Shown here piece by piece: positions 1 through 64,000 of a stretch of DNA of 64,000 nt (the stretch's first letter is position 1; the number at the start of each line of letters is the position of its first letter). The notes beneath the pieces are model-generated. The model was not told the origin of the DNA and searched no databases. It was given only the letters and a program-made list of their open reading frames with translations. The translations under genes and the position numbers were made by a program. Origin of the DNA: Piscirickettsiaceae bacterium (lineage in GTDB: Bacteria > Pseudomonadota > Gammaproteobacteria > Nitrosococcales > Methylophagaceae); the NCBI GenBank assembly GCA_013215805.1, contig JABSQM010000005.1:62001-126000 (forward strand), written 5' to 3'.

Positions 1-53
1 GGATGACCAAACCGAAAAAATTATGTTTAGCGAATATTATGACTTGTAATGTG

Positions 54-257
54 ATGACTACTATTAAATTTAACGGTGATGATCTTGATATTGAAACTGG
101 GATTAATATAGTGTGCTTTCTACATCAACAGAACATTACCGATGGACAATTTATAGTAGTAATTAACAAGGAAATGGTACCTAAGTCACAATATGGAAAC
201 GTAGTTCTTGCCAAAGGAGATGCCTTAGACATAATATCGCCAATCACTGGAGGTTAA
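54..257 (+). CDS. thiS: Thiamine biosynthesis sulfur carrier ThiS
   Basis: ThiS is the small ubiquitin-like carrier that, as a C-terminal thiocarboxylate, hands sulfur to ThiG when the thiazole ring of thiamine is built. The protein ends in the required Gly-Gly (PITGG), and the preceding segment matches the family's beta-grasp fold pattern ([14 protein letters not shown], then [10 protein letters not shown]). The reading frame is open upstream to base 3, with in-frame ATGs at 3, 39 and 54. I chose 54 because it gives 67 residues, the usual ThiS length, and puts the conserved first strand ([12 protein letters not shown]) at the N-terminus. No clear ribosome binding site decides the start, so this is judged on length. 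The stop is directly followed by thiG, whose ribosome binding site lies in the last codons of thiS. An upstream thiO or other thi gene could lie outside the window. Confidence 0.9.
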
Positions 258-258
258 G

Positions 259-1059
259 ATGCAGCAAGCTTCGTCGTGGCAAGTATATGGCCAAGTATTA
301 CAAAGTCGTTTATTTATGGGTACTGCTTTATACTCATCACCACAAGTGATGATGGATGCTTTCAAAGCATCCGGCTCACAGGTTATTACTTTATCCTTAC
401 GTCGGCAAACACCGACCGAGGATAATAATGGTGCTAGATTCTGGAAATTAATTGAATCTTTAAATGGTCACTTATTGCCCAATACTGCCGGTTGTTACAG
501 CAGTGAAGAAGCAGTTAAAATTGCGCATTTAGCACGGGAGTTATTCCAGACTAATTGGGTGAAGTTGGAAGTTTTAGGCGATAGCTATAATTTGCAACCG
601 GATCCATTTGCATTGCTAGAAGCAACTAAAACGCTCGTAGCCGATGGGTTTAAGATTTTTCCTTACTGTACCGATGATCTGGTACTTTGCCAGAAATTAG
701 CTGATCTAGGCTGCGAGGTACTCATGCCATGGGGAGCACCTATTGGTACTGGCAGGGGTCTGATTAATATACATGCTTTAAGAATATTGCGTGAACGTTT
801 GCCAGAATTGACTTTATTGGTAGATGCTGGTATAGGCAAACCTTCTGATGCCGTACAAGCAATGGAGCTAGGTTATGATGGTATTATATTAAATACTGCG
901 ATAGCAGAAGCTTTAGAACCAGTACAGATGGCCACTGCATTCTCACAAGCTATTAATGCAGGTCGCTTAGCTTATGAATCTGGCTTAATGCCGGAACGTG
1001 AACATGCAAGACCCAGCACACCCTTATTGGATCAGCCAATTTGGCAACAATATGTCTAA
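259..1059 (+). CDS. thiG: Thiazole synthase ThiG
   Basis: ThiG condenses 1-deoxy-xylulose 5-phosphate, dehydroglycine and ThiS-thiocarboxylate into the thiazole phosphate of thiamine. The 266-residue TIM-barrel matches the family along its length: an early [10 protein letters not shown], a Schiff-base lysine at about residue 102 in [10 protein letters not shown], then [11 protein letters not shown], the phosphate loop [12 protein letters not shown], and [11 protein letters not shown] followed by [13 protein letters not shown] strong GGAGG at the end of thiS precedes the ATG by 4 bases. The end overlaps the start of the downstream ThiD/ThiE fusion by 8 bases, so the three genes are almost certainly one translationally coupled operon. 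I see no truncation. Confidence 0.95.
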
Positions 1060-2521
1060 TACATCCAGACCTGCGGTGCTACTAATAGGAGGATTAGACC
1101 CTCAAGGCTGCTCTGGGATAGTAGCAGATATCCAAACAACATCAGCACATGGTTGTCACGGCGTTCCACTTCTTACCTGTTTAACTGAGCAAACTAGTCA
1201 GGGATTAACATCCATAGGTGCATTATCTGAAGATGTATTTATGAGACAATATCAATCTTGTGTGGCTGATTTCGATATTGCTGCAATTAAAATCGGTTTA
1301 ATTTCCAATATCAATATTGCGTATTGTATCAGCAAAATAATAGATCAACATGATGTTCCTGTAGTGTTAGATCCTGTTTTATCTAGTTCATCAGGGGGTA
1401 TTACCTTAAAACATAATGTAAACATTAGGAGATTTATAATTAAAAATCTACTGGTTAAAATAACTTTATTAACTCCTAATCTATCTGAGTTAGCAATTTT
1501 AACTAAATCGGGTAATATCTCCATACATAATATTAGGGCAGCTACGGCTCAGCTAATATCAAAAGGTCTAGCCGTTTGTTTAGTAACAGGAGGACATGCC
1601 AATTCAAAATGGTCAGCTGATTATCTTAATACTCACAACAGTTCCTTCTTCTATTTTTACCATCAAAAATTGGGTAAAGATGTGCGTGGAACTGGTTGTG
1701 TATTAGCATCTAGTATTGCGAGCAACCTTGCATTTCATCATGATATTCGTGATGCAGTGATGTTAGCTAAAGCATATGTGAACCAAGGTATAAAAAAAAT
1801 TTATAGTATGGGATGTCACACATTATTGAAACATGCCATGGTAAAAATAGAGTTAAAGGATCTACCTAAGCTTTGTTACGATCATAATTTAATTGGATCT
1901 CAGTTTAATTTTCCATTATGTCAAAAGCGTTTGGGTATTTATCCTATTGTTGATAGTAGTGACTGGATTAAAAGATTGGTTCAGGAGAATATCAGTACGA
2001 TACAACTGAGAATAAAGGATATATTAGATGATCAATTGAGACGGGAGGAAATAAGAAAGGCAGTCTCTTATTGTGATAAATCCATTGCTCTTTTTGTTAA
2101 TGATCACTGGCAATTGGCGATTGAAGAAAACGCCTATGGAGTACATTTAGGTCAAAAGGATTTACACGATGCAAATTTAAGCGCAATTGTGCGGGCAGGC
2201 CTACGATTAGGAATTTCGGTCCATTCTTACTGGGAACTGGCTAGAGCTTTAGCTATAAACCCTAGTTATATCTCGCTGGGTCCATTATTTAACACTACTA
2301 GTAAGAAAATGTCATTTGTTTCGCAAGAAATAGGACAGATAAAGACTTGGATAGGGTTATTGGGGGGGCGATATCCACTTGTTGCAATTGGCGGTATAGA
2401 TCGACATAGGGCTGAAGTATTAAATAAAATGGGCATTGGGTCTGTAGCTATGATTTCTGCGATCACTAAAGCTGATGATTATAAAAAAACGATTCGAGAT
2501 TTGGTATCTGACTGGCGGTGA
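1052..2521 (+). CDS. thiED: ThiD-ThiE fusion: HMP-P kinase / thiamine phosphate synthase
   Basis: This is a two-domain fusion. Residues about 1-270 are a ThiD-type (hydroxymethyl)pyrimidine phosphate kinase: N-terminal [16 protein letters not shown] in place of the usual GSDPSGGAG loop, and [16 protein letters not shown] with the catalytic GTGC. Residues about 285-489 are ThiE, which joins pyrimidine and thiazole: [34 protein letters not shown], and VAIGGID with VAMISAI. Together with thiS and thiG it supplies the pyrimidine and final coupling steps. I start at ATG 1052 inside the thiG tail (ATGTCTAA overlap). An in-frame ATG at 998 would overlap thiG more and adds residues with no family match. 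The ThiD nucleotide loop is somewhat divergent, but the fold and active site Cys remain, so I call it functional. Confidence 0.92.
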
Positions 2522-3392
2522 GTATTTAAGTCTGGATAAGATTTATATCATAAATTTATATAAAATTAACTACTGTATCTCACCGTGATCTATAAATTTG
2601 CAGTGTTATTATTATGTGGCATATTATTTGCCGCTATGTATCCAAAGTAAATTATGCTGATTTCAATTTTCATATACGCTTTAGGTATAACATTAAATAG
2701 TTAAGCGCAAGTAAGGTGAAATTTTAGATTGCAATATTCTCTGGGTTGTTTTATTGAGAATATTGTTATTTTAATCTGAATCATATAAAGAGATGTCTAT
2801 ACAGGCTTTGAAATATAATCTGGATGGCGACATAGAGATTGGATGTATTGTAATTATGTAAGTTTACCTTTTGTGTATTTAATAACGAATAAATTTCGAT
2901 GGATAGTTAAGTGATTAATTGATTTAGCGTATATCGTCGTGGTTTATCCCTTTGAGAGGGACAATCATAATTCAATATTTATTAACTTCACAAAGAATGA
3001 CAATTATTAAGTGATTATCATTGATTATAACCCTTCAGATCAATGTCATCGATGACAAATAGGCTTTCAATGGGTCTACCAGCTGCTAATCATCATAATC
3101 ACATATAATATTTCAACTTATAGCATATTCTATGTTTCATATATGATATGTGTAGTTTCACTAGATGTAGTGATGCCAATTTGGCTAACTGATATGTTAA
3201 AAATATTGAAATTGGTTTTGTGTAAAACCTTTATGAGATGATTGGAGATGGCCTTAGCGCATTATTAAATTGTATACCTGCCATAGCAGTAACGTTTTGG
3301 GTATATTCTTGGTGCAAGAAATTATCTTAGATGGTAGGATGATTTTTCGAAATATTATTCTTTGCAAATATTTATTTGGATGACAACCATAG
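2522..3392. other. Gap between thiED and gyrA, probably eroded
   Basis: No intact gene is seen in these 871 bases. The only hint of former coding is a 34-codon stop-free stretch on the plus strand at 3226-3330, ending at a TAG, that reads as a hydrophobic segment (GDGLSALLNCIPAIAVTFW). It is too short to identify. The promoter of gyrA must lie near the 3' end of the gap, but AT richness makes -10 and -35 boxes unprovable by eye. Confidence 0.5.
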
Positions 3393-5993
3393 ATGACTGA
3401 TACCGATTTTAAGGTAGATACAATAGTAATTGAGGAGGAGATGAAGCAATCTTATCTAGATTATGCCATGAGTGTAATCGTAGGTCGTGCTTTACCTGAT
3501 GTACGCGATGGATTAAAGCCAGTACATAGACGTGTCCTATATGCGATGCGCGAGTTGGGTAATAATTGGAATGGCTCTTATAAAAAATCCGCTCGTATTG
3601 TTGGTGATGTTATTGGTAAATACCATCCTCATGGTGATACTGCTGTTTATGATACTATGGTGCGTATGGCTCAACCATTTTCTATGCGTTATATGCTAGT
3701 AGATGGTCAAGGCAATTTTGGTTCGGTTGATGGTGATTCACCGGCGGCTATGCGTTATACCGAAGTTCGCATGACCAAAATTACTCATGAGATATTAGAT
3801 GACTTAGATAAGGAAACGGTTGATTTTGTTACTAACTATGATGGCTCAGAAGATGAACCAGTGGTATTACCAACAAAAATACCTACATTATTAGTTAATG
3901 GCTCTAGTGGTATTGCTGTCGGTATGGCCACTAATGTTCCGCCACATAATTTGACCGAAATTTTGAATGCTTGCATTGCAATGGTTGATTGCCCGGATAT
4001 TAAAGTCGCTGACTTGATGCAACACATACCAGGCCCAGATTTTCCAACTGCGGCAATAATCAATGGCGCCGGAGGAATCATCGATGCCTATCGTACTGGG
4101 CGAGGCCGTGTTCATATTCGTGCCCGTGCGAATATTGAGAGTGATGATATTACTAAGCAGCAAAGTATTATTGTTTATGAGTTGCCCTATCAGGTTAATA
4201 AGGCACGTTTATTAGAAAAGATTTCCGAATTGGTTAAAGATAAAAAAATTGAGGGGATTTCAGCATTGCGTGACGAATCTGACAAGGATGGCATGCGTAT
4301 GGTGGTTCTTCTTAAGAATGGTGAAGTACCTGAGGTTATATTAAATAATTTATACAAACAAACTCAGATGCAAATAGTATTTAGTGTCAATATGGTAGCG
4401 ATTGTCGAAGGTCAACCACGGTTATTAAGTTTAAAGGAAATTCTTAACGCTTTTATTTGCCATCGCCGTGAAGTTGTGATTAATCGTTCTTTATATGAAT
4501 TGCGTAAAGCGCGTGATCGTGCGCATATATTAGAAGGTTTGGCTACAGCATTATTTAATATTGATGAAATTATCAAATTAATCAAATCATCGAATAATTC
4601 ATCTAAGGCGAAAGAGCTGTTTTTATCCCGTGGCTGGGTCTCAGGAATCATTTCATATATGCTCAGTGTTTCTGGTGCGGAAATTTCTCGTCCAGATGAT
4701 TTATCTGCTGAACTAGGCTTGGTTGACGATGCTTATTATCTATCTCCAGTGCAGGTTCAGGCTATTCTAGATATGCGTTTGCACCGTTTAACCAGTCTCG
4801 AACAGGATATAATATTAGGCGAGTACCGCAAAGTTTTAGCAAATATTTCTAAATTATTATCCATTTTAAGTGATCCAGATAATCTGATGAACGTTATTAG
4901 GAAGGAGCTTGTTGCGATAAGGAAAGAGCATGGAGACGCACGTCGTACTAAAATTTTGGATGGATATCTTGATTTAACGCTCGAAGATCTAATTACTGAA
5001 GAAAAAATGGTTGTGACTTTATCGCATGATGGTTATGCTAAAATACAGCGATTAGATATTTACCAGGCTCAGCGTCGAGGTGGCAAGGGCAAGATGGCAA
5101 CCTCGATGAAGGATGATGACTTCATTGAGCATTTATTCATTGCCAATACTCATGACAATTTATTATTTTTTTCCAGTGCTGGTAAAGTGTATTGGAAAAA
5201 GGTATATGAATTACCACAAGGTGGGCGTTTATCTAGAGGTAGACCAATGGTTAATCTGTTGCCTTTTGATGATAATGAGAAAATAAATGCAGTGTTGGCT
5301 ATTAGAATATTTGAAGCTGATAAATATATCTTTATGGCAACGGCATCAGGAATGGTAAAAAAAACGCCGTTAGTTTCTTATTCTCGTCCTCGCACTAATG
5401 GTATTATCGCGGTTAATATAAAGGATGGTGATCAACTGGTTAATGTTGCTCTAACTGATGGTAAGTCAGATATTATGCTGTTTAGTTCCGGAGGTAAGGT
5501 TATTCGCTTTCCTGAAGCTGATGTACGCTCAGTAGGGCGTATCTCTCGTGGTGTTCGTGGTATGCAAATTCCAGATGGACAACGCATTATCTCAATGATT
5601 ATAGTTCACCCTAAAGAGGGTGCTATTTTAACTGCAACAGAATTAGGTTTTGGTAAGCGTACTCAATTAGAGGAGTATCGAGTACAGGGGCGTGGTGGTC
5701 AGGGCATAATCTCTATACAGACATTGGAGCGTAATGGCAATGTAATTGGTGCCGTTCAAATTGCCGATAAAAGTCAAATCATGCTGATCACCGATGGTGG
5801 CACTTTGGTACGTACACCCGTCAAGGATGTATCAATGATTGGTCGTAATACTCAGGGAGTCAAATTAATAAATTTGACTAATAATGAAAAATTAGTTGGA
5901 TTGGAGCGAATTTTGGACGATGGCGATAACGACGATGTTGATACTGATCATCTAATGAATGCAGCGAAATTAGGTACAGGTATAAATTTTTAA
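3393..5993 (+). CDS. gyrA: DNA gyrase subunit A
   Basis: GyrA is the breakage-reunion subunit of the type II topoisomerase that introduces negative supercoils. The catalytic tyrosine is Tyr122 in AAMRYTE. The quinolone-determining region reads [11 protein letters not shown], with Thr83 and Asp87 in E. coli numbering; Thr83 is the natural residue in many gammaproteobacteria. The GyrA box QRRGGKG is present, followed by the six-bladed C-terminal beta-pinwheel repeats (for example [15 protein letters not shown]). At 866 residues it is slightly shorter than the E. coli protein because the acidic C-terminal tail is reduced. It is followed by pheA after 104 bases; the pseudomonad order gyrA-serC-pheA suggests serC was lost from between them. 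Full length with no frameshift. Confidence 0.98.
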
Positions 5994-6097
5994 AAATGAT
6001 CATTAAATTACTATCTTGACCATTTCGTCTGAATTTTTAGAATAGTATTTGACAAGCTTTATATCTATAATTTGAGATAATTTTATGGCTAATAATT

Positions 6098-7186
6098 ATG
6101 ATTGAAGAACAAGCATTACAGGTCGTTCGCCAACAGATTGATAAAATTGATCTTAGCATTCAGAATTTACTTAATAAACGTGCCCAGTGTGCTCAGAGAG
6201 TAGCTCATATAAAATTTGACAATAGTGAATATAATGATCTTTATCGTCCTGAGCGTGAGGCAATTGTATTAAAAAATATAATAGCACGAAATGATGGGCC
6301 TTTGCCAAACAAAGAAATGGCAAGATTATTCCGCGAGATTATGTCTGCTTGTTTAGCCACTGAATTGCCATTAGGGGTTGCGTATCTTGGCCCAGAAGGA
6401 TCTTTCACACAGGTAGCAGCATCTAAACAATTTGGTGGTTCGGTCAAATTGCTATCCATGAGTACTATCGCGGATGTTTTTCATGCTGTAGAAGTTGGTA
6501 AATGTATCTATGGTGTGGTACCAGTAGAAAATTCGACTGAGGGAATGGTGTCACATACCTTAGATAGTTTTATCAGCTCGCCACTTAAGATTAATGGTGA
6601 AGTAACATTGCCAATTAATCATCATCTATTAAGTAAAGAAACAAACCTCATCAATGTGAAAATAGTATATGCTCATCCTCAAGGCTTTGCTCAGTGCCGA
6701 CATTGGCTAAATAAATATCTGTCACATAGTCAATTAATTGCTGTGAGCAGCAATGCTGAGGCAGCAAAATGCGTTGCTGAGGGTGAAAATAGGATAGCAG
6801 CAATAGCTGCTGATCGTGCGGCAGTACTTTATGGTTTATCTGTATTGTCCAGTAATATTGAGGATGAGGTTGATAATACTACCAGGTTTATAGTTATTGG
6901 AGCGCATGATGTGGGGACATCTGGTTCGGATAAAACAGCATTATTAGTGTCAACAAAAAATAGACCTGGTGCGTTGCAGTCCCTACTAACCCCGTTAGCA
7001 GATAGTGGCATAAGTATGACGAAGATAGAATCAAGACCATCGGGAAGGGGTGTTTGGGAATATGTTTTTTTTATTGATATTGAAGGTCATTCTCAGGATG
7101 AAGATGTGGCCGAGGCATTGGAGAAGCTAGAGCAAAAATCATCTATGTTCCGTGTGCTAGGGTCTTACCCTAAGGCTGTAATGTAA
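6098..7186 (+). CDS. pheA: Chorismate mutase / prephenate dehydratase (P-protein)
   Basis: This bifunctional enzyme turns chorismate to prephenate and then to phenylpyruvate for phenylalanine synthesis. There are three domains in order. An AroQ-type chorismate mutase spans residues 1-90 ([24 protein letters not shown]). The prephenate dehydratase domain spans about 95-275 ([24 protein letters not shown], and the catalytic DNTTRF). A C-terminal ACT regulatory domain spans about 285-362 and contains the Phe-binding [13 protein letters not shown], so feedback inhibition is likely kept. At 362 residues it has the usual length. ispH starts 2 bases after the stop, implying cotranscription. Confidence 0.97.
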
Positions 7187-7188
7187 GA

Positions 7189-8142
7189 ATGAAGTTAGTT
7201 CTTGCGAATCCACGTGGATTTTGTGCTGGTGTTGATAGTGCCATTGGTATAGTTGAGCGTGCAATAGAATTATTTGGTGCTCCGATTTACGTACGTCACG
7301 AATTAGTACATAACCATTTTGTTGTTGATGAACTATGGAAAAGGGGTGTAATTTTTATTGAAAAATTATCTGAGGTTCCCGATAGTAGTACCTTAATTTT
7401 TAGTGCACACGGTGTATCTAAAAAAGTACATGAGGAGAGTCGGCAACGTAATTTAAGAGTATTTGATGCTACTTGTCCACTTGTTACAAAGGTACATATG
7501 GAAGTGAATGGGTATGAAAGGAAAGGTCAAGAATGCATTTTGGTGGGTCATCATGGTCATCCTGAAGTGGAAGGAACTATGGGACAATATACTGCTAAAA
7601 AAGGTGGAATGTACATAGTTGAAACTTCGGAGGATGTTTTCAAATTACGAGTTAAAAATTCGAATAATTTAGCATTCGTTACTCAAACAACATTATCGAT
7701 AGATGACGCTTCAGTTGTTATTAATGCTTTGAAAGAAAGATTTCCTAATATTGATGGGCCACGTAATGATGATATTTGTTACGCTACGCAAAACCGTCAA
7801 AATGCTGTTAAAAATCTGTCACAACAATGCGATTTAATTTTGGTCGTAGGTTCGATTAATAGTTCAAACTCTAATCGTTTGTGTGAATTGGCAAATAGGC
7901 TTAATACACTCGCATATTTAATTGATGATGCAAGTGATATTGATCCGGAATGGTTGGATGGGAAGCGGGTGATAGGTTTAACTGCTGGTGCATCAGCACC
8001 TGAATCTTTGGTGCAACAGGTAGTGACACATTTAAAAACATTAGGGGTAGTTCAAGTTGACGAGAATCAGGGGATGTGTGAAAAAGTAAGGTTTCCTCTA
8101 CCTCAAGAGTTAAAAAATGCCATCACAAATGTTTCAGGTTAA
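7189..8142 (+). CDS. ispH: 4-hydroxy-3-methylbut-2-enyl diphosphate reductase (IspH)
   Basis: IspH is the last enzyme of the MEP isoprenoid pathway and carries a [4Fe-4S] cluster. The three cluster cysteines sit exactly where they do in E. coli: Cys12 (GFCAG), Cys96 (DATCPLV) and Cys197 ([11 protein letters not shown]). The substrate-binding residues His124 and Glu126 ([10 protein letters not shown]), Thr167 (TQTTLS) and the SSNSNRL segment are also present. Length (317) is standard. It follows pheA with a 2-base spacer and probably shares its transcript. A long gap follows, so it likely ends the gyrA-side cluster. Confidence 0.97.
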
Positions 8143-8729
8143 TTATCAAGATCACCGATATTTTTCTACATATTTGTACAAACTGAATATTTTTTATCTT
8201 ATCTATAATACAGCACCTGTGGTAGTTACTCCAAAGTATTGTGTATAATAAATATATTTATATTATTTTAATCATGATTTTATTATGTTATGTCTGTTTA
8301 TATGTACAAGCAAATTGAAACTGGCCGTATTTATATTATTTTATATTCATAAAATATAAATAATTATAGATCTATCAATATTGTAGTTTAAATCTGTCTT
8401 ATAGATAATGATTTAATGAATTCCGTTAAATTCTATCATAAAATTATGCATATCCTCGTCTTAATATTATGATTATATCATTTGCAATATATTAGTAAAT
8501 CAGACAAGCTTAATCTTTATATAATATCAAGATGATACAATACATACCTTAGTACATATAAAAAATTAATTTGTAAAATTATATATTGGATTAACTGATT
8601 TTATCTATGGATATAATTCTCATATATATTCGATAATTATACTTGGAATCACATTGTATGTGAGTTGAAATATAGCAAAGCTGTTATTATATGTAGTCGT
8701 TTAGAGCAATAAAATTTAAGAAGGTACTT
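8143..8729. other. Gene-free AT-rich gap before aceE
   Basis: I see no coding signal on either strand in these 587 bases, which are conspicuously poor in G and C. It must hold the promoter of the pyruvate dehydrogenase operon. The ribosome binding site AAGAAGG lies just before the aceE ATG. No PdhR-type operator can be claimed. Confidence 0.5.
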
Positions 8730-11384
8730 ATGACTAATTTTGTTGATCATGATCCACAAGAAACTGAAGAATGGCTAGATGCATTAGAATCTTTGATTGA
8801 GGCGAGTGGTGGTAATAAGGCACATTATATTTTGGGGAGACTTATTGATATGGCACGTAGGTTGGGTATTGATTTTTCTTATGGAATTAATACTGCTTAC
8901 ATTAATACTATTCCTGTTGATCAACAGAAGCACATCACTAGAGATCAGGTTATAGAGGAAAAGTTATCCGCCTATATTCGTTGGAATGCTATGGCTATAG
9001 TAACCAAAGCTAATCTCAGGTCTGGTGCGGTAGGTGGGCATATTGCAAGTTTTGCTTCTTCGGCTATCTTGTATGACGTAGGTTTTAACCATTTTTTCAA
9101 AGGTGATAATTACGGCAATGGCGCAGATCTAGTATTTTTCCAAGGGCATATTTCTCCTGGCATTTATGCTCGATCATTTCTTGAAGGTCGCTTAACAGAG
9201 GATCAATTACTTAATTTTCGCTTTGAGTCAGATGGTAATGGTCTATCCTCATATCCGCACCCATGGCTAATGCCGGATTATTGGCAGTTTCCAACAGTGT
9301 CTATGGGGTTAGGTGCAATTTTAGCTATTTATCAGGCGCGGTTTATGAAGTATATGGAACACCGTGAAATCAAAAAGACTAACGGTAGAATTGTATGGGC
9401 TTATCTCGGTGATGGTGAAATGGATGAACCAGAATCTTTAGGCGCAATAACTCTAGCTGGTCGTGAAAAATTAGATAATTTAATTTTTGTTATTAATTGT
9501 AATTTGCAACGTTTAGATGGCCCTGTACGGGGTAACAGTAAAATTATTCAAGAACTTGAAGCAATATTTGGTGGTGCAGGTTGGAATGTTATTAAAGTTA
9601 TATGGGGTTCAGAATGGGATCAACTGTTAGCTAAAGATAAAAATGGTTTATTACTTAAACGAATGGAAGAAGTAGTTGATGGTGAATACCAAAATTATAA
9701 ATCTAAGGACGGCGCATTTGTTCGTGAACATTTTTTCGGTAAATATCCTGAGTTGTTAGAGATGGTATCTGATATGACGGATGATGATATTTGGAAGCTA
9801 AGTAGAGGAGGCCATGACCCACGCAAGGTGTATTCTGCTTATGAAAAAGCCAGTGAACACAAAGGTCAGCCAACGGTTATTTTATCTAAAACAGTTAAAG
9901 GCTATGGCATGGGTGAAGCTGGTGAAGGTCAGAATACGACTCATTCGCAAAAGATCTTAAATTTAGAACATATGAAAATATTTCGTGACAGATTTAATAT
10001 TCCAATTTCAGATGATAAAATTGCAGAGATCCCGTTCCTAACACTAGATGATGATAGTGCTGAAAAGAAATATTTATTAAAGCGTCGTGAAATTTTAGGC
10101 GGTTTCTTGCCCAAGCGTAATAATATGGCACCTTCTTTAAAGACACCTAATTTAAGTATTTTCGATGCAATTCTAAAATCCACTGATGATAGAAAGATTT
10201 CTACAACTATGGTATTTGTGCGAATTTTAGCAACCTTAATTCGTAATAAAACAATTGGACATAATATTGTTCCTATCGTACCCGACGAAGCTCGCACTTT
10301 TGGTATGGAAGGTTTGTTCCGTTCATTCGGTATCTATTCTTCTTCAGGTCAACTCTATGAACCAGAAGATTCGGGTAAGGTTATGTGGTATCGGGAGGAT
10401 GCCAAGGGTCAAATATTACAAGAAGGCATTAATGAGGCTGGAGCAATGGCCGATTGGATATCTGCTGGAACTGCCTATTCAAATTATAATGTTAATATGG
10501 TGCCATTCTATATTTATTATTCTATGTTCGGCTTTCAACGTGTAGGTGATTTGGCGTGGCTGGCCGGTGATATTCAGGCTAAAGGATTTTTAATTGGCGC
10601 CACTTCTGGTCGTACATCGTTGAATGGTGAAGGCCTTCAGCATCAGGATGGACATAATATTATTCAGGCAGGAACCATTCCAAATTGCATCAGTTATGAC
10701 CCAACTTATGCATTTGAAATGGCCGTCATTATTCATGATGGTTTTAGACGTATGTATGAGGAACAAGAGAGTGTATTTTATTATATTACCGCAATGAATG
10801 AGAACTATACTCATCCTGAAATGCCGAATGGTGCTGAAGAGAGTATTATTAAAGGTATGCATCAGATTAAAGTTGGTGGCGATCATAAATTAAGAGCATA
10901 TCTACTTGGTAGTGGAACTATTTTACGTGAGGTGGAAGCGGCAGCTATGTTGCTTGAAACGGAATGGGCGGTATCGGCAAATATCTGGAGCGTGACTAGT
11001 TTCAATGAATTAGCACGTAATGGTATGGAGATTGATCGCTATAATAGATTGCACCCTACAGAAAATAAAAAACAGTGTTATGTTGCTCAATGTTTGAATT
11101 ATGAAACGGGTGTTGTAATTGCGTCTACGGATTATATTCGTTCATACGCGGAACAAATTCGCACTTGGATAAGTGTACCGTATACGGTATTAGGGACCGA
11201 TGGTTTTGGCCGTTCTGACACTCGTAAAAAGTTGCGTAGCCATTTTGAAATTGATCGCTATCACGTTGTTGTTGCTACATTGTATTCCCTAGCCGACCAG
11301 GGTGATAGTACCTATGATATGGCTGAACAAGCAATCAAGAAATACGCTATTAATGCAGAGGCATTAAATCCGGTGAAGGCATAA
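8730..11384 (+). CDS. aceE: Pyruvate dehydrogenase E1 component
   Basis: This is the homodimeric E1 of the pyruvate dehydrogenase complex: it decarboxylates pyruvate with thiamine diphosphate and passes the acetyl group to the lipoyl arm of E2. The family features are clear: ETEEWLDALESLI at the N-terminus, the ThDP-binding GDGEMDEPES with NCNLQRLDGPV, the inner loop region HKGQPTVILSKTVKGYGMG, and IPIVPDEARTFGME at the start of the second half. At 884 residues it matches the E. coli 887. The ATG is preceded by AAGAAGG at good spacing. It heads an aceE-aceF-lpd operon, and its thiamine cofactor could be supplied by the thi operon at the window start. Ends 23 bases before aceF. Confidence 0.98.
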   Translation: MTNFVDHDPQETEEWLDALESLIEASGGNKAHYILGRLIDMARRLGIDFSYGINTAYINTIPVDQQKHITRDQVIEEKLSAYIRWNAMAIVTKANLRSGAVGGHIASFASSAILYDVGFNHFFKGDNYGNGADLVFFQGHISPGIYARSFLEGRLTEDQLLNFRFESDGNGLSSYPHPWLMPDYWQFPTVSMGLGAILAIYQARFMKYMEHREIKKTNGRIVWAYLGDGEMDEPESLGAITLAGREKLDNLIFVINCNLQRLDGPVRGNSKIIQELEAIFGGAGWNVIKVIWGSEWDQLLAKDKNGLLLKRMEEVVDGEYQNYKSKDGAFVREHFFGKYPELLEMVSDMTDDDIWKLSRGGHDPRKVYSAYEKASEHKGQPTVILSKTVKGYGMGEAGEGQNTTHSQKILNLEHMKIFRDRFNIPISDDKIAEIPFLTLDDDSAEKKYLLKRREILGGFLPKRNNMAPSLKTPNLSIFDAILKSTDDRKISTTMVFVRILATLIRNKTIGHNIVPIVPDEARTFGMEGLFRSFGIYSSSGQLYEPEDSGKVMWYREDAKGQILQEGINEAGAMADWISAGTAYSNYNVNMVPFYIYYSMFGFQRVGDLAWLAGDIQAKGFLIGATSGRTSLNGEGLQHQDGHNIIQAGTIPNCISYDPTYAFEMAVIIHDGFRRMYEEQESVFYYITAMNENYTHPEMPNGAEESIIKGMHQIKVGGDHKLRAYLLGSGTILREVEAAAMLLETEWAVSANIWSVTSFNELARNGMEIDRYNRLHPTENKKQCYVAQCLNYETGVVIASTDYIRSYAEQIRTWISVPYTVLGTDGFGRSDTRKKLRSHFEIDRYHVVVATLYSLADQGDSTYDMAEQAIKKYAINAEALNPVKA

Positions 11385-11407
11385 CTAGGGAAGGCTTGAG
11401 GTATAAA

Positions 11408-12697
11408 ATGTCAAATTTAATTGAATTAAAGGTTCCTGATATTGGAGATTTTGATAAGATAGAAATTATTGAGATTTTGGTATCTATAGGTGATCGGGTA
11501 GAAGAAAACCAAGATTTGATTACTTTAGAATCAGATAAAGCAGCGATGGAGATACCTGCATTACGTGCAGGTATCATCAAGGAAATGAAAGTCACTGTTG
11601 GCGATAAAGTTGGCGAAGGTGATATTATTGCTGTACTTGATATTGCTAATGGAGTTGCAGTGAAAGCTAAATCAGCTATTACAATTGCACAACCTGAAAA
11701 ACTCACTACTATTGAACAACGTCATATAACTAATATTCACTCAAAACCTGAAGAATCTATTCCTCATGCACCGGATGATAAATTAGGCATTAGATCTGAG
11801 CGCTATCATGCCTCACCATCAGTACGCCAATTGGCTCGTGAATTGGGGGTAGATTTATCCTTGGTGAAAAGTTCTGGTGTTAACGATAGGATTACTAATC
11901 AAGACATAAAGAGTTTTGCCAAACAAAAAATTAATGTTTCGGGATCTTCAGAAATGATTTTGGATATTTCATCTATTCCAACAATTAATTTTGAGCAATT
12001 TGGTGAAGTTAATACTATAGGATTATCACGGGTCAAAAAAATTTCTGGTAAACACTTACATGCATGCTGGTTAAATATTCCACATGTTACCCAATTCGAT
12101 GAAGCTGATATTACGGAATTAGAGATATTTAGAAAAGAAAATAGGGAGATGGCTGCAGGGAAAGGTATAAATTTAACGCTATTAGTTTTTATAATGAAAG
12201 CCGTGGTTGCCAGTTTAAAATTATTTCCTGATTTTAATGCCTCATTGAATGAGGATAAAGTAAGTCTAATTATAAAAAACTATTACAATATTGGTATTGC
12301 AATTGATACGCCTGATGGTTTAATGGTTCCCGTAATTAAGGATGTTGATAAAAAAGGGTTTTTGGCTATAGCAAGTGAGTTGGGTGATATTAGTCTCAGA
12401 GCACGTGATTCGTCCTTAACCGCGAAAGATTTACAGGGTGGTACATTCTCTATTTCCAGTCTTGGTAGTATTGGTGGAAGCTTTTTTACTCCAATTGTAA
12501 ATGCACCAGAGGTGGCGATTCTAGGTGTAGGTCGTCATAATATGAAACCTAGTTGGAATGGCTCAGAGTTTGTGCCCAAGTTAATGTTACCTTTATCAGT
12601 TTCATATGACCATCGTGTGGTTGATGGCGCTAATGGTGCAAGGTTCATCACACAGTTGAGCCACTTATTATCTGATATTAGGAAATTTTTATTATGA
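11408..12697 (+). CDS. aceF: Pyruvate dehydrogenase E2, dihydrolipoamide acetyltransferase
   Basis: E2 forms the core of the pyruvate dehydrogenase complex. Domains in order: one lipoyl domain (residues 1-75, lipoylated Lys in ESDKAAMEIP), a linker, an E3-binding domain near residues 130-168 (ASPSVRQLARELGVDLSLV), and a catalytic acetyltransferase domain ending with the active-site motif SYDHRVVDGANGARF. E. coli has three lipoyl domains, so this is a slim version at 429 residues. I start at ATG 11408, which has GAGG six bases upstream; a TTG 12 bases earlier is also in frame but would include that ribosome binding site. The stop overlaps the lpd ATG in an ATGA. Confidence 0.96.
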   Translation: MSNLIELKVPDIGDFDKIEIIEILVSIGDRVEENQDLITLESDKAAMEIPALRAGIIKEMKVTVGDKVGEGDIIAVLDIANGVAVKAKSAITIAQPEKLTTIEQRHITNIHSKPEESIPHAPDDKLGIRSERYHASPSVRQLARELGVDLSLVKSSGVNDRITNQDIKSFAKQKINVSGSSEMILDISSIPTINFEQFGEVNTIGLSRVKKISGKHLHACWLNIPHVTQFDEADITELEIFRKENREMAAGKGINLTLLVFIMKAVVASLKLFPDFNASLNEDKVSLIIKNYYNIGIAIDTPDGLMVPVIKDVDKKGFLAIASELGDISLRARDSSLTAKDLQGGTFSISSLGSIGGSFFTPIVNAPEVAILGVGRHNMKPSWNGSEFVPKLMLPLSVSYDHRVVDGANGARFITQLSHLLSDIRKFLL

Positions 12698-14463
12698 GTA
12701 GAATAGATGTCACGGTACCTACTATTAGTGATATTGACACCATAGAAGTTATTGAAGTGTTGGTGTCAGTGGGAAATGTAATTTCAACTGATCAAAGTAT
12801 TATGACATTCAAATCAGAAAAATTATTAATGGAGATTACGAGTAGTGCTACTGGTACCGTGGTATCTATAAATATTGCAGCTGGCAATAATATCTCTAAA
12901 GGAGATATTATGCTTACTGTAGAAACATTAAAAGATCTTACTATGATATCTCCCATTATCGATGATAAGTTTGGGACGACATTTGATCTCACTCCAAGAA
13001 CTATTACATTTCCTGCACAAGTATCAGCATCTATTAATGCTGATATTCACGCTGAAGTATTAGTGTTAGGCTCAGGACCTGGAGGTTATACAGCGGCATT
13101 TCGCGCCTCAGACTTAGGAAAAAAAGTAGTAATGATAGAGCGTCATGAATATATTGGTGGTGTTTGTCTAAATGTGGGATGCATTCCATCTAAATCTTTA
13201 TTACACATGGCTAAAATCATTAATGAGGCTGCCAATTTATGTAGTCATGGCATTGAATTTTCTAAGCCACAGATCAATCTTGAAAAGATTAGGAATTGGA
13301 AAATGAGTATTGTTAATAAGCTTATCAGTGGTTTAAAATCATTGGCAAAACAGCGCGCAGTGAATATTGTGAAAGGTGAATTTAAATTTTTGTCAGTAAA
13401 TAGTGTGCAAATTAAAACTGGAGCAGGTGCACAGATTATCTCTTTTGATGATTGCATTATAGCTGCTGGCTCAAGTGTTATAAAGATGCCTTTTTCTCTA
13501 AACAATGATTCTAGAATGATGGATTCAACGGATGCATTGGCTCTTTCTGATGTGCCAGAAAATTTATTGGTTATTGGTGGTGGCATTATTGGTTTAGAAA
13601 TGGCGACGGTATACAATACATTGGGTTCCAAAATAACTATTGTTGAAATGTCTGGTGATTTAATTTCTGGTGCCGATAAGGAAATAGTTAAGCCGTTATT
13701 AAGGAAATTGATGTCTCAATATAAGGCTATCTATTTGAATACGAAAGTGTCAAAAATAGAATCGAGAAAGGAAGGACTGAAAGTATGGCTTGAAGAGAAG
13801 GGGGTACCGAAAGTATTAATATTTGATAAAATTTTAGTGGCGGTGGGTCGGCTGCCAAATGGAAAATTAATTAATGCTGAAGCGGCAAATATTAATGTCA
13901 ATCCTCAAGGATTCATTAATGTTAACGCCCAAATGCAGACCAATGTACCCCACATATACGCAATTGGTGATATTGTTGGCCAACCTATGTTGGCGCATAA
14001 AGCGGTACATGAGGCCAAGGTAGCGGCTGAAGTTATTGCGGGAATGACATCAGCATTTAATCCGATGACCATCCCCTCTGTGTCTTATACGGATCCTGAA
14101 ATTGCATGGATGGGGTTAAGTGAAGTGGAAGCTAAGGAACTAAATATTGACTATGTAAAAGGAGCCTTTCCATGGGCTGCCAGTGGTCGTAGTTTAAGCT
14201 TTGGTTACGATGAGGGGTTAACGAAGGCCTTATTTGAAAAAGAGACGGGTCAAATTATTGGTGCAGGCATAGTCGGCCCTAATGCAGGTGAACTTATCTC
14301 TGAAGCTGTACTAGCGTTGGAGATGGGGGCAAATGCCAAAGATCTTAGTTTATCCATTCATCCTCACCCCACTTTATCAGAAACCGTAAGTTTTTCTGCT
14401 CAAATGGCAGAGGGAAGTATAACAGAGTTATTACCACCACGAAAAATATTGCCTCACAAATAG
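12694..14463 (+). CDS. lpd: Dihydrolipoamide dehydrogenase (E3) with N-terminal lipoyl domain
   Basis: E3 reoxidises the lipoyl group and makes NADH. An N-terminal lipoyl-type domain (about residues 1-80, with Lys in the FKSEKLLMEI hairpin) is followed by the FAD domain (VLGSGPGGYTAAFRA), the redox disulfide GGVCLNVGCIPSK, the NAD site (VIGGGIIGLEMATVY) and the C-terminal dimer domain with the catalytic HPHPTLSE. Lpd proteins with an added lipoyl domain are known (for example the neisserial p64k type). The lipoyl domain is more divergent than that of aceF (Lys preceded by SE rather than SD), so whether it is lipoylated is uncertain. It overlaps aceF by 4 bases, indicating translational coupling. 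589 residues, intact. Confidence 0.96.
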   Translation: MSRIDVTVPTISDIDTIEVIEVLVSVGNVISTDQSIMTFKSEKLLMEITSSATGTVVSINIAAGNNISKGDIMLTVETLKDLTMISPIIDDKFGTTFDLTPRTITFPAQVSASINADIHAEVLVLGSGPGGYTAAFRASDLGKKVVMIERHEYIGGVCLNVGCIPSKSLLHMAKIINEAANLCSHGIEFSKPQINLEKIRNWKMSIVNKLISGLKSLAKQRAVNIVKGEFKFLSVNSVQIKTGAGAQIISFDDCIIAAGSSVIKMPFSLNNDSRMMDSTDALALSDVPENLLVIGGGIIGLEMATVYNTLGSKITIVEMSGDLISGADKEIVKPLLRKLMSQYKAIYLNTKVSKIESRKEGLKVWLEEKGVPKVLIFDKILVAVGRLPNGKLINAEAANINVNPQGFINVNAQMQTNVPHIYAIGDIVGQPMLAHKAVHEAKVAAEVIAGMTSAFNPMTIPSVSYTDPEIAWMGLSEVEAKELNIDYVKGAFPWAASGRSLSFGYDEGLTKALFEKETGQIIGAGIVGPNAGELISEAVLALEMGANAKDLSLSIHPHPTLSETVSFSAQMAEGSITELLPPRKILPHK

Positions 14464-14673
14464 CATATGGCTTTAATAGAACATCATTATGCTATTCTAA
14501 CTATATTTAAAATTAAAAAATTAAATTTGAATATTAGACTGGAGTATAATACTGGAATCAATTATATTGAATACATAACATCGATATAATAATCTATTTA
14601 TTATTGTAGTTTTCAGTTCGTAAAATTATTTCCTTCTGGAAAAATTTTATTTGTACTCAAAAGAAAAATAGTT

Positions 14674-15876
14674 ATGTCTAAAGTTAATAAAGTAGTTCTG
14701 GCCTATTCTGGTGGTCTTGATACCTCCGTTATTTTAAAATGGATACAAGATGTATATGGTTGTGAGGTTATTACTTTCACGGCTGATATTGGTCAAGGTG
14801 AAGAGGTTTCACTGGTACGTAAAAAAGCAAGATCTTTAGGTATTGAAAATATTTGTATTGAAAATTTACGTGAAGAATTTGCCATCGATTATGTTTTCCC
14901 ATTGTTCCGTGCTAATGCCATTTATGAAGGCGAGTACCTTTTGGGAACCGCAATTGCAAGACCATTAATTGCTAAGCACTTGGTTGATATTGCTCGGGAC
15001 ACCGGAGCGGAAGCTATTTCGCATGGGGCGACAGGGAAAGGCAATGACCAGGTTCGTTTTGAATTGGGTATTTACGCCCTAAATCATGATATTAAGATTA
15101 TTGCTCCCTGGCGCGAATGGAATTTAAATTCGCGTCAAAAGCTTCTTGATTATGCGAAGCAAAATAATATTTCTATTGAAAGGAAGCATGGTAAGACATC
15201 GCCATATTCGATGGATGCAAACCTCCTCCATATATCATATGAAGGAGGTTTGCTTGAAGATCCATGGGTAGAGCCGGAAGAGTCAATGTGGATTCGGACA
15301 GTTTCACCTGAAAATGCACCCGAAACACCAACATACCTAAAATTAAGCTATGATGGAGGTGATATTGTCGCTATTGACGGCCATATTATGTGCCCAGAAA
15401 AAGTCATGGAGTATCTAAACAAAGTTGGAGGGGAGAATGGTATTGGACGTTTAGATATTGTCGAAAATCGTTATGTTGGTATGAAATCTCGTGGATGTTA
15501 TGAAACTCCATCAGGTACCATTATGTTACGAGCGCATCGTGCAATGGAATCCATAACTTTAGATCGTGAAGCGGCTCATCTAAAAGACGAGTTGATGCCT
15601 CGTTATGCAAACTTGGTATACAATGGCTATTGGTGGTCTCCAGAGCGTGAAATGATACAAACGATGATTGATGTATCACAAAAAACAGTGAATGGTGAAG
15701 TTAAGGTAAAGCTTTACAAAGGCAATGTTACTGTGGTTGGTCGCCAATCCAAGACAGATAGTTTATTTGATAAATCAATGGTAACTTTTGAAGATGATGG
15801 TGGTGCATACGATCAAAAGGCTGCCGATGGTTTTATTAAGATTAACGCATTACGTCTAAGAATTTTAGGGAAATGA
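14674..15876 (+). CDS. argG: Argininosuccinate synthase
   Basis: ArgG joins citrulline and aspartate using ATP, the penultimate step of arginine synthesis. The N-terminal P-loop reads AYSGGLDTS (residues 10-18). Further landmarks are [24 protein letters not shown], the citrulline/aspartate-binding [13 protein letters not shown], and [13 protein letters not shown]. At 400 residues it is the type common in non-enteric gammaproteobacteria. It stands alone after a 210-base spacer from lpd and is followed by more than 2 kb without an intact gene, so it is probably monocistronic. No defect is seen. Confidence 0.97.
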
Positions 15877-15896
15877 TGCTCAGTGAAGATGGAACA

Positions 15897-16080
15897 ATGG
15901 GAGAACATACTATAGTCATTGCATATCCCTAGATCAGGTACAATAAAAGAAGTTAAAGATATAGCTATAACCTATCGAAATTTAGTAAGTGATTTCATTT
16001 CTAGCTATGTACTCTTAGGTATAATTACTATCTATCTATCTCATTGTTCAAGTAATCTCATGGCATTTTTGGTCACATAA
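15897..16080 (+). pseudogene. Unidentified short coding relic downstream of argG
   Basis: A 54-codon stop-free stretch (15916-16080) reads as protein-like sequence (SGTIKEVKDIAITYRNLVSD, then a hydrophobic run SYVLLGIITIYL). In a second frame, an ATG at 15897 gives MGEHTIVIAYP and runs into a TAG just where the first frame becomes protein-like. A start region and body joined by a frameshift is what a decayed gene would look like. I do not recognise the family. The chance of an accidental open stretch of this length is not negligible, so confidence is low. Confidence 0.35.
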
Positions 16081-18117
16081 ATGATCAAACCTGAGATTCA
16101 TGTGGGGCAATCATTTTTACCGAAATATAGTTTTTATAGTTTTACTACCTATCGTATTTAGAAGGTGATCTTTATTGATTCATATTGTTGCATTTTTTGA
16201 TGTTCTTATATAAACTGTTTTTGGCAAATAAGGGTGGTATATACGATACTGTATCGAATTAAATGATATGCTATTTCCATCATTATACATGCATTATCTA
16301 CAATTTTCACCAATAGTGATTTCCTTGATCTACCTATATCTAAATTTTTCATTCATTAAAATTAGCCTATATTCTCTCTATTAATATAATATGATCACTT
16401 TGTGATTAATAGGTCAATTTTCAGTATTACCAACAATAAGACGCATGATTTAAACTGTGCCGAATCATATCTACTTATTGACGCTATTAAAGAGTCTATA
16501 ATATTATCATAATTTGTGAAAATTAATTCTAATTTTTAACATTAACGGTATTTCAGTTGTCTATATTTTGACGTTCAAACAGATAATATTGTGCATAAGT
16601 TATTAAGTTCGTATGACGCTTTTTCTTTATTCCATGCAATTGCTCCCTTTACTAAAATGTTTGGTACTATTTGTAACTTTTTAAATTTTGTTTTAATGTC
16701 ATAATATCCAGTACTTGAAATATATAGTCTCACTATTGTTACAACCTAGATATACTATATCATCTATATTTTCTATAATCGTTGACTTTTAATATAATGG
16801 ATAAGTGTAAGCATATATCTATAAAATTGAAATAATGGCAGATCTTATATTAGCAATATCAGATTCTTATAAATATAATCTTTCTTTATTTTTAAAATTT
16901 TTATCAGTTTTAGAGATTAAGTTTTTTCTCATGTATGGGAAGTGAATTTCTATTTTCTTATCATCCAAAATGATTTCATAATAACTTTGATTAGAGTAGT
17001 TCTGGATGAATGGCTCCATATTTGATCTTATTGACGTGTTGTCGTTATTTTCAACCTTATTTACTCAGAAGCAATCAGAGAAATATATCTACTGTTGAAT
17101 CGAGATAATCATAGTGGGATACCTTGTCTTCTATTTATTTTATAATATTTATTTTGTGAATAGTTGCAAACTATAAGCATAATTATTTGAGATTACATGC
17201 CAGTACATTTTATATAGCCGTTCCGCACACAGAAGGAATGCGAAATTTGTTAAAATAATTCCTATTATAAGCAGCAATTATTTTCAAGGTCTGTCTGTGC
17301 AATGATGCTATTTACAATATTTATATTTATCCATAATATTGATTCACAGGCTAATCACTGCATATTAAATATTCATGAAAACGTCTTATTTTTTTACCAG
17401 GTAAGAAGGATATGAAGCTATTTAATTGATAATATTCGTACCTTAAAGATATCTCATCCTGCTTACTTAAAATATTAAATATAATTATATGGTCTTTGCA
17501 CTACGTATATAAATAGTTATTTGCAAATGATTGTGAATACGGTTGTGATATTTATGAAAATCAACTACATATTTTTAGTCAATATAGAAATTAGATAAGG
17601 GACAACTACGTTTTAGATTATCTTTCTATACGGCAGAGCTATCTATTAATTAAATATTTATAGCGAGGTATTGATTATATGCTATTAATATGAAGTTAAA
17701 GTTGTTATATATTAAAAAAATTGTGAGTGGTATATGGAAGAACGGCTTACAGAATGTCAATGAACTATCAAATTAATATGTACAGTAAAGTTACTTTCTG
17801 TTTGGAGATGCAGTACTTACGATAGCACCCTATGGGATGTTAATTTCTGCCTTTCATACCATTCACGAGTTCTATGGTAGCTGGACAATGGAGTCAGGTG
17901 ACTAATATTGGTGTTTATGATGCCTTATATTTTTATCGAAAAATTATTTTATTTATAAAATCTGAAAAGTTATTCGAAAAACATAATTGTGCTTTTAATA
18001 TCCGTATATATAAATTTTTAGGTTAATATGTTTATATTCATGATAATAATTAGCTTCCATAATTTATTTGATAGCGTTAATTAGATTATTGTCTCGGCTA
18101 TTGGTAGCTTCATCACC
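16081..18117. other. Eroded 2 kb gap with a possible second relic
   Basis: There is no intact gene. At 17789-17905 on the plus strand a 38-codon open stretch reads FGDAVLTIAPYGMLISAFHT and continues to a TAA; the overlapping next frame continues as VAGQWSQVTNIGVYDALYFY. This frame-switch pattern suggests a dead gene, perhaps for a membrane protein, but I cannot name it. The rest is AT-rich with stops in all frames. Confidence 0.4.
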
Positions 18118-18720
18118 CTAAAAACTATCAGTTAGGAAAATTTTATTAAGGGGCAATTGACCAGGGCGAAGCTTAGCATCCTTTCGTCTCTTTCCAATTG
18201 CAATCATCATTATGATGATATGATCATGTGGTAATTTTATAATTTTAGCGACTTTGTCAAAATTAAATCCATCCATAGGACAACTATCATAACCCATACC
18301 TTTTGCCATTAGCATGATATTCATAGCAGCGATACTGGAAGATCTAAAGCATTCATCACGTTGTGCTTGATGATGATTAGTATAGTAATTTTCGATGGCT
18401 GGTAATAAGAGGCTTTGGACTTTAGTAGGTGCATTACGCCAGTAACGTTCAGGGTTTTTTTCCCAAGCATTAAGATCAGCGCATACTACTAATAGTACTG
18501 AGGCTTCGGTAACCTGCTTCTGCCCCCAACTAGCTTCCTCAATTAGCTGACGCTTATCTTTATCTTGTACTTGTATAAATCGCCAATGTTGAATATTAAA
18601 TGCCGTCGGTGACAAAATGGCATATTTCATAAGTTCTTGCAGTTCTCCCTCGCTTATTTTATGTCTAGGATCAAAATGTTTGACAGAACGACGGCTGATG
18701 ATTGCTTCTTTAATATTCAT
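18118..18720 (-). CDS. Nitroreductase family protein
   Basis: An FMN-dependent NAD(P)H oxidoreductase of the nitroreductase superfamily. The N-terminus carries the family's FMN-binding SRRSVKHFD, followed by the substrate-pocket segment ILSPTAFNIQHWRFI. Later come SSIAAMNIMLMAKGMGYDSCPM and a C-terminal IAIGKRRKDAKLRPG that holds the FMN phosphate. I start at the ATG at 18720 (MNIKEAIISRRS, 200 residues), the common family beginning. The frame extends 25 codons further upstream with residues lacking a family match, and the ATG at 18756 in that extension has GGAG too close to it. The physiological substrate is unknown. It stands alone between two eroded gaps, implying that it is under selection. 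Confidence 0.88.
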   Translation of the reverse strand: MNIKEAIISRRSVKHFDPRHKISEGELQELMKYAILSPTAFNIQHWRFIQVQDKDKRQLIEEASWGQKQVTEASVLLVVCADLNAWEKNPERYWRNAPTKVQSLLLPAIENYYTNHHQAQRDECFRSSSIAAMNIMLMAKGMGYDSCPMDGFNFDKVAKIIKLPHDHIIIMMIAIGKRRKDAKLRPGQLPLNKIFLTDSF

Positions 18721-19166
18721 GAATACTTTTAATTTCAAGTTTGGAATAAAATTTTTCATTCTCCAGGGAAAATATCTTAGATGTTTTTCTGGCATGAGAG
18801 ATATACTAAATCATAGTAATAATTTTAATAGGTAGTTTATTATGAAACTGAAATAGTATTGTAATAGTTAGAATCATAGATATTATAAAATGTATTCTTC
18901 AATTCAATTATGAAAATATGACATGTAATCATCCCAATAATTATCCATTATTGTAGCTTATCATGGTCTGTAAAGTTATATTTGACTATTGCCTATAGAT
19001 TTTAGATTGTCTGTTGATGTCCGTTGGATTGATTGTCATTAGTTATAATGATTAACACAGTATTGATATTAGTACAATGTGGATTTCACGGTACTAAATT
19101 AACTACAAATAGTAATATAATTATTGCCACTTGTTTGCAACCTATTCGACATCATATTTTATATAT
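18721..19166. other. Gap between nitroreductase and purB
   Basis: Nothing recognisable is seen on either strand in these roughly 450 bases. Both flanking genes are on the minus strand, so it should contain the end of the purB transcript and the nitroreductase promoter. No GC-rich hairpin followed by a T-run is visible. Confidence 0.4.
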
Positions 19167-20561
<1,395 letters not shown>

Positions 20562-20652
20562 TTATTATAAAATTATATCAGATCTATCATAAATATTGCA
20601 GTTGAATTATCAGTTTTGAGTTATTATATATGATATTTTTAGTTGCAGTATT

Positions 20653-20656
20653 GGAG
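20653..20656 (+). promoter_or_regulatory. acnB ribosome binding site that decides a GTG start
   Basis: GGAG lies nine bases before the GTG at 20666. No comparable site precedes the in-frame ATG at 20630. Together with family length, this places the acnB start at the GTG. Confidence 0.75.
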
Positions 20657-20665
20657 TCTAATTAC

Positions 20666-23200
20666 GTGCTGAAAGAATATAAAAGTCATGTTGAGCAACG
20701 CAGTCAAGAAAATCTACCTCCTTTGCCATTAGATTCTTCACAGGTCACTATTGTAGTGGAATTGTTGAAACAATCGAAATGTATTAGACAAATATTACTT
20801 GATTTACTTATCTATCGTGTGCCTCCAGGAGTCGATCAGGCTGCTTATATTAAGGCAGAATTTTTAGCTAATGTCGCAAGAGGCATGGATAAATGTCATT
20901 CTATTAGCCCCGCATATGCTACCCAATTATTGGGTACAATGATGGGCGGCTATAATGTCAATCCTTTGATTGATTTACTTGATATTTCTGCTACAGCGGA
21001 CGCGGCGGAATCTGCACTATCTAGAACATTACTTGTTTACGATGCTTATCATGATGTAGTAGAAAAAGCGGCAAGCAATAGACACGCTAATAATGTTATT
21101 AAATCTTGGGCCAATGCGGAATGGTTTCTGGCAAAATCATCATTGCCAGAAAGTATTATAGTGACGGTCTGTAAAGTAGCAGGTGAGACAAATACAGATG
21201 ACCTATCGCCGGCAACTGAAGCATGGAGCCGTCCAGATATTCCATTACATGCTAAATTTATGTTGGTTAAAAAAATACCTAATATTTTAGAAACCATCGA
21301 AATATTAAAAAGGAAAGGTCATCCTCTAGCTTATGTTGGAGATGTAGTTGGTACAGGATCATCTCGTAAATCAGCTATTAACTCCATATTATGGCATATA
21401 GGTAAGGATATTCCTTTTGTACCAAATAAGCGTTATGGTGGTGTCATATTAGGGGGTAATGTTGCGCCTATTTTTTTTAATACTGCAGAAGATTCAGGTA
21501 CATTACCCATCGAATGTGATGTGCAAAATTTGAATATGGGTGATGTCGTCACCATTCGTCCATGGGATGGACAAATATTAAGCGAAAAAGGGGATGTAAT
21601 TGTCGAATTTAATATGCGCCCCACGACTTTAGCAGATGAAGTACGAGCTGGTGGTCGCATTCCTCTCATCATAGGTCGAGGTTTAACAGATAAAGCATGT
21701 GAAACTTTAGATGTACCTGCAAACAACGTTTTTATACGTTCTGTACCCCCCACTAATGACATCAGCAAAGGATTTACCTTAGCACAAAAGATAGTTGGTA
21801 AAGCCTGCGGCGTAGATGGAGTACGACCAGGAACATATTGTGAACCAAAAGTAACTACAGTTGGCTCACAAGATACAACTGGTGCAATGACTCGTGATGA
21901 ATTAAGGGAGTTAGCGTGTTTAGGATTTTCATCAGACTTAGTGATGCAATCATTTTGTCATACTTCCGCCTACCCTAAGCCAATTGATATAAAATTACAA
22001 CATTCTCTTCCTGATTTTATTAGTACCCGAGGTGGAATTTCATTACATCCAGGTGATGGAGTGATTCATTCTTGGTTAAATCGTATGATCTTACCTGATA
22101 CAGTGGGCACTGGTGGTGATTCTCATACTCGATTCCCAATTGGTATTAGCTTTCCTGCAGGCTCCGGATTGGTCGCTTTTGCTGCTGCTTTAGGAGTGAT
22201 GCCCATCGATATGCCCGAGTCCGTTTTGGTGCGTTTCAAGGGTGAAATTAACCCAGGTATAACTCTACGTGATTTGGTAAACTCAATTCCTTATGTGGCG
22301 ATTCAAAGGGGATTATTAACAATTGAAAAAAGAGGTAAAAAAAATATTTTTAATGGTCGGATATTAGAAATAGAAGGCTTGCCAGACCTTAAGGTTGAGC
22401 AAGCCTTTGAATTATCAGATGCATCTGCTGAGCGTTCTGCTAATGGATGTACCGTTAATTTGCAAGCAGGACCTATTATTGAGTTTATAAATTCAAATAT
22501 TTCTCTATTAAAATGGATGATTGTACAGGGTTATGAAGATAAACGTACCTTGCAACGTCGTATTGATGGTATGAAAGCATGGTTAGAGAGCTCAAAATTA
22601 TTAAATCGGGATATCAATGTTGAATATGCTGAAATTATTGAGATTGATTTATGTACGATTACTGAGCCGCTATTGGCATGTCCGAATGATCCAGATGATA
22701 TTAGACCATTGTCAGAATTAAAAGGTGTTGAAATTGATGAAGTGTTTATTGGTTCATGCATGACCAATATCGGCCATTATCGCGCTGTTGGAAAAATTTT
22801 AGAAAATATGGTTAATTTACCTACCAGGCTATGGGTGGCACCACCAACTAAAATGGATAAACATCAATTAATGAAAGAAGGTATTTATAAAATATTTAAT
22901 CAGGTAGGTGCGCGCATAGAGGCACCAGGATGTTCGTTGTGTATGGGTAACCAGGCACGTGTATCCGATAATGCTACTGTAGTTTCAACATCAACTCGTA
23001 ATTTTCCAAATCGTTTAGGTGATGATGCCAATGTGTACCTATCCTCTGCCGAATTGGCTGCTGTAGCAGCAAGTATAGGTCGTTTGCCGACTGTTTCTGA
23101 ATATAAGGAGCGTATGGTTAATATAAATTCTATGTCTGATACGATTTATAAATATTTGAACTTTAATGAAATGAGAGAGTATGGCATTGCTTGTGGTTAA
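20666..23200 (+). CDS. acnB: Aconitate hydratase B
   Basis: AcnB isomerises citrate and isocitrate in the TCA cycle and has a [4Fe-4S] cluster. The cluster cysteines lie in [11 protein letters not shown] and [10 protein letters not shown]. Other family landmarks include [20 protein letters not shown] and [20 protein letters not shown], and an N-terminal HEAT-like domain ([20 protein letters not shown]). The frame is open from an ATG at 20630, but the 12 added residues have no counterpart in the family, and the GTG at 20666 has a good ribosome binding site. This start gives 844 residues beginning [11 protein letters not shown], close to the E. coli LEEYRKHV. The C-terminus is about 20 residues shorter than in E. 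coli. It is divergent from purB. A working TCA entry is implied. Confidence 0.97.
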
Positions 23201-23852
23201 TATTAGTACATTATTCATGAAGATATAGAAGATATATTTTGCTCCAAGATATACTTGAAATATCATTATTTTCCTATAATTTCAGTAAGATCTGATTATT
23301 TAATAATATAAATAGTCATCGTAATTTGATTAGTGTTATATTATTTAATATGGCGTATATCATTGTATATACAATATGTTGGGTTATCATTTGATATATT
23401 GCATCAAGTATCTATAAATGTATTTCTAACTTTTCTATAGCACATCAATCAACATGTAGCTGTCTTCATTTATGATGAATATTTATTCATTACTTAAATA
23501 GATAATACTACAATTACATATCTGTATTGGATAATAATACTAATAAAAATAAGATAAGTATTTAAAAGTTGATGTCGTAATGATGATATCATCATAATTT
23601 GATTATGACAATAAATTCTTATTGTCCTCTATAAACAATAGGTATTTTTGATTTTAAACCATTGCTTTCAGTTACTAATGTTCTCCTCTGCCGGATAACA
23701 AATCTATTTGCGAGCAAATAACTTTATATTGCTATTTTAATTCTTGATGTTTTGGGATTATTTTCTCATAAAATTATGATCATCGTTATAATCCTTTCTA
23801 TATCCATAATATGAAAACTAATTTCAAGCATATCATCTTGTCAATATATTTT
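23201..23852. other. Gap after acnB
   Basis: No gene and no clear relic is seen. A small perfect inverted repeat with 7-base arms and a 2-base loop lies near 23706-23721 but has no T-run. Base composition is very AT-rich. Confidence 0.4.
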
Positions 23853-25098
23853 TTATCTATTTTGCCTCATAAATAATTTTATATTTTGCAAGTCATTATG
23901 TATTTTATTTTTGTTATTTGACTTATGGGTATCTGTAAATTGAAAAATATCAGTTTTACCTCTTTCATATAATATATGGGGTACCTTTGAGAAGAATGAT
24001 ATTTTGTGGTTTCGACTTTGATAATAATGATCAGCTAATTTCTGCGGTCCATCCTCTGGAACAAAAAATATTTTAGCACTACTAAATATATTTTACTGTA
24101 TTTTTTCAGGTTCTGGTGGAATATAATATATAAGTAGGATCCATATTATTTTTAATTATATTGTAATAGTGGAGTTTATATGTTGTTTTTATTAATCATC
24201 CAATGATAGTTCGATGAAAATACATACTCGTAAATATTTCATCATATTTTTATTTTGCAGTCTTTTTTACTTTCCAGTTGTATGATGAACTTTTTAATCT
24301 TCTCTGTATATTCAAAATCTACAAGGGTATTCATTTACCGAATTTCATTCTGTACGTTTTTGTGCAAAGCATATCAATTTTTCGATCTTGGCAGTTATTG
24401 CTATTTTCTTGCCATGAAGATTTTTATATCTTAAATTTTTATTGAAACTAGAATAAAAATTGCCTTTATATTAATTCTCAATTTTCTTTATTACATAGAT
24501 ATTTATATATCTTGCATATCACTATTTATCTGTAACTTCATATATTTTCGTCAATATTATTGACTGTCCTCACTTAATGATTATAATATCATGATATTCG
24601 TAAATTTACTAAATTTTCCATTTAGCTATCAATTTTCAGCTTCTTAAAACATCATTTATATTTATAGGTTGAAACGTTGATTAATCCCTTAAAACTTTAA
24701 CCTATTAATCAATTATTCCATTTTCATCATGATTAGCGTATAAAAACTCTAAGTCTTTTGTCTTACCAATCACTTTACTCATCTACCATTTAAAATAATT
24801 TTTTGTCGTTTGGGATGAAATTAATTTCATGATGCGCCATCTATTGCAACAACTGAAGGAATCTCTAAAGATTTTTTGTATTCCTTGTTTCCTCCTAAAG
24901 TAGCTTGAAATTTATTCAGTTCTTGATTTCCGTTGTTGCAATCGGTTTGTTCATGCCTTCTTGATAAAAATATACTCAAGCTTTCTCTTCTATGATTTCA
25001 ATAAGGAAGTTTTTTGGATGGACATGTTTTTGTAAAGAATACCTGTATTTATTTAACCAGTATATATCATTCATGCTCGGATTGAACAGGTACTTCAT
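23853..25098 (-). pseudogene. Unidentified minus-strand coding relic
   Basis: The plus strand is markedly T-rich here, as expected when the minus strand was coding. Reading the minus strand from an ATG at 25098 gives 40 plausible codons (MKYLFNPSMNDIYWLNKYRY onward) to a TGA, then continues in the same frame (VYFYQEGMNKPIATTEIKN) to a second TGA. It then shifts one frame to QATLGGNKEYKKSLEIPSVV. Further down are MSKVIGKTKDLEFLYANHDE, MNTLVDFEYTEKIKKFIIQL, and a 79-codon stop-free stretch at 23853-24092 reading AKIFFVPEDGPQKLADHYYQ. The pieces look like one or two dead genes with stops and frameshifts. I do not recognise the family. Confidence 0.45.
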
Positions 25099-25767
25099 AG
25101 TTTAATGATAATAGATGATCAAGCAATAATAATTGCTACAAACAATATTAAAACCAAGTATTAATTATATATTTGTTGAAGATAAATTGCAGATGCAAAA
25201 TTCTTACCTTGTAGAATGAAATCTATTTGCATTATCTCTCATTTGTCTATTCAGGATGAATATCAACATATTAATTTATGTCTCGACATATGAAATATAA
25301 CTGCCAATCAATACAAGCACATTATTATTGGGGATGTCGCATTATTTGTTTGATGACATGTAGTCATCATTGGTGTTAAAAGACATCCTTATTCAAATGC
25401 GACTTTTCTCGATCTTATAAGTGAGACTATAAACATAATTACAAGAAATACTTTTGGTTGTATAAATTTAGATTTGCCCATGTAAGTATAATATTAATAG
25501 TTTAAGCATGGATATGGTAGTACTAAAATATTTTAGGAATTTCCATCTTCGCTATTACATGGTAAGGATTGCTCATATTTTATACTCCGTTCATGACCTT
25601 TTCCTAGATAATAATTACATAGTCATTCAAAGCAAGCTAAGGATACAATGTGCCTTAAGAAGGAAAAGTAAAAATTATAATACTATAACCTTATTTTCAT
25701 ACCTGTCAGTATTAGGCCTTTTAAATAGTCATTTTAATAACAAACTTTACATATTCAATAATTAATT
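25099..25767. other. Gap upstream of mnmA
   Basis: No supported gene. An 85-codon open frame at 25508-25765 on the plus strand lacks a ribosome binding site and reads as low-complexity, basic, AT-driven sequence; I treat it as accidental. The mnmA promoter should lie in the last part of this stretch. Confidence 0.4.
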
Positions 25768-26868
25768 ATGTCACGAAATAAAATTGTAGTTGGATTATCC
25801 GGCGGTGTAGATTCTTCCGTTGCTGCCTTATTACTTAGCCAGCAATGTTTTGATGTGGAAGGCATATTCATGAAAAATTGGATTAATTTTGCTGAAGAAA
25901 ATGAATGTACGATTAGGCAAGATAAAGAAGATGCCGACTCAGTGGCCAAGATCTTAAATATCCCCATCCAAGAAGCTAACTTCGCTATGAAATATTGGGA
26001 TTTAGTTTTTAAAAATTTCTTAGACGAATATCGAGCAGGCCGTACTCCTAACCCCGATATCTTATGCAACCGAGAAATAAAATTTAAGGCCTTTCTCAAC
26101 CATGCAATACAACTAGGTTGTGATATGATTGCTACTGGACATTATGCTCGTATTAAGAATTATCAAGGTGTATTCTATTTATTAAAAGGCTTTGATTACG
26201 ATAAGGATCAAAGTTATTTTTTATATACTTTAGGTCAGAAGCAGCTTGCACGCATACTATTTCCTTTAGGACAATTATCTAAACTGAAAGTGCGACTCAT
26301 TGCTAAGGAAGCTGGTTTCATTACTCATAACAAAAAGGACAGCACCGGCATTTGCTTCATAGGTAAACGTGATTTTCGTAAATTCATAAGCCAGTACATC
26401 CCAGTTAATCATGGGCAAATGCAAACTCCAGAGGGTGAAATAATTTGCGAACATGTAGGATTGACGTACTACACCTTGGGTCAAAGACAAGGATTAGGGA
26501 TAGGCGGTCGTAAATACGGTACCGGCAAACCTTGGTTTGTAGCAGGCAAAGATATGAAAAATAATATTCTTTATGTGATACAAGGCGATCATTCTTGGTT
26601 ATATAGTAAGAACTTACAGGCAGAAAAATTGACATGGATTTCAGGTAAAGCGCCAAAATTTCCTTGCGCAGCAAAGGCGAAAACACGCTACCGTCAGACT
26701 GATCAAAAATGTATAATAACTTCAATTAATGATAACAGAATTCATGTGAAATTTGAAGATCCACAACGAGCTGTAACACCTGGACAATCTGTCGTATTTT
26801 ATCATGACGATACCTGCCTAGGTGGTGGCGTCATTATGAGTACTGATGCACCAGGGATACATCCATAA
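25768..26868 (+). CDS. mnmA: tRNA-specific 2-thiouridylase MnmA
   Basis: MnmA adds sulfur to U34 of the tRNAs for Lys, Glu and Gln. The PP-loop reads GLSGGVDSSVAALL near the N-terminus. The catalytic cysteine is in NPDILCNREIKF, and the cysteine that carries the persulfide is in DSTGICFIGKRDF. The C-terminal tRNA-binding beta-barrel domain follows (TLGQRQGLGIGG, RQTDQKC). At 366 residues it is standard length. No strong ribosome binding site is visible before the ATG, which directly matches the family N-terminus. In many relatives it neighbours hflD and purB; only purB, 5 kb away, remains. It converges with uup across a strong palindrome. Confidence 0.97.
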   Translation: MSRNKIVVGLSGGVDSSVAALLLSQQCFDVEGIFMKNWINFAEENECTIRQDKEDADSVAKILNIPIQEANFAMKYWDLVFKNFLDEYRAGRTPNPDILCNREIKFKAFLNHAIQLGCDMIATGHYARIKNYQGVFYLLKGFDYDKDQSYFLYTLGQKQLARILFPLGQLSKLKVRLIAKEAGFITHNKKDSTGICFIGKRDFRKFISQYIPVNHGQMQTPEGEIICEHVGLTYYTLGQRQGLGIGGRKYGTGKPWFVAGKDMKNNILYVIQGDHSWLYSKNLQAEKLTWISGKAPKFPCAAKAKTRYRQTDQKCIITSINDNRIHVKFEDPQRAVTPGQSVVFYHDDTCLGGGVIMSTDAPGIHP

Positions 26869-26943
26869 TGATCCATGGAAATGGATGCTCTGATTTAATT
26901 TTAAGGTTAATAACCCGTCTCTCCAAAATCTAAATGTTAATAG

Positions 26944-26982
26944 TGATGCAGATATGACGTCAATGACGTTATATCTGCATCA
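26944..26982. terminator. Near-perfect palindrome between convergent mnmA and uup
   Basis: The arms pair over 17 bases with a single G-T wobble (GATGCAGATATGACGT against ACGTTATATCTGCATC, plus an outer T-A pair) around a 5-base loop. It lies 76 bases past the mnmA stop and 27 bases past the uup stop, so a bidirectional transcript end is the natural reading. There is no T-run on either side, so classical intrinsic termination is not proven; it may instead stabilise the 3' ends. It is by far the strongest hairpin seen in the window. Confidence 0.6.
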
Positions 26983-27008
26983 TCTTGCGAATTTACGAAT
27001 GTTGTTGT

Positions 27009-28919
27009 TCATCCATCATCGCGATACTTTTTATCATACTCCAATATTTCCCAATCCTTATATGTACTTGCAATCTCTTGCTTCAATGTGATTAATTCAT
27101 TTTGCACTGCTGTTACTTTATCTACGTCCTTTCTATATAAGCTCGAATTATTAATTATAGCATGTAACTTATCCTGCTTTTGTTCAAGTTCTTCTATTCT
27201 GCTTAACAATGATTCTGAGTTTGATGCTTTCCTATGGGTATGCCTTAATTTTATATCATCTAATTTTATGTCAGATTTATCATGTTTGAATACTATAGAT
27301 TTATTTCGATATTTTGTTTTCTTATCTCGCACCCTTTGATGTAACCAATCATCATAACCGCCGATATATTCACGTACCTTGCCATCGTCATCAAACACGA
27401 TACTACTGGTTGATATATTATTTAATAATGCTCGGTCATGACTGACCAATAATAATGTGCCTTTATATTTGTCCAATAAGTCTTCCAACAAATCCAAAGT
27501 TTCGACATCCAAATCATTAGTAGGTTCATCCAACAATAATAGATTGGCAGGCTTCATAAATAACTTTGCCAATAATAAGCGATTACGTTCACCACCAGAT
27601 AATGCTTTAACTGGTGTGTGAGCACGTTCGGGAGTAAACAAGAAATCTTGTAAATAGGCCATAATATGTTTGCGGGTACCATTTATTTCTATAAAATTGG
27701 TTCCTTGACCCACATTATCCAGCACGCTATCATTATCATTAAGCTGGTTTCTTAATTGATCAAAATAGGCAATTACTAAATTAGTGCCTTGTCTTACTTC
27801 CCCAGTTTTTGGCTGTAGATTACCTAATAGTATCGACAATAAAGTTGATTTGCCTCAACCGTTTTTTCCAATCACTCCGATGCGATCACCACGTCGAATT
27901 ACAGTACTAAAATTATCAAATAATACTTGACCGTCATAACTATGACCAATTGCCTTCACCTCAAAAACTAGCTTGCCGCTACTATAAGCATCTTGTAGCT
28001 GCATCTTTACATTGCCTAAATGATCTCTTCTTTGACTACGCTGATGACGTAATTGTCTCAATGCCTTCACTCGACCTTCATTACGTGCACGTCGCGCCTT
28101 AATGCTTTGTCTTATCCACGCTTCTTCCTGAGATAGTTTTTTATCAAACAACGTATTTTGCTGTTCTTCCTCATCTAATATTTCTTTGCGGCGAATCAAA
28201 AATTTATTGTAATCTCCGGGATAGCTAGTAATGTTCCCTCTATCAAGTTGTACAATACGCGTAGCTACGGCCTGTAAAAAGGTTCTGTCATGGGTAATAA
28301 ACAATACCGTACCAACGTAACTTTTTAAAAATTCTTCTAACCAAGTAATTGATGCAATATCTAAATGATTAGTTGGCTCATCAAGCAACAAAATATCGGG
28401 ATTTTCCACCAGGACCTGAGCTAATAATACACGGCGTTTCATACCATTTGATAACTTTAAAAATTCAGAATTAGGGTTTAATGACAGACGCGAATTAATT
28501 GCTTCAACACGCTGCTTAACCGACCAACCATCAACCGCCTCGAGTTCATGCTGAATTTTTTCTAATTTCGTTAACATCTCTTTCGAACTATCAACTTCTA
28601 GTTGATCTATAATGCAATGATATTCAATGAGCAAAGATCCAATGTCACCTAGACCTTTCGCCACCACATCAAACACCTTTCCTTGAGTGGTAGCTGAAAC
28701 TTCTTGCTCCATCCTAGCAATCCTCAGATTTCGACCTATAATATTACCGCTATCCTCTCTAATATCCCCCGCAATTAGCTTCATCAATGTCGATTTACCT
28801 GCTCCATTACGTCCAACAATACAGATACGTTCATTACGGTTAATTTGAAAATTAACTTTATCTAATACTATTAAACCACCAAAACTAATGGTGATTTGTT
28901 TTAATAACAATAGTGCCAA
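27009..28919 (-). pseudogene. uup: ABC-F ATPase Uup interrupted by one in-frame TGA
   Basis: Uup is an ABC-F protein acting on ribosomes and linked to transposon excision and 50S assembly in E. coli. The first ATPase domain is complete (Walker A GRNGAGKST, signature LSNGMKRRVLLAQ, Walker B DILLLDEPTNHLD). The second has signature LSGGERNRLLLAK and Walker B LLLLDEPTNDLD, then a coiled-coil C-terminal tail with charged helices. A TGA at 27855-27857 replaces the Cys codon in the second Walker A, read as IGKNG-stop-GKSTL. The rest of the frame is intact, and the total (636 codons before the final TGA) matches the 635 residues of E. coli. The start is a TTG at 28919. It could be a fresh nonsense mutation, a read-through gene, two separately translated halves, or a sequencing error. 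A stop inside the nucleotide-binding loop favours loss of function. Confidence 0.85.
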
Positions 28920-29531
28920 AATTTATTTCCCATTAATTTGCACTGTTTACTAAATATTAAGCAATACAGGGCTATTTTATAAATGTCATCTATATTTTAT
29001 TTTTCAAGATATAGATTGCTATCCGCTAATTATCCTCGATTGTGCAGTATGGCTTTTTACTATGAATATATGAAAATTCATATCCTATGAAATCATATTA
29101 TAATGAGTATTGCACATCTTAAAATTGAAGACGTACATATGATAATAATACGAAACAGATAGACATGATTTAAGATCATCAACCAGATATTCTGTCTAGA
29201 CAGTCAAAATATGTTGCATTTTTTAATAGTGTAGGAGGAATAACCTCTTTTTGTTGACAATCTTAGTCTCTTAGATTGTCAATACTGCACTTTCAATTAG
29301 CAATTGATCCAATAAATACTTCATTGGCAATTTATTTGTAAGTTGCTACCCAACACTCATCTGAATGAATAACTATTGTGTTAAATTAATACCTATAGCC
29401 CCCTTTTCCTTTTAGTACATTATTAATGATATTTATTCGCCCTGATTCTAATATGAAATACACAGACATATATCTTTGCACTATATATGTTTATCGGTTA
29501 ATAGCTAAGATATAGCTCCTTCGCGTACCAT
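28920..29531. other. Gap between ung and uup, with a hairpin
   Basis: No coding signal. A perfect 10-base inverted repeat with a 9-base loop lies at 29254-29282 (TTGACAATCT and AGATTGTCAA). Flanking genes are both on the minus strand, so it could mark the end of the ung transcript, but there is no T-run. A GGAGG at 29233-29237 on the plus strand is not followed by a start codon. Confidence 0.4.
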
Positions 29532-30239
29532 TTAATTATTTGGCAATGACCAATCTATCGGTCTTTTACCATGATGCTGTAAATAGGTATTCGCCTGACT
29601 GAAATGCCGACAACCAAAAAATCCTCGATATGCTGATAATGGTGATGGATGCGGAGCTTTTAGTACTAAATGCTTTAGATCGTTAGTTACGGCAGCTTTT
29701 TTTTGAGCATTGCCTCCCCAAAGCATAAATACTACATTATCACATTTCTCATTAACTATGCTAATTACTTTATCGGTCAGTTGCTCCCAACCTTTGCCTC
29801 GATGAGAATTAGCATTGGAATCTTCCACTGTTAGGATATTATTAAGCAGTAATACACCTTGCTTTGCCCAATACTCCAGATAACCATGCTCTGATGGATC
29901 TATTTTTAAATCCGTTCTTAACTCCTTATATATATTAATTAGGGAAGGGGGTGGTCTAATGCCAGGCAATACTGAAAAACATAAGCCATGAGCTTGCTTA
30001 GGTTGATGGTAAGGGTCTTGTCCTAATATCACTATCTTTACATTCTTTAGCTGTGTAATTTTTAATGCATGAAACCAATTAGATGAATGAGGATAAATAA
30101 CCTTTCTTTGGTCTTTTTCAGATCGTAAGAAGGTTTTTAAGTTATGCATATAAGATTGATTAAATTCTGAACATAATTCATGTTGCCAAGTGGAATTATT
30201 TAAACACACTTTGTGTTCCTTTTTTTTGCACAAGATCAT
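29532..30239 (-). CDS. ung: Uracil-DNA glycosylase
   Basis: Ung removes uracil from DNA, the product of cytosine deamination. The water-activating motif GQDPYHQPKQAHGL and the DNA-intercalation loop HPSPLSAYRGFFGC are both present, with the uracil-binding LLLNNILTVEDSNANSH between them. I give the ATG at 30239 (235 residues). An in-frame ATG at 30272 would add 11 residues, and neither has a convincing ribosome binding site, so the start is open. Its survival while uvrB has decayed suggests base-excision repair is favoured over nucleotide excision in this lineage. No defect seen. Confidence 0.95.
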   Translation of the reverse strand: MILCKKKEHKVCLNNSTWQHELCSEFNQSYMHNLKTFLRSEKDQRKVIYPHSSNWFHALKITQLKNVKIVILGQDPYHQPKQAHGLCFSVLPGIRPPPSLINIYKELRTDLKIDPSEHGYLEYWAKQGVLLLNNILTVEDSNANSHRGKGWEQLTDKVISIVNEKCDNVVFMLWGGNAQKKAAVTNDLKHLVLKAPHPSPLSAYRGFFGCRHFSQANTYLQHHGKRPIDWSLPNN

Positions 30240-31523
30240 ATATGATGATTCATCAAATGTATAATAATACAAATCAAATTTAAAAATTGGTCTGTAATAA
30301 TAATTTTGTTCATAAAGTGACGTTAATGCTATTGATAATCAATTATCTACTAAAGTTTGAATGTCATATTTTATATATTTCAATCTTGAAATAATGACCA
30401 AGTTATTTATTAAAAATTATAGGTTGTTAATCTTGTCATTTATCACAAAATTAATAAGATAATCACAAAATTTAAGACTGTATTTTCTTTATAAAAATTA
30501 ATTTTTAAATATTTTATATTCGACATAGATAGTTAAATTAGTTAATGAAAAAGAGAAATATTAAACTAAAACAGCGTCATTTGATAAATTGTAATATATC
30601 TATTATACATAACACCACAGTCGTCCTCCCATATAATGTTTTACATATTACTTAATTTTCAAAGTGATTGATGAATATAATGGCTACCCATGACATATCA
30701 CAGTAAATATTTATCATATTTAGTAATCTCTAATCATGTTCCATATCCCATATAGAGAATCCATGTGCCGCCTTGGAGATTGAAGGCCATTACATGAAAC
30801 ATAATTTTTCAATGACTAACTCAGTTCTATTGCCAACTAAATTTTATTTATTTTTCTGTATATCCTTAAAATCATAAGAGTAAATTTCCCGTAATCCACA
30901 GCCTTCGACCACGAATGAATCATGATATATGAGTATAATAAAAACTACCTTAACTCCCTAATTATTTATAGACATATATAGGTCTAATATGATAATTTAA
31001 TAAATACTATTATTAATAACTTACTTATCAAAATTAAGGCAACTGTTCCTTGGCAGCAAGAATAATATTTTAGTTAAAAATATTTATATGTTAAAAGAAG
31101 GTAAACAGAACGGATAACACATAATAGTTCGCATATAGATTAATATTGAAGGCTTATTTATATGTAAATAAATAGAATGCATTACACATGAAGAATAAAA
31201 TGCATATTAAATCATTTATGGCATTTCTAGGCCATATAATAACAATGGGTATTACGCACATAACTACGATAAATATCTATTTATATGCCATCTATATTGC
31301 AATTATTATACCATCATCATACACCTTGTCATTGTAAAGGTGTAGATATTGCAATATTATTAGTTTGTAGTTTCGACCTAAAATAATTATTTGCTAAATA
31401 GTAAGACCTTATCTTGCAAAATTTCAAATAAAATATAATTAGATGTTTTATCTGTTAATGTTTTCGATTTCATTTCACTTTTTACGAATAAAAATTTAAA
31501 ATAGATACACCTACTTATTTTTA
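30240..31523. other. 1.25 kb gap between OsmC-like gene and ung
   Basis: No intact gene and no relic I can identify. All frames are broken by frequent stops and the sequence is strongly AT-rich. It likely held one lost gene. Confidence 0.4.
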
Positions 31524-31949
31524 CTATACAGATATCGAATCAATGATTTTATAATCGTGATTTATTCTAGCTGTTTTTCCCAGCATGAGAGATGCAGAGC
31601 AATATTTGTCCGTGGAAAGTTCGATGGCACGCTTAACTTTTTCTTCCTTCAAATTTTTACCCATGACTTTGTAATGAATATCAATTTTAGTAAATATTTT
31701 GGGTATCTTATTACTTCTTTGACCCTCGATTTCAACAGAACAGTCATAGATATTCTGTCGATACTTTTTAAGTATAGTAACAACATCAAATGCGGTACAG
31801 CCACCTAAACCAAGTAGTAGCAGTTCCATGGGACGCATGCCAGTGCTATTTTTACCAATATCCTTAGATCCATCCATTACAATTGTATGCCCTGTTCCAG
31901 ATATACCTAGAAATACTATGTCTTCAATCCATTTTACCCGTGCTTTCAT
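31524..31949 (-). CDS. OsmC family protein, YhfA type
   Basis: OsmC/Ohr family proteins are small thiol peroxidases or related redox proteins. This one follows the E. coli YhfA branch closely: MKARVKWIEDIVFLG at the start, the first family cysteine in LGLGGCTAFDVVTIL, and the second in STDKYCSASLMLGK, the pair that forms the redox-active thiols in the family. At 141 residues it is full length. AAGG lies about 8 bases before the ATG. The true substrate of the YhfA branch is not established. It is upstream of no close minus-strand gene, so it is probably its own transcription unit. Confidence 0.9.
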   Translation of the reverse strand: MKARVKWIEDIVFLGISGTGHTIVMDGSKDIGKNSTGMRPMELLLLGLGGCTAFDVVTILKKYRQNIYDCSVEIEGQRSNKIPKIFTKIDIHYKVMGKNLKEEKVKRAIELSTDKYCSASLMLGKTARINHDYKIIDSISV

Positions 31950-32194
31950 AAATGTAACCTTAATATTGAAAAATATTACTATATGGTATATTCTAAAACA
32001 TTTTATAAATATTTAGTGCGTATCTAGTGATGTAAATGTACGTTTTCAGAATTAAAAGTTTTTAATATGTATAGAGTTTATAATTTTATTATTTCTTAAT
32101 TAAAGTTCTTATTCAGGAAGGTAATAAGTTTTCCTCAAATGTATAAAGACCTTTAGTTGTCCTGATTGAGTTATTTTGTTTTTTAGGATATTTA

Positions 32195-32797
32195 TTAGCT
32201 AATAACATTTAGTTTTTCGTTAATAAATTTATTAATAGCATCAGGATATAGTTTATGTTCTTTCTCCAATACTCTTGCAGCTAATGTTGCTGCATCATCA
32301 TCTGCAAAAATAGGAACAGGTACTTGCAAAATTATTGGCCCATCATCGATCCTGTCTGTAACCAGATGAACACTGGCACCATGCTCATTTTGACCCGCGT
32401 TAATAGCTCTTTGATGAGTATTTAAACCCTTAAACTTAGGCAATAAAGATGGGTGAATGTTAATCAACTTACCTGTGAAGTGATTAATAAATTCGGCTGT
32501 CAGAATGCGCATGAATCCTGCTAAGACTACTAAATCAGGAGAGAATATATCAATTTTATTTGCCAGTACTTCATTAAACCGTCTTCTAATTTTAAACTTT
32601 TTATAATCGATTACGGAGTTGGTAATATTTTGTCGTTTAGCAAATTTGAGACCTACAGCGTCAGGTCTATCACTGATAACTGCGGCAATATTTCCGTTCA
32701 GTGTGCCAGCATTACTAGCATTTACTATAGATTCCATGTTACTTCCGCGCCCTGATATAAGAATAACTATATTATAGTTAATATTTGCTATTTTCAT
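32195..32797 (-). CDS. purN: Phosphoribosylglycinamide formyltransferase 1
   Basis: PurN transfers formyl from 10-formyl-tetrahydrofolate to GAR, the third step of purine synthesis. The glycine-rich phosphate loop ISGRGSNMESIV is near the N-terminus. The active site is complete: Asn and His in INIHPSLLPKFKG, and Asp in VTDRIDDGPII. At 200 residues it is standard. The start ATG shares one base with the purM stop (TAATG), so purM-purN is a translationally coupled operon, as in most gammaproteobacteria. Confidence 0.96.
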   Translation of the reverse strand: MKIANINYNIVILISGRGSNMESIVNASNAGTLNGNIAAVISDRPDAVGLKFAKRQNITNSVIDYKKFKIRRRFNEVLANKIDIFSPDLVVLAGFMRILTAEFINHFTGKLINIHPSLLPKFKGLNTHQRAINAGQNEHGASVHLVTDRIDDGPIILQVPVPIFADDDAATLAARVLEKEHKLYPDAINKFINEKLNVIS

Positions 32798-33858
32798 TAT
32801 TTTCGAATCACTACATGTGACGCTGCCTGTTTGGATGCTTCTATATAACCAATCTGATAAGCAGCTTCACCTAATTCAGTTAATAAATTTAATGCTAATT
32901 TAGAATCTTTGGCTGCCACACAAATAACCATACCAATACCATTGTTAAAGATACGGTATGATTCTTCATTAGATTCATCGCTTTGTTCTCGTAGCCAATC
33001 AAAGATTGCTGGACGTGGCCAGCTAGTTGCATTAATTACTGCTGAGAGATTGTTAGGTAATACTCTCGGAATATTTTCTAATAAGCCTCCGCCAGTGATG
33101 TGTGATAATGCGTGTATATTAATTTCCTTATGTAGATGCAATAATGACTTTACATATATTTTGGTTGGTTTTAATAGGTGTTCACCCAATGTGCCATCGG
33201 AAAAGGTCGTGCTTAATCTATTTTGACTACGTTCTAGGATTTTACGAATTAAAGAATAACCATTCGAATGAGGGCCAGATGATGTGAGACCAAGTAAAAT
33301 ATCACCTACTTGAACTTGGCTTCCATCAATAGTATCTCCTTTTTCAGCGGCGCCGACGCAAAAACCAGCTAGATCGTAATCACTATTTTGGTACATATCC
33401 GGCATTTCAGCCGTTTCACCGCCCACTAATGCAGCTCCAGATTGAATGCATCCTTCGGCAATACCCTGAACTACAGACTCTGCTATATCAATGTCCAATT
33501 TACCAGTTGCATAGTAATCTAAGAAGAATAGAGGTTCAGCACCTAATACAATAACATCATTAACGCACATCGCAACTAGATCAATGCCAATGGTATTGTG
33601 AATTCCTGATTCAATGGCGAGGCGTAATTTGGTACCTACACCGTCAGCAGCTGCTACTAATATCGGATGTTTATATTTATTTAGTGGTAGTTCCAACATA
33701 CTAGCGAATCCACCTATGCCGGCCATTACACCTAGATGATGTGTCGTTTTTGCGATTGGTTTGATCCGATCGATGAGATTATTACCTGCGTTGATATCGA
33801 CACCTGCATTAAGATAATTTAATGAAGATGTAGGAGAAAAGTTCACGGTGTCTATCAT
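32797..33858 (-). CDS. purM: Phosphoribosylformylglycinamidine cyclo-ligase
   Basis: PurM closes the imidazole ring to form AIR in purine synthesis. Conserved segments include [70 protein letters not shown] and LTGGG-type [16 protein letters not shown]. 353 residues, typical. It is divergent from the DUF2066 gene with only 62 bases between the start codons, so both promoters must be packed into or around that spacer. It is the first gene of the purM-purN operon. Confidence 0.97.
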
Positions 33859-33920
33859 AGTGCGAGTCCAAAATTAATAAGTTTGCAACCAGTGGAAAAC
33901 AAGCATGTTAGAATAACATA

Positions 33921-34982
33921 ATGTGTAAATTATTTATTATCCTAATGCCTTTATTAGCATCAGAAAGCTTTGCTGTTGAGGTTGCCGATTTATATCAATA
34001 TCCAGTTCCTATTTTTTCTCAGAGTAAGGAAGAACGGCAACATATAGCACCTCAAGTTTTACGGCAAGTGATACTTAAGGTTGTTGGTGATCGCTCAGCT
34101 TTAGATATAATAGATTTAAGCCATATTCTTGATCAGGCAAATATATTGGTAGAACAGTTTGAGTATTTGCGCATGAATAAAATTAATGAAGATGTTAATC
34201 ATCCTGATCGATTAGCATTATTGCTTAAGTTTAACGAGGTGGCCTTGGAGAAATTGCTAACCGATCTTGGCTTGCTTACTTGGGGTCATGTAAGACCTGA
34301 TGTTTTGGCCTGGCTTGCGATAGATAATAGTGGATATCGTACCATGATAGGTGCATATAGTAGTGAATACGATATTCCTACTCTTGTCAAGAAGTCCGCA
34401 AAATTACGTGGTCTACCGATATTTATGCCGGTAATGGATCTACAGGATTATCTAGCAATTAAATTTGTTGATATATGGGAAGGTAATTTTTCAGAATCCA
34501 TCAAGATGGCGTCTCAGCGTTATGCACCAGAGGTGATAATAATTGGGCGTATTTCCATGCAGGATAATTTTAATTGTCGAATTTATTGGCATGCATTGAT
34601 TCATAATCAATCAGAAAATTGGCAATCCAAAGGTGAGTTACGAACGGCATTAACTGCCGGTATTGAAGAATTAACCGATCGTTTGGCTCGCTATTCAATG
34701 AAATTTATCCGTAGCAATAATTATAAGCAGCACGTGTTATTGCGAATTGATAACGTTAGTAACTATGCTAACTTTTCACGATTAATGAATTACCTATCAA
34801 AAGTACAATATGTCTCAGAACTACAGTTATCTAGCTTAAGCACAGGCAGGGTTAATGTTACACTTTCTTTAAAAGTCAAGAAAAGAGTTTTTGATGAGGT
34901 ATTGACTATGGATCTAGTGTTGAGAAAAGAAAATACAATCTATAATTCTTCTAAAGTTTTGCATTATCGGCTTTTACCTTGA
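33921..34982 (+). CDS. DUF2066 family exported protein
   Basis: The first 18 residues form a signal peptide (MCKLFIILMPLLASESFA, cleavage likely after SFA), so the mature protein is probably periplasmic or outer-membrane associated. The body matches the DUF2066 pattern common in gammaproteobacteria: VADLYQYPVPIFSQS, APQVLRQVILKVVGDRSALD, LAWLAIDNSGYRTMIG and APEVIIIGRISMQDNFNCRI. Its function is not established. Position next to purM and before the pgsA-like gene, perM and hda is the conserved gammaproteobacterial arrangement. It overlaps the next gene's TTG by 4 bases. 353 residues, intact. Confidence 0.88.
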   Translation: MCKLFIILMPLLASESFAVEVADLYQYPVPIFSQSKEERQHIAPQVLRQVILKVVGDRSALDIIDLSHILDQANILVEQFEYLRMNKINEDVNHPDRLALLLKFNEVALEKLLTDLGLLTWGHVRPDVLAWLAIDNSGYRTMIGAYSSEYDIPTLVKKSAKLRGLPIFMPVMDLQDYLAIKFVDIWEGNFSESIKMASQRYAPEVIIIGRISMQDNFNCRIYWHALIHNQSENWQSKGELRTALTAGIEELTDRLARYSMKFIRSNNYKQHVLLRIDNVSNYANFSRLMNYLSKVQYVSELQLSSLSTGRVNVTLSLKVKKRVFDEVLTMDLVLRKENTIYNSSKVLHYRLLP

Positions 34983-35518
34983 GCCCTAAAGATATACCAA
35001 ATATCATATCAATGTTAAGAATTATTCTAATAATTCCTATTATTGGAGCTATACTAACGGGGCAATTTGTACTTGCCTTGATGTTATCTGCTGTGGCCGG
35101 CATATCAGATGCTTTAGATGGTTTCTTAGCTAATAATTATCATTGGAAATCGCGCTTGGGTTCCATTCTTGACCCTATAGCAGATAAGCTATTATTAGTT
35201 GCGAGCTTCACTACTTTGGTCTGGTTGGGATTACTACCAATGTGGTTGTTATGGGTAGTTATAGGTCGTGACTTATTGATTGTCATTGGTGGTCTCACTT
35301 ATCATTATGTCCTAGGTAAGTTTGAACTATTGCCATTATGGAGCAGTAAAATAAATACCTTTATACAAATAGCATTAGTATTATTGGTAATGATACAGCA
35401 GCAATGGATGACGGAATTAAGGCAATTAGTGATAATTGGAAAGTGGTTAGTGGTTGCCAGCGTCATTAATAGTGGCACTGAATATATTTTGGTATGGGGA
35501 GTGCGTGCATGTAAATAA
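34979..35518 (+). CDS. CDP-alcohol phosphatidyltransferase family protein (PgsA-like)
   Basis: An integral membrane enzyme of the family that swaps CMP on CDP-diacylglycerol for an alcohol, making phospholipid head groups. The family motif is visible in DALDGFLANNYHWKSRLG followed by SILDPIADK: the three aspartates before and after the gap are kept, though the position usually held by Arg or Lys after DGxxA is Asn. Four or more hydrophobic segments surround it (for example WLGLLPMWLLWVVIG). It starts at TTG in a TTGA overlap with the DUF2066 stop. The true PgsA is usually about 180 residues like this, but the DUF2066-adjacent paralogue is a separate subfamily, so the exact head group is uncertain. 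Confidence 0.85.
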   Translation: MSPKDIPNIISMLRIILIIPIIGAILTGQFVLALMLSAVAGISDALDGFLANNYHWKSRLGSILDPIADKLLLVASFTTLVWLGLLPMWLLWVVIGRDLLIVIGGLTYHYVLGKFELLPLWSSKINTFIQIALVLLVMIQQQWMTELRQLVIIGKWLVVASVINSGTEYILVWGVRACK

Positions 35519-35529
35519 ATGAAGAAGTA

Positions 35530-36544
35530 CTAATAATTGATGGAGATAAACTATTAGTTGTGGTCATTTAAATCTTTGCTGGCTGTTTGTTTTATTAATC
35601 ATCCCCGGTATTAACGCCATTCTTCATACCGGCATCATTGGCATATATGACAGATCCATTTCTGATAAATTGGAGAGGTACGAACTATTTAGAACGGTAT
35701 GAGTATCAACAGTGTGTTTAGTGTTGATTATTTTACATTATTAGTATTGATGCTCTTGCTTGGCTCTCAGTCTGATTTTTTATTAATGAAATGACCCGAG
35801 TATGCAATATTATTAATATCATACCTTACCATCGTAGTCAACTTCGATACATTTGCCTGCTGATTTATTTAATATCAATACTATCACATAATATTTAATC
35901 AATTATTGGAGAGAAGTTGGTCCGTTTTTCGGAGGATTTGTTAGTCATATGACACGTTGTAGTGCTATAATTTTATAATTGATTGTTAATTTGACGCTAA
36001 TATTTATTGGTAACTCTTTATTTGTTACGTGATTGGCATTTGCTGGTAACTCACTTTAAAGCGTTATTACCTAGGTAGTACACTAAAAGTTATTAGTTTA
36101 TCGCTGGGATGTGATAAGATGTTATCGTCCTTTATATGAGGACAATTAATGGTTATGATGACTCTAACAGTTATTTATACTATTGGTCTTTCAATAATCG
36201 GCATGTAATTGGGATTATTAATAGATTTATTTGCAGGTATCCTAAATTTTATACCCTATTTAGGTTTGATCATAGGTATTATATTTTCTGGAATATCTGT
36301 ATTTTTGCAATTTTACGATTTGATGCCTGTGATAATAATTACTCCTGTATTTGTTATTGCTCGAATGATAAAAGTTGTAGTGCTCACTCCAAGATCTGTA
36401 GGTGGACATATTGGACTTCATCCAGTCGCTCTAATATTGTCAGGAGGACAATTATTTAATCTCATTGGCGCATTGTTGGCATTGCCCATTGCATCTTCTG
36501 TCATGTCATTACATGCGCCATGTATATTAACATTATATGAATAG
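35530..36544 (+). pseudogene. perM: Dead AI-2E/PerM family transporter gene
   Basis: PerM-type proteins are multi-span membrane permeases. The C-terminal third is still legible as one open frame at 36209-36544 (GILNFIPYLGLIIGIIFSGI, then GGHIGLHPVALILSGGQLFN). Just before it the same frame reads MTLTVIYTIGLSIIGM and hits a TAA, and 11 codons earlier a TGA replaces the residue before GQL. The N-terminal part survives only in pieces, such as FIPASLAYMTDPF at 35623 onward, followed by frameshifts. The position after the pgsA-like gene and before hda is where relatives keep an intact perM. Several independent lesions make function impossible. Confidence 0.88.
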
Positions 36545-36599
36545 TTTTTTGTATTCTTATATTTATTTGTAATTATTGGACCTGACACACAATTAATAT

Positions 36600-37261
36600 T
36601 GTGTTTAAAGCCCTAGAAATTCTATTATCTATATAATTATCATTCTGGCCAATCTTGAATTAATTAGATGTCAATTGAGTGTTGTAATTTAAGAACCATG
36701 AATGTTATCCATGTATGGTAAAATTCTGACGAGAGTCAATCATATTTATTAATTATATATGCTAAAAAGTTCAAGATGCGGGGGCGTAATGTTATATGCC
36801 TCCTATTATTTAAACTAATAAATACTACTGATTTTAAAATTTTGCCTTTAATGAAGTATTTAGAACTATTTATTCTTTATGAAATTGATGTAACTATTGG
36901 CAAAAATGAGTGGAAAGAAGCTTTATCTTATTGCTCCAATCATATCCGATCATCTTCAGGGGGGGCATTATTGATGACCTCTAATATAAAGTCTGATTTA
37001 CCAGATCCATGTTTACGATTAACTATGGCACTTATTTACTAATCGCAAATAATGAATTATAGAAATAAACAGCAGGCCTTAGTTATTACAGAACAGTCTT
37101 GTTGTTTAATGTTCGTTGGGTACGTAGCTCAACACCTACTACTTAATTATAGTCATGATATGACATACTTAATATTCATATTACGGAATCTCGACAATAC
37201 ATCATTGGCAGATAATAGACGTTTAATAAATTTAATTTATCAATCAAGTATTGTCGGATGA
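36600..37261 (+). pseudogene. hda: Dead hda gene (DnaA inactivator)
   Basis: Hda is the AAA+ partner of the clamp that triggers ATP hydrolysis by DnaA after initiation. The relic reads, in shifting frames, a broken P-loop region (GKILTRVNHIY), then LPLMKYLELFILYEID and KNEWKEALSYCSNHIRSSSG, and in the C-terminal part LLLNYSHDMTYLIFILRNLD with SLADNRRLINLIYQSS. Two of the pieces are in one frame separated by a TAA at 37040-37042, where relatives have the codon for Gln after LIY (CAA to TAA). There is also at least one frameshift between the N-terminal pieces. Its stop TGA still overlaps the ATG of the next gene, showing the original operon join. Confidence 0.85.
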
Positions 37262-38196
37262 ATAAATCAGAACTTACAGTAATATTGCCTAATTTTGCGG
37301 TCGTGCTTCAGCAAAAGATAAATAATAGGCTTCTGCCCAAAATATTAAAAAAAGCTATTAAGAGATCGACCTTTAGAGCCGATAAAACTGGATTAGAGCG
37401 TCGTCTAATCAACCATTTTTATGTTAATAACATTAAGAGCTCTGATTTGCCAATGGCGAGTTTGCGTACACCAGAAGCTACCGTTCTTTGTTCCGACCCT
37501 TGTTATTTGCATGTTGACCGCGATCGTTTATTATTATTTGCACATAATCTCGACATTACTGAGGATGAGGTAGGCGAGTTTATTGCTGCGATTCAACCTT
37601 TATTAATTAATTTTAGCGCTACAATGATCAACATCAACTTGAATCAGTGGATTATTAGGCTTGAATCGTTTCCAAATTTAGACTTTACCGCTTTACCGGA
37701 GATAATAGGACAATCCGTACATAATCATTTGCCTATTGGCGACAAACAAGCAAGATTATCATGGCTACGATTGTGGAATGAAATACAAATGGTGTTATCA
37801 GCATTGCCATTAAATAAATTACGAAAACAGAAGGGGCAATTTCCTGTCAACAGTATTTGGTTTTGGGGAAAGTGTGACTTCAGTATTCGGAAGCAAGTTT
37901 GGAAAGGTTGTGCTGGGAAAAGCGTGTTATTGAGACAGTTAGCATTGAGATTCCATGTTGAACATCAATTAGATATTGATAAAGTCGATATCACTTATAA
38001 TGTTGGTCACTACTTAGTAGTTTGCGATCTATTAAATTTTGAGGGCAATTGGTTGGAACAATTTGCTGTATCTAGTGAATACTTATCTAAGATGTGGCAA
38101 GCACTGAGATGGAATAAATTGGCAAAACTAACATTAGAGGTGCCCAATCTTGGTACTTATCAACTAACATCCTTCGACTGTTGGAAATTACTGTGA
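37258..38196 (+). CDS. COG4255-like conserved protein of unknown function
   Basis: The 312-residue product resembles proteins in gammaproteobacteria that databases often label phosphoglycerate mutase or COG4255; the function is unproven. Recognisable landmarks are CSDPCYLHVDRDRLLLFAH, WNEIQMVLSALPLNKLRKQK, GQFPVNSIWFWGKCDF and the C-terminal half with FEGNWLEQF. It has no signal peptide or membrane span. The ATG overlaps the stop of the dead hda by 4 bases, so it was once translated by coupling from hda. With perM and hda broken, its expression must now come from residual read-through or a new promoter. The body is free of stops, so it may still be under selection, or its decay may only be starting. 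Confidence 0.75.
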   Translation: MNKSELTVILPNFAVVLQQKINNRLLPKILKKAIKRSTFRADKTGLERRLINHFYVNNIKSSDLPMASLRTPEATVLCSDPCYLHVDRDRLLLFAHNLDITEDEVGEFIAAIQPLLINFSATMININLNQWIIRLESFPNLDFTALPEIIGQSVHNHLPIGDKQARLSWLRLWNEIQMVLSALPLNKLRKQKGQFPVNSIWFWGKCDFSIRKQVWKGCAGKSVLLRQLALRFHVEHQLDIDKVDITYNVGHYLVVCDLLNFEGNWLEQFAVSSEYLSKMWQALRWNKLAKLTLEVPNLGTYQLTSFDCWKLL

Positions 38197-38572
38197 TTAA
38201 GAGCGCTTTAAAATAGCGGTAGATGACATCATGTTCTATCTTAGGTTTTAACACATTATCCAATAAGATATCTGTGCTTTAAGTCATAAATTGAAAGTTT
38301 TATAAATTTGTATAAATGTATGCAGTTTTATAAGTTTGATAGTAATTGATATTAGTTATATTAACTATTTTATCTCACAATTCAGGATGATTCACCTTTA
38401 TATTTTGTTCGTTGATATAAGTAAATATTCATATGCACAATATGTTTTTTCAAATTAATATTTGTCTCAAAATCCAGCATTGAGTTGCTATTCCGATATC
38501 TTACGAATATGAATGTATTACTTTATAAATAAATGGCATTATAAAGGATATGTGTTTTTATGCATATAAAAT
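38197..38572. other. Convergent gap before oadB
   Basis: No gene is seen. The two flanking genes converge here, so it should contain both transcript ends; no strong hairpin with a T-run was spotted. Confidence 0.4.
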
Positions 38573-39709
38573 TTAATTTAAAATATAGTTAATCAATACG
38601 CCTGCAGCAACCGTAGATCCTATAACACCGGCTACATTTGGACCCATTGCATGCATCAACAAAAAATTGTGAGGATCAGCCTCTAATCCCAATTTGTTTG
38701 ATACCCGTGCAGCCATCGGTACAGCAGAGACACCAGCAGATCCAATTAGTGGGTTAATAAGATTAGTTTTACTAACTTTATTCATTATCTTAGCCATGAT
38801 AACTCCAGAGGCTGTACCAATGCTAAAGGCAATCATACCTAGTAATAATATGCCTAATGTGGTGAAGTCTAAAAATTTATCCGCGCTAAGTTTTGATCCA
38901 ATGGCTAAACCTAGAAATATAGTCACGGTATTGATTAATGAATTTTGGGTGGTGGCGCTTAAGCGATCAACTACAGAACATTCTTTCATTAGGTTGCCGA
39001 AGCAGAACATACCTAATAAGGGTGTGGAATCAGGCAGTAATAATGCCACCAAAATAAGTAATAGTAATGGAAATATTATTTTCTCAAGATGGGATACCTG
39101 GCGTTGTTGAACCATTCGTATTTTACGTTCGGCCTCAGTTGTTAATAGTCGCATGATGGGCGGTTGGATCAGTGGTACCAAAGCCATATATGAGTACGAT
39201 GCTACTGCAATTGCACCCAATAGGTCTGGTGCTAATTTATTGGCGACATAGATGGAAGTTGGACCATCAGCTCCACCTATGATTCCAATGGCCGCTGCAT
39301 CGGCAAGTTTAAAATCGAAAATACCTAATGTTGATAACAAAACTGCACCTAATAGGGTAGCAAAAATACCAAACTGGGCTGCTGCTCCTAAGAATAATGT
39401 TTTTGGATTGGCAAGTAAGGGACCAAAATCGGTCATTGCGCCTATACCTATGAATATGATGAGAGGAAAAGCACTACTTTCTATACCCACATTATAAAAA
39501 ATATATAAAATACCACCAGATTCCGATAATCCAGCGCCAGGAATATTGGTTAATATTCCACCAAAACCAATAGGAACAAGTAGTAATGGTTCAAATTCTT
39601 TCTTAATTGCCAAATAAAGTAATAATATGCTTATAGCAATCATAAAAATTTGACCAGCTGATATCTGATAAATACCAGTGTTATTCCACATATTTAATAA
39701 TTGTTCCAT
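38573..39709 (-). CDS. oadB: Oxaloacetate decarboxylase beta subunit (Na+ pump)
   Basis: OadB is the membrane carboxyl-lyase that decarboxylates carboxybiotin and pumps sodium ions outward. It has many hydrophobic helices and the family's key segment [19 protein letters not shown] containing the essential Asp. Other landmarks are [15 protein letters not shown] and the C-terminal [19 protein letters not shown]. At 378 residues it is slightly shorter than the roughly 430 of Klebsiella-type OadB. It begins 10 bases after the oadA stop with TAAGGT as ribosome binding site, and is the last gene of an oadG-oadA-oadB operon transcribed on the minus strand. Confidence 0.95.
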
Positions 39710-39718
39710 GTTTATACC

Positions 39719-41503
39719 TTATACAATTGAGATGAGATGGTCGCCAACTTTTACTTCATTGCCAGATTTAACCGATATAGATGCGATTATTCCTTCTTTA
39801 GAGGAAACAATTTGCGTTTCCATTTTCATGGCTTCTAGAATAATCAATATTTTTCCTTCTTTAACTTTTTGACCAATAGATACTTCTATGCTCCATATAT
39901 TACCTGCAAGAGGTGCTGTTATAGATTCGCCAGTAGTTTCTGCGGAGGTAAGTTTTTGTAACTTAGGAGTGACAGGTGTTGTTACCTTATCAATATGTCC
40001 TCCCTCATTAACTTGCACTACATAACTGCAACCGTTGACTGAAATAGTATATATTTCCTCATTACTAACTTTGTTTTGGCTTTCCATTAGTGCCGATTTT
40101 AAGGTTGGAATGGGCTCAAATACTTCAGGATTACCCCTATTGGATAAAAATTTCAGCCCAATTTGAGGAAATAATACATAAGTTAAAATATCATCTATTC
40201 TGCGTTCTCCTTGCTCAAGATTTATATTGTCATGAATTGCCAATTCTAATAATTTAGCTGTTAATTTGCTAATTTCTGGCTTAAGAAGATCAGCCGGTCT
40301 GCAGGTTATAGCTTCAATACCCTCTAAGACCTGTTGCTGTAATTTTAAATTAAATGGGGCCGGAGCTGTACCGTATTCACCCTTAATAATACTGGCTGTT
40401 TCAGCGGTAATAGATTGATAACGTTCACCTGTCAAGACGTTTAAAACAGCTTGAGTACCTACAATCTGTGAGGTTGGTGTTACTAGTGGAATAAACCCAA
40501 GATCTTCCCTCACGCGAGGGATTTCTGCTAGAACCTCGTCCATACGGTTACCAGCACCCTGCTCACGCAATTGGCTCTCCATATTAGTTAACATCCCACC
40601 TGGAACTTGAGCGACTAAAATACGTGAATCTGCGCCTTTAAGTGTGCCTTCCCATTTAGCATATTTTTTTCTAATGTCGTGAAAATACACTGCAATCTCT
40701 TGCAGTAAAGAAATATCAAGGCCAGTATCGTAATCGGTACCTGCGAATATAGCCACAACTGATTCTGTTGGTGAGTGCCCATAGGTCATAGACATAGAGG
40801 AAATAGAACAATCTACATTATCAACACCTGCCTCAACGCATTTCATAATGGTGGCAGTTGATAAGCCAGTAGTTGCATGAGAATGCATATGTATGGGAAT
40901 ATCGATAGCTTGTTTAAGATTTCTTACAAGCTCATAGGCAGTATAGGGTCTAAGCAATCCAGCCATATCTTTGATGCACAAAGAATGGGCACCCATATCT
41001 TCTATTCGTTTAGCTAAATCTATCCACATTTTGGAGTTATGCGCGGGGCTAACTGTATATGAAATTGCACCTTGAGCATGGCACTCATTGTCTCGAACAG
41101 CTTTCAATGCTACTCTCAAGTTCCTCGGGTCATTCATTGCATCAAATATACGAAATACGTCCACACCGTTTAGAGCTGCCCGTTCAATAAAAATTTTAAC
41201 TACATCATCAGCATAATGACGGTAGCCAAGTAAGCTTTGCCCACGTAATAACATTTGTTGTGGTGTATTAGGCATAGCCTCTTTTAAACTACGAAGGCGG
41301 TGCCATGGATCTTCGCCTAAATAGCGAATACATGCATCAAAGGTTGCCCCACCCCATGTTTCAACTGACCAGTAACCTACCTGATCTAGTTTTTCTGCAA
41401 TCGGCAACATATCATCAAGGCGCAGTCTAGTCGCAAATAAAGACTGATGTGCATCACGCAAAACAACGTCAGTGATACCTAATGCTATTTTTTTTTCGGT
41501 CAT
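39719..41503 (-). CDS. oadA: Oxaloacetate decarboxylase alpha subunit (biotin-containing)
   Basis: OadA is the carboxyltransferase that moves CO2 from oxaloacetate to its own biotin. The N-terminal carboxyltransferase domain carries the metal- and substrate-binding [30 protein letters not shown] and [19 protein letters not shown] conserved region follows, then a flexible linker and a C-terminal biotinyl domain with the biotin lysine at about residue 560 in EAMKMETQ. 594 residues, full length. AAGG lies 7 bases before the ATG. It needs biotin protein ligase from elsewhere in the genome. The pathway role here, anaplerosis in reverse with sodium export, is inferred. Confidence 0.97.
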
Positions 41504-41524
41504 ATTGATGCCTTAGTAGTAATA

Positions 41525-41833
41525 TTAGCTAATGTGTTTGTTTTTATCGTGCGAGCGGCGGTATTTATGTATTGCAGCCGACAAAATTCCGATAAGATAA
41601 TTATTGGTATCAGATGCATTCTTGGTTCGATCATCCTTATTTTTATGTTGGTCGATTTCGAGTGGAGTAGGTGCGTCATCCTTTTCCAAGGAATCTATTC
41701 TTGCCTCATACTTGATTATGATCCATGACATCATCGATGTAACGATTACTAATAATGTTAAAAAAACAAAAACAAAGCTAATGCCAAATGCCATTAGGGT
41801 GACCCCCTCACTTAACAAGTCAAATTCATTCAT
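41525..41833 (-). CDS. oadG: Oxaloacetate decarboxylase gamma subunit
   Basis: OadG is the small membrane subunit that anchors OadA and OadB and stabilises the pump. The 102-residue protein has one N-terminal transmembrane segment (FGISFVFVFLTLLVIVTSMM, about residues 16-35), then a polar, charged tail with several acidic and basic residues and a His-rich end (HKYRRSHDKNKH), typical of the zinc-binding tail of the family. It lies 21 bases before oadA and starts the operon. Sequence is poorly conserved across the family, so identification relies on length, topology and place. Confidence 0.88.
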   Translation of the reverse strand: MNEFDLLSEGVTLMAFGISFVFVFLTLLVIVTSMMSWIIIKYEARIDSLEKDDAPTPLEIDQHKNKDDRTKNASDTNNYLIGILSAAIHKYRRSHDKNKHIS

Positions 41834-43370
41834 CTACCTAATCCTCAACCATAATAATTTAAATTTTACTTGAATAATTATGTTATTGATATAATCATGG
41901 CGTAATTTACGTTTGTTTTGCGGAATGTTATTCATTATAAATTTAGCCATACTATTTATTATATGCGCCTTAATATATTTTATAATTATAGGTACAGTAT
42001 TTGTGATATACAATTATGTTAATATTTGAGCAGTGCCTTATTATTATTTTCGTTGTTCATTTATATCAGAATTTTATAATATTGTATCTATAAATACACA
42101 TGTATTATAAATCACAATACTGTTACATAGAAACATATGATATTTTAGGAATCAGGGATGTGGTCATTCAGGATATTATCTTTAATTATTAAATTTATAT
42201 AAAAGTAATTTGGGTATTTATTAATATTTGGCTTGCCTGTAATATGTAGATCTATGGTTAAGACTTTGAGAAAATTATTTTAATAGTAGACGAACAGGTT
42301 TAGTATTAATAATGTTGAGACAATTCAGGCATTTTATATATATGATCTTAATTTACCTTTTGTAATTCGGGACAAATATAATCTGAAAATTGTAATAAAT
42401 AATCATATAAAATTCATTTTAGTCTCTAAACATAGGAAAATATCCCGAAACAAAACTGATTATATCCCGTATAATGCGTTTTAAAAAATGTTATTTCGTG
42501 TTCTAAATTAAATTTTAGATCCAAAAGTTGACAGTCATGTTAAACATGAATAATTCAGAGGTAACACTGTCAATTAGTAGTATAAAAATAATATCACCGT
42601 AAAATTATGACTAGAATTAAGTTTTTTATAATATTTTAGGCTTTTAGTTTAAGAGAATCAAGTAGAGTCCTGCGCAAATAATTTTAAGTGATATATCTTT
42701 TCATGTGTAATTATTTTTCATATTTGTAAAAGTATTTCTAATTTATAAATTTTGTAACGTTGAGTATTTGGTTTGTCCTCTATTAGCGATATCAATTGGA
42801 TTAATTATCTGCGTTCATCACCTCATGCAGGAGCATTGTAACATCAAATATAATCGCGAATTTTGACTTAGGGAAAAGTTTTAATATGGTTGTACATATT
42901 AATTATTCGTCAGTAATTTCATTACTTCATGTAGCCTTTATAAATATATTATGCATGTTATATATATCAAAATCTGAGGTAGAGTAGATAAATTAAACTT
43001 AATTTAGTTGATTGTCAATGAGCATGCCTTGCTTTACCAATATCTCTACTCCATTAATATCACTTAATCATTTAAGATGTTCGTCAAAATGCAGTATCTA
43101 ATGGTAGGTGATGAAATTGTTATGATGAATCTTTGATGCTTGATAAGCACGTTTTCTATATTTTATTGTTTCAAGTTAGCAAAATTATACTAAAAATATA
43201 GCAAATTTAGCAAATATATTTAGTGGATGGTGTCTGATAACTTATTATAATGAGGTCTACATGTTGTTATTTTGCTATGAGAGTTACCAAAATATAAAAA
43301 TCTTGCCTATTTATATTTTTTGATATAAAAAATTTTATGTACATTTCTAATTTATCATAGGAATCAAAAC
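41834..43370. other. 1.5 kb gap upstream of exonuclease gene
   Basis: No gene and no relic I can name. In pseudomonads a CBS/DUF294 nucleotidyltransferase gene usually sits before this exonuclease, and it may have decayed here, but I could not read any of its motifs. A small hairpin TCATGT-TAA-ACATGA occurs near 42537-42551. The oadG promoter must lie close to 41840-41950. Confidence 0.4.
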
Positions 43371-44282
43371 ATGACCGAAGAATCTCTAAAGTTTCCTTTA
43401 GAACGTTTAGCAGAAATATCAGAGCAAGAAAATAATTTCAGACTACTTGAACGTATTCCCTTCACTAGTATAAATCTAAGATGGCCGTTTAATTTATCTA
43501 AACCATTAGGAGATGAATTACCCATGGTACTATTAGATACAGAAACCACGGGTATTTCTGCTGATAATGAATCTATCATTGAAATCGGTATGATCAAAGT
43601 TACTTATAGCCCATCGGCACAAAGAATTGTATCTATTATGGATGTTATTAGTTTATATGAATACCCAGGTAAACCAATTCCAGAGTTCATTACAAAACTA
43701 ACCGGTATTACTGATAAGATGGTATGTGGAAATAGAATTGATGATACGCTAGTGAATAGCTGGCTATCCGATGATCCTTTAGTCATTGCACATAATGCTA
43801 AGTTTGATCGTCCATTTTTTGAGAAACGTTTTATGGCATTGAATCACCTACGCTGGGGATGTTCTTCGAGTGGTATCGATTGGATCTCTCTAGGCTTTGA
43901 AAGCCGTAAATTAGAATATTTATTACTACGATTAGGCTGGTTTTATGAAGGGCATCGTGCTGTGGCAGATGCATTAGCTATAGCTTGGTTATTGTACCTG
44001 TTGCCTGACACGGTATCAAGTTTACTTTCTGGAATTAACCATAGAACTATAATAGTACGAGCATTCGGAGCACCATTTAAGGTCAAGGATTATCTTAGGG
44101 AGCAAGGATATCGTTGGAATAATGGCATTGGTATGAATTGCAACAAGCATTGGTATAGAGAGATAGGTGAAGATGGATTGCTGGAAGAGAAAAATTTTCT
44201 TAATGATTTGTACCATAACGGTTCTAAACAGGCACATTATGATTATGTAGATGCTAGAAATCGTTTTAAGGCGCTATTTTAG
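43371..44282 (+). CDS. DnaQ-like 3'-5' exonuclease domain protein
   Basis: A DEDDh-type exonuclease of the DnaQ/RNase T superfamily. Motif I is DTETTG (Asp56, Glu58), motif II is AHNAKFDRPFFEKRF, and motif III is EGHRAVADALAIAWLL, with the His and Asp of the active site. The fold is followed by a C-terminal extension of about 90 residues with REQGYRWN and KHWYREI, a small domain found in homologs of this family but without known role. The N-terminus carries about 45 residues before the nuclease core. TAGGA lies 8 bases ahead of the ATG. Substrate is unknown; it is probably not the replicative proofreading subunit, because of its length and extra domain. Confidence 0.85.
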   Translation: MTEESLKFPLERLAEISEQENNFRLLERIPFTSINLRWPFNLSKPLGDELPMVLLDTETTGISADNESIIEIGMIKVTYSPSAQRIVSIMDVISLYEYPGKPIPEFITKLTGITDKMVCGNRIDDTLVNSWLSDDPLVIAHNAKFDRPFFEKRFMALNHLRWGCSSSGIDWISLGFESRKLEYLLLRLGWFYEGHRAVADALAIAWLLYLLPDTVSSLLSGINHRTIIVRAFGAPFKVKDYLREQGYRWNNGIGMNCNKHWYREIGEDGLLEEKNFLNDLYHNGSKQAHYDYVDARNRFKALF

Positions 44283-45203
44283 ATCTTCTAAATACAACGA
44301 TTTAATTATATCCTACCTGGAAAGAACAATATTGAGTTTATGATATTTGCTGATGGTATATTTTTATATCACCTATTTTGAGACTGTGGTATATAGACAT
44401 AATTCAGCTCATAAAATATTATTTTAGAGGCCACAGGCATATGCAATGCAATCTTTTTGAGTTCTGCTATTTTCAATAAAATTATAGATAAATAGACGTG
44501 AATTGTGAAATAAGCATAGTAACATTTTGGATAATTTAAAATATCGTATATTTTTACAGTTATTTTTGCCTAAATTACTTTGATATGATAACAGACAGGA
44601 TCTGTTGTTAAAACTTTTTTCGGTTCTTAAAATTGTGACTATTTACCCACAATTAATACTCCCTCTATTTTAAATGAGCATGGAAAATAAAATAGCTTTG
44701 AGGACAGTTATCTTTTCCAAGCATTCATAGTCTATGGGTTATTTTAATATGTAAAATTGGTAATATGACTGAAGCATGTAGAAGCCTATCCTAATTTTCC
44801 CATCATGCTTATAATTGATTCATCCGTATCATCTATAACTGAGTTTGAAAAATAAGCACCCTCTAAATTGTTAAGAGTATACCTGATATTAGTGGATAGT
44901 ACCGGTTGAGCAGAATACTTGTATCTATTATTAGTAGCGGTGTATTCAGAGCTCACTGATAAGAAGCAATCCTGATGCTCGTAACATTCTATCTTCCTTC
45001 CTATGTATCTAACTTTATAAACTTAATTGGACAATGTATCAAAGATAGATCTATATCATGCAATGACAGCTACTGAAGGTATTTAATATTTAATTGGCTT
45101 TGTACAATTAACCGTGCTGTCGCACTATTATGTTAGTTAATCAATCAAATTCATGAATAAAATATAAATTTACTATCCTTTGATTTATGTCTATGTAATA
45201 ACG
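44283..45203. other. Convergent gap between exonuclease and ygfZ
   Basis: No supported gene on either strand. Stops are frequent in all frames. One or more lost genes is likely from its 920-base length. Confidence 0.4.
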
Positions 45204-46181
45204 CTAGTTAGCGCCAGTCATTAGAGACTGGATTTTAACTACAGCTGTTGATTTATTAACAAACATCTCTTTCTCACAATCTGCTAATTTTAAACTTAGT
45301 AATAATCTCACAGTATGGATAGAATTAAATTGACCCATTATTACATGGCCTAAAATATTGCCATGAAGATCTGTAACATTCTGTCCAATATCAGGCAAAT
45401 TTTTAATTGTTGATTGTGCGGAGAACAGTCTTCTACTTGGTTTTCCGAGGTAGTGCAGACGTGCCACTATCTCTTGTCCTGGATAACATCCTTTATTAAA
45501 GCTCACACCACCTATGAGATCGAAATTAATTTGTTGAGGTGTGAATTTTTCCATGGTATTAAATAATACTGTGGCTAGTCCCTCATTAATATCAAGCAAC
45601 TGCCATTCCATTTCACTTGACATTTGCCATTTTTTCATTCGAAATCGTTGGCACAGGCTATCAATGTCATTTTGATATCCAAGGCAAAGGTACCTATTTA
45701 TAGAACTGGGAATCTTAATAATTAGGCAACTTTCATATTCAAATGCTTGATAATCCCTCCTAGGAAATAGTAAATTTTTATTAAATGTATCAGAACAAAG
45801 GGCTAGGCCAATTATTGACAATCCATTACTAATATCTGATATGACAACTTTGGATCTTAATTTATACATGCTTAAGCGCTGTTGTATGCTAGTACACATA
45901 TTTTTTGGTAATACCAGTTGTAAAGAATTGTTGCGACTGATCAGGATAAACGTAGCTAATAAACGACCTTTAGCATTGCAAAGGCCATTAGGTTGGGCCT
46001 GATTGGTATCTAGATGATTGACATCATTAGTGAGTAAATTTTGCAAAAAAGAAAATGAATGCTCTCCCTTCACCTCTAACACGCCTAATTGGGTTAGGGG
46101 TATAATAATGTTAGAAGTATTAACATTAGCATCTTGTCTTATTGAGCCTTCATTGAAAAACTGGTATTGAGAATGAGTCAT
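45204..46181 (-). CDS. ygfZ: Folate-binding Fe-S cluster assembly protein YgfZ
   Basis: YgfZ is a tetrahydrofolate-binding protein that helps maintain certain [4Fe-4S] enzymes, such as those doing radical thiolation. The hallmark motif is FNKGCYPGQEIVARLHYLGK, with the conserved cysteine. The N-terminal part has GVLEVKGEHSFSFLQNLLTN and NGLCNAKGRLLATF, matching the glycine-cleavage T-protein fold. At 325 residues it is normal. It lies 165 bases beyond nadB in the same direction, the pairing seen in pseudomonads. Presence fits with other Fe-S enzymes kept here (IspH, AcnB). Confidence 0.92.
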   Translation of the reverse strand: MTHSQYQFFNEGSIRQDANVNTSNIIIPLTQLGVLEVKGEHSFSFLQNLLTNDVNHLDTNQAQPNGLCNAKGRLLATFILISRNNSLQLVLPKNMCTSIQQRLSMYKLRSKVVISDISNGLSIIGLALCSDTFNKNLLFPRRDYQAFEYESCLIIKIPSSINRYLCLGYQNDIDSLCQRFRMKKWQMSSEMEWQLLDINEGLATVLFNTMEKFTPQQINFDLIGGVSFNKGCYPGQEIVARLHYLGKPSRRLFSAQSTIKNLPDIGQNVTDLHGNILGHVIMGQFNSIHTVRLLLSLKLADCEKEMFVNKSTAVVKIQSLMTGAN

Positions 46182-46346
46182 AATTTATTTTTAATTATAT
46201 TATTGAAGAACAATTTGGTTTGATTGGCTTATGTTTATCGTTTTTTTTTAGATAGAAAACATCCTGATAGTAATATGATATATTTTTTGTATCTGTATTT
46301 GAATTTGGCATCTTAGAAAGGATATATTTGTATATTTTAAGTAATT

Positions 46347-47960
46347 TCAAGATTTTCCTTTAATGATAGTATCTTGAGGTAATTGGGATATGTCAATATC
46401 AGGGTAGTCTATAGTATAATGTAAACCTCGACTTTCCTTACGTTTTAAAGCGGAAATTATAATTAATTCTGCTACGTCGGCAATGTTTCGCAATTCAAGT
46501 AGATCACGTGTAATATGATGTTTTTTATAATAGTCTCTAATTTCCTGCTGTAGTAGAAATAGCCTTTGGTGTGCGCGAAGTAAGCGTTCATTTGAACGTA
46601 CTATGCCTACATAATCCCACATGAATCGGCGTAATTCATCCCAGTTATGGCTAATTGATATCGCTTCTATAGCTGGACGAGCTTGACTTGAATCCCAGTC
46701 TAGAACTTTTACATTGTTCTTAGGTGTAAACAGGGATAATTGTTTATTTATACTCTTTGCAGCCGAATCGGCGAAAACCAGACATTCTAATAACGAATTA
46801 CTCGCCATTCTGTTGGCACCATGCAGTCCAGTATGTGTTGTTTCACCAATGGCATATAGACCTTTAATGTTAGTACGACCTTTAATATCGGTAATAATTC
46901 CTCCACAGGTATAGTGTGCTGCTGGGACAACAGGTATAGCTTCACGCGTTATATCAATGCCAAATTGTAGACAGCGCTGATTGATGGTAGGGAAGTGCTC
47001 TCTGATAAATGCCTCTGATTTATGACTGATATTTAAGTAAACACAATCATCACCTGAACGTTTCATTTCATGATCTATAGCCCGGGCCACGATATCTCTA
47101 GGTGCTAATTCAGCCCGCTGGTGAAATTTAGCCATAAATGGTGTATTATCAGCTAAAACTAGTTTCGCTCCCTCTCCACGTAAAGCTTCACTGATTAAAA
47201 ATGATTTAGCTTTTGGATGGTATAGGCATGTTGGATGAAATTGAATGAACTCCATGTTGGCAACGTGGCAGCCTGCACGCCATCCCATTGCAATACCGTC
47301 TCCTGTTGACACGTCTGGATTGCTAGTATAAAGATAAACTTTTCCTGCTCCACCAGTTGCTAATACTGTAATAGGGGCGGTGAATGTTCTAATTGTATCC
47401 GTTTCAATATCTAGCACATAACAACCATGACAATGTTTGTAATCTTCATTACGATGTTCCTGACTCGTGATAATATCGATACCAATATGTAGTGGTAATA
47501 ATTTGATATTTTTATTAATCCTAGCTTTATCTAATAGTGACGTTTCAATTTCACGTCCAGTAGCATCGTCGGAATGTATGATTCGGCGGTGACTGTGCCC
47601 CCCTTCTTGTGTCAGGTGATATGATTGTGATGATACGTAATCTTTAGCTTTGGTAAATGATACACCTTGTCTGATTAACCACTCTATTACTTCCCGTGCA
47701 TTTTCAACAGCGTGACAAACAGCTTCTTTATTGCTTAACCCGACACCGGCTCGTATTGTGTCATTAATGTGTGACTGTAAAGAATCAGTGTGCTCAAGGA
47801 CAACTGATACACCACCCTGCGCGTATAAGGAAGCACTTTCCTCCAACTGTCCTTTGGATATGACCACCACTTTAGTATGAGCTGCAAGTTGTAGTGCAAG
47901 TGCTAGACCGGCTATTCCACTGCCAAGAATAAGGACATCATAGTGATGACAATCAGTCAT
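46347..47960 (-). CDS. nadB: L-aspartate oxidase
   Basis: NadB oxidises L-aspartate to iminoaspartate, the first step of de novo NAD synthesis. The FAD loop is LGSGIAGLALALQLA, followed by ASLYAQGGVSVVL, and the substrate segment HFIQFHPTC-type MEFIQFHPTCLYHP. The conserved TCGGIITDIKGRTNIKGLYA and GLHGANRMASNSLLE bind FAD, and a helical C-terminal domain ends the protein. 537 residues, full length. In gammaproteobacteria nadB typically faces rpoE divergently, and here its divergent neighbour is the decayed sigma-E interval. nadA was not seen in the window. Confidence 0.97.
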   Translation of the reverse strand: MTDCHHYDVLILGSGIAGLALALQLAAHTKVVVISKGQLEESASLYAQGGVSVVLEHTDSLQSHINDTIRAGVGLSNKEAVCHAVENAREVIEWLIRQGVSFTKAKDYVSSQSYHLTQEGGHSHRRIIHSDDATGREIETSLLDKARINKNIKLLPLHIGIDIITSQEHRNEDYKHCHGCYVLDIETDTIRTFTAPITVLATGGAGKVYLYTSNPDVSTGDGIAMGWRAGCHVANMEFIQFHPTCLYHPKAKSFLISEALRGEGAKLVLADNTPFMAKFHQRAELAPRDIVARAIDHEMKRSGDDCVYLNISHKSEAFIREHFPTINQRCLQFGIDITREAIPVVPAAHYTCGGIITDIKGRTNIKGLYAIGETTHTGLHGANRMASNSLLECLVFADSAAKSINKQLSLFTPKNNVKVLDWDSSQARPAIEAISISHNWDELRRFMWDYVGIVRSNERLLRAHQRLFLLQQEIRDYYKKHHITRDLLELRNIADVAELIIISALKRKESRGLHYTIDYPDIDISQLPQDTIIKGKS

Positions 47961-49882
47961 TATATTTTATAATTAAACATAGTAAAATTAACAATTATGC
48001 TGCATACGATTAAGAATCAGGCTTAATCATTCTTTTTATGATATAGACCATAACGATAAAGGTCAAAGTAGATTTACAGATGGTGAAAATTTTCCAAGAA
48101 AATAGATAAATATCAGATATATTAGTAATCAAATACCAATAAGTAGATTATGAATTTTTATGACTGATTTTTATTTAAGATTCTACACAAGATCTATGAG
48201 ATGTAAAAATAAGATTACTGATCTTTCTTAAAAGTTGATCTCTTTTTAAGAATGTGCAATGTATAACGAATTGTATATCTAATTATGTCAAATTACAATC
48301 TAATATTTTAAAGGATATTGCATGGCATCCACTTGTAGGCCACCTTTGATATGCGGATATCCCAGATGTTAATTAATCCTATAAATGTAGCAAATTTAAA
48401 AAATTTGCAAATTTAGCAAAAGCAGTTTTTATATGTGAGGTAATTTAGAATCCATTATAACTTAATCATTTAAAATTATTTGAATAATATTTCTATTTTT
48501 AAGTTATTTAAATTTGCTAAGAACAATCATGACAGCCGTTTGAGATAAAGTATTGCCTGCCTCAGTTAGTGGAACGACACTATCTAGATAATGTAATCAG
48601 GGCAAACATAATTTCTAGGATATTAGTTTGTAAGTCATGTATGACATGGCAATATTGTAAAATATGTATTTAGTTGCGTTTCGTACAAATGGTTTTTATG
48701 GTACGGTTAAGGCTAGTATCATGAAATGGATCAGAACATTTAATATATTATAATGTACAAAAAATTATTTCGAATATTACATTTGCGCTTTTAGTATATG
48801 TTACTGCCAATATTAATTGACATGTAGTACGTGAATACGGAATAAAAGCTTGTTATAGATACTGAAATTTCAGTTGAGTATACTGAAAATAGTCTGTTAC
48901 ATCTGGGTATTTTTTATGTGCTAGTAGTTTAATATGGCATAGTATCGGATGAAATGAGGATTATTTTTAGTTAAAACGCAGCTGCATACCTGGGATTTAT
49001 TGTTAGCTAATATCTATATAAATCATAAGGCACTGAAAATTTTATAGCAGTCAGGTATCACAGATGAGCAACTGAATTATCGCGTATGTACTCCTATTAA
49101 ATACAGGCAATGATCTGTGGTTGATTAAATATTATTCTTCATGCAGATGAATTTAGGTCATATAAAAATTAATATAACTCCTATTTTGCTGCTTAGAAAA
49201 TTATATAGATCAATAATATTGGTCACATATATCACCCTTCAATGTAAGCGTATTCCCATTAATATACGTTATCCAGATATTGATTTCATTGGCGATTTCC
49301 TATATTTTTTAAAGCATCTGCCATGCTTTATTTTTATGTTGTCATTGGTCATGGGGATTGCGTTGCTATAGATAACACAATGTGTATTATTAATATAATG
49401 ATCTCCATGGATTGATATTATAGGCAGATTCAAGGGTGTGCTAATTATTGAAACTTTAATTATTGGCATGGGTAAATAAAAACATTATTAGAAATATTGG
49501 TATCTTTAATAGTGAGCATAAAGCATATATTTTATTGCGCTAGAAAGCATTGTAGGAAATTAAATATGATGGATATCATATATGAAGGTAGAAGTGATGT
49601 TAATATGGTCGGATAAATTGAGGTTATTTACTCAAATATTATGCTTTGTGTTTAATAAAATATTTTTAGTCTGTAAAAATTAATTAAGAGAGAATATCGG
49701 TGTGGGTATTTATTGGAGCACAATAGGAGTTGACATAGCTCTTTAAATATCGAAATAACAATGGGAGCTAGTAAATGTCTTTAATACAATGAATGTTGCT
49801 CATGTTGTGGCTGTATCAGTCACTAGCAATGATCGTTGAAGAATAGGCTTATCACATTAGTTATGCTGGTAATAAATTAAGA
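47961..49882 (+). pseudogene. Decayed rpoE-rseA-rseB interval
   Basis: In relatives rpoE-rseA-rseB-rseC-mucD runs away from nadB. Here rseC and mucD are intact and this 1.9 kb has the right size for the three lost genes. Two remnants can be read. At 49761-49838 MGAS is followed, one frame over, by NVFNTMNVAHVVAV, matching the C-terminus of RseB just before rseC. At 48570-48607 a frame-shifted W-ERHYL-DNVIRAN resembles the RseA segment that reads WxRYHLIGDVIR. No rpoE text can be recovered. A 76-codon open frame at 49141-49371 matches none of these proteins and is taken as accidental. The RseB remnant is moderately convincing, the RseA remnant weaker. A short inverted repeat GCAAATTT-AAA-AAATTTGC occurs at 48390-48408. 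Confidence 0.6.
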
Positions 49883-50314
49883 ATGATCAAAAAAAAGGCA
49901 ATAGTAATTGCTGTTGATAACACTACGATCTGGCTTGATATAAAGCGCCGATCAACCTGTAGTCAATGTCGGGTCAAGAAATTTTGCAGCACTGGATTAT
50001 TGGACAATCATGTGGGTAATAATTTTTTTCGAATCACGGTAGATAAGCATATTAACGTTGCTGTCGGGCAACAGGTGCAACTAGGTATATTAGAACAATC
50101 ATTAGTGCAAGGCGCATTTATAATATACATTATTCCCTTGATAACAATGTTCCTATTGATGGTTATTGCTCAGCTGTTAGATTTTAGCGAGGTAGTGAAG
50201 TTTATAGCTAGCATTTGCGGACTAGCAATCGGATTCTATTTAGTGCATATACGGTTTCAAAAGAATAATAGAAATAATAACATTGGTATGCAAGCTAAGA
50301 TATTAGAGGAGTAG
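49883..50314 (+). CDS. rseC: SoxR-reducing system protein RseC family
   Basis: RseC is an inner-membrane protein of the sigma-E cluster; homologs take part in reducing SoxR and resemble Rnf-associated proteins. The 143 residues have a cytoplasmic cysteine cluster (Cys26, Cys29, Cys35 in STCSQCRVKKFCS), then two transmembrane segments at about 72-94 (VQGAFIIYIIPLITMFLLMV) and 105-122 (VVKFIASICGLAIGFYLV), and a basic tail. It keeps its usual slot, 2 bases before mucD. With rpoE, rseA and rseB gone, its expression needs a new promoter within the decayed interval. Confidence 0.88.
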   Translation: MIKKKAIVIAVDNTTIWLDIKRRSTCSQCRVKKFCSTGLLDNHVGNNFFRITVDKHINVAVGQQVQLGILEQSLVQGAFIIYIIPLITMFLLMVIAQLLDFSEVVKFIASICGLAIGFYLVHIRFQKNNRNNNIGMQAKILEE

Positions 50315-50316
50315 AA

Positions 50317-51741
50317 ATGAAGCATTACAATTTATCTAAACTTTTTAAAATTTTATGCGCCTTGTTTCTGTTTAGCGTTAATTTAGAGGCAATGGATTTG
50401 CCTAACTTCACTGAATTGGTTGCTAATAATGGTGCAGCAGTCGTAAATATTAGTACTACCAAGAATAATCATGATCGCCAAATGCCGCGCTTTCCCCCAG
50501 GGATGCAAATTCCTGAAGGGACACCTTTTGATGAATTGTTTGAGCATTTTTTTAATTCACCAGGGAGACGTTCGCAGCCGTATGAATCACATTCATTAGG
50601 CTCAGGTTTTGTATTGTCATCGGATGGCTATATTTTAACTAACCACCATGTAATTAAAAATGCGGATAAAATCATTGTAAGATTTAGTGATCATAATGAG
50701 CTTGAAGCGAAAATATTAGGCAGCGATGATCGCAGTGATGTAGCACTGTTAAAAGTTGAAGCTACAAATTTGAGCTCGGTAAAATTCGGCGATTCTACTC
50801 AATTGAAGGTTGGTGAATGGGTTCTAGCTATCGGTTCACCATTCGGTTTCGATTATTCTGCAACTGCAGGTATTATCAGCGCATTAGGCCGTAGTTTACC
50901 TAGCGATAGTTATGTGCCATTTATTCAAACAGATGTTGCGATCAATCCAGGAAATTCTGGCGGACCCTTATTTAATATTAATGGTGAAGTAATAGGTATT
51001 AATTCACAGATATATAGCCGTACTGGTGGTTTTATGGGGTTATCATTTGCTATTCCGATGGATATAGCAATGGATGTAGTTGCTCAGATAAAGGCCCAAG
51101 GATATGTTAGTCGCGGTTGGTTAGGCGTGGCCATTCAGAATGTAACCCATGAATTAGCAGAATCATTCGGTCTGGAAAAGCCGCGTGGAGCTTTAGTGTC
51201 AAAGGTATTGACGGGTAGTCCAGCCGCAAAGGCAGGTTTAGAGCCCGGTGATATCATCTTGACATTCGATAGTAAGATAGTCTTAACATCATCCGCATTG
51301 CCTCCCATTGTAGGACGTACGTTAATAGGAAAATCTGTTGATATTATGGTTATGCGTAATAATACGCGTAAGATAATTCAGGTGACAATTAAGGAGCTAC
51401 CTAAAAGTGATGAGATGGCAAGATATAATGGCAATATGGGATTCTCAATAGATGATCGTTTAGCAATTGAGATTGTAAATTTAAGCAATGAACAGCGTGA
51501 AAATTTCACCATACCTAATGGTGGAGTTGTCGTTGTAAAGGTTAGTTCAGGACACGCAGCTACTGCTGGACTTCGCCCTGGAGATTTAATTCTTAGCATT
51601 AACAATTATAAAATTACTGATACTAAACATTTTCTGGCGCTAACGAAAATCTTGCCAGAGGGTAAAGCCATCCCTTTATTAGTACATCGTGGTAATAGTG
51701 CTATTTTTCTAGCTTTGCGAATCACAAGTGGTGGAAAATAA
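50317..51741 (+). CDS. mucD: DegP-family periplasmic serine protease MucD
   Basis: MucD/DegP degrades and refolds misfolded envelope proteins. A signal peptide (about residues 1-25, ending LEA) precedes the trypsin-like domain, with catalytic His111 (TNHHVI), Asp141 (RSDVALLKVE) and Ser214 (NPGNSGGPL). Two PDZ domains follow (RGWLGVAIQNV with GLEPGDIILTF, and GGVVVVKVSSG with GLRPGDLILSIN). AGAGGAG just before the ATG is a strong ribosome binding site. At 474 residues it is standard for MucD. It survives although the sigma-E regulators that normally control it are decayed, which points to continued need for envelope quality control. Confidence 0.95.
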   Translation: MKHYNLSKLFKILCALFLFSVNLEAMDLPNFTELVANNGAAVVNISTTKNNHDRQMPRFPPGMQIPEGTPFDELFEHFFNSPGRRSQPYESHSLGSGFVLSSDGYILTNHHVIKNADKIIVRFSDHNELEAKILGSDDRSDVALLKVEATNLSSVKFGDSTQLKVGEWVLAIGSPFGFDYSATAGIISALGRSLPSDSYVPFIQTDVAINPGNSGGPLFNINGEVIGINSQIYSRTGGFMGLSFAIPMDIAMDVVAQIKAQGYVSRGWLGVAIQNVTHELAESFGLEKPRGALVSKVLTGSPAAKAGLEPGDIILTFDSKIVLTSSALPPIVGRTLIGKSVDIMVMRNNTRKIIQVTIKELPKSDEMARYNGNMGFSIDDRLAIEIVNLSNEQRENFTIPNGGVVVVKVSSGHAATAGLRPGDLILSINNYKITDTKHFLALTKILPEGKAIPLLVHRGNSAIFLALRITSGGK

Positions 51742-51819
51742 ATAATTAGTAATATAAATTTTGGTAGACACAAATCTTATTTTACGGATCAAATTTATTG
51801 CTAATTTATATTTCTGGTA

Positions 51820-51841
51820 TCTAGGTTTAGATTAACCTAGA
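51820..51841 (+). terminator. Hairpin downstream of mucD
   Basis: TCTAGGTT and AACCTAGA pair perfectly over 8 bases around a 6-base loop, about 80 bases past the mucD stop. There is no T-run after it, so intrinsic termination is only possible, not shown. Confidence 0.35.
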
Positions 51842-51969
51842 CACTAGGAATGGAGTGGCTATCAATATATTAAAAATATTATGATTGTTGGAAGTAATGA
51901 CTGTACTTAATTAAATCAATCAATATTCACATAACGAAAGATTTAAATATAGATATAATTTCAAGTATA

Positions 51970-52086
51970 CTATGACATAATCAAACCGTAGGCGACCAAT
52001 GCTATCCAAATAGCTGAAAAAGCCACAATAATATTTGTAAAGGAATTAACAAAAAATTTTTCTAGTGATTTCATAAGTGATTTCAT
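51970..52086 (-). CDS. Small single-span membrane protein, 38 residues
   Basis: A short open frame below the usual length cutoffs. On the minus strand AAGGA sits exactly 6 bases before the ATG at 52086, an ideal ribosome binding site. The product begins MKSLMKSLEKFFVNSF, an amphipathic basic start, then a hydrophobic stretch NIIVAFSAIWIALVAYGLIM that would span a membrane. The MKSL repeat arises from a 12-base tandem duplication (AGTGATTTCATA twice on the plus strand), so two start codons exist. It resembles the architecture of tiny subunits of respiratory or transport complexes, but I recognise no family. It is the only protein-like open frame with a good ribosome binding site in an otherwise eroded gap, which argues for a real gene. 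Confidence 0.5.
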   Translation of the reverse strand: MKSLMKSLEKFFVNSFTNIIVAFSAIWIALVAYGLIMS

Positions 52087-52617
52087 AAATGTTCCTTGAA
52101 TTAATTAATTATTTAAATAATTTTTACTTAAAAAATAGTTTATTGTAATATACCTTATGTTGATTCGGATTAATATATGAATATTTCAGTGAAGAATATA
52201 ATGTTATCAATTTATTAATTATGCTATGTTGGAGATAAGAACAATTGTATAAGTTTTAGACTTGATTTTTAATCAATTATCTTAGTTATATTATTTTATA
52301 GATGATTTTTCTTAATAAATAATATTATTGGGAGTAGCCCCATATGATATATACTTTATTTCGTGCATTGTTTGTTAAATATTAACATTATTGCAACGTT
52401 GATTTTAACAATAAGAACATGTAATATCCTACCTGATAAAAACCACAGATCTGATAGTAGATAACTCCTTTCAGGATGTTTATCAGTTATGAAATGTGAG
52501 ATACATATTGTATATGTTAACCCGTAATATATTGCATATTTGAATACATAGTGATTTTAGCTGATATAAGTCACTATAAAATTCATTGTTCTGTCTCTTA
52601 ATTATTTTTATTTTTTT
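52087..52617. other. Gap between small ORF and tRNA-Asn
   Basis: Nothing recognisable in 530 AT-rich bases. It should contain the promoter of the small ORF on the minus strand and the end of the tRNA-Asn transcript. Confidence 0.4.
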
Positions 52618-52693
52618 TGGCTCCCCGAGCTGGACTCGAACCAGCGACCCAATGATTAACAGTCATTTGCTCTACCAACTGAGCTATCGGGGA
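52618..52693 (-). tRNA. tRNA-Asn (GTT)
   Basis: Read on the minus strand, the sequence folds into a full cloverleaf: acceptor stem TCCCCGA/TCGGGGA, D arm GCTCAGTTGGTAGAGC, anticodon arm AATGA-CTGTTAA-TCATT with anticodon GTT, and T arm GCTGG-TTCGAGT-CCAGC. The discriminator is G and a CCA end is encoded (52618-52620). This identifies asparagine tRNA. Confidence 0.97.
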
Positions 52694-52757
52694 ATTAAGT
52701 TGGTAATTATGATAGTGATTCTGTTTTTGTTGGTCAAGATAAAATTTAATATTTATT

Positions 52758-53942
52758 CTACCTGATGAAACTTTTAATTCTGTTCAATGCAGTCCTCAGA
52801 TTATCCTCATTTGTAGTAATAGATAATCGTATGTGACCTTTGCATCCAAATGCTGTGCCTGGAATGACTGCGATACCCTTGTCAACTAACAATGCTTCGG
52901 CAAAATCAATATCATCTTTCCACTTGGATTTATGACGTAGTATTTTATCAATGCTAGGAAAAACATAGAAGGTTCCATCAGTATTAAGACAGTTGCTTCC
53001 ATTCATGTCATTAAGTTCTGCCACTACATAATCATGACGCTTTTTAAACTCAATCAGCATAGTATCGATGAAGGATTGATCGCCATTTAATGCTTCAAGT
53101 GCAGCAACTTGGGAAATGGATGTTGGATTAGACGTACTTTGTGATTGAATTGTTTTCATCGCATTAATTAAATTCATAGGTCCAGCTGCATACCCTATTC
53201 TCCAACCTGTCATTGAGTAAGCTTTGGATACGCCATTTAACACTATTGTTCTGTCATAAAGATCAGGGCAAGCCATGATAATATTGTGGAATTTTTCTTT
53301 TGCCCAGAAAATATGTTCGTATATATCATCAGTGGCGATTAACACATTGGGGTATTCACGTAATACTTCACCTAATGAGATTAATTCATCTCTTTTATAA
53401 GCCATTCCGGTTGGATTTGAGGGACTATTAATAACTAATAGACGTGTTTTATCTGTAATTGCTGTTTTTAATTGTTCCGGTGTGATTTTAAAATTTTGTT
53501 CTTGATAGCCATTAACAATGACGGGTACACCATCAGCCAGTAAAATTATATCTGGGTATGAAGTCCAATATGGAGCTAAGATAATAGCCTCATCACCTTT
53601 TTCTAATAGTGCTTGGCTTAAATTGAAAAAGCTTTGTTTTCCACCGCTCGAAACCAGTACTTGATTGAATTGGTAATTAAGATTGTTATCACGTGATAAT
53701 TTATCAATAATAGCTTGCTTTAATTCAGAAATACCGTCAACCGGTGTATATTTAGTGAAGCCACTATTAATTGCTGCAATTGCGGCTTGCTTAATGTTCT
53801 CGGGTGTATCGAAATCTGGTTCACCTGCTCCTAAGCCAATGATGCCTCTTCCTTCTTGTTTAAGTATATTAGCACGAGCAGTAATTGTAAGTGTAGGGGA
53901 GGGTTTAATATTTTTAACGCGTTGTGCGAGTTTGATATCCAA
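52758..53942 (-). CDS. aspC: Class I PLP-dependent aspartate aminotransferase
   Basis: A fold type I aminotransferase of the Aat/I-alpha branch that makes aspartate from oxaloacetate and glutamate. The N-terminus carries KPSPTLTITARA and GLGAGEPDFDTP; SPSNPTGMAY holds the substrate-binding Asn; the PLP lysine is in NGVSKAYSMTGWRIGY. 394 residues. I place the start at TTG 53942 because AAGGAG precedes it by 6 bases and relatives begin at this DIKLAQRV position. An ATG 15 bases upstream has no binding site and its codons are the binding site itself. In pseudomonads it neighbours uvrB divergently, as the dead uvrB here confirms. It may link with the oad genes through oxaloacetate. Confidence 0.93.
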   Translation of the reverse strand: MDIKLAQRVKNIKPSPTLTITARANILKQEGRGIIGLGAGEPDFDTPENIKQAAIAAINSGFTKYTPVDGISELKQAIIDKLSRDNNLNYQFNQVLVSSGGKQSFFNLSQALLEKGDEAIILAPYWTSYPDIILLADGVPVIVNGYQEQNFKITPEQLKTAITDKTRLLVINSPSNPTGMAYKRDELISLGEVLREYPNVLIATDDIYEHIFWAKEKFHNIIMACPDLYDRTIVLNGVSKAYSMTGWRIGYAAGPMNLINAMKTIQSQSTSNPTSISQVAALEALNGDQSFIDTMLIEFKKRHDYVVAELNDMNGSNCLNTDGTFYVFPSIDKILRHKSKWKDDIDFAEALLVDKGIAVIPGTAFGCKGHIRLSITTNEDNLRTALNRIKSFIR

Positions 53943-54379
53943 GAAACTCTCCTTCATAAAAACACGATGATTAAGATAATGGATAGTATAACGGAACGGG
54001 AACTACACTGAAGATATATAAGCAAACAATTTAAATCGGTGAATAATATCTTGCTTCTAATGATCATCCAATGGCAATTAAATATTTAGTTATAGATCTA
54101 AAGCGTGGGAAAAATGTGTTAAATTTTATCAGAAATGATTGGAGGTCTAGAAAATTCCACTGTAACAGTGTCGCACAAATATACCAAAAATAAGCTATGG
54201 CGTTAACGACTGATGAAACACTGAACAGCTTAGTATACCGCGAGATAGAGTAATTATTGTATAATATTGAGGAATATTTTGTATTATAATGTAACTGCTA
54301 TCATATCGAAGATTATGTTCCTTTATGGTCTATTTTTATAGACAAAAATGTATCAATGAATGATCAAATGACACGAATG
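53943..54379. other. Upstream region of aspC, likely eroded start of uvrB
   Basis: No intact gene in these roughly 440 bases. By position it should contain the lost 5' part of uvrB and the aspC promoter. No motif of the UvrB N-terminus was readable. Confidence 0.4.
53949..53954 (-). promoter_or_regulatory. aspC ribosome binding site, decides a TTG start
   Basis: AAGGAG on the minus strand lies six bases before the TTG at 53942. The site is inside the first codons of the longer ATG-started reading, which makes that longer reading unlikely. Confidence 0.75.
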
Positions 54380-55010
54380 TATTTATTTGCAAATAAATAT
54401 CATAGCAGCGCGATGCTATCGTCATCTCAGCGTTTCATGTTTCTATGGCTTTGGATAATAAGAAGTTATATTTAAAAATGGTTCTGTACTTGGTAAAGTG
54501 TGACATTAATAATTAATATGATATTGTATATCATTTAGTGGAATGGCAATATTAGCGTCATGATGTTGAATTGTATTCGTGGAGCCTATCGTGTTTCGTG
54601 GTGAAGTGATTGATATTTTCATCATTTGATGTGGTATTGATTATACTGATACATTGATCTAGGCTCGGTGTATGGTGGAATGTACTCGATTCTATTTACC
54701 CTGGATAATCGTCTATTGAAATTTTAATAATAGGAAAAGCGCACCTCGAGTTATATTAGTTGTGGCAATTTTGCACAATACGAATAGGAATATTTGACAA
54801 GTCTGATTGATCCTGATACTAAGATTGAATCTGTGGATATGCAGGTGAATAATTTGCTGTCCGAAATTGGCACATTCTTTCCTATTTAAGAGCTGATATC
54901 AGCAACTAATACTAACTAGAAGAAGTTTGAAAATTTATTTAATTGCCATCGTAATATGGTATTAAGGTTATCTATCTACATTCTAATGTTGATACGGTGA
55001 AGCGGGCAAA
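54380..55010 (+). pseudogene. uvrB: Dead uvrB gene (excinuclease subunit B)
   Basis: UvrB is the damage-verifying helicase of nucleotide excision repair. Remnants appear in the correct order in shifting frames: SVSCFYGFG at 54429 (relatives SVSAIYGLG), RGAYRV then RGEVIDIF across a 1-base frameshift at 54578-54620, SLIDPDTKIESVDMQVNNLL with LLSEIG at 54800-54870, and IKVIYLHSNVDTVKR at 54961-55005. The spacing between pieces is far shorter than in an intact gene, so large internal deletions have occurred as well as frameshifts. The gene order aspC-uvrB matches pseudomonads. The gene is beyond repair; another copy elsewhere cannot be excluded. Confidence 0.88.
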
Positions 55011-55605
55011 CTCTAATATGACTTGCATTTGAGTGTATTTTATACATTGGAAATTATCAACATAATTACAAGGAGGTTCGGACATTCTAAAGATATCATT
55101 ATTGAATATATTTATATGTTTATAGGTAAGTGTTTCTATATTTTCGGTAAAATATCTAATTAAAACTATGGGTTGTGCAGCGTAATATACTTAACAGTAT
55201 AGCCATTTTATCATGGCTATTAAAAGCATTGATTAAATGTAACAAGATACAAATGGAACTAAATATACGCAGAATTAGACAGTTACTCTATAGCATTAAT
55301 ATAGGCGATTAATATCGGTATAAGAGAATATTTCTATTAATAATAAAAAGAACAAAAATATATTGGCAAGGTAGTGAAAAGGGCAAGCTAATAAAATTAG
55401 CTAACATTACATCAAATTCCTGAACGTATTTATGAAAATATATCAATGTATGTGTATGCATCCTCAAAATTTAGGATTTGGAAAGGCAGAAAAAATACGA
55501 AATGCAAATATATGATTTTGTGCTACCCGTACTGGGACTGAAGTGAGGATAAGGCTTGCGTTAAAAATGTAGTGCTGTATATTATTCGGGTAAGTATATA
55601 TTGAC
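55011..55605. other. Gap upstream of tRNA-Val
   Basis: Probably the eroded 3' part of uvrB plus further lost sequence; no motif can be read. The promoter for the tRNA-Val and perhaps the thrS operon must lie near its end. Confidence 0.4.
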
Positions 55606-55679
55606 AGGCACGTAGCTCAGTTGGTTAGAGCATTACCTTGACATGGTAGAGGTCGGTGGTTCGAATCCGCTCGTGCCTA
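55606..55679 (+). tRNA. tRNA-Val (GAC)
   Basis: A full cloverleaf: acceptor AGGCACG/CGTGCCT, D arm GCTCAGTTGGTTAGAGC, anticodon loop CTTGACA with anticodon GAC, T arm with GGTTCGAATCC. Discriminator A, and no encoded CCA (TCA follows). A tRNA-Val ahead of thrS is a common gammaproteobacterial arrangement. Confidence 0.96.
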
Positions 55680-55798
55680 TCAGCTTACTTAACATTAAAA
55701 TATGCATGAAGTTATTTATTTAGCACTTGAAAGTGTTTTCTAGTTAATTTTTTGGTTTTACGGCTCCTTGTATTTGGTCGTATCCAAGGATCTTTAAA

Positions 55799-57724
55799 AT
55801 GATTTCTGTAACATTTCCTGATGGTAGTAAACGCCAATTTGATCAATCAATTTCTATTTCTGATATTGCCTCTAATATTGGTACTAGTTTGGGACGCGCA
55901 GCATTAGCCGGTATGGTCAACGGTATTTTGGTTGATATTAGCTATATTATTGAACAGGACTCCAATGTAGCTATTATAACTTCCGAGGATAGTGACGGCT
56001 TAAGTATTATTCGCCACTCAACATCACACATGATGGCACAAGCAGTAAAACGTTTATTTCCTAAGGTAAAAATTACGATTGGCCCTGTTGTTGATAACGG
56101 TTTTTACTACGATTTTTCTTATACAGAAGGTTTTACGAAAGATGATTTAATTAATATTGAGGAATGTATGGCACAGCTTGTGAGGGAAGATATTCCCATT
56201 GTACGTGAAGAGATATCACGTGAAATTGCTATTAGAAAATTCCATGATCTAGGTGAGACCTATAAGGTGGAGATATTAAAAGGATTTCCTGAGGATGAGA
56301 CAATATCATTGTACCATCAGGGCGATTTCATGGATCTTTGTCGTGGTCCTCATGTACCGAGCACAGGTAAATTAAAAGTATTTAAGTTGACAAAATTGGC
56401 TGGAGCTTATTGGAAAGGTAATTCTAATAATGAGATGTTACAACGCGTATACGGTACAGCGTGGCAGAATGATAAGGCATTAAAAGTATATATGGCTCGT
56501 TTAGAAGAGTCTGAAAGACGTGATCACCGTAAATATGGAAAAGACTTAGATTTATTCCATCACCAGGAGGAAGCTGCAGGAATGGTCTTTTGGCATGACA
56601 AAGGGTGGCGCATTTTTTGCGAGGTGGAAAGCTACATTCGTAATGTGTTGCGAAAAAATGGTTATCAGGAGGTTCGAACACCCCAGGTAGTTGATCATTC
56701 CTTATGGAAAAAATCGGGTCATTGGAATAATTTTGGTGATATGATTTTCAGTACTTATTCCGAGAATCGTGGTTACGCAATCAAACCAATGAATTGCCCA
56801 TGTCATATACAAATTTTTAACCAAGGTCTAAAAAGTTATCGTGATTTACCATTGCGTATGGCCGAATTTGGATCCTGCCATCGCAATGAATTGTCAGGTA
56901 CCTTGCATGGTCTAATGCGTTTACGTAGTTTTACTCAAGATGATGCTCATATTTTTTGTACTGAAGATCAAATTCAGGATGAGGTATCGGCCTTCATTGA
57001 TTTATTGCAAGATGTTTATATTGATTTTGGTTTCAATGATATTATCATTAGACTTTCAACGCGACCTAAAAATAGAGTAGGCAGCGATGAAGTATGGGAT
57101 AAAGCCGAGTATGCATTGAAGGAAGTGTTAAACGATAAGAATTTAAATTGGGATTGTTTACTAGGTGAAGGTGCGTTCTATGGACCTAAAATAGAGTTTT
57201 CATTAAAAGATTGTTTGGGACGAGTATGGCAGTGTGGCACTATTCAAGTTGATTTTTCAATGCCTGAACGGTTGGATGCTACTTATGTCGCTGAGGATGG
57301 AAGTAAGCAAGTACCGGTTATGCTTCATAGAGCCATCCTAGGCTCATTGGAACGCTTTATCGGAATTTTAATTGAGGAGCATGCTGGTGCCCTTCCGACT
57401 TGGTTAGCACCACATCAAGCCGTAGTTATCGCAATTAGTCAAAATCATATTGAATATGCTCAAAAGGTTGCAAGGAGGTTACAAGATATAGGATTTAGGG
57501 TTGATATAGACTTGAGGAATGAAACAATTGGCCGTAAAATACGTGAGCATACTTTGCTACATGTACCTTATCTAGTTGTTGTTGGGTCACGGGAAGCTCA
57601 AAAAGATACCGTGGCAGTACGTACTCGTAAGGGGGTAGATCTAGGTGCGATGAAATTTGATGATTTTGTAAGTACCTTAAATAAAGATGTAGCTCGCCGA
57701 GGTCAAATCATTTTAGAGGATTAA
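55799..57724 (+). CDS. thrS: Threonyl-tRNA synthetase
   Basis: ThrRS charges tRNA-Thr and edits misactivated serine. Domains in order: TGS (residues 1-60), the editing domain with [11 protein letters not shown] and the zinc/editing residues near [16 protein letters not shown], the class II catalytic core with [10 protein letters not shown] (zinc cysteine), [12 protein letters not shown] and [12 protein letters not shown], and the anticodon-binding C-terminal domain ([13 protein letters not shown]). 641 residues, as in E. coli (642). It is directly followed, in the same frame after its TAA, by infC, and its last codons carry the infC ribosome binding site. Confidence 0.98.
57716..57720 (+). 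promoter_or_regulatory. infC ribosome binding site within thrS
   Basis: GAGGA in the last codons of thrS, 7 bases before the ATA at 57728. It supports the non-standard infC start. Confidence 0.7.
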
Positions 57725-57727
57725 AAA

Positions 57728-58243
57728 ATAGCTACTGATGAGAAAAGGCTGAATGAAAAAATAACAGCCAGAGAAGTTCGCCTAACTGGCGCTAACGGTG
57801 AACAAATTGGAATTGTTCCATTATCACAGGCCATATCACTTGCGGAAGAAGTGAGTTTAGATCTAGTGGAAATATCTGCACATGCATTTCCACCGGTTTG
57901 CCGTATCATGGATTATGGCAAGTATGTGTTTGAGGCTAATAAACAAAAGCAACTTACCAAAAAAAGGCAAAAGCGGGTACAGGTTAAAGAGATCAAATTT
58001 AGACCAAGAACAGGGGAAGGAGATTATCAGGTCAAACTGCGTAATCTTACACGTTTTCTTGGAGATGGAAATAAGACTAAGGTTAGTCTCAGATTTCGTG
58101 GCCGAGAAATAGCATATCAGGACTTAGGATTGAAGTTACTTGAGAGGGTAGCTGAGGATTTAAAGGATCTATCTATCGTTGAACAGCGTCCTAAAAAGGA
58201 GGGTAGACAGATCATTATGGTTTTGGCATCAAATAAAAAATAA
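57728..58243 (+). CDS. infC: Translation initiation factor IF-3 with ATA start
   Basis: IF-3 keeps the 30S subunit free and rejects wrong start codons. The N-terminal domain begins [20 protein letters not shown] and includes [20 protein letters not shown]; the C-terminal domain has [20 protein letters not shown] and [11 protein letters not shown]. The first in-frame ATG (57851) would cut off the whole N-terminal half, and no ATG, GTG or TTG exists upstream in frame. An ATA at 57728 has GAGGA 7 bases before it and gives 171 residues, the usual length. Rare starts (AUU in E. coli) are the basis of IF-3 autoregulation, so an ATA start is plausible and meaningful. A CTG at 57749 is the only other candidate. 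Confidence 0.9.
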
Positions 58244-58278
58244 ATATTACTTAAACATTAGGGAGTGCGGATTCAAAA

Positions 58279-58476
58279 ATGTCAAAGTTAAAGACGCATA
58301 AAGGGGCTTCGAAGCGCTTTAAACTCACCGGTAGTGGTAAGTTTAAACATTCACAATCGTTCACTAGTCATATTCTTACCAAAAAAAGTACAAAGCGGAA
58401 ACGCCATTTGCGTTCCACATTAATGATTTGTAAAGCTGACCATGCATCAGTTCGTAAAATGTTGCCCAATTCATAA
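58279..58476 (+). CDS. rpmI: 50S ribosomal protein L35
   Basis: L35 is a small basic protein of the large subunit. The 65 residues show [20 protein letters not shown] and the signature [14 protein letters not shown]. It sits between infC and rplT in the universal order. AGGGAG is about 13 bases ahead of the ATG, a slightly long spacing. In E. coli L20 represses this operon by binding the rpmI leader; I did not see a clear counterpart of that structure. Confidence 0.96.
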
Positions 58477-58490
58477 TTAAGGAGTACCTC

Positions 58491-58850
58491 ATGCCTAAAG
58501 CGGCACGCAGTGTCACTGCTCATGCACGTCACAAAAAGATAATTCAGCAAGCCAAAGGTTATCAAGGTCGTCGCAAAAATGTATATCGTGTTGCAGTACA
58601 AGCAGTAACAAAAGCTGGTCAATATGCATATCGTGATCGTCGTCAAAAAAAACGCATCCTACGCTCTTTATGGATCACGCGTATTAATGCTGGCGCACGT
58701 AAAATTGGTTTGTCATACAGTAATATGATCGATGGACTGAAAAAATCAACGATTAAGATTGATCGTAAAATGCTTGCTGATTTAGCAATGAATGATAATG
58801 CTGCATTTGTAGTTATTGCTAAAAAGGCTAAGTCCTCATTGGTAGAATAA
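58491..58850 (+). CDS. rplT: 50S ribosomal protein L20
   Basis: L20 is needed for early 50S assembly and regulates the operon in relatives. The 119 residues begin [20 protein letters not shown], matching the family N-terminus, followed by the typical [20 protein letters not shown] and a C-terminal globular region [21 protein letters not shown] lies 7 bases before the ATG. Next in line after rpmI, as always. Confidence 0.97.
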
Positions 58851-58937
58851 TCGCATCTGCCGTACGTTAATTTACAAAGGAGTAGCAGATAGTTTACAAT
58901 TTTTCGTATCTCTAAGAAAAATTTCAGGCGGAAGGAT

Positions 58938-59975
58938 ATGGTCAAACTGAATTTACAGTTGCAAGAGATAAATGACATAGTCGCAGCAGCGAAGGATGCA
59001 ATTTTCGCCGCTAAACAGAGTTCGATATTAAATATTTTGCGCATTAAATATTTTGGCAAGAAAGGTGTAATTACCTATCGTCTCAAGGAATTAAATAATA
59101 TCAGCGCAGAACAACGTCCAGTAATTGGTAAATTGGTAAATTGGGCTAAAAAAGAAATCACCCATTTCATTGAAGAACGGGAGAGGCTATTAGCTGAATG
59201 TGAAATAAATACAGCGTCGCAACGGGAGACTCTTGATGTAAGTCTACCTGGTAGAGGTGAAAATATTGGTGGGTTACATCCGGTGACGCGGACTTTAAAA
59301 CGTATAGAATGTTATTTTCAAAAAATGGGCTTTTCCATTACTGAAGGCCCAGAAATTGAGGATGGTGTTCATAATTTTGATGCTTTAAATATATCAGAAT
59401 ATCATCCCGCTCGCGCTATGCATGATACATTTTATTTTAACTCTAAATTATTGTTGCGTACGCATACTTCACCAGTACAGATTCGTGTGATGGAAAAGAA
59501 GAAACCACCTTTACGCATTATAACTGCCGGGCGTGTTTATCGTCGTGATTCAGATACCACTCATACGCCGATGTTTCATCAAGTTGAGGGTTTGATGGTT
59601 GATGAGCATTTAAGTTTCACTGATCTAAAAGGAATTCTGATAGATTTTTTAAAAGCTTTCTTTGAATGTTCTTTAGGTATACGTTTTCGGCCTTCATATT
59701 TTCCTTTCACAGAACCTTCAGCTGAAGTAGACATCAAATGTGAGATATGTAAGGGTGAAGGCTGTTGCGTATGTAGTTATACAGGTTGGTTAGAGGTATT
59801 GGGTTGCGGCATGGTACATCCCAATATATTTAGTTACGTTAATGTTGATAGTGAAAAATATTTGGGTCTGGCCTTTGGAATGGGCATTGAGCGATTAGCA
59901 ATGTTACGTTATGGCGTAAACGATTTACGCTTATTCTTTGATAACAATCTGGATTTTTTGCGTCAATTCAATTGA
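58938..59975 (+). CDS. pheS: Phenylalanyl-tRNA synthetase alpha subunit
   Basis: PheS carries the catalytic site of the heterotetrameric PheRS. An N-terminal coiled coil (about residues 1-85) is followed by the class II core: [67 protein letters not shown], and the C-terminal motif 3 [15 protein letters not shown]. 345 residues, full length. GGAAGG precedes the ATG. It is upstream of pheT by 18 bases. Confidence 0.97.
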
Positions 59976-59993
59976 TCTTTGAGATAACTAGTC

Positions 59994-62318
59994 ATGAAAT
60001 TCAGTGAAAAATGGTTACGTGAATGGGCTAATCCTGATTTTGATAGTATGAACCTAGTTGAACGTCTAACTCGAGCAGGGTTAAACGTTGATTCTTATAC
60101 TTCTGTTGTAAATCAGTTCAGCTGTGTAATTGTAGGTGAAGTGATTTTTGTGGAAGCACATCCAGATACTAATGGGCTGTATCTTTGTCAAGTTAGCGTA
60201 TCTGATGAAGAAGAACCCTTGTCCATAACTTGTGATTTAAAGGGTATACGCCAGGGGTTAAAAGTTCCGGTTGCAGGTATCCCGCACGCTGGTATGTTAT
60301 GTTCTTCAAAAGATCTCGGTCTATCTGTAATTGATGGCATATTAGTAAAACTACCAGATCATGCACTTCTTGGTGGTAATATTTGTGACTATCTTGACTT
60401 AGAAGATGTCGTAATTGATATTGATTTAACCCCAAATAGGAGCGATTGTCTGTGCATAGCTGGCATTGCCCGTGAGGTTAGTGCATTAACCGGCTGTCAC
60501 TTAAAGAAATTTGATCAAAATATAATTGAGGAAAGCAGTGATAAGACATTCACTATACAAGTGGAAGATCAACAATCTTGTCCGCACTATTTGGGCCGAA
60601 TTATTGAAAATATTAATGTTAATGGCATTACCCCCTTATGGATGAAAGAAAAATTACGTTGCAGTGGTCTGAGAAGTTTAGGACCAGTTATTGATGTCAC
60701 CAATTATGTCATGTTAGAGCTAGGTCAGCCGATACATGCTTTTAACTTAGACAGTCTTCATGAAAACATCATTGTAAGAATGGCTAAAAAAAATGAAAAC
60801 CTAACCTTGCTAGATGGTAAAAAAGTAATGATAAAAGATGATACATTAATCATATCTGACGAGTTGGGACCTTTGGCATTAGCTGGAATTATAGGTGGAA
60901 AACATTCAGGTGTAGATAATGAGACCAAACATTTATTTTTAGAATCGGCTTTTTTTAATCCTACGGCAATTGCCGGACGCGCTCGTAGTTATGGTGTGAA
61001 TACATATTCTTCACATCGGTTTGAACGTGGCGTTGACCCAAATCTATCCAGGATAGCAATAGATCGGGCCACTTCACTACTATTATCTATCGTCGGAGGT
61101 GAGGCTGGAAAAATTATCGAACTGATCTCCGAATCTGATATGCCTAAGAAAAGAACAATTCATTTACGTTCTAATCAAATAAAACGCGTGTTAGGTATCA
61201 CAATTGCAAACAAGCAGGTTTTGGATATATTTACACGCTTAAGTTTTATAGTTAAAATAACTAAAGATGGTTGGGATGTCGCCGTGCCTAGTTTTCGCTT
61301 CGATTTATCAATTGAGGTAGATTTGATTGAGGAGCTAATTAGATTGCAAGGCTATGATTCATTACCTAAAACACGTCCCCAAGTTACCGTATTACAGACA
61401 AATATTTCTGAATGTTCTGTATCTATAGAACGGCTACAAAATTTCTTGGTTAATCGAGATTATCAAGAAGCTATTACCTATAGTTTTATTGATCCAACTA
61501 TTCATCAGTATTTCCTGTTAGAAGGCATGGCGCCCATTGTCCTTGCCAATCCAATTGCAGCAAACTTGTCAGATATGCGCACTTCTTTATGGCCAGGCTT
61601 AATTCAAGCATTAGTTTATAACCGAAATCGTCAGCATGAGCGTGTAAGATTATTTGAAGTAGGATATGTCTATACTGGCACTGTCGATAAAATAAAGCAG
61701 TATCGCCATATTGGCGGTGTATTGTGTGGGAGTCGCTATCATGAACAATGGTCGGAAAAGCAACGTCCTATTAATTTTTTCGATGTTAAGTCTGATGTTG
61801 AGGCGTTATTGAGCGCTACCGGTGGTAATATAATTTTTGTGGCAGAGCAACACTTGAGCTTACACCCAGGACAATCTGCCCGAATATATAAGAATAACCA
61901 AGCCATAGGTTGGTTAGGTACCTTGCATCCTAGCTTAAATAAACCTTTGAGTTTCGATAATGAAATTTATGTATTCGAACTTGTATTATCTACAATATTG
62001 ATATCAAAACCTCCCAGTTTTAAATCTTTGTCACGTTTTCCTGAAAATCGTCGCGATTTGGCAATACTAGTTGACCATAACATCACGGCAGGTGAAATTG
62101 AGCGTTGCTTGAATAGTGTTAAGTCTGATATTATCAGATCGATTCAAGTATTTGATGTATATACTGGATCTGGAATTAAGCGTAATAAAAAAAGTATCGC
62201 TATTGCCTTCCGTTTTCAACATGAAGGACGTACACTTACTGATCAGGAAGTGGATATATTGATGAAAACTGTTATTCAGATATTGGAACAGCAGTTGAAG
62301 GTTATTATTAGATCGTAA
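59994..62318 (+). CDS. pheT: Phenylalanyl-tRNA synthetase beta subunit
   Basis: PheT provides tRNA binding and editing. Order: N-terminal EMAP/tRNA-binding domain (about 40-140), B5 and B3/B4 editing domains (DLTPNRSDCL, CPHYLGRIIENIN, LGQPIHAFNLDSL, LLDGKKVMIKDDTL), a catalytic-like core, and the C-terminal ferredoxin-like anticodon domain (LSRFPENRRDLAILV). In the tRNA-binding domain LKVPVAGIPHAG runs straight into MLCSSKDLG, so a segment of about 20 residues that relatives carry (around LPGG and AKLRG) is missing; this accounts for 774 residues against 795 in E. coli. The reading frame is otherwise intact, so the enzyme is probably still active. Confidence 0.95.
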   Translation: MKFSEKWLREWANPDFDSMNLVERLTRAGLNVDSYTSVVNQFSCVIVGEVIFVEAHPDTNGLYLCQVSVSDEEEPLSITCDLKGIRQGLKVPVAGIPHAGMLCSSKDLGLSVIDGILVKLPDHALLGGNICDYLDLEDVVIDIDLTPNRSDCLCIAGIAREVSALTGCHLKKFDQNIIEESSDKTFTIQVEDQQSCPHYLGRIIENINVNGITPLWMKEKLRCSGLRSLGPVIDVTNYVMLELGQPIHAFNLDSLHENIIVRMAKKNENLTLLDGKKVMIKDDTLIISDELGPLALAGIIGGKHSGVDNETKHLFLESAFFNPTAIAGRARSYGVNTYSSHRFERGVDPNLSRIAIDRATSLLLSIVGGEAGKIIELISESDMPKKRTIHLRSNQIKRVLGITIANKQVLDIFTRLSFIVKITKDGWDVAVPSFRFDLSIEVDLIEELIRLQGYDSLPKTRPQVTVLQTNISECSVSIERLQNFLVNRDYQEAITYSFIDPTIHQYFLLEGMAPIVLANPIAANLSDMRTSLWPGLIQALVYNRNRQHERVRLFEVGYVYTGTVDKIKQYRHIGGVLCGSRYHEQWSEKQRPINFFDVKSDVEALLSATGGNIIFVAEQHLSLHPGQSARIYKNNQAIGWLGTLHPSLNKPLSFDNEIYVFELVLSTILISKPPSFKSLSRFPENRRDLAILVDHNITAGEIERCLNSVKSDIIRSIQVFDVYTGSGIKRNKKSIAIAFRFQHEGRTLTDQEVDILMKTVIQILEQQLKVIIRS

Positions 62319-62349
62319 TAATATGAAGAGAGTTTATAAAGAGGTATAA

Positions 62350-62643
62350 ATGTCACTAACAAAGGCTGATATGATAGTTCAACTCTATGACAAATTGGGG
62401 CTTAACAAACGCAAGGCCAAGGAGCTTGTTGAAATGTTCTTTGAAGAGATTTGTGCAGCGCTAGAAATTGGTGAGCAAGTGAAGTTATCGGGTTTTGGCA
62501 ATTTTGAACTTAGAGATAAGGTCGAACGCCCTGGTAGGAATCCTAAAACAGGTCAGAAAATTATTATTGCTGCGCGCCGCGTAGTTACCTTTCGTCCTGG
62601 TCAAAAACTAAGGTCCGAGGTGGATAGCCATGTCAAAAGATAA
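62350..62643 (+). CDS. ihfA: Integration host factor alpha subunit
   Basis: IHF is a DNA-bending heterodimer. The 97 residues show the HU/IHF fold with [18 protein letters not shown], the DNA-binding arm signature [20 protein letters not shown] and [19 protein letters not shown] lies 6 bases before the ATG. The end overlaps the MerR-like gene by 14 bases. Position after pheT is conserved in gammaproteobacteria. An ihfB partner was not seen in the window. Confidence 0.97.
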
Positions 62644-62992
62644 TAAGAGTGGATTGCCATTTATTTCCAGAAAAATTTATTTCACCATTGGTGAGGTAAG
62701 TGATTTATGTAGGGTTAAATCAGATGTGTTACGATATTGGGAACAGGAGTTCACTCAATTAAGACATGTCAAACGCCGTGGTAATAAACGTTACTATCAA
62801 CGCAATGACGTTATCCTAATTCAAGAAATCCGAAGATTGCTTTATGAACAAAAACTTACCATCGGAGGTGCTCGTGAGCTTCTTAAAGTAGAAACTAAAC
62901 CGGAAGCTAAAACTCAAACGATAAATTATAAAACACAATTGATTAAAAATATTCTGGCTGAATTAGAGGATATCAAAACATTACTTGTCTAA
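62630..62992 (+). CDS. MerR family transcriptional regulator
   Basis: A small DNA-binding protein with the MerR winged helix at residues about 13-80 ([40 protein letters not shown]). The C-terminal part is short and shows no ligand cysteines, so it is of the CueR-unlike, MlrA/YcgE-like type that trails ihfA in many gammaproteobacteria. AGGTGGA lies about 6 bases before the ATG, inside ihfA. The target genes are unknown. 120 residues. Confidence 0.9.
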
Positions 62993-63104
62993 ATTGATTC
63001 TAATATCATCCATGCGATAACTTTTCATTATATATGATAATATATAGTTACTTTACTAGCGCAGATGAACTTGGCCGTAGAGATATAGTTATAGGCAATG
63101 GTTG

Positions 63105-63126
63105 CCATCATTATCAAAAATGATGG
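63105..63126. terminator. Small hairpin between MerR-like gene and tsaB
   Basis: CCATCATT and AATGATGG pair perfectly over 8 bases with a 6-base loop in the 170-base spacer. Only a weak TCTTGT follows. It could end the ihfA transcript. No tRNA gene, which some relatives have here, is present. Confidence 0.35.
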
Positions 63127-63162
63127 TCTTGTAATTACGGCCCTTATGGTCTATTTTACCAA

Positions 63163-63846
63163 ATGAATATTCTTTCTCTGGATACCAGTACTGAATCTTG
63201 CTCAGCGGCTTTGCTGTACCAAGGTGAGATATTTGAACGCATTAGTATGACGCAACGTAGCCATTCTGATTTAATTTTAGGCTTGATAGACGCGTTATTT
63301 ATTGAATCCAGGGCTACTATCGCAGAGATAGATGTCGTAGCGGTGGGTCGTGGTCCGGGTTCGTTTGCGGGTGTACGCATTGGTGTGGGTGTAACTCAGG
63401 GGATTGCCTTTGCTAGAGATATACCAGTTATTACTATCTCCTCCTTAACTGCAATTGCTCAAGGTACAATCGCAGAATCACATGCTAACTATATTTCTGT
63501 TGCTATAGATGCACGTATGGGTGAAATTTATGGAGCCAATTTTCAAGTAGTTGATGGTTTAGCCATTCTGCTTGATAAGGAACAAGTGTGTCTTCCTAAA
63601 AAATTTAAATTTATTAAACGGCAAGAGTGGTTAGGTGTGGGAACTGGATGGGCCAAGTATAAATCTACACTGACAAACAACTTTGCGGGACAATTAAAGG
63701 AAGTTAATGCTTATTGTTTCCCCAAAGCATCTAGCATCATTGAATTGGCTCACAATGAGGTAAAAATGGGGAAATTATTATCAGCAGAGCAAGCTTTACC
63801 TGTCTATTTAAGAAATAATGTTGCTAGGAAGAAAGGTGAGGGATGA
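63163..63846 (+). CDS. tsaB: tRNA threonylcarbamoyladenosine biosynthesis protein TsaB
   Basis: TsaB works with TsaD and TsaE to form t6A at position 37 of ANN-decoding tRNAs. The ASKHA-fold start [15 protein letters not shown], then [15 protein letters not shown], and the conserved [20 protein letters not shown] identify it. The middle has [16 protein letters not shown]. 227 residues, normal. Its stop TGA overlaps the start codon of cmoA. Confidence 0.95.
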
Positions 63847-64000
63847 TGGATAATATGGAAGATGTCATTTATTCTGTACATCTAGATAAGATTATTGATT
63901 TTAGATTTGATAAAAAGGTAGTTGATGTTTTCCCTGACATGATTCAACGATCGGTGCCTGGTTATGAGACATTAATCTCAACCATTGGCATTATGGCTGC
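63843..64000 (+). CDS. cmoA: Carboxy-S-adenosyl-L-methionine synthase CmoA (partial)
   Basis: CmoA makes the carboxymethyl donor used in forming the cmo5U34 modification of tRNA wobble bases. Only the first 52 codons lie in the window. They contain [20 protein letters not shown] followed by [11 protein letters not shown], matching the E. coli N-terminus [20 protein letters not shown] closely. Start codons at 63843 and 63846 are both in frame; the first overlaps the tsaB stop as ATGA, so I chose it. The gene continues beyond the window. Confidence 0.92.

Follow-up and report, generated by a model that had tools for sequence, protein, structure and literature searches.

A tandem pair of genes for tiny membrane proteins in the Methylophagaceae and their possible connection with the cbb3 oxidase

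The locus and its predicted product

The window, that is, the whole stretch of 64,000 nucleotides that was analysed, carries a short frame on its minus strand between mucD and a tRNA-Asn gene (Table 1). It had been picked out from the letters of the sequence as a candidate gene for a 38-residue membrane protein, and the signals on which this first-pass annotation relied are all present. On the minus strand, an AAGGA at 52097-52093 is followed by the six-base spacer ACATTT and an ATG at 52086, and the stretch 51970-52086 reads MKSLMKSLEKFFVNSFTNIIVAFSAIWIALVAYGLIMS, then TAG. The gap had been described as free of another protein-like frame with a good ribosome binding site, and no other frame with a detectable relative was found in 51742-52617. 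The 12-base tandem duplication noticed at the start of the coding sequence is real as a repeat, with the correction that its two copies (ATGAAATCACTT and ATGAAATCACTA) agree in 11 and not in all 12 positions.

Table 1. Features in and around the short frame, in window coordinates.
Feature	Position	Strand	Basis or remark
mucD	50317-51741	plus	Name read from the sequence, without a family scan
Coding sequence, 38 aa from the first ATG, B-type	51970..52086	minus	B model 57.9 bits, A model 48.1 bits
34-aa core, alignable across the whole family	51970..52074	minus	Begins at the second ATG
Tandem 12-base duplication, 11/12 identical, MKSL twice	52063..52086	minus	Sequence read directly
Shine-Dalgarno AAGGA	52093..52097	minus	6 bases 5' of the first ATG, 18 of the second
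-10-like TATTTT, 4/6	52132..52137	minus	22 bases past the box, the family-conserved offset
Decayed Fnr box TTAATCCGAATCAA, 1 mismatch to TTGATNNNNATCAA	52160..52173	minus	Upstream motif scan
tRNA-Asn	52618-52693	minus	Flanking gene
aspC-like aminotransferase	52758-53957	minus	Name read from the sequence, without a family scan

The hydrophobic span that had been noted was recovered with a Kyte-Doolittle maximum of 2.47 over 19 residues, and AlphaFold gave the window protein a single helix from residue 2 to residue 37 (pLDDT 91.8). As modelled, the product would cross the membrane once, by a hydrophobic helix some 20 residues long. The start shared by the family aligns to the second ATG (52074), a point that the first-pass annotation overlooked, and MKSL at residues 1-4 is thus a local addition. 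Because the duplication preserves the 6-base distance between the ribosome site and the upstream ATG, we infer that the 38-residue form is likely to be the actual product. Within this form, F16 and G34 are invariant among 29 members of the family, and I20, W27, L30 and L35 are nearly so.

Distribution and conservation of the family

A search for relatives of the 38-residue product gave matches in 37 of the 58 genomes searched (E up to 10), of which the best outside the window genome (E 5e-10) belongs to the same genus. With a 29-member profile, convincing matches were obtained in 44 of all 57 genomes of the Methylophagaceae, a gammaproteobacterial family of marine methanol users; the best relatives reach about E 1e-18 with this profile, and the window gene matches it at E 2.9e-18. 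Among six genomes of the order's other family, none had a match better than E 0.2. In a sample of 369 genomes of the class, strong matches were obtained only in the four Methylophagaceae genomes that it included, and the next-best match (E 0.001) was a frame interrupted by a stop. Additionally, a pattern scan returned 28 stretches, including four titled outside the Gammaproteobacteria (two Armatimonadota, one Phaeodactylibacter and one archaeon), which may be chance or mis-binned sequences. Substitutions within the family are mostly synonymous, with a pooled pN/pS of 0.19 over 124 non-independent pairs. To judge from these sequence comparisons, the 38-residue frame is almost certainly a real protein-coding gene under purifying selection.

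The expectation of a conserved but usually unannotated gene agrees with its occurrence in 44 of the 57 family genomes and with the fact that no Pfam or NCBIfam model covers the family; the word unannotated refers here to this absence of family models, the relatives' own annotation aside. In Pfam, the matches of the window protein (SPT_ssu-like at E 0.017, and others) lay far under the cut-offs and each concerned one or two of the 29 members. NCBIfam gave no match for the window protein, with a CcmD-type model appearing only at E 9. The profile of the family, named A/B after its two types of member, had no sequence match in the PDB, and matches in PHROGs were weak and scattered. A literature search, which had most subscription papers outside its reach, found no description of the A/B family.

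Two paralogues with different promoters

The analysis identified 82 members (39 A, 40 B and three S genes), which are distributed over 48 loci and 44 genomes. The A and B models, which were built from the same pairs that they classify, sort the pair members consistently, and the label S was given where the model scores were not clearly of either type. A is followed by B on one strand in 34 of the 48 loci; this sister gene and the pairing had not been noticed in the first-pass annotation. Other arrangements include A and B far apart on the same contig (G017), a B-like gene only (the window genome, G000, and G004), an A-like gene only (G005) and a single S gene (G006, G027 and G063). In the gap around the window frame, no remnant of A was found among the matches listed.

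The spacer between A and B, usually about 165 bases long, measures 323 bases in G023 (L083, C38) and holds an insert with repeated ends there, and the assembly breaks between the two genes in G018, G060 and G070. Judging from the insert and the three breaks, small repeats may tend to land in this spacer.

The 140 bases upstream of each gene were scanned for the Fnr box TTGATNNNNATCAA. A box that departs from this motif at no more than one position precedes 38 of the 39 B genes scanned, 20 of these boxes being perfect, while the B box of G018 has two mismatches; the 40th B gene lies too close to a contig end and was left out. Among the 39 A genes, only those of G018, G023 and G065 have a box, which lies some 30 bases ahead of the start codon, and none of the three S genes has one. 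Past the B box, the match to a -10 element peaks at 22 bases (mean 4.1 of 6, against 1-2.8 at most other offsets), and in 30 of the 39 genes four or more of the six bases match at an offset of 21-23. This peak puts the box centre near -41.5, the class II Fnr position. Across the family, B almost certainly carries the geometry of an Fnr-activated promoter, as read from its upstream sequence.

The A genes are preceded by a different signal. An extended -10 (TGnTAWnnT, within 100 bases upstream) was found before 37 of the 39 A genes (shuffle mean 4.7), compared with 3 of 39 B genes (shuffle mean 4.0) and all three S genes. Furthermore, A is followed by a terminator-like hairpin with a T run in 28 of the 34 pairs under a strict test. 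A tandem A/B pair with different promoters is an almost certain feature of the family as a whole. The B-like gene of G004 occupies the place of A and has an A-type promoter, its box match lying inside SulP.

In one Methylophaga subgroup (G015, G013, G024 and G072; loci L111, L109, L113 and L110), both A and B have diverged. The conserved tryptophan of B is replaced by Cys, YGL is changed to FGL in B and to IGW in A, the terminator after A fails the strict test, and the Fnr box before B is perfect.

The box of the window copy (shuffle p 0.025) was likewise overlooked in the first reading of the locus. Its centre lies about 80 nt before the first ATG; in the remaining B genes, G004 apart, this distance is 66-87 nt. 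With one mismatch in the box and no Fnr found in the genome, the window copy is not classed as Fnr-activated, and in the absence of a detected Fnr its box has probably fallen out of use.

Type I toxin loci typically hold very small hydrophobic frames in tandem, and the arrangement described here would fit a hydrophobic peptide pair of that type. We nevertheless give this reading very little credence, in view of the vertical inheritance within one family, the strong purifying selection, the conserved F, W, L and G positions, the Fnr promoter geometry and the survival of a member in a reduced genome. An Rfam scan of window positions 51700-52750, in which the tRNA was the sole match, also argues against it.

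Gene order around the pair

Synteny with mucD, tRNA-Asn or aspC, which had been put forward as a check on the gene, was found in none of the 47 other loci (four frames on each side). With neighbour names taken from Pfam matches, the ancestral order was likely lexA, SulP, A, B, then ppsA and/or a HEAT-repeat gene and rlmD. SulP lies directly upstream of A/B, at 56-81 bases and on the same strand, in 12 loci; since these are spread over all four genera, the SulP-adjacent site may be the ancestral place. Presence of A/B is also related to that of SulP at any distance, with a p value of 0.04 that ignores kinship and assembly gaps.

The adjacency could point to A and B as small proteins that work with the SulP anion transporter, but SulP is not adjacent in the remaining 36 loci and a close SulP (81% identity or more) is missing from 32 of the 44 A/B genomes. 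The window genome, in turn, has no SulP candidate, and its HEAT neighbour was not detected either. A partnership with SulP is therefore most improbable.

Association with ccoN and Fnr

Across the 57 genomes, A/B and ccoN occur together in 44, ccoN occurs alone in nine, neither is present in four, and A/B never occur without ccoN (Fisher p 0.0018, with kinship and assembly gaps ignored). The downstream HEAT-repeat neighbour could be placed in four of the nine ccoN-bearing genomes without A/B (G012, G026, G061 and G076), and in all four the expected A/B place runs off the contig; the remaining five are G067, G068, G071, G073 and G079. G014, G025 and G033 have another haem-copper oxidase and are without cbb3, A/B and Fnr. 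On our reading of the PF00115 scores this oxidase would be of the aa3 type, and the three genomes may form one clade. The loss is firm in G025, as its assembly comprises only three contigs. The A/B genes themselves sit outside the cco operon.

The ccoN promoters were also inspected. Nine loci were fetched, the ccoN of G004 not being picked up by the search motif, and an Fnr box with at most one mismatch was found in six of the eight loci read. In the window genome the box of the ccoN promoter is lost (three mismatches), and the second cco locus of G007 has a ccoN promoter without a box.

These patterns leave room for A/B to serve some other low-oxygen membrane complex (the bc1 complex, a dehydrogenase or a transporter) or general membrane stress, with shared Fnr control as the only tie to ccoN. 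The presence of Fnr does track that of A/B (p 0.0049, again with kinship and assembly gaps ignored), and the Fnr regulon was examined in minor part only. Against such a reading, the window genome has kept B with ccoN present and Fnr not found, G063 (67% complete; ccoN, no Fnr found) has a member, and G064 (81% complete; Fnr, no ccoN found) has none. We regard another complex as a genuine possibility, if on balance a doubtful one.

The window genome and the proposed role

The window genome is a Methylophagaceae genome of 1.15 Mb with an estimated completeness of 100%, and it looks strongly reduced; its two same-genus relatives have 2.1-2.4 Mb. The organism is perhaps a symbiont; PMC10199937 describes a member of the Methylophagaceae that lives in symbiosis with Idas mussels. 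No Fnr was found at E 1e-20 (NF008365), neither cydA nor an aa3 oxidase was found, and cbb3 (ccoN) is the only haem-copper oxidase identified. In G001, G007 and G012, ccoG is flanked by ccoH on one side and by the CcoM-like gene or ccoP on the other; the cco locus of the window genome (L133, G000:C23:284000-299000) lacks it at 5048-5377.

B has been retained in this genome although Fnr, SulP and the HEAT neighbour were not found. The window genome can be viewed as an experiment of nature, since no oxidase other than cbb3 was found and B alone is left, and the survival of B there without SulP or HEAT points indirectly to cbb3 as the partner. Alternatively, the window copy could be a decaying relic without function, given that its regulator was not found, its Fnr box is imperfect, its N-terminus is duplicated and A is lost. 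However, in a genome of 1.15 Mb the frame is intact and has preserved the residues that are conserved across the family (profile E 2.9e-18), which makes a relic improbable.

The explanation we prefer, with a confidence that falls just short of even, is that A/B is a very small protein with one helix that acts as an accessory of the cbb3 oxidase, as suggested by the phyletic and regulatory association. The Fnr promoter and the ccoN link lend weight to the analogy with respiratory subunits such as CydX and CcoQ that was drawn in the first-pass annotation, but they stop short of proof. The window frame itself is of the B type, within a family of predicted single-helix inner-membrane proteins of 34 residues that is specific to the Methylophagaceae, with tandem paralogues A and B as the putative ancestral state. 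A would be expressed from a constitutive-type promoter with an extended -10, and B from an Fnr-activated promoter used at low oxygen. Of this set, the reduced window genome has kept B and cbb3, searches for A, Fnr and other oxidases having been negative. A/B add a protein family that is absent from the family libraries searched and for which cbb3 is a clear, testable candidate partner.

A more specific version, which we consider speculative and rather unlikely, is that one cbb3 oxidase has two accessory-helix forms, with A present always and B only when Fnr senses low oxygen, the oxidase being adjusted through the exchange or addition of a 34-residue helix. Read as an isoform switch, the reduced genome, with no Fnr found and cbb3 as its sole oxidase, would have kept the low-oxygen form only. 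If A and B were a true isoform set, they would constitute a very small and simple means of fitting a respiratory enzyme to oxygen.

Comparison with known small oxidase proteins

CydX and YnhF are tiny subunits of cytochrome bd, and A/B resemble them in size (about 30-37 residues), in having one helix and in the proposed role as an oxidase accessory. Unlike them, A/B occur independently of cydA (p 0.75), as 23 of the 44 A/B genomes are without a cydA match. Cytochrome bd as the partner was ruled out by this phyletic pattern, and the search of the window genome for cydA was negative.

CcoQ and CcoS, like A/B, are short, have one membrane span and belong to cbb3 function. Both differ in having their own gene in the cco operon, where CcoQ, of 69-70 residues, is named by its position between ccoO and ccoP, and CcoS matches TIGR00847 at E 2.9e-17.

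PMC10433244 describes CcoM as a 36-residue subunit of the cbb3 oxidase of Pseudomonas stutzeri. It shares with A/B the character of a tiny protein tied to cbb3 and to oxygen limitation, but the window protein has no match to NF041600. That the window protein is itself CcoM was ruled out by a separate CcoM-like gene in the cco operon, a frame of 35-39 residues that follows ccoP in the window genome (L133:5378-5521) and in the cco loci of G001, G002, G007 and G016. Against NF041600, the G001 protein scored E 0.00084 and the frame of the window genome E 0.011, both under the 40-bit cut-off. As these CcoM-like frames score below the cut-off, CcoM may be wider spread than NF041600 shows.

Oxygen-dependent subunit isoforms are represented by Cox5a/5b in yeast and COX4-1/4-2 in mammals. 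These belong to eukaryotic aa3 oxidases, and what A/B have in common with them, no homology being claimed, is the occurrence of two paralogues under differing oxygen control.
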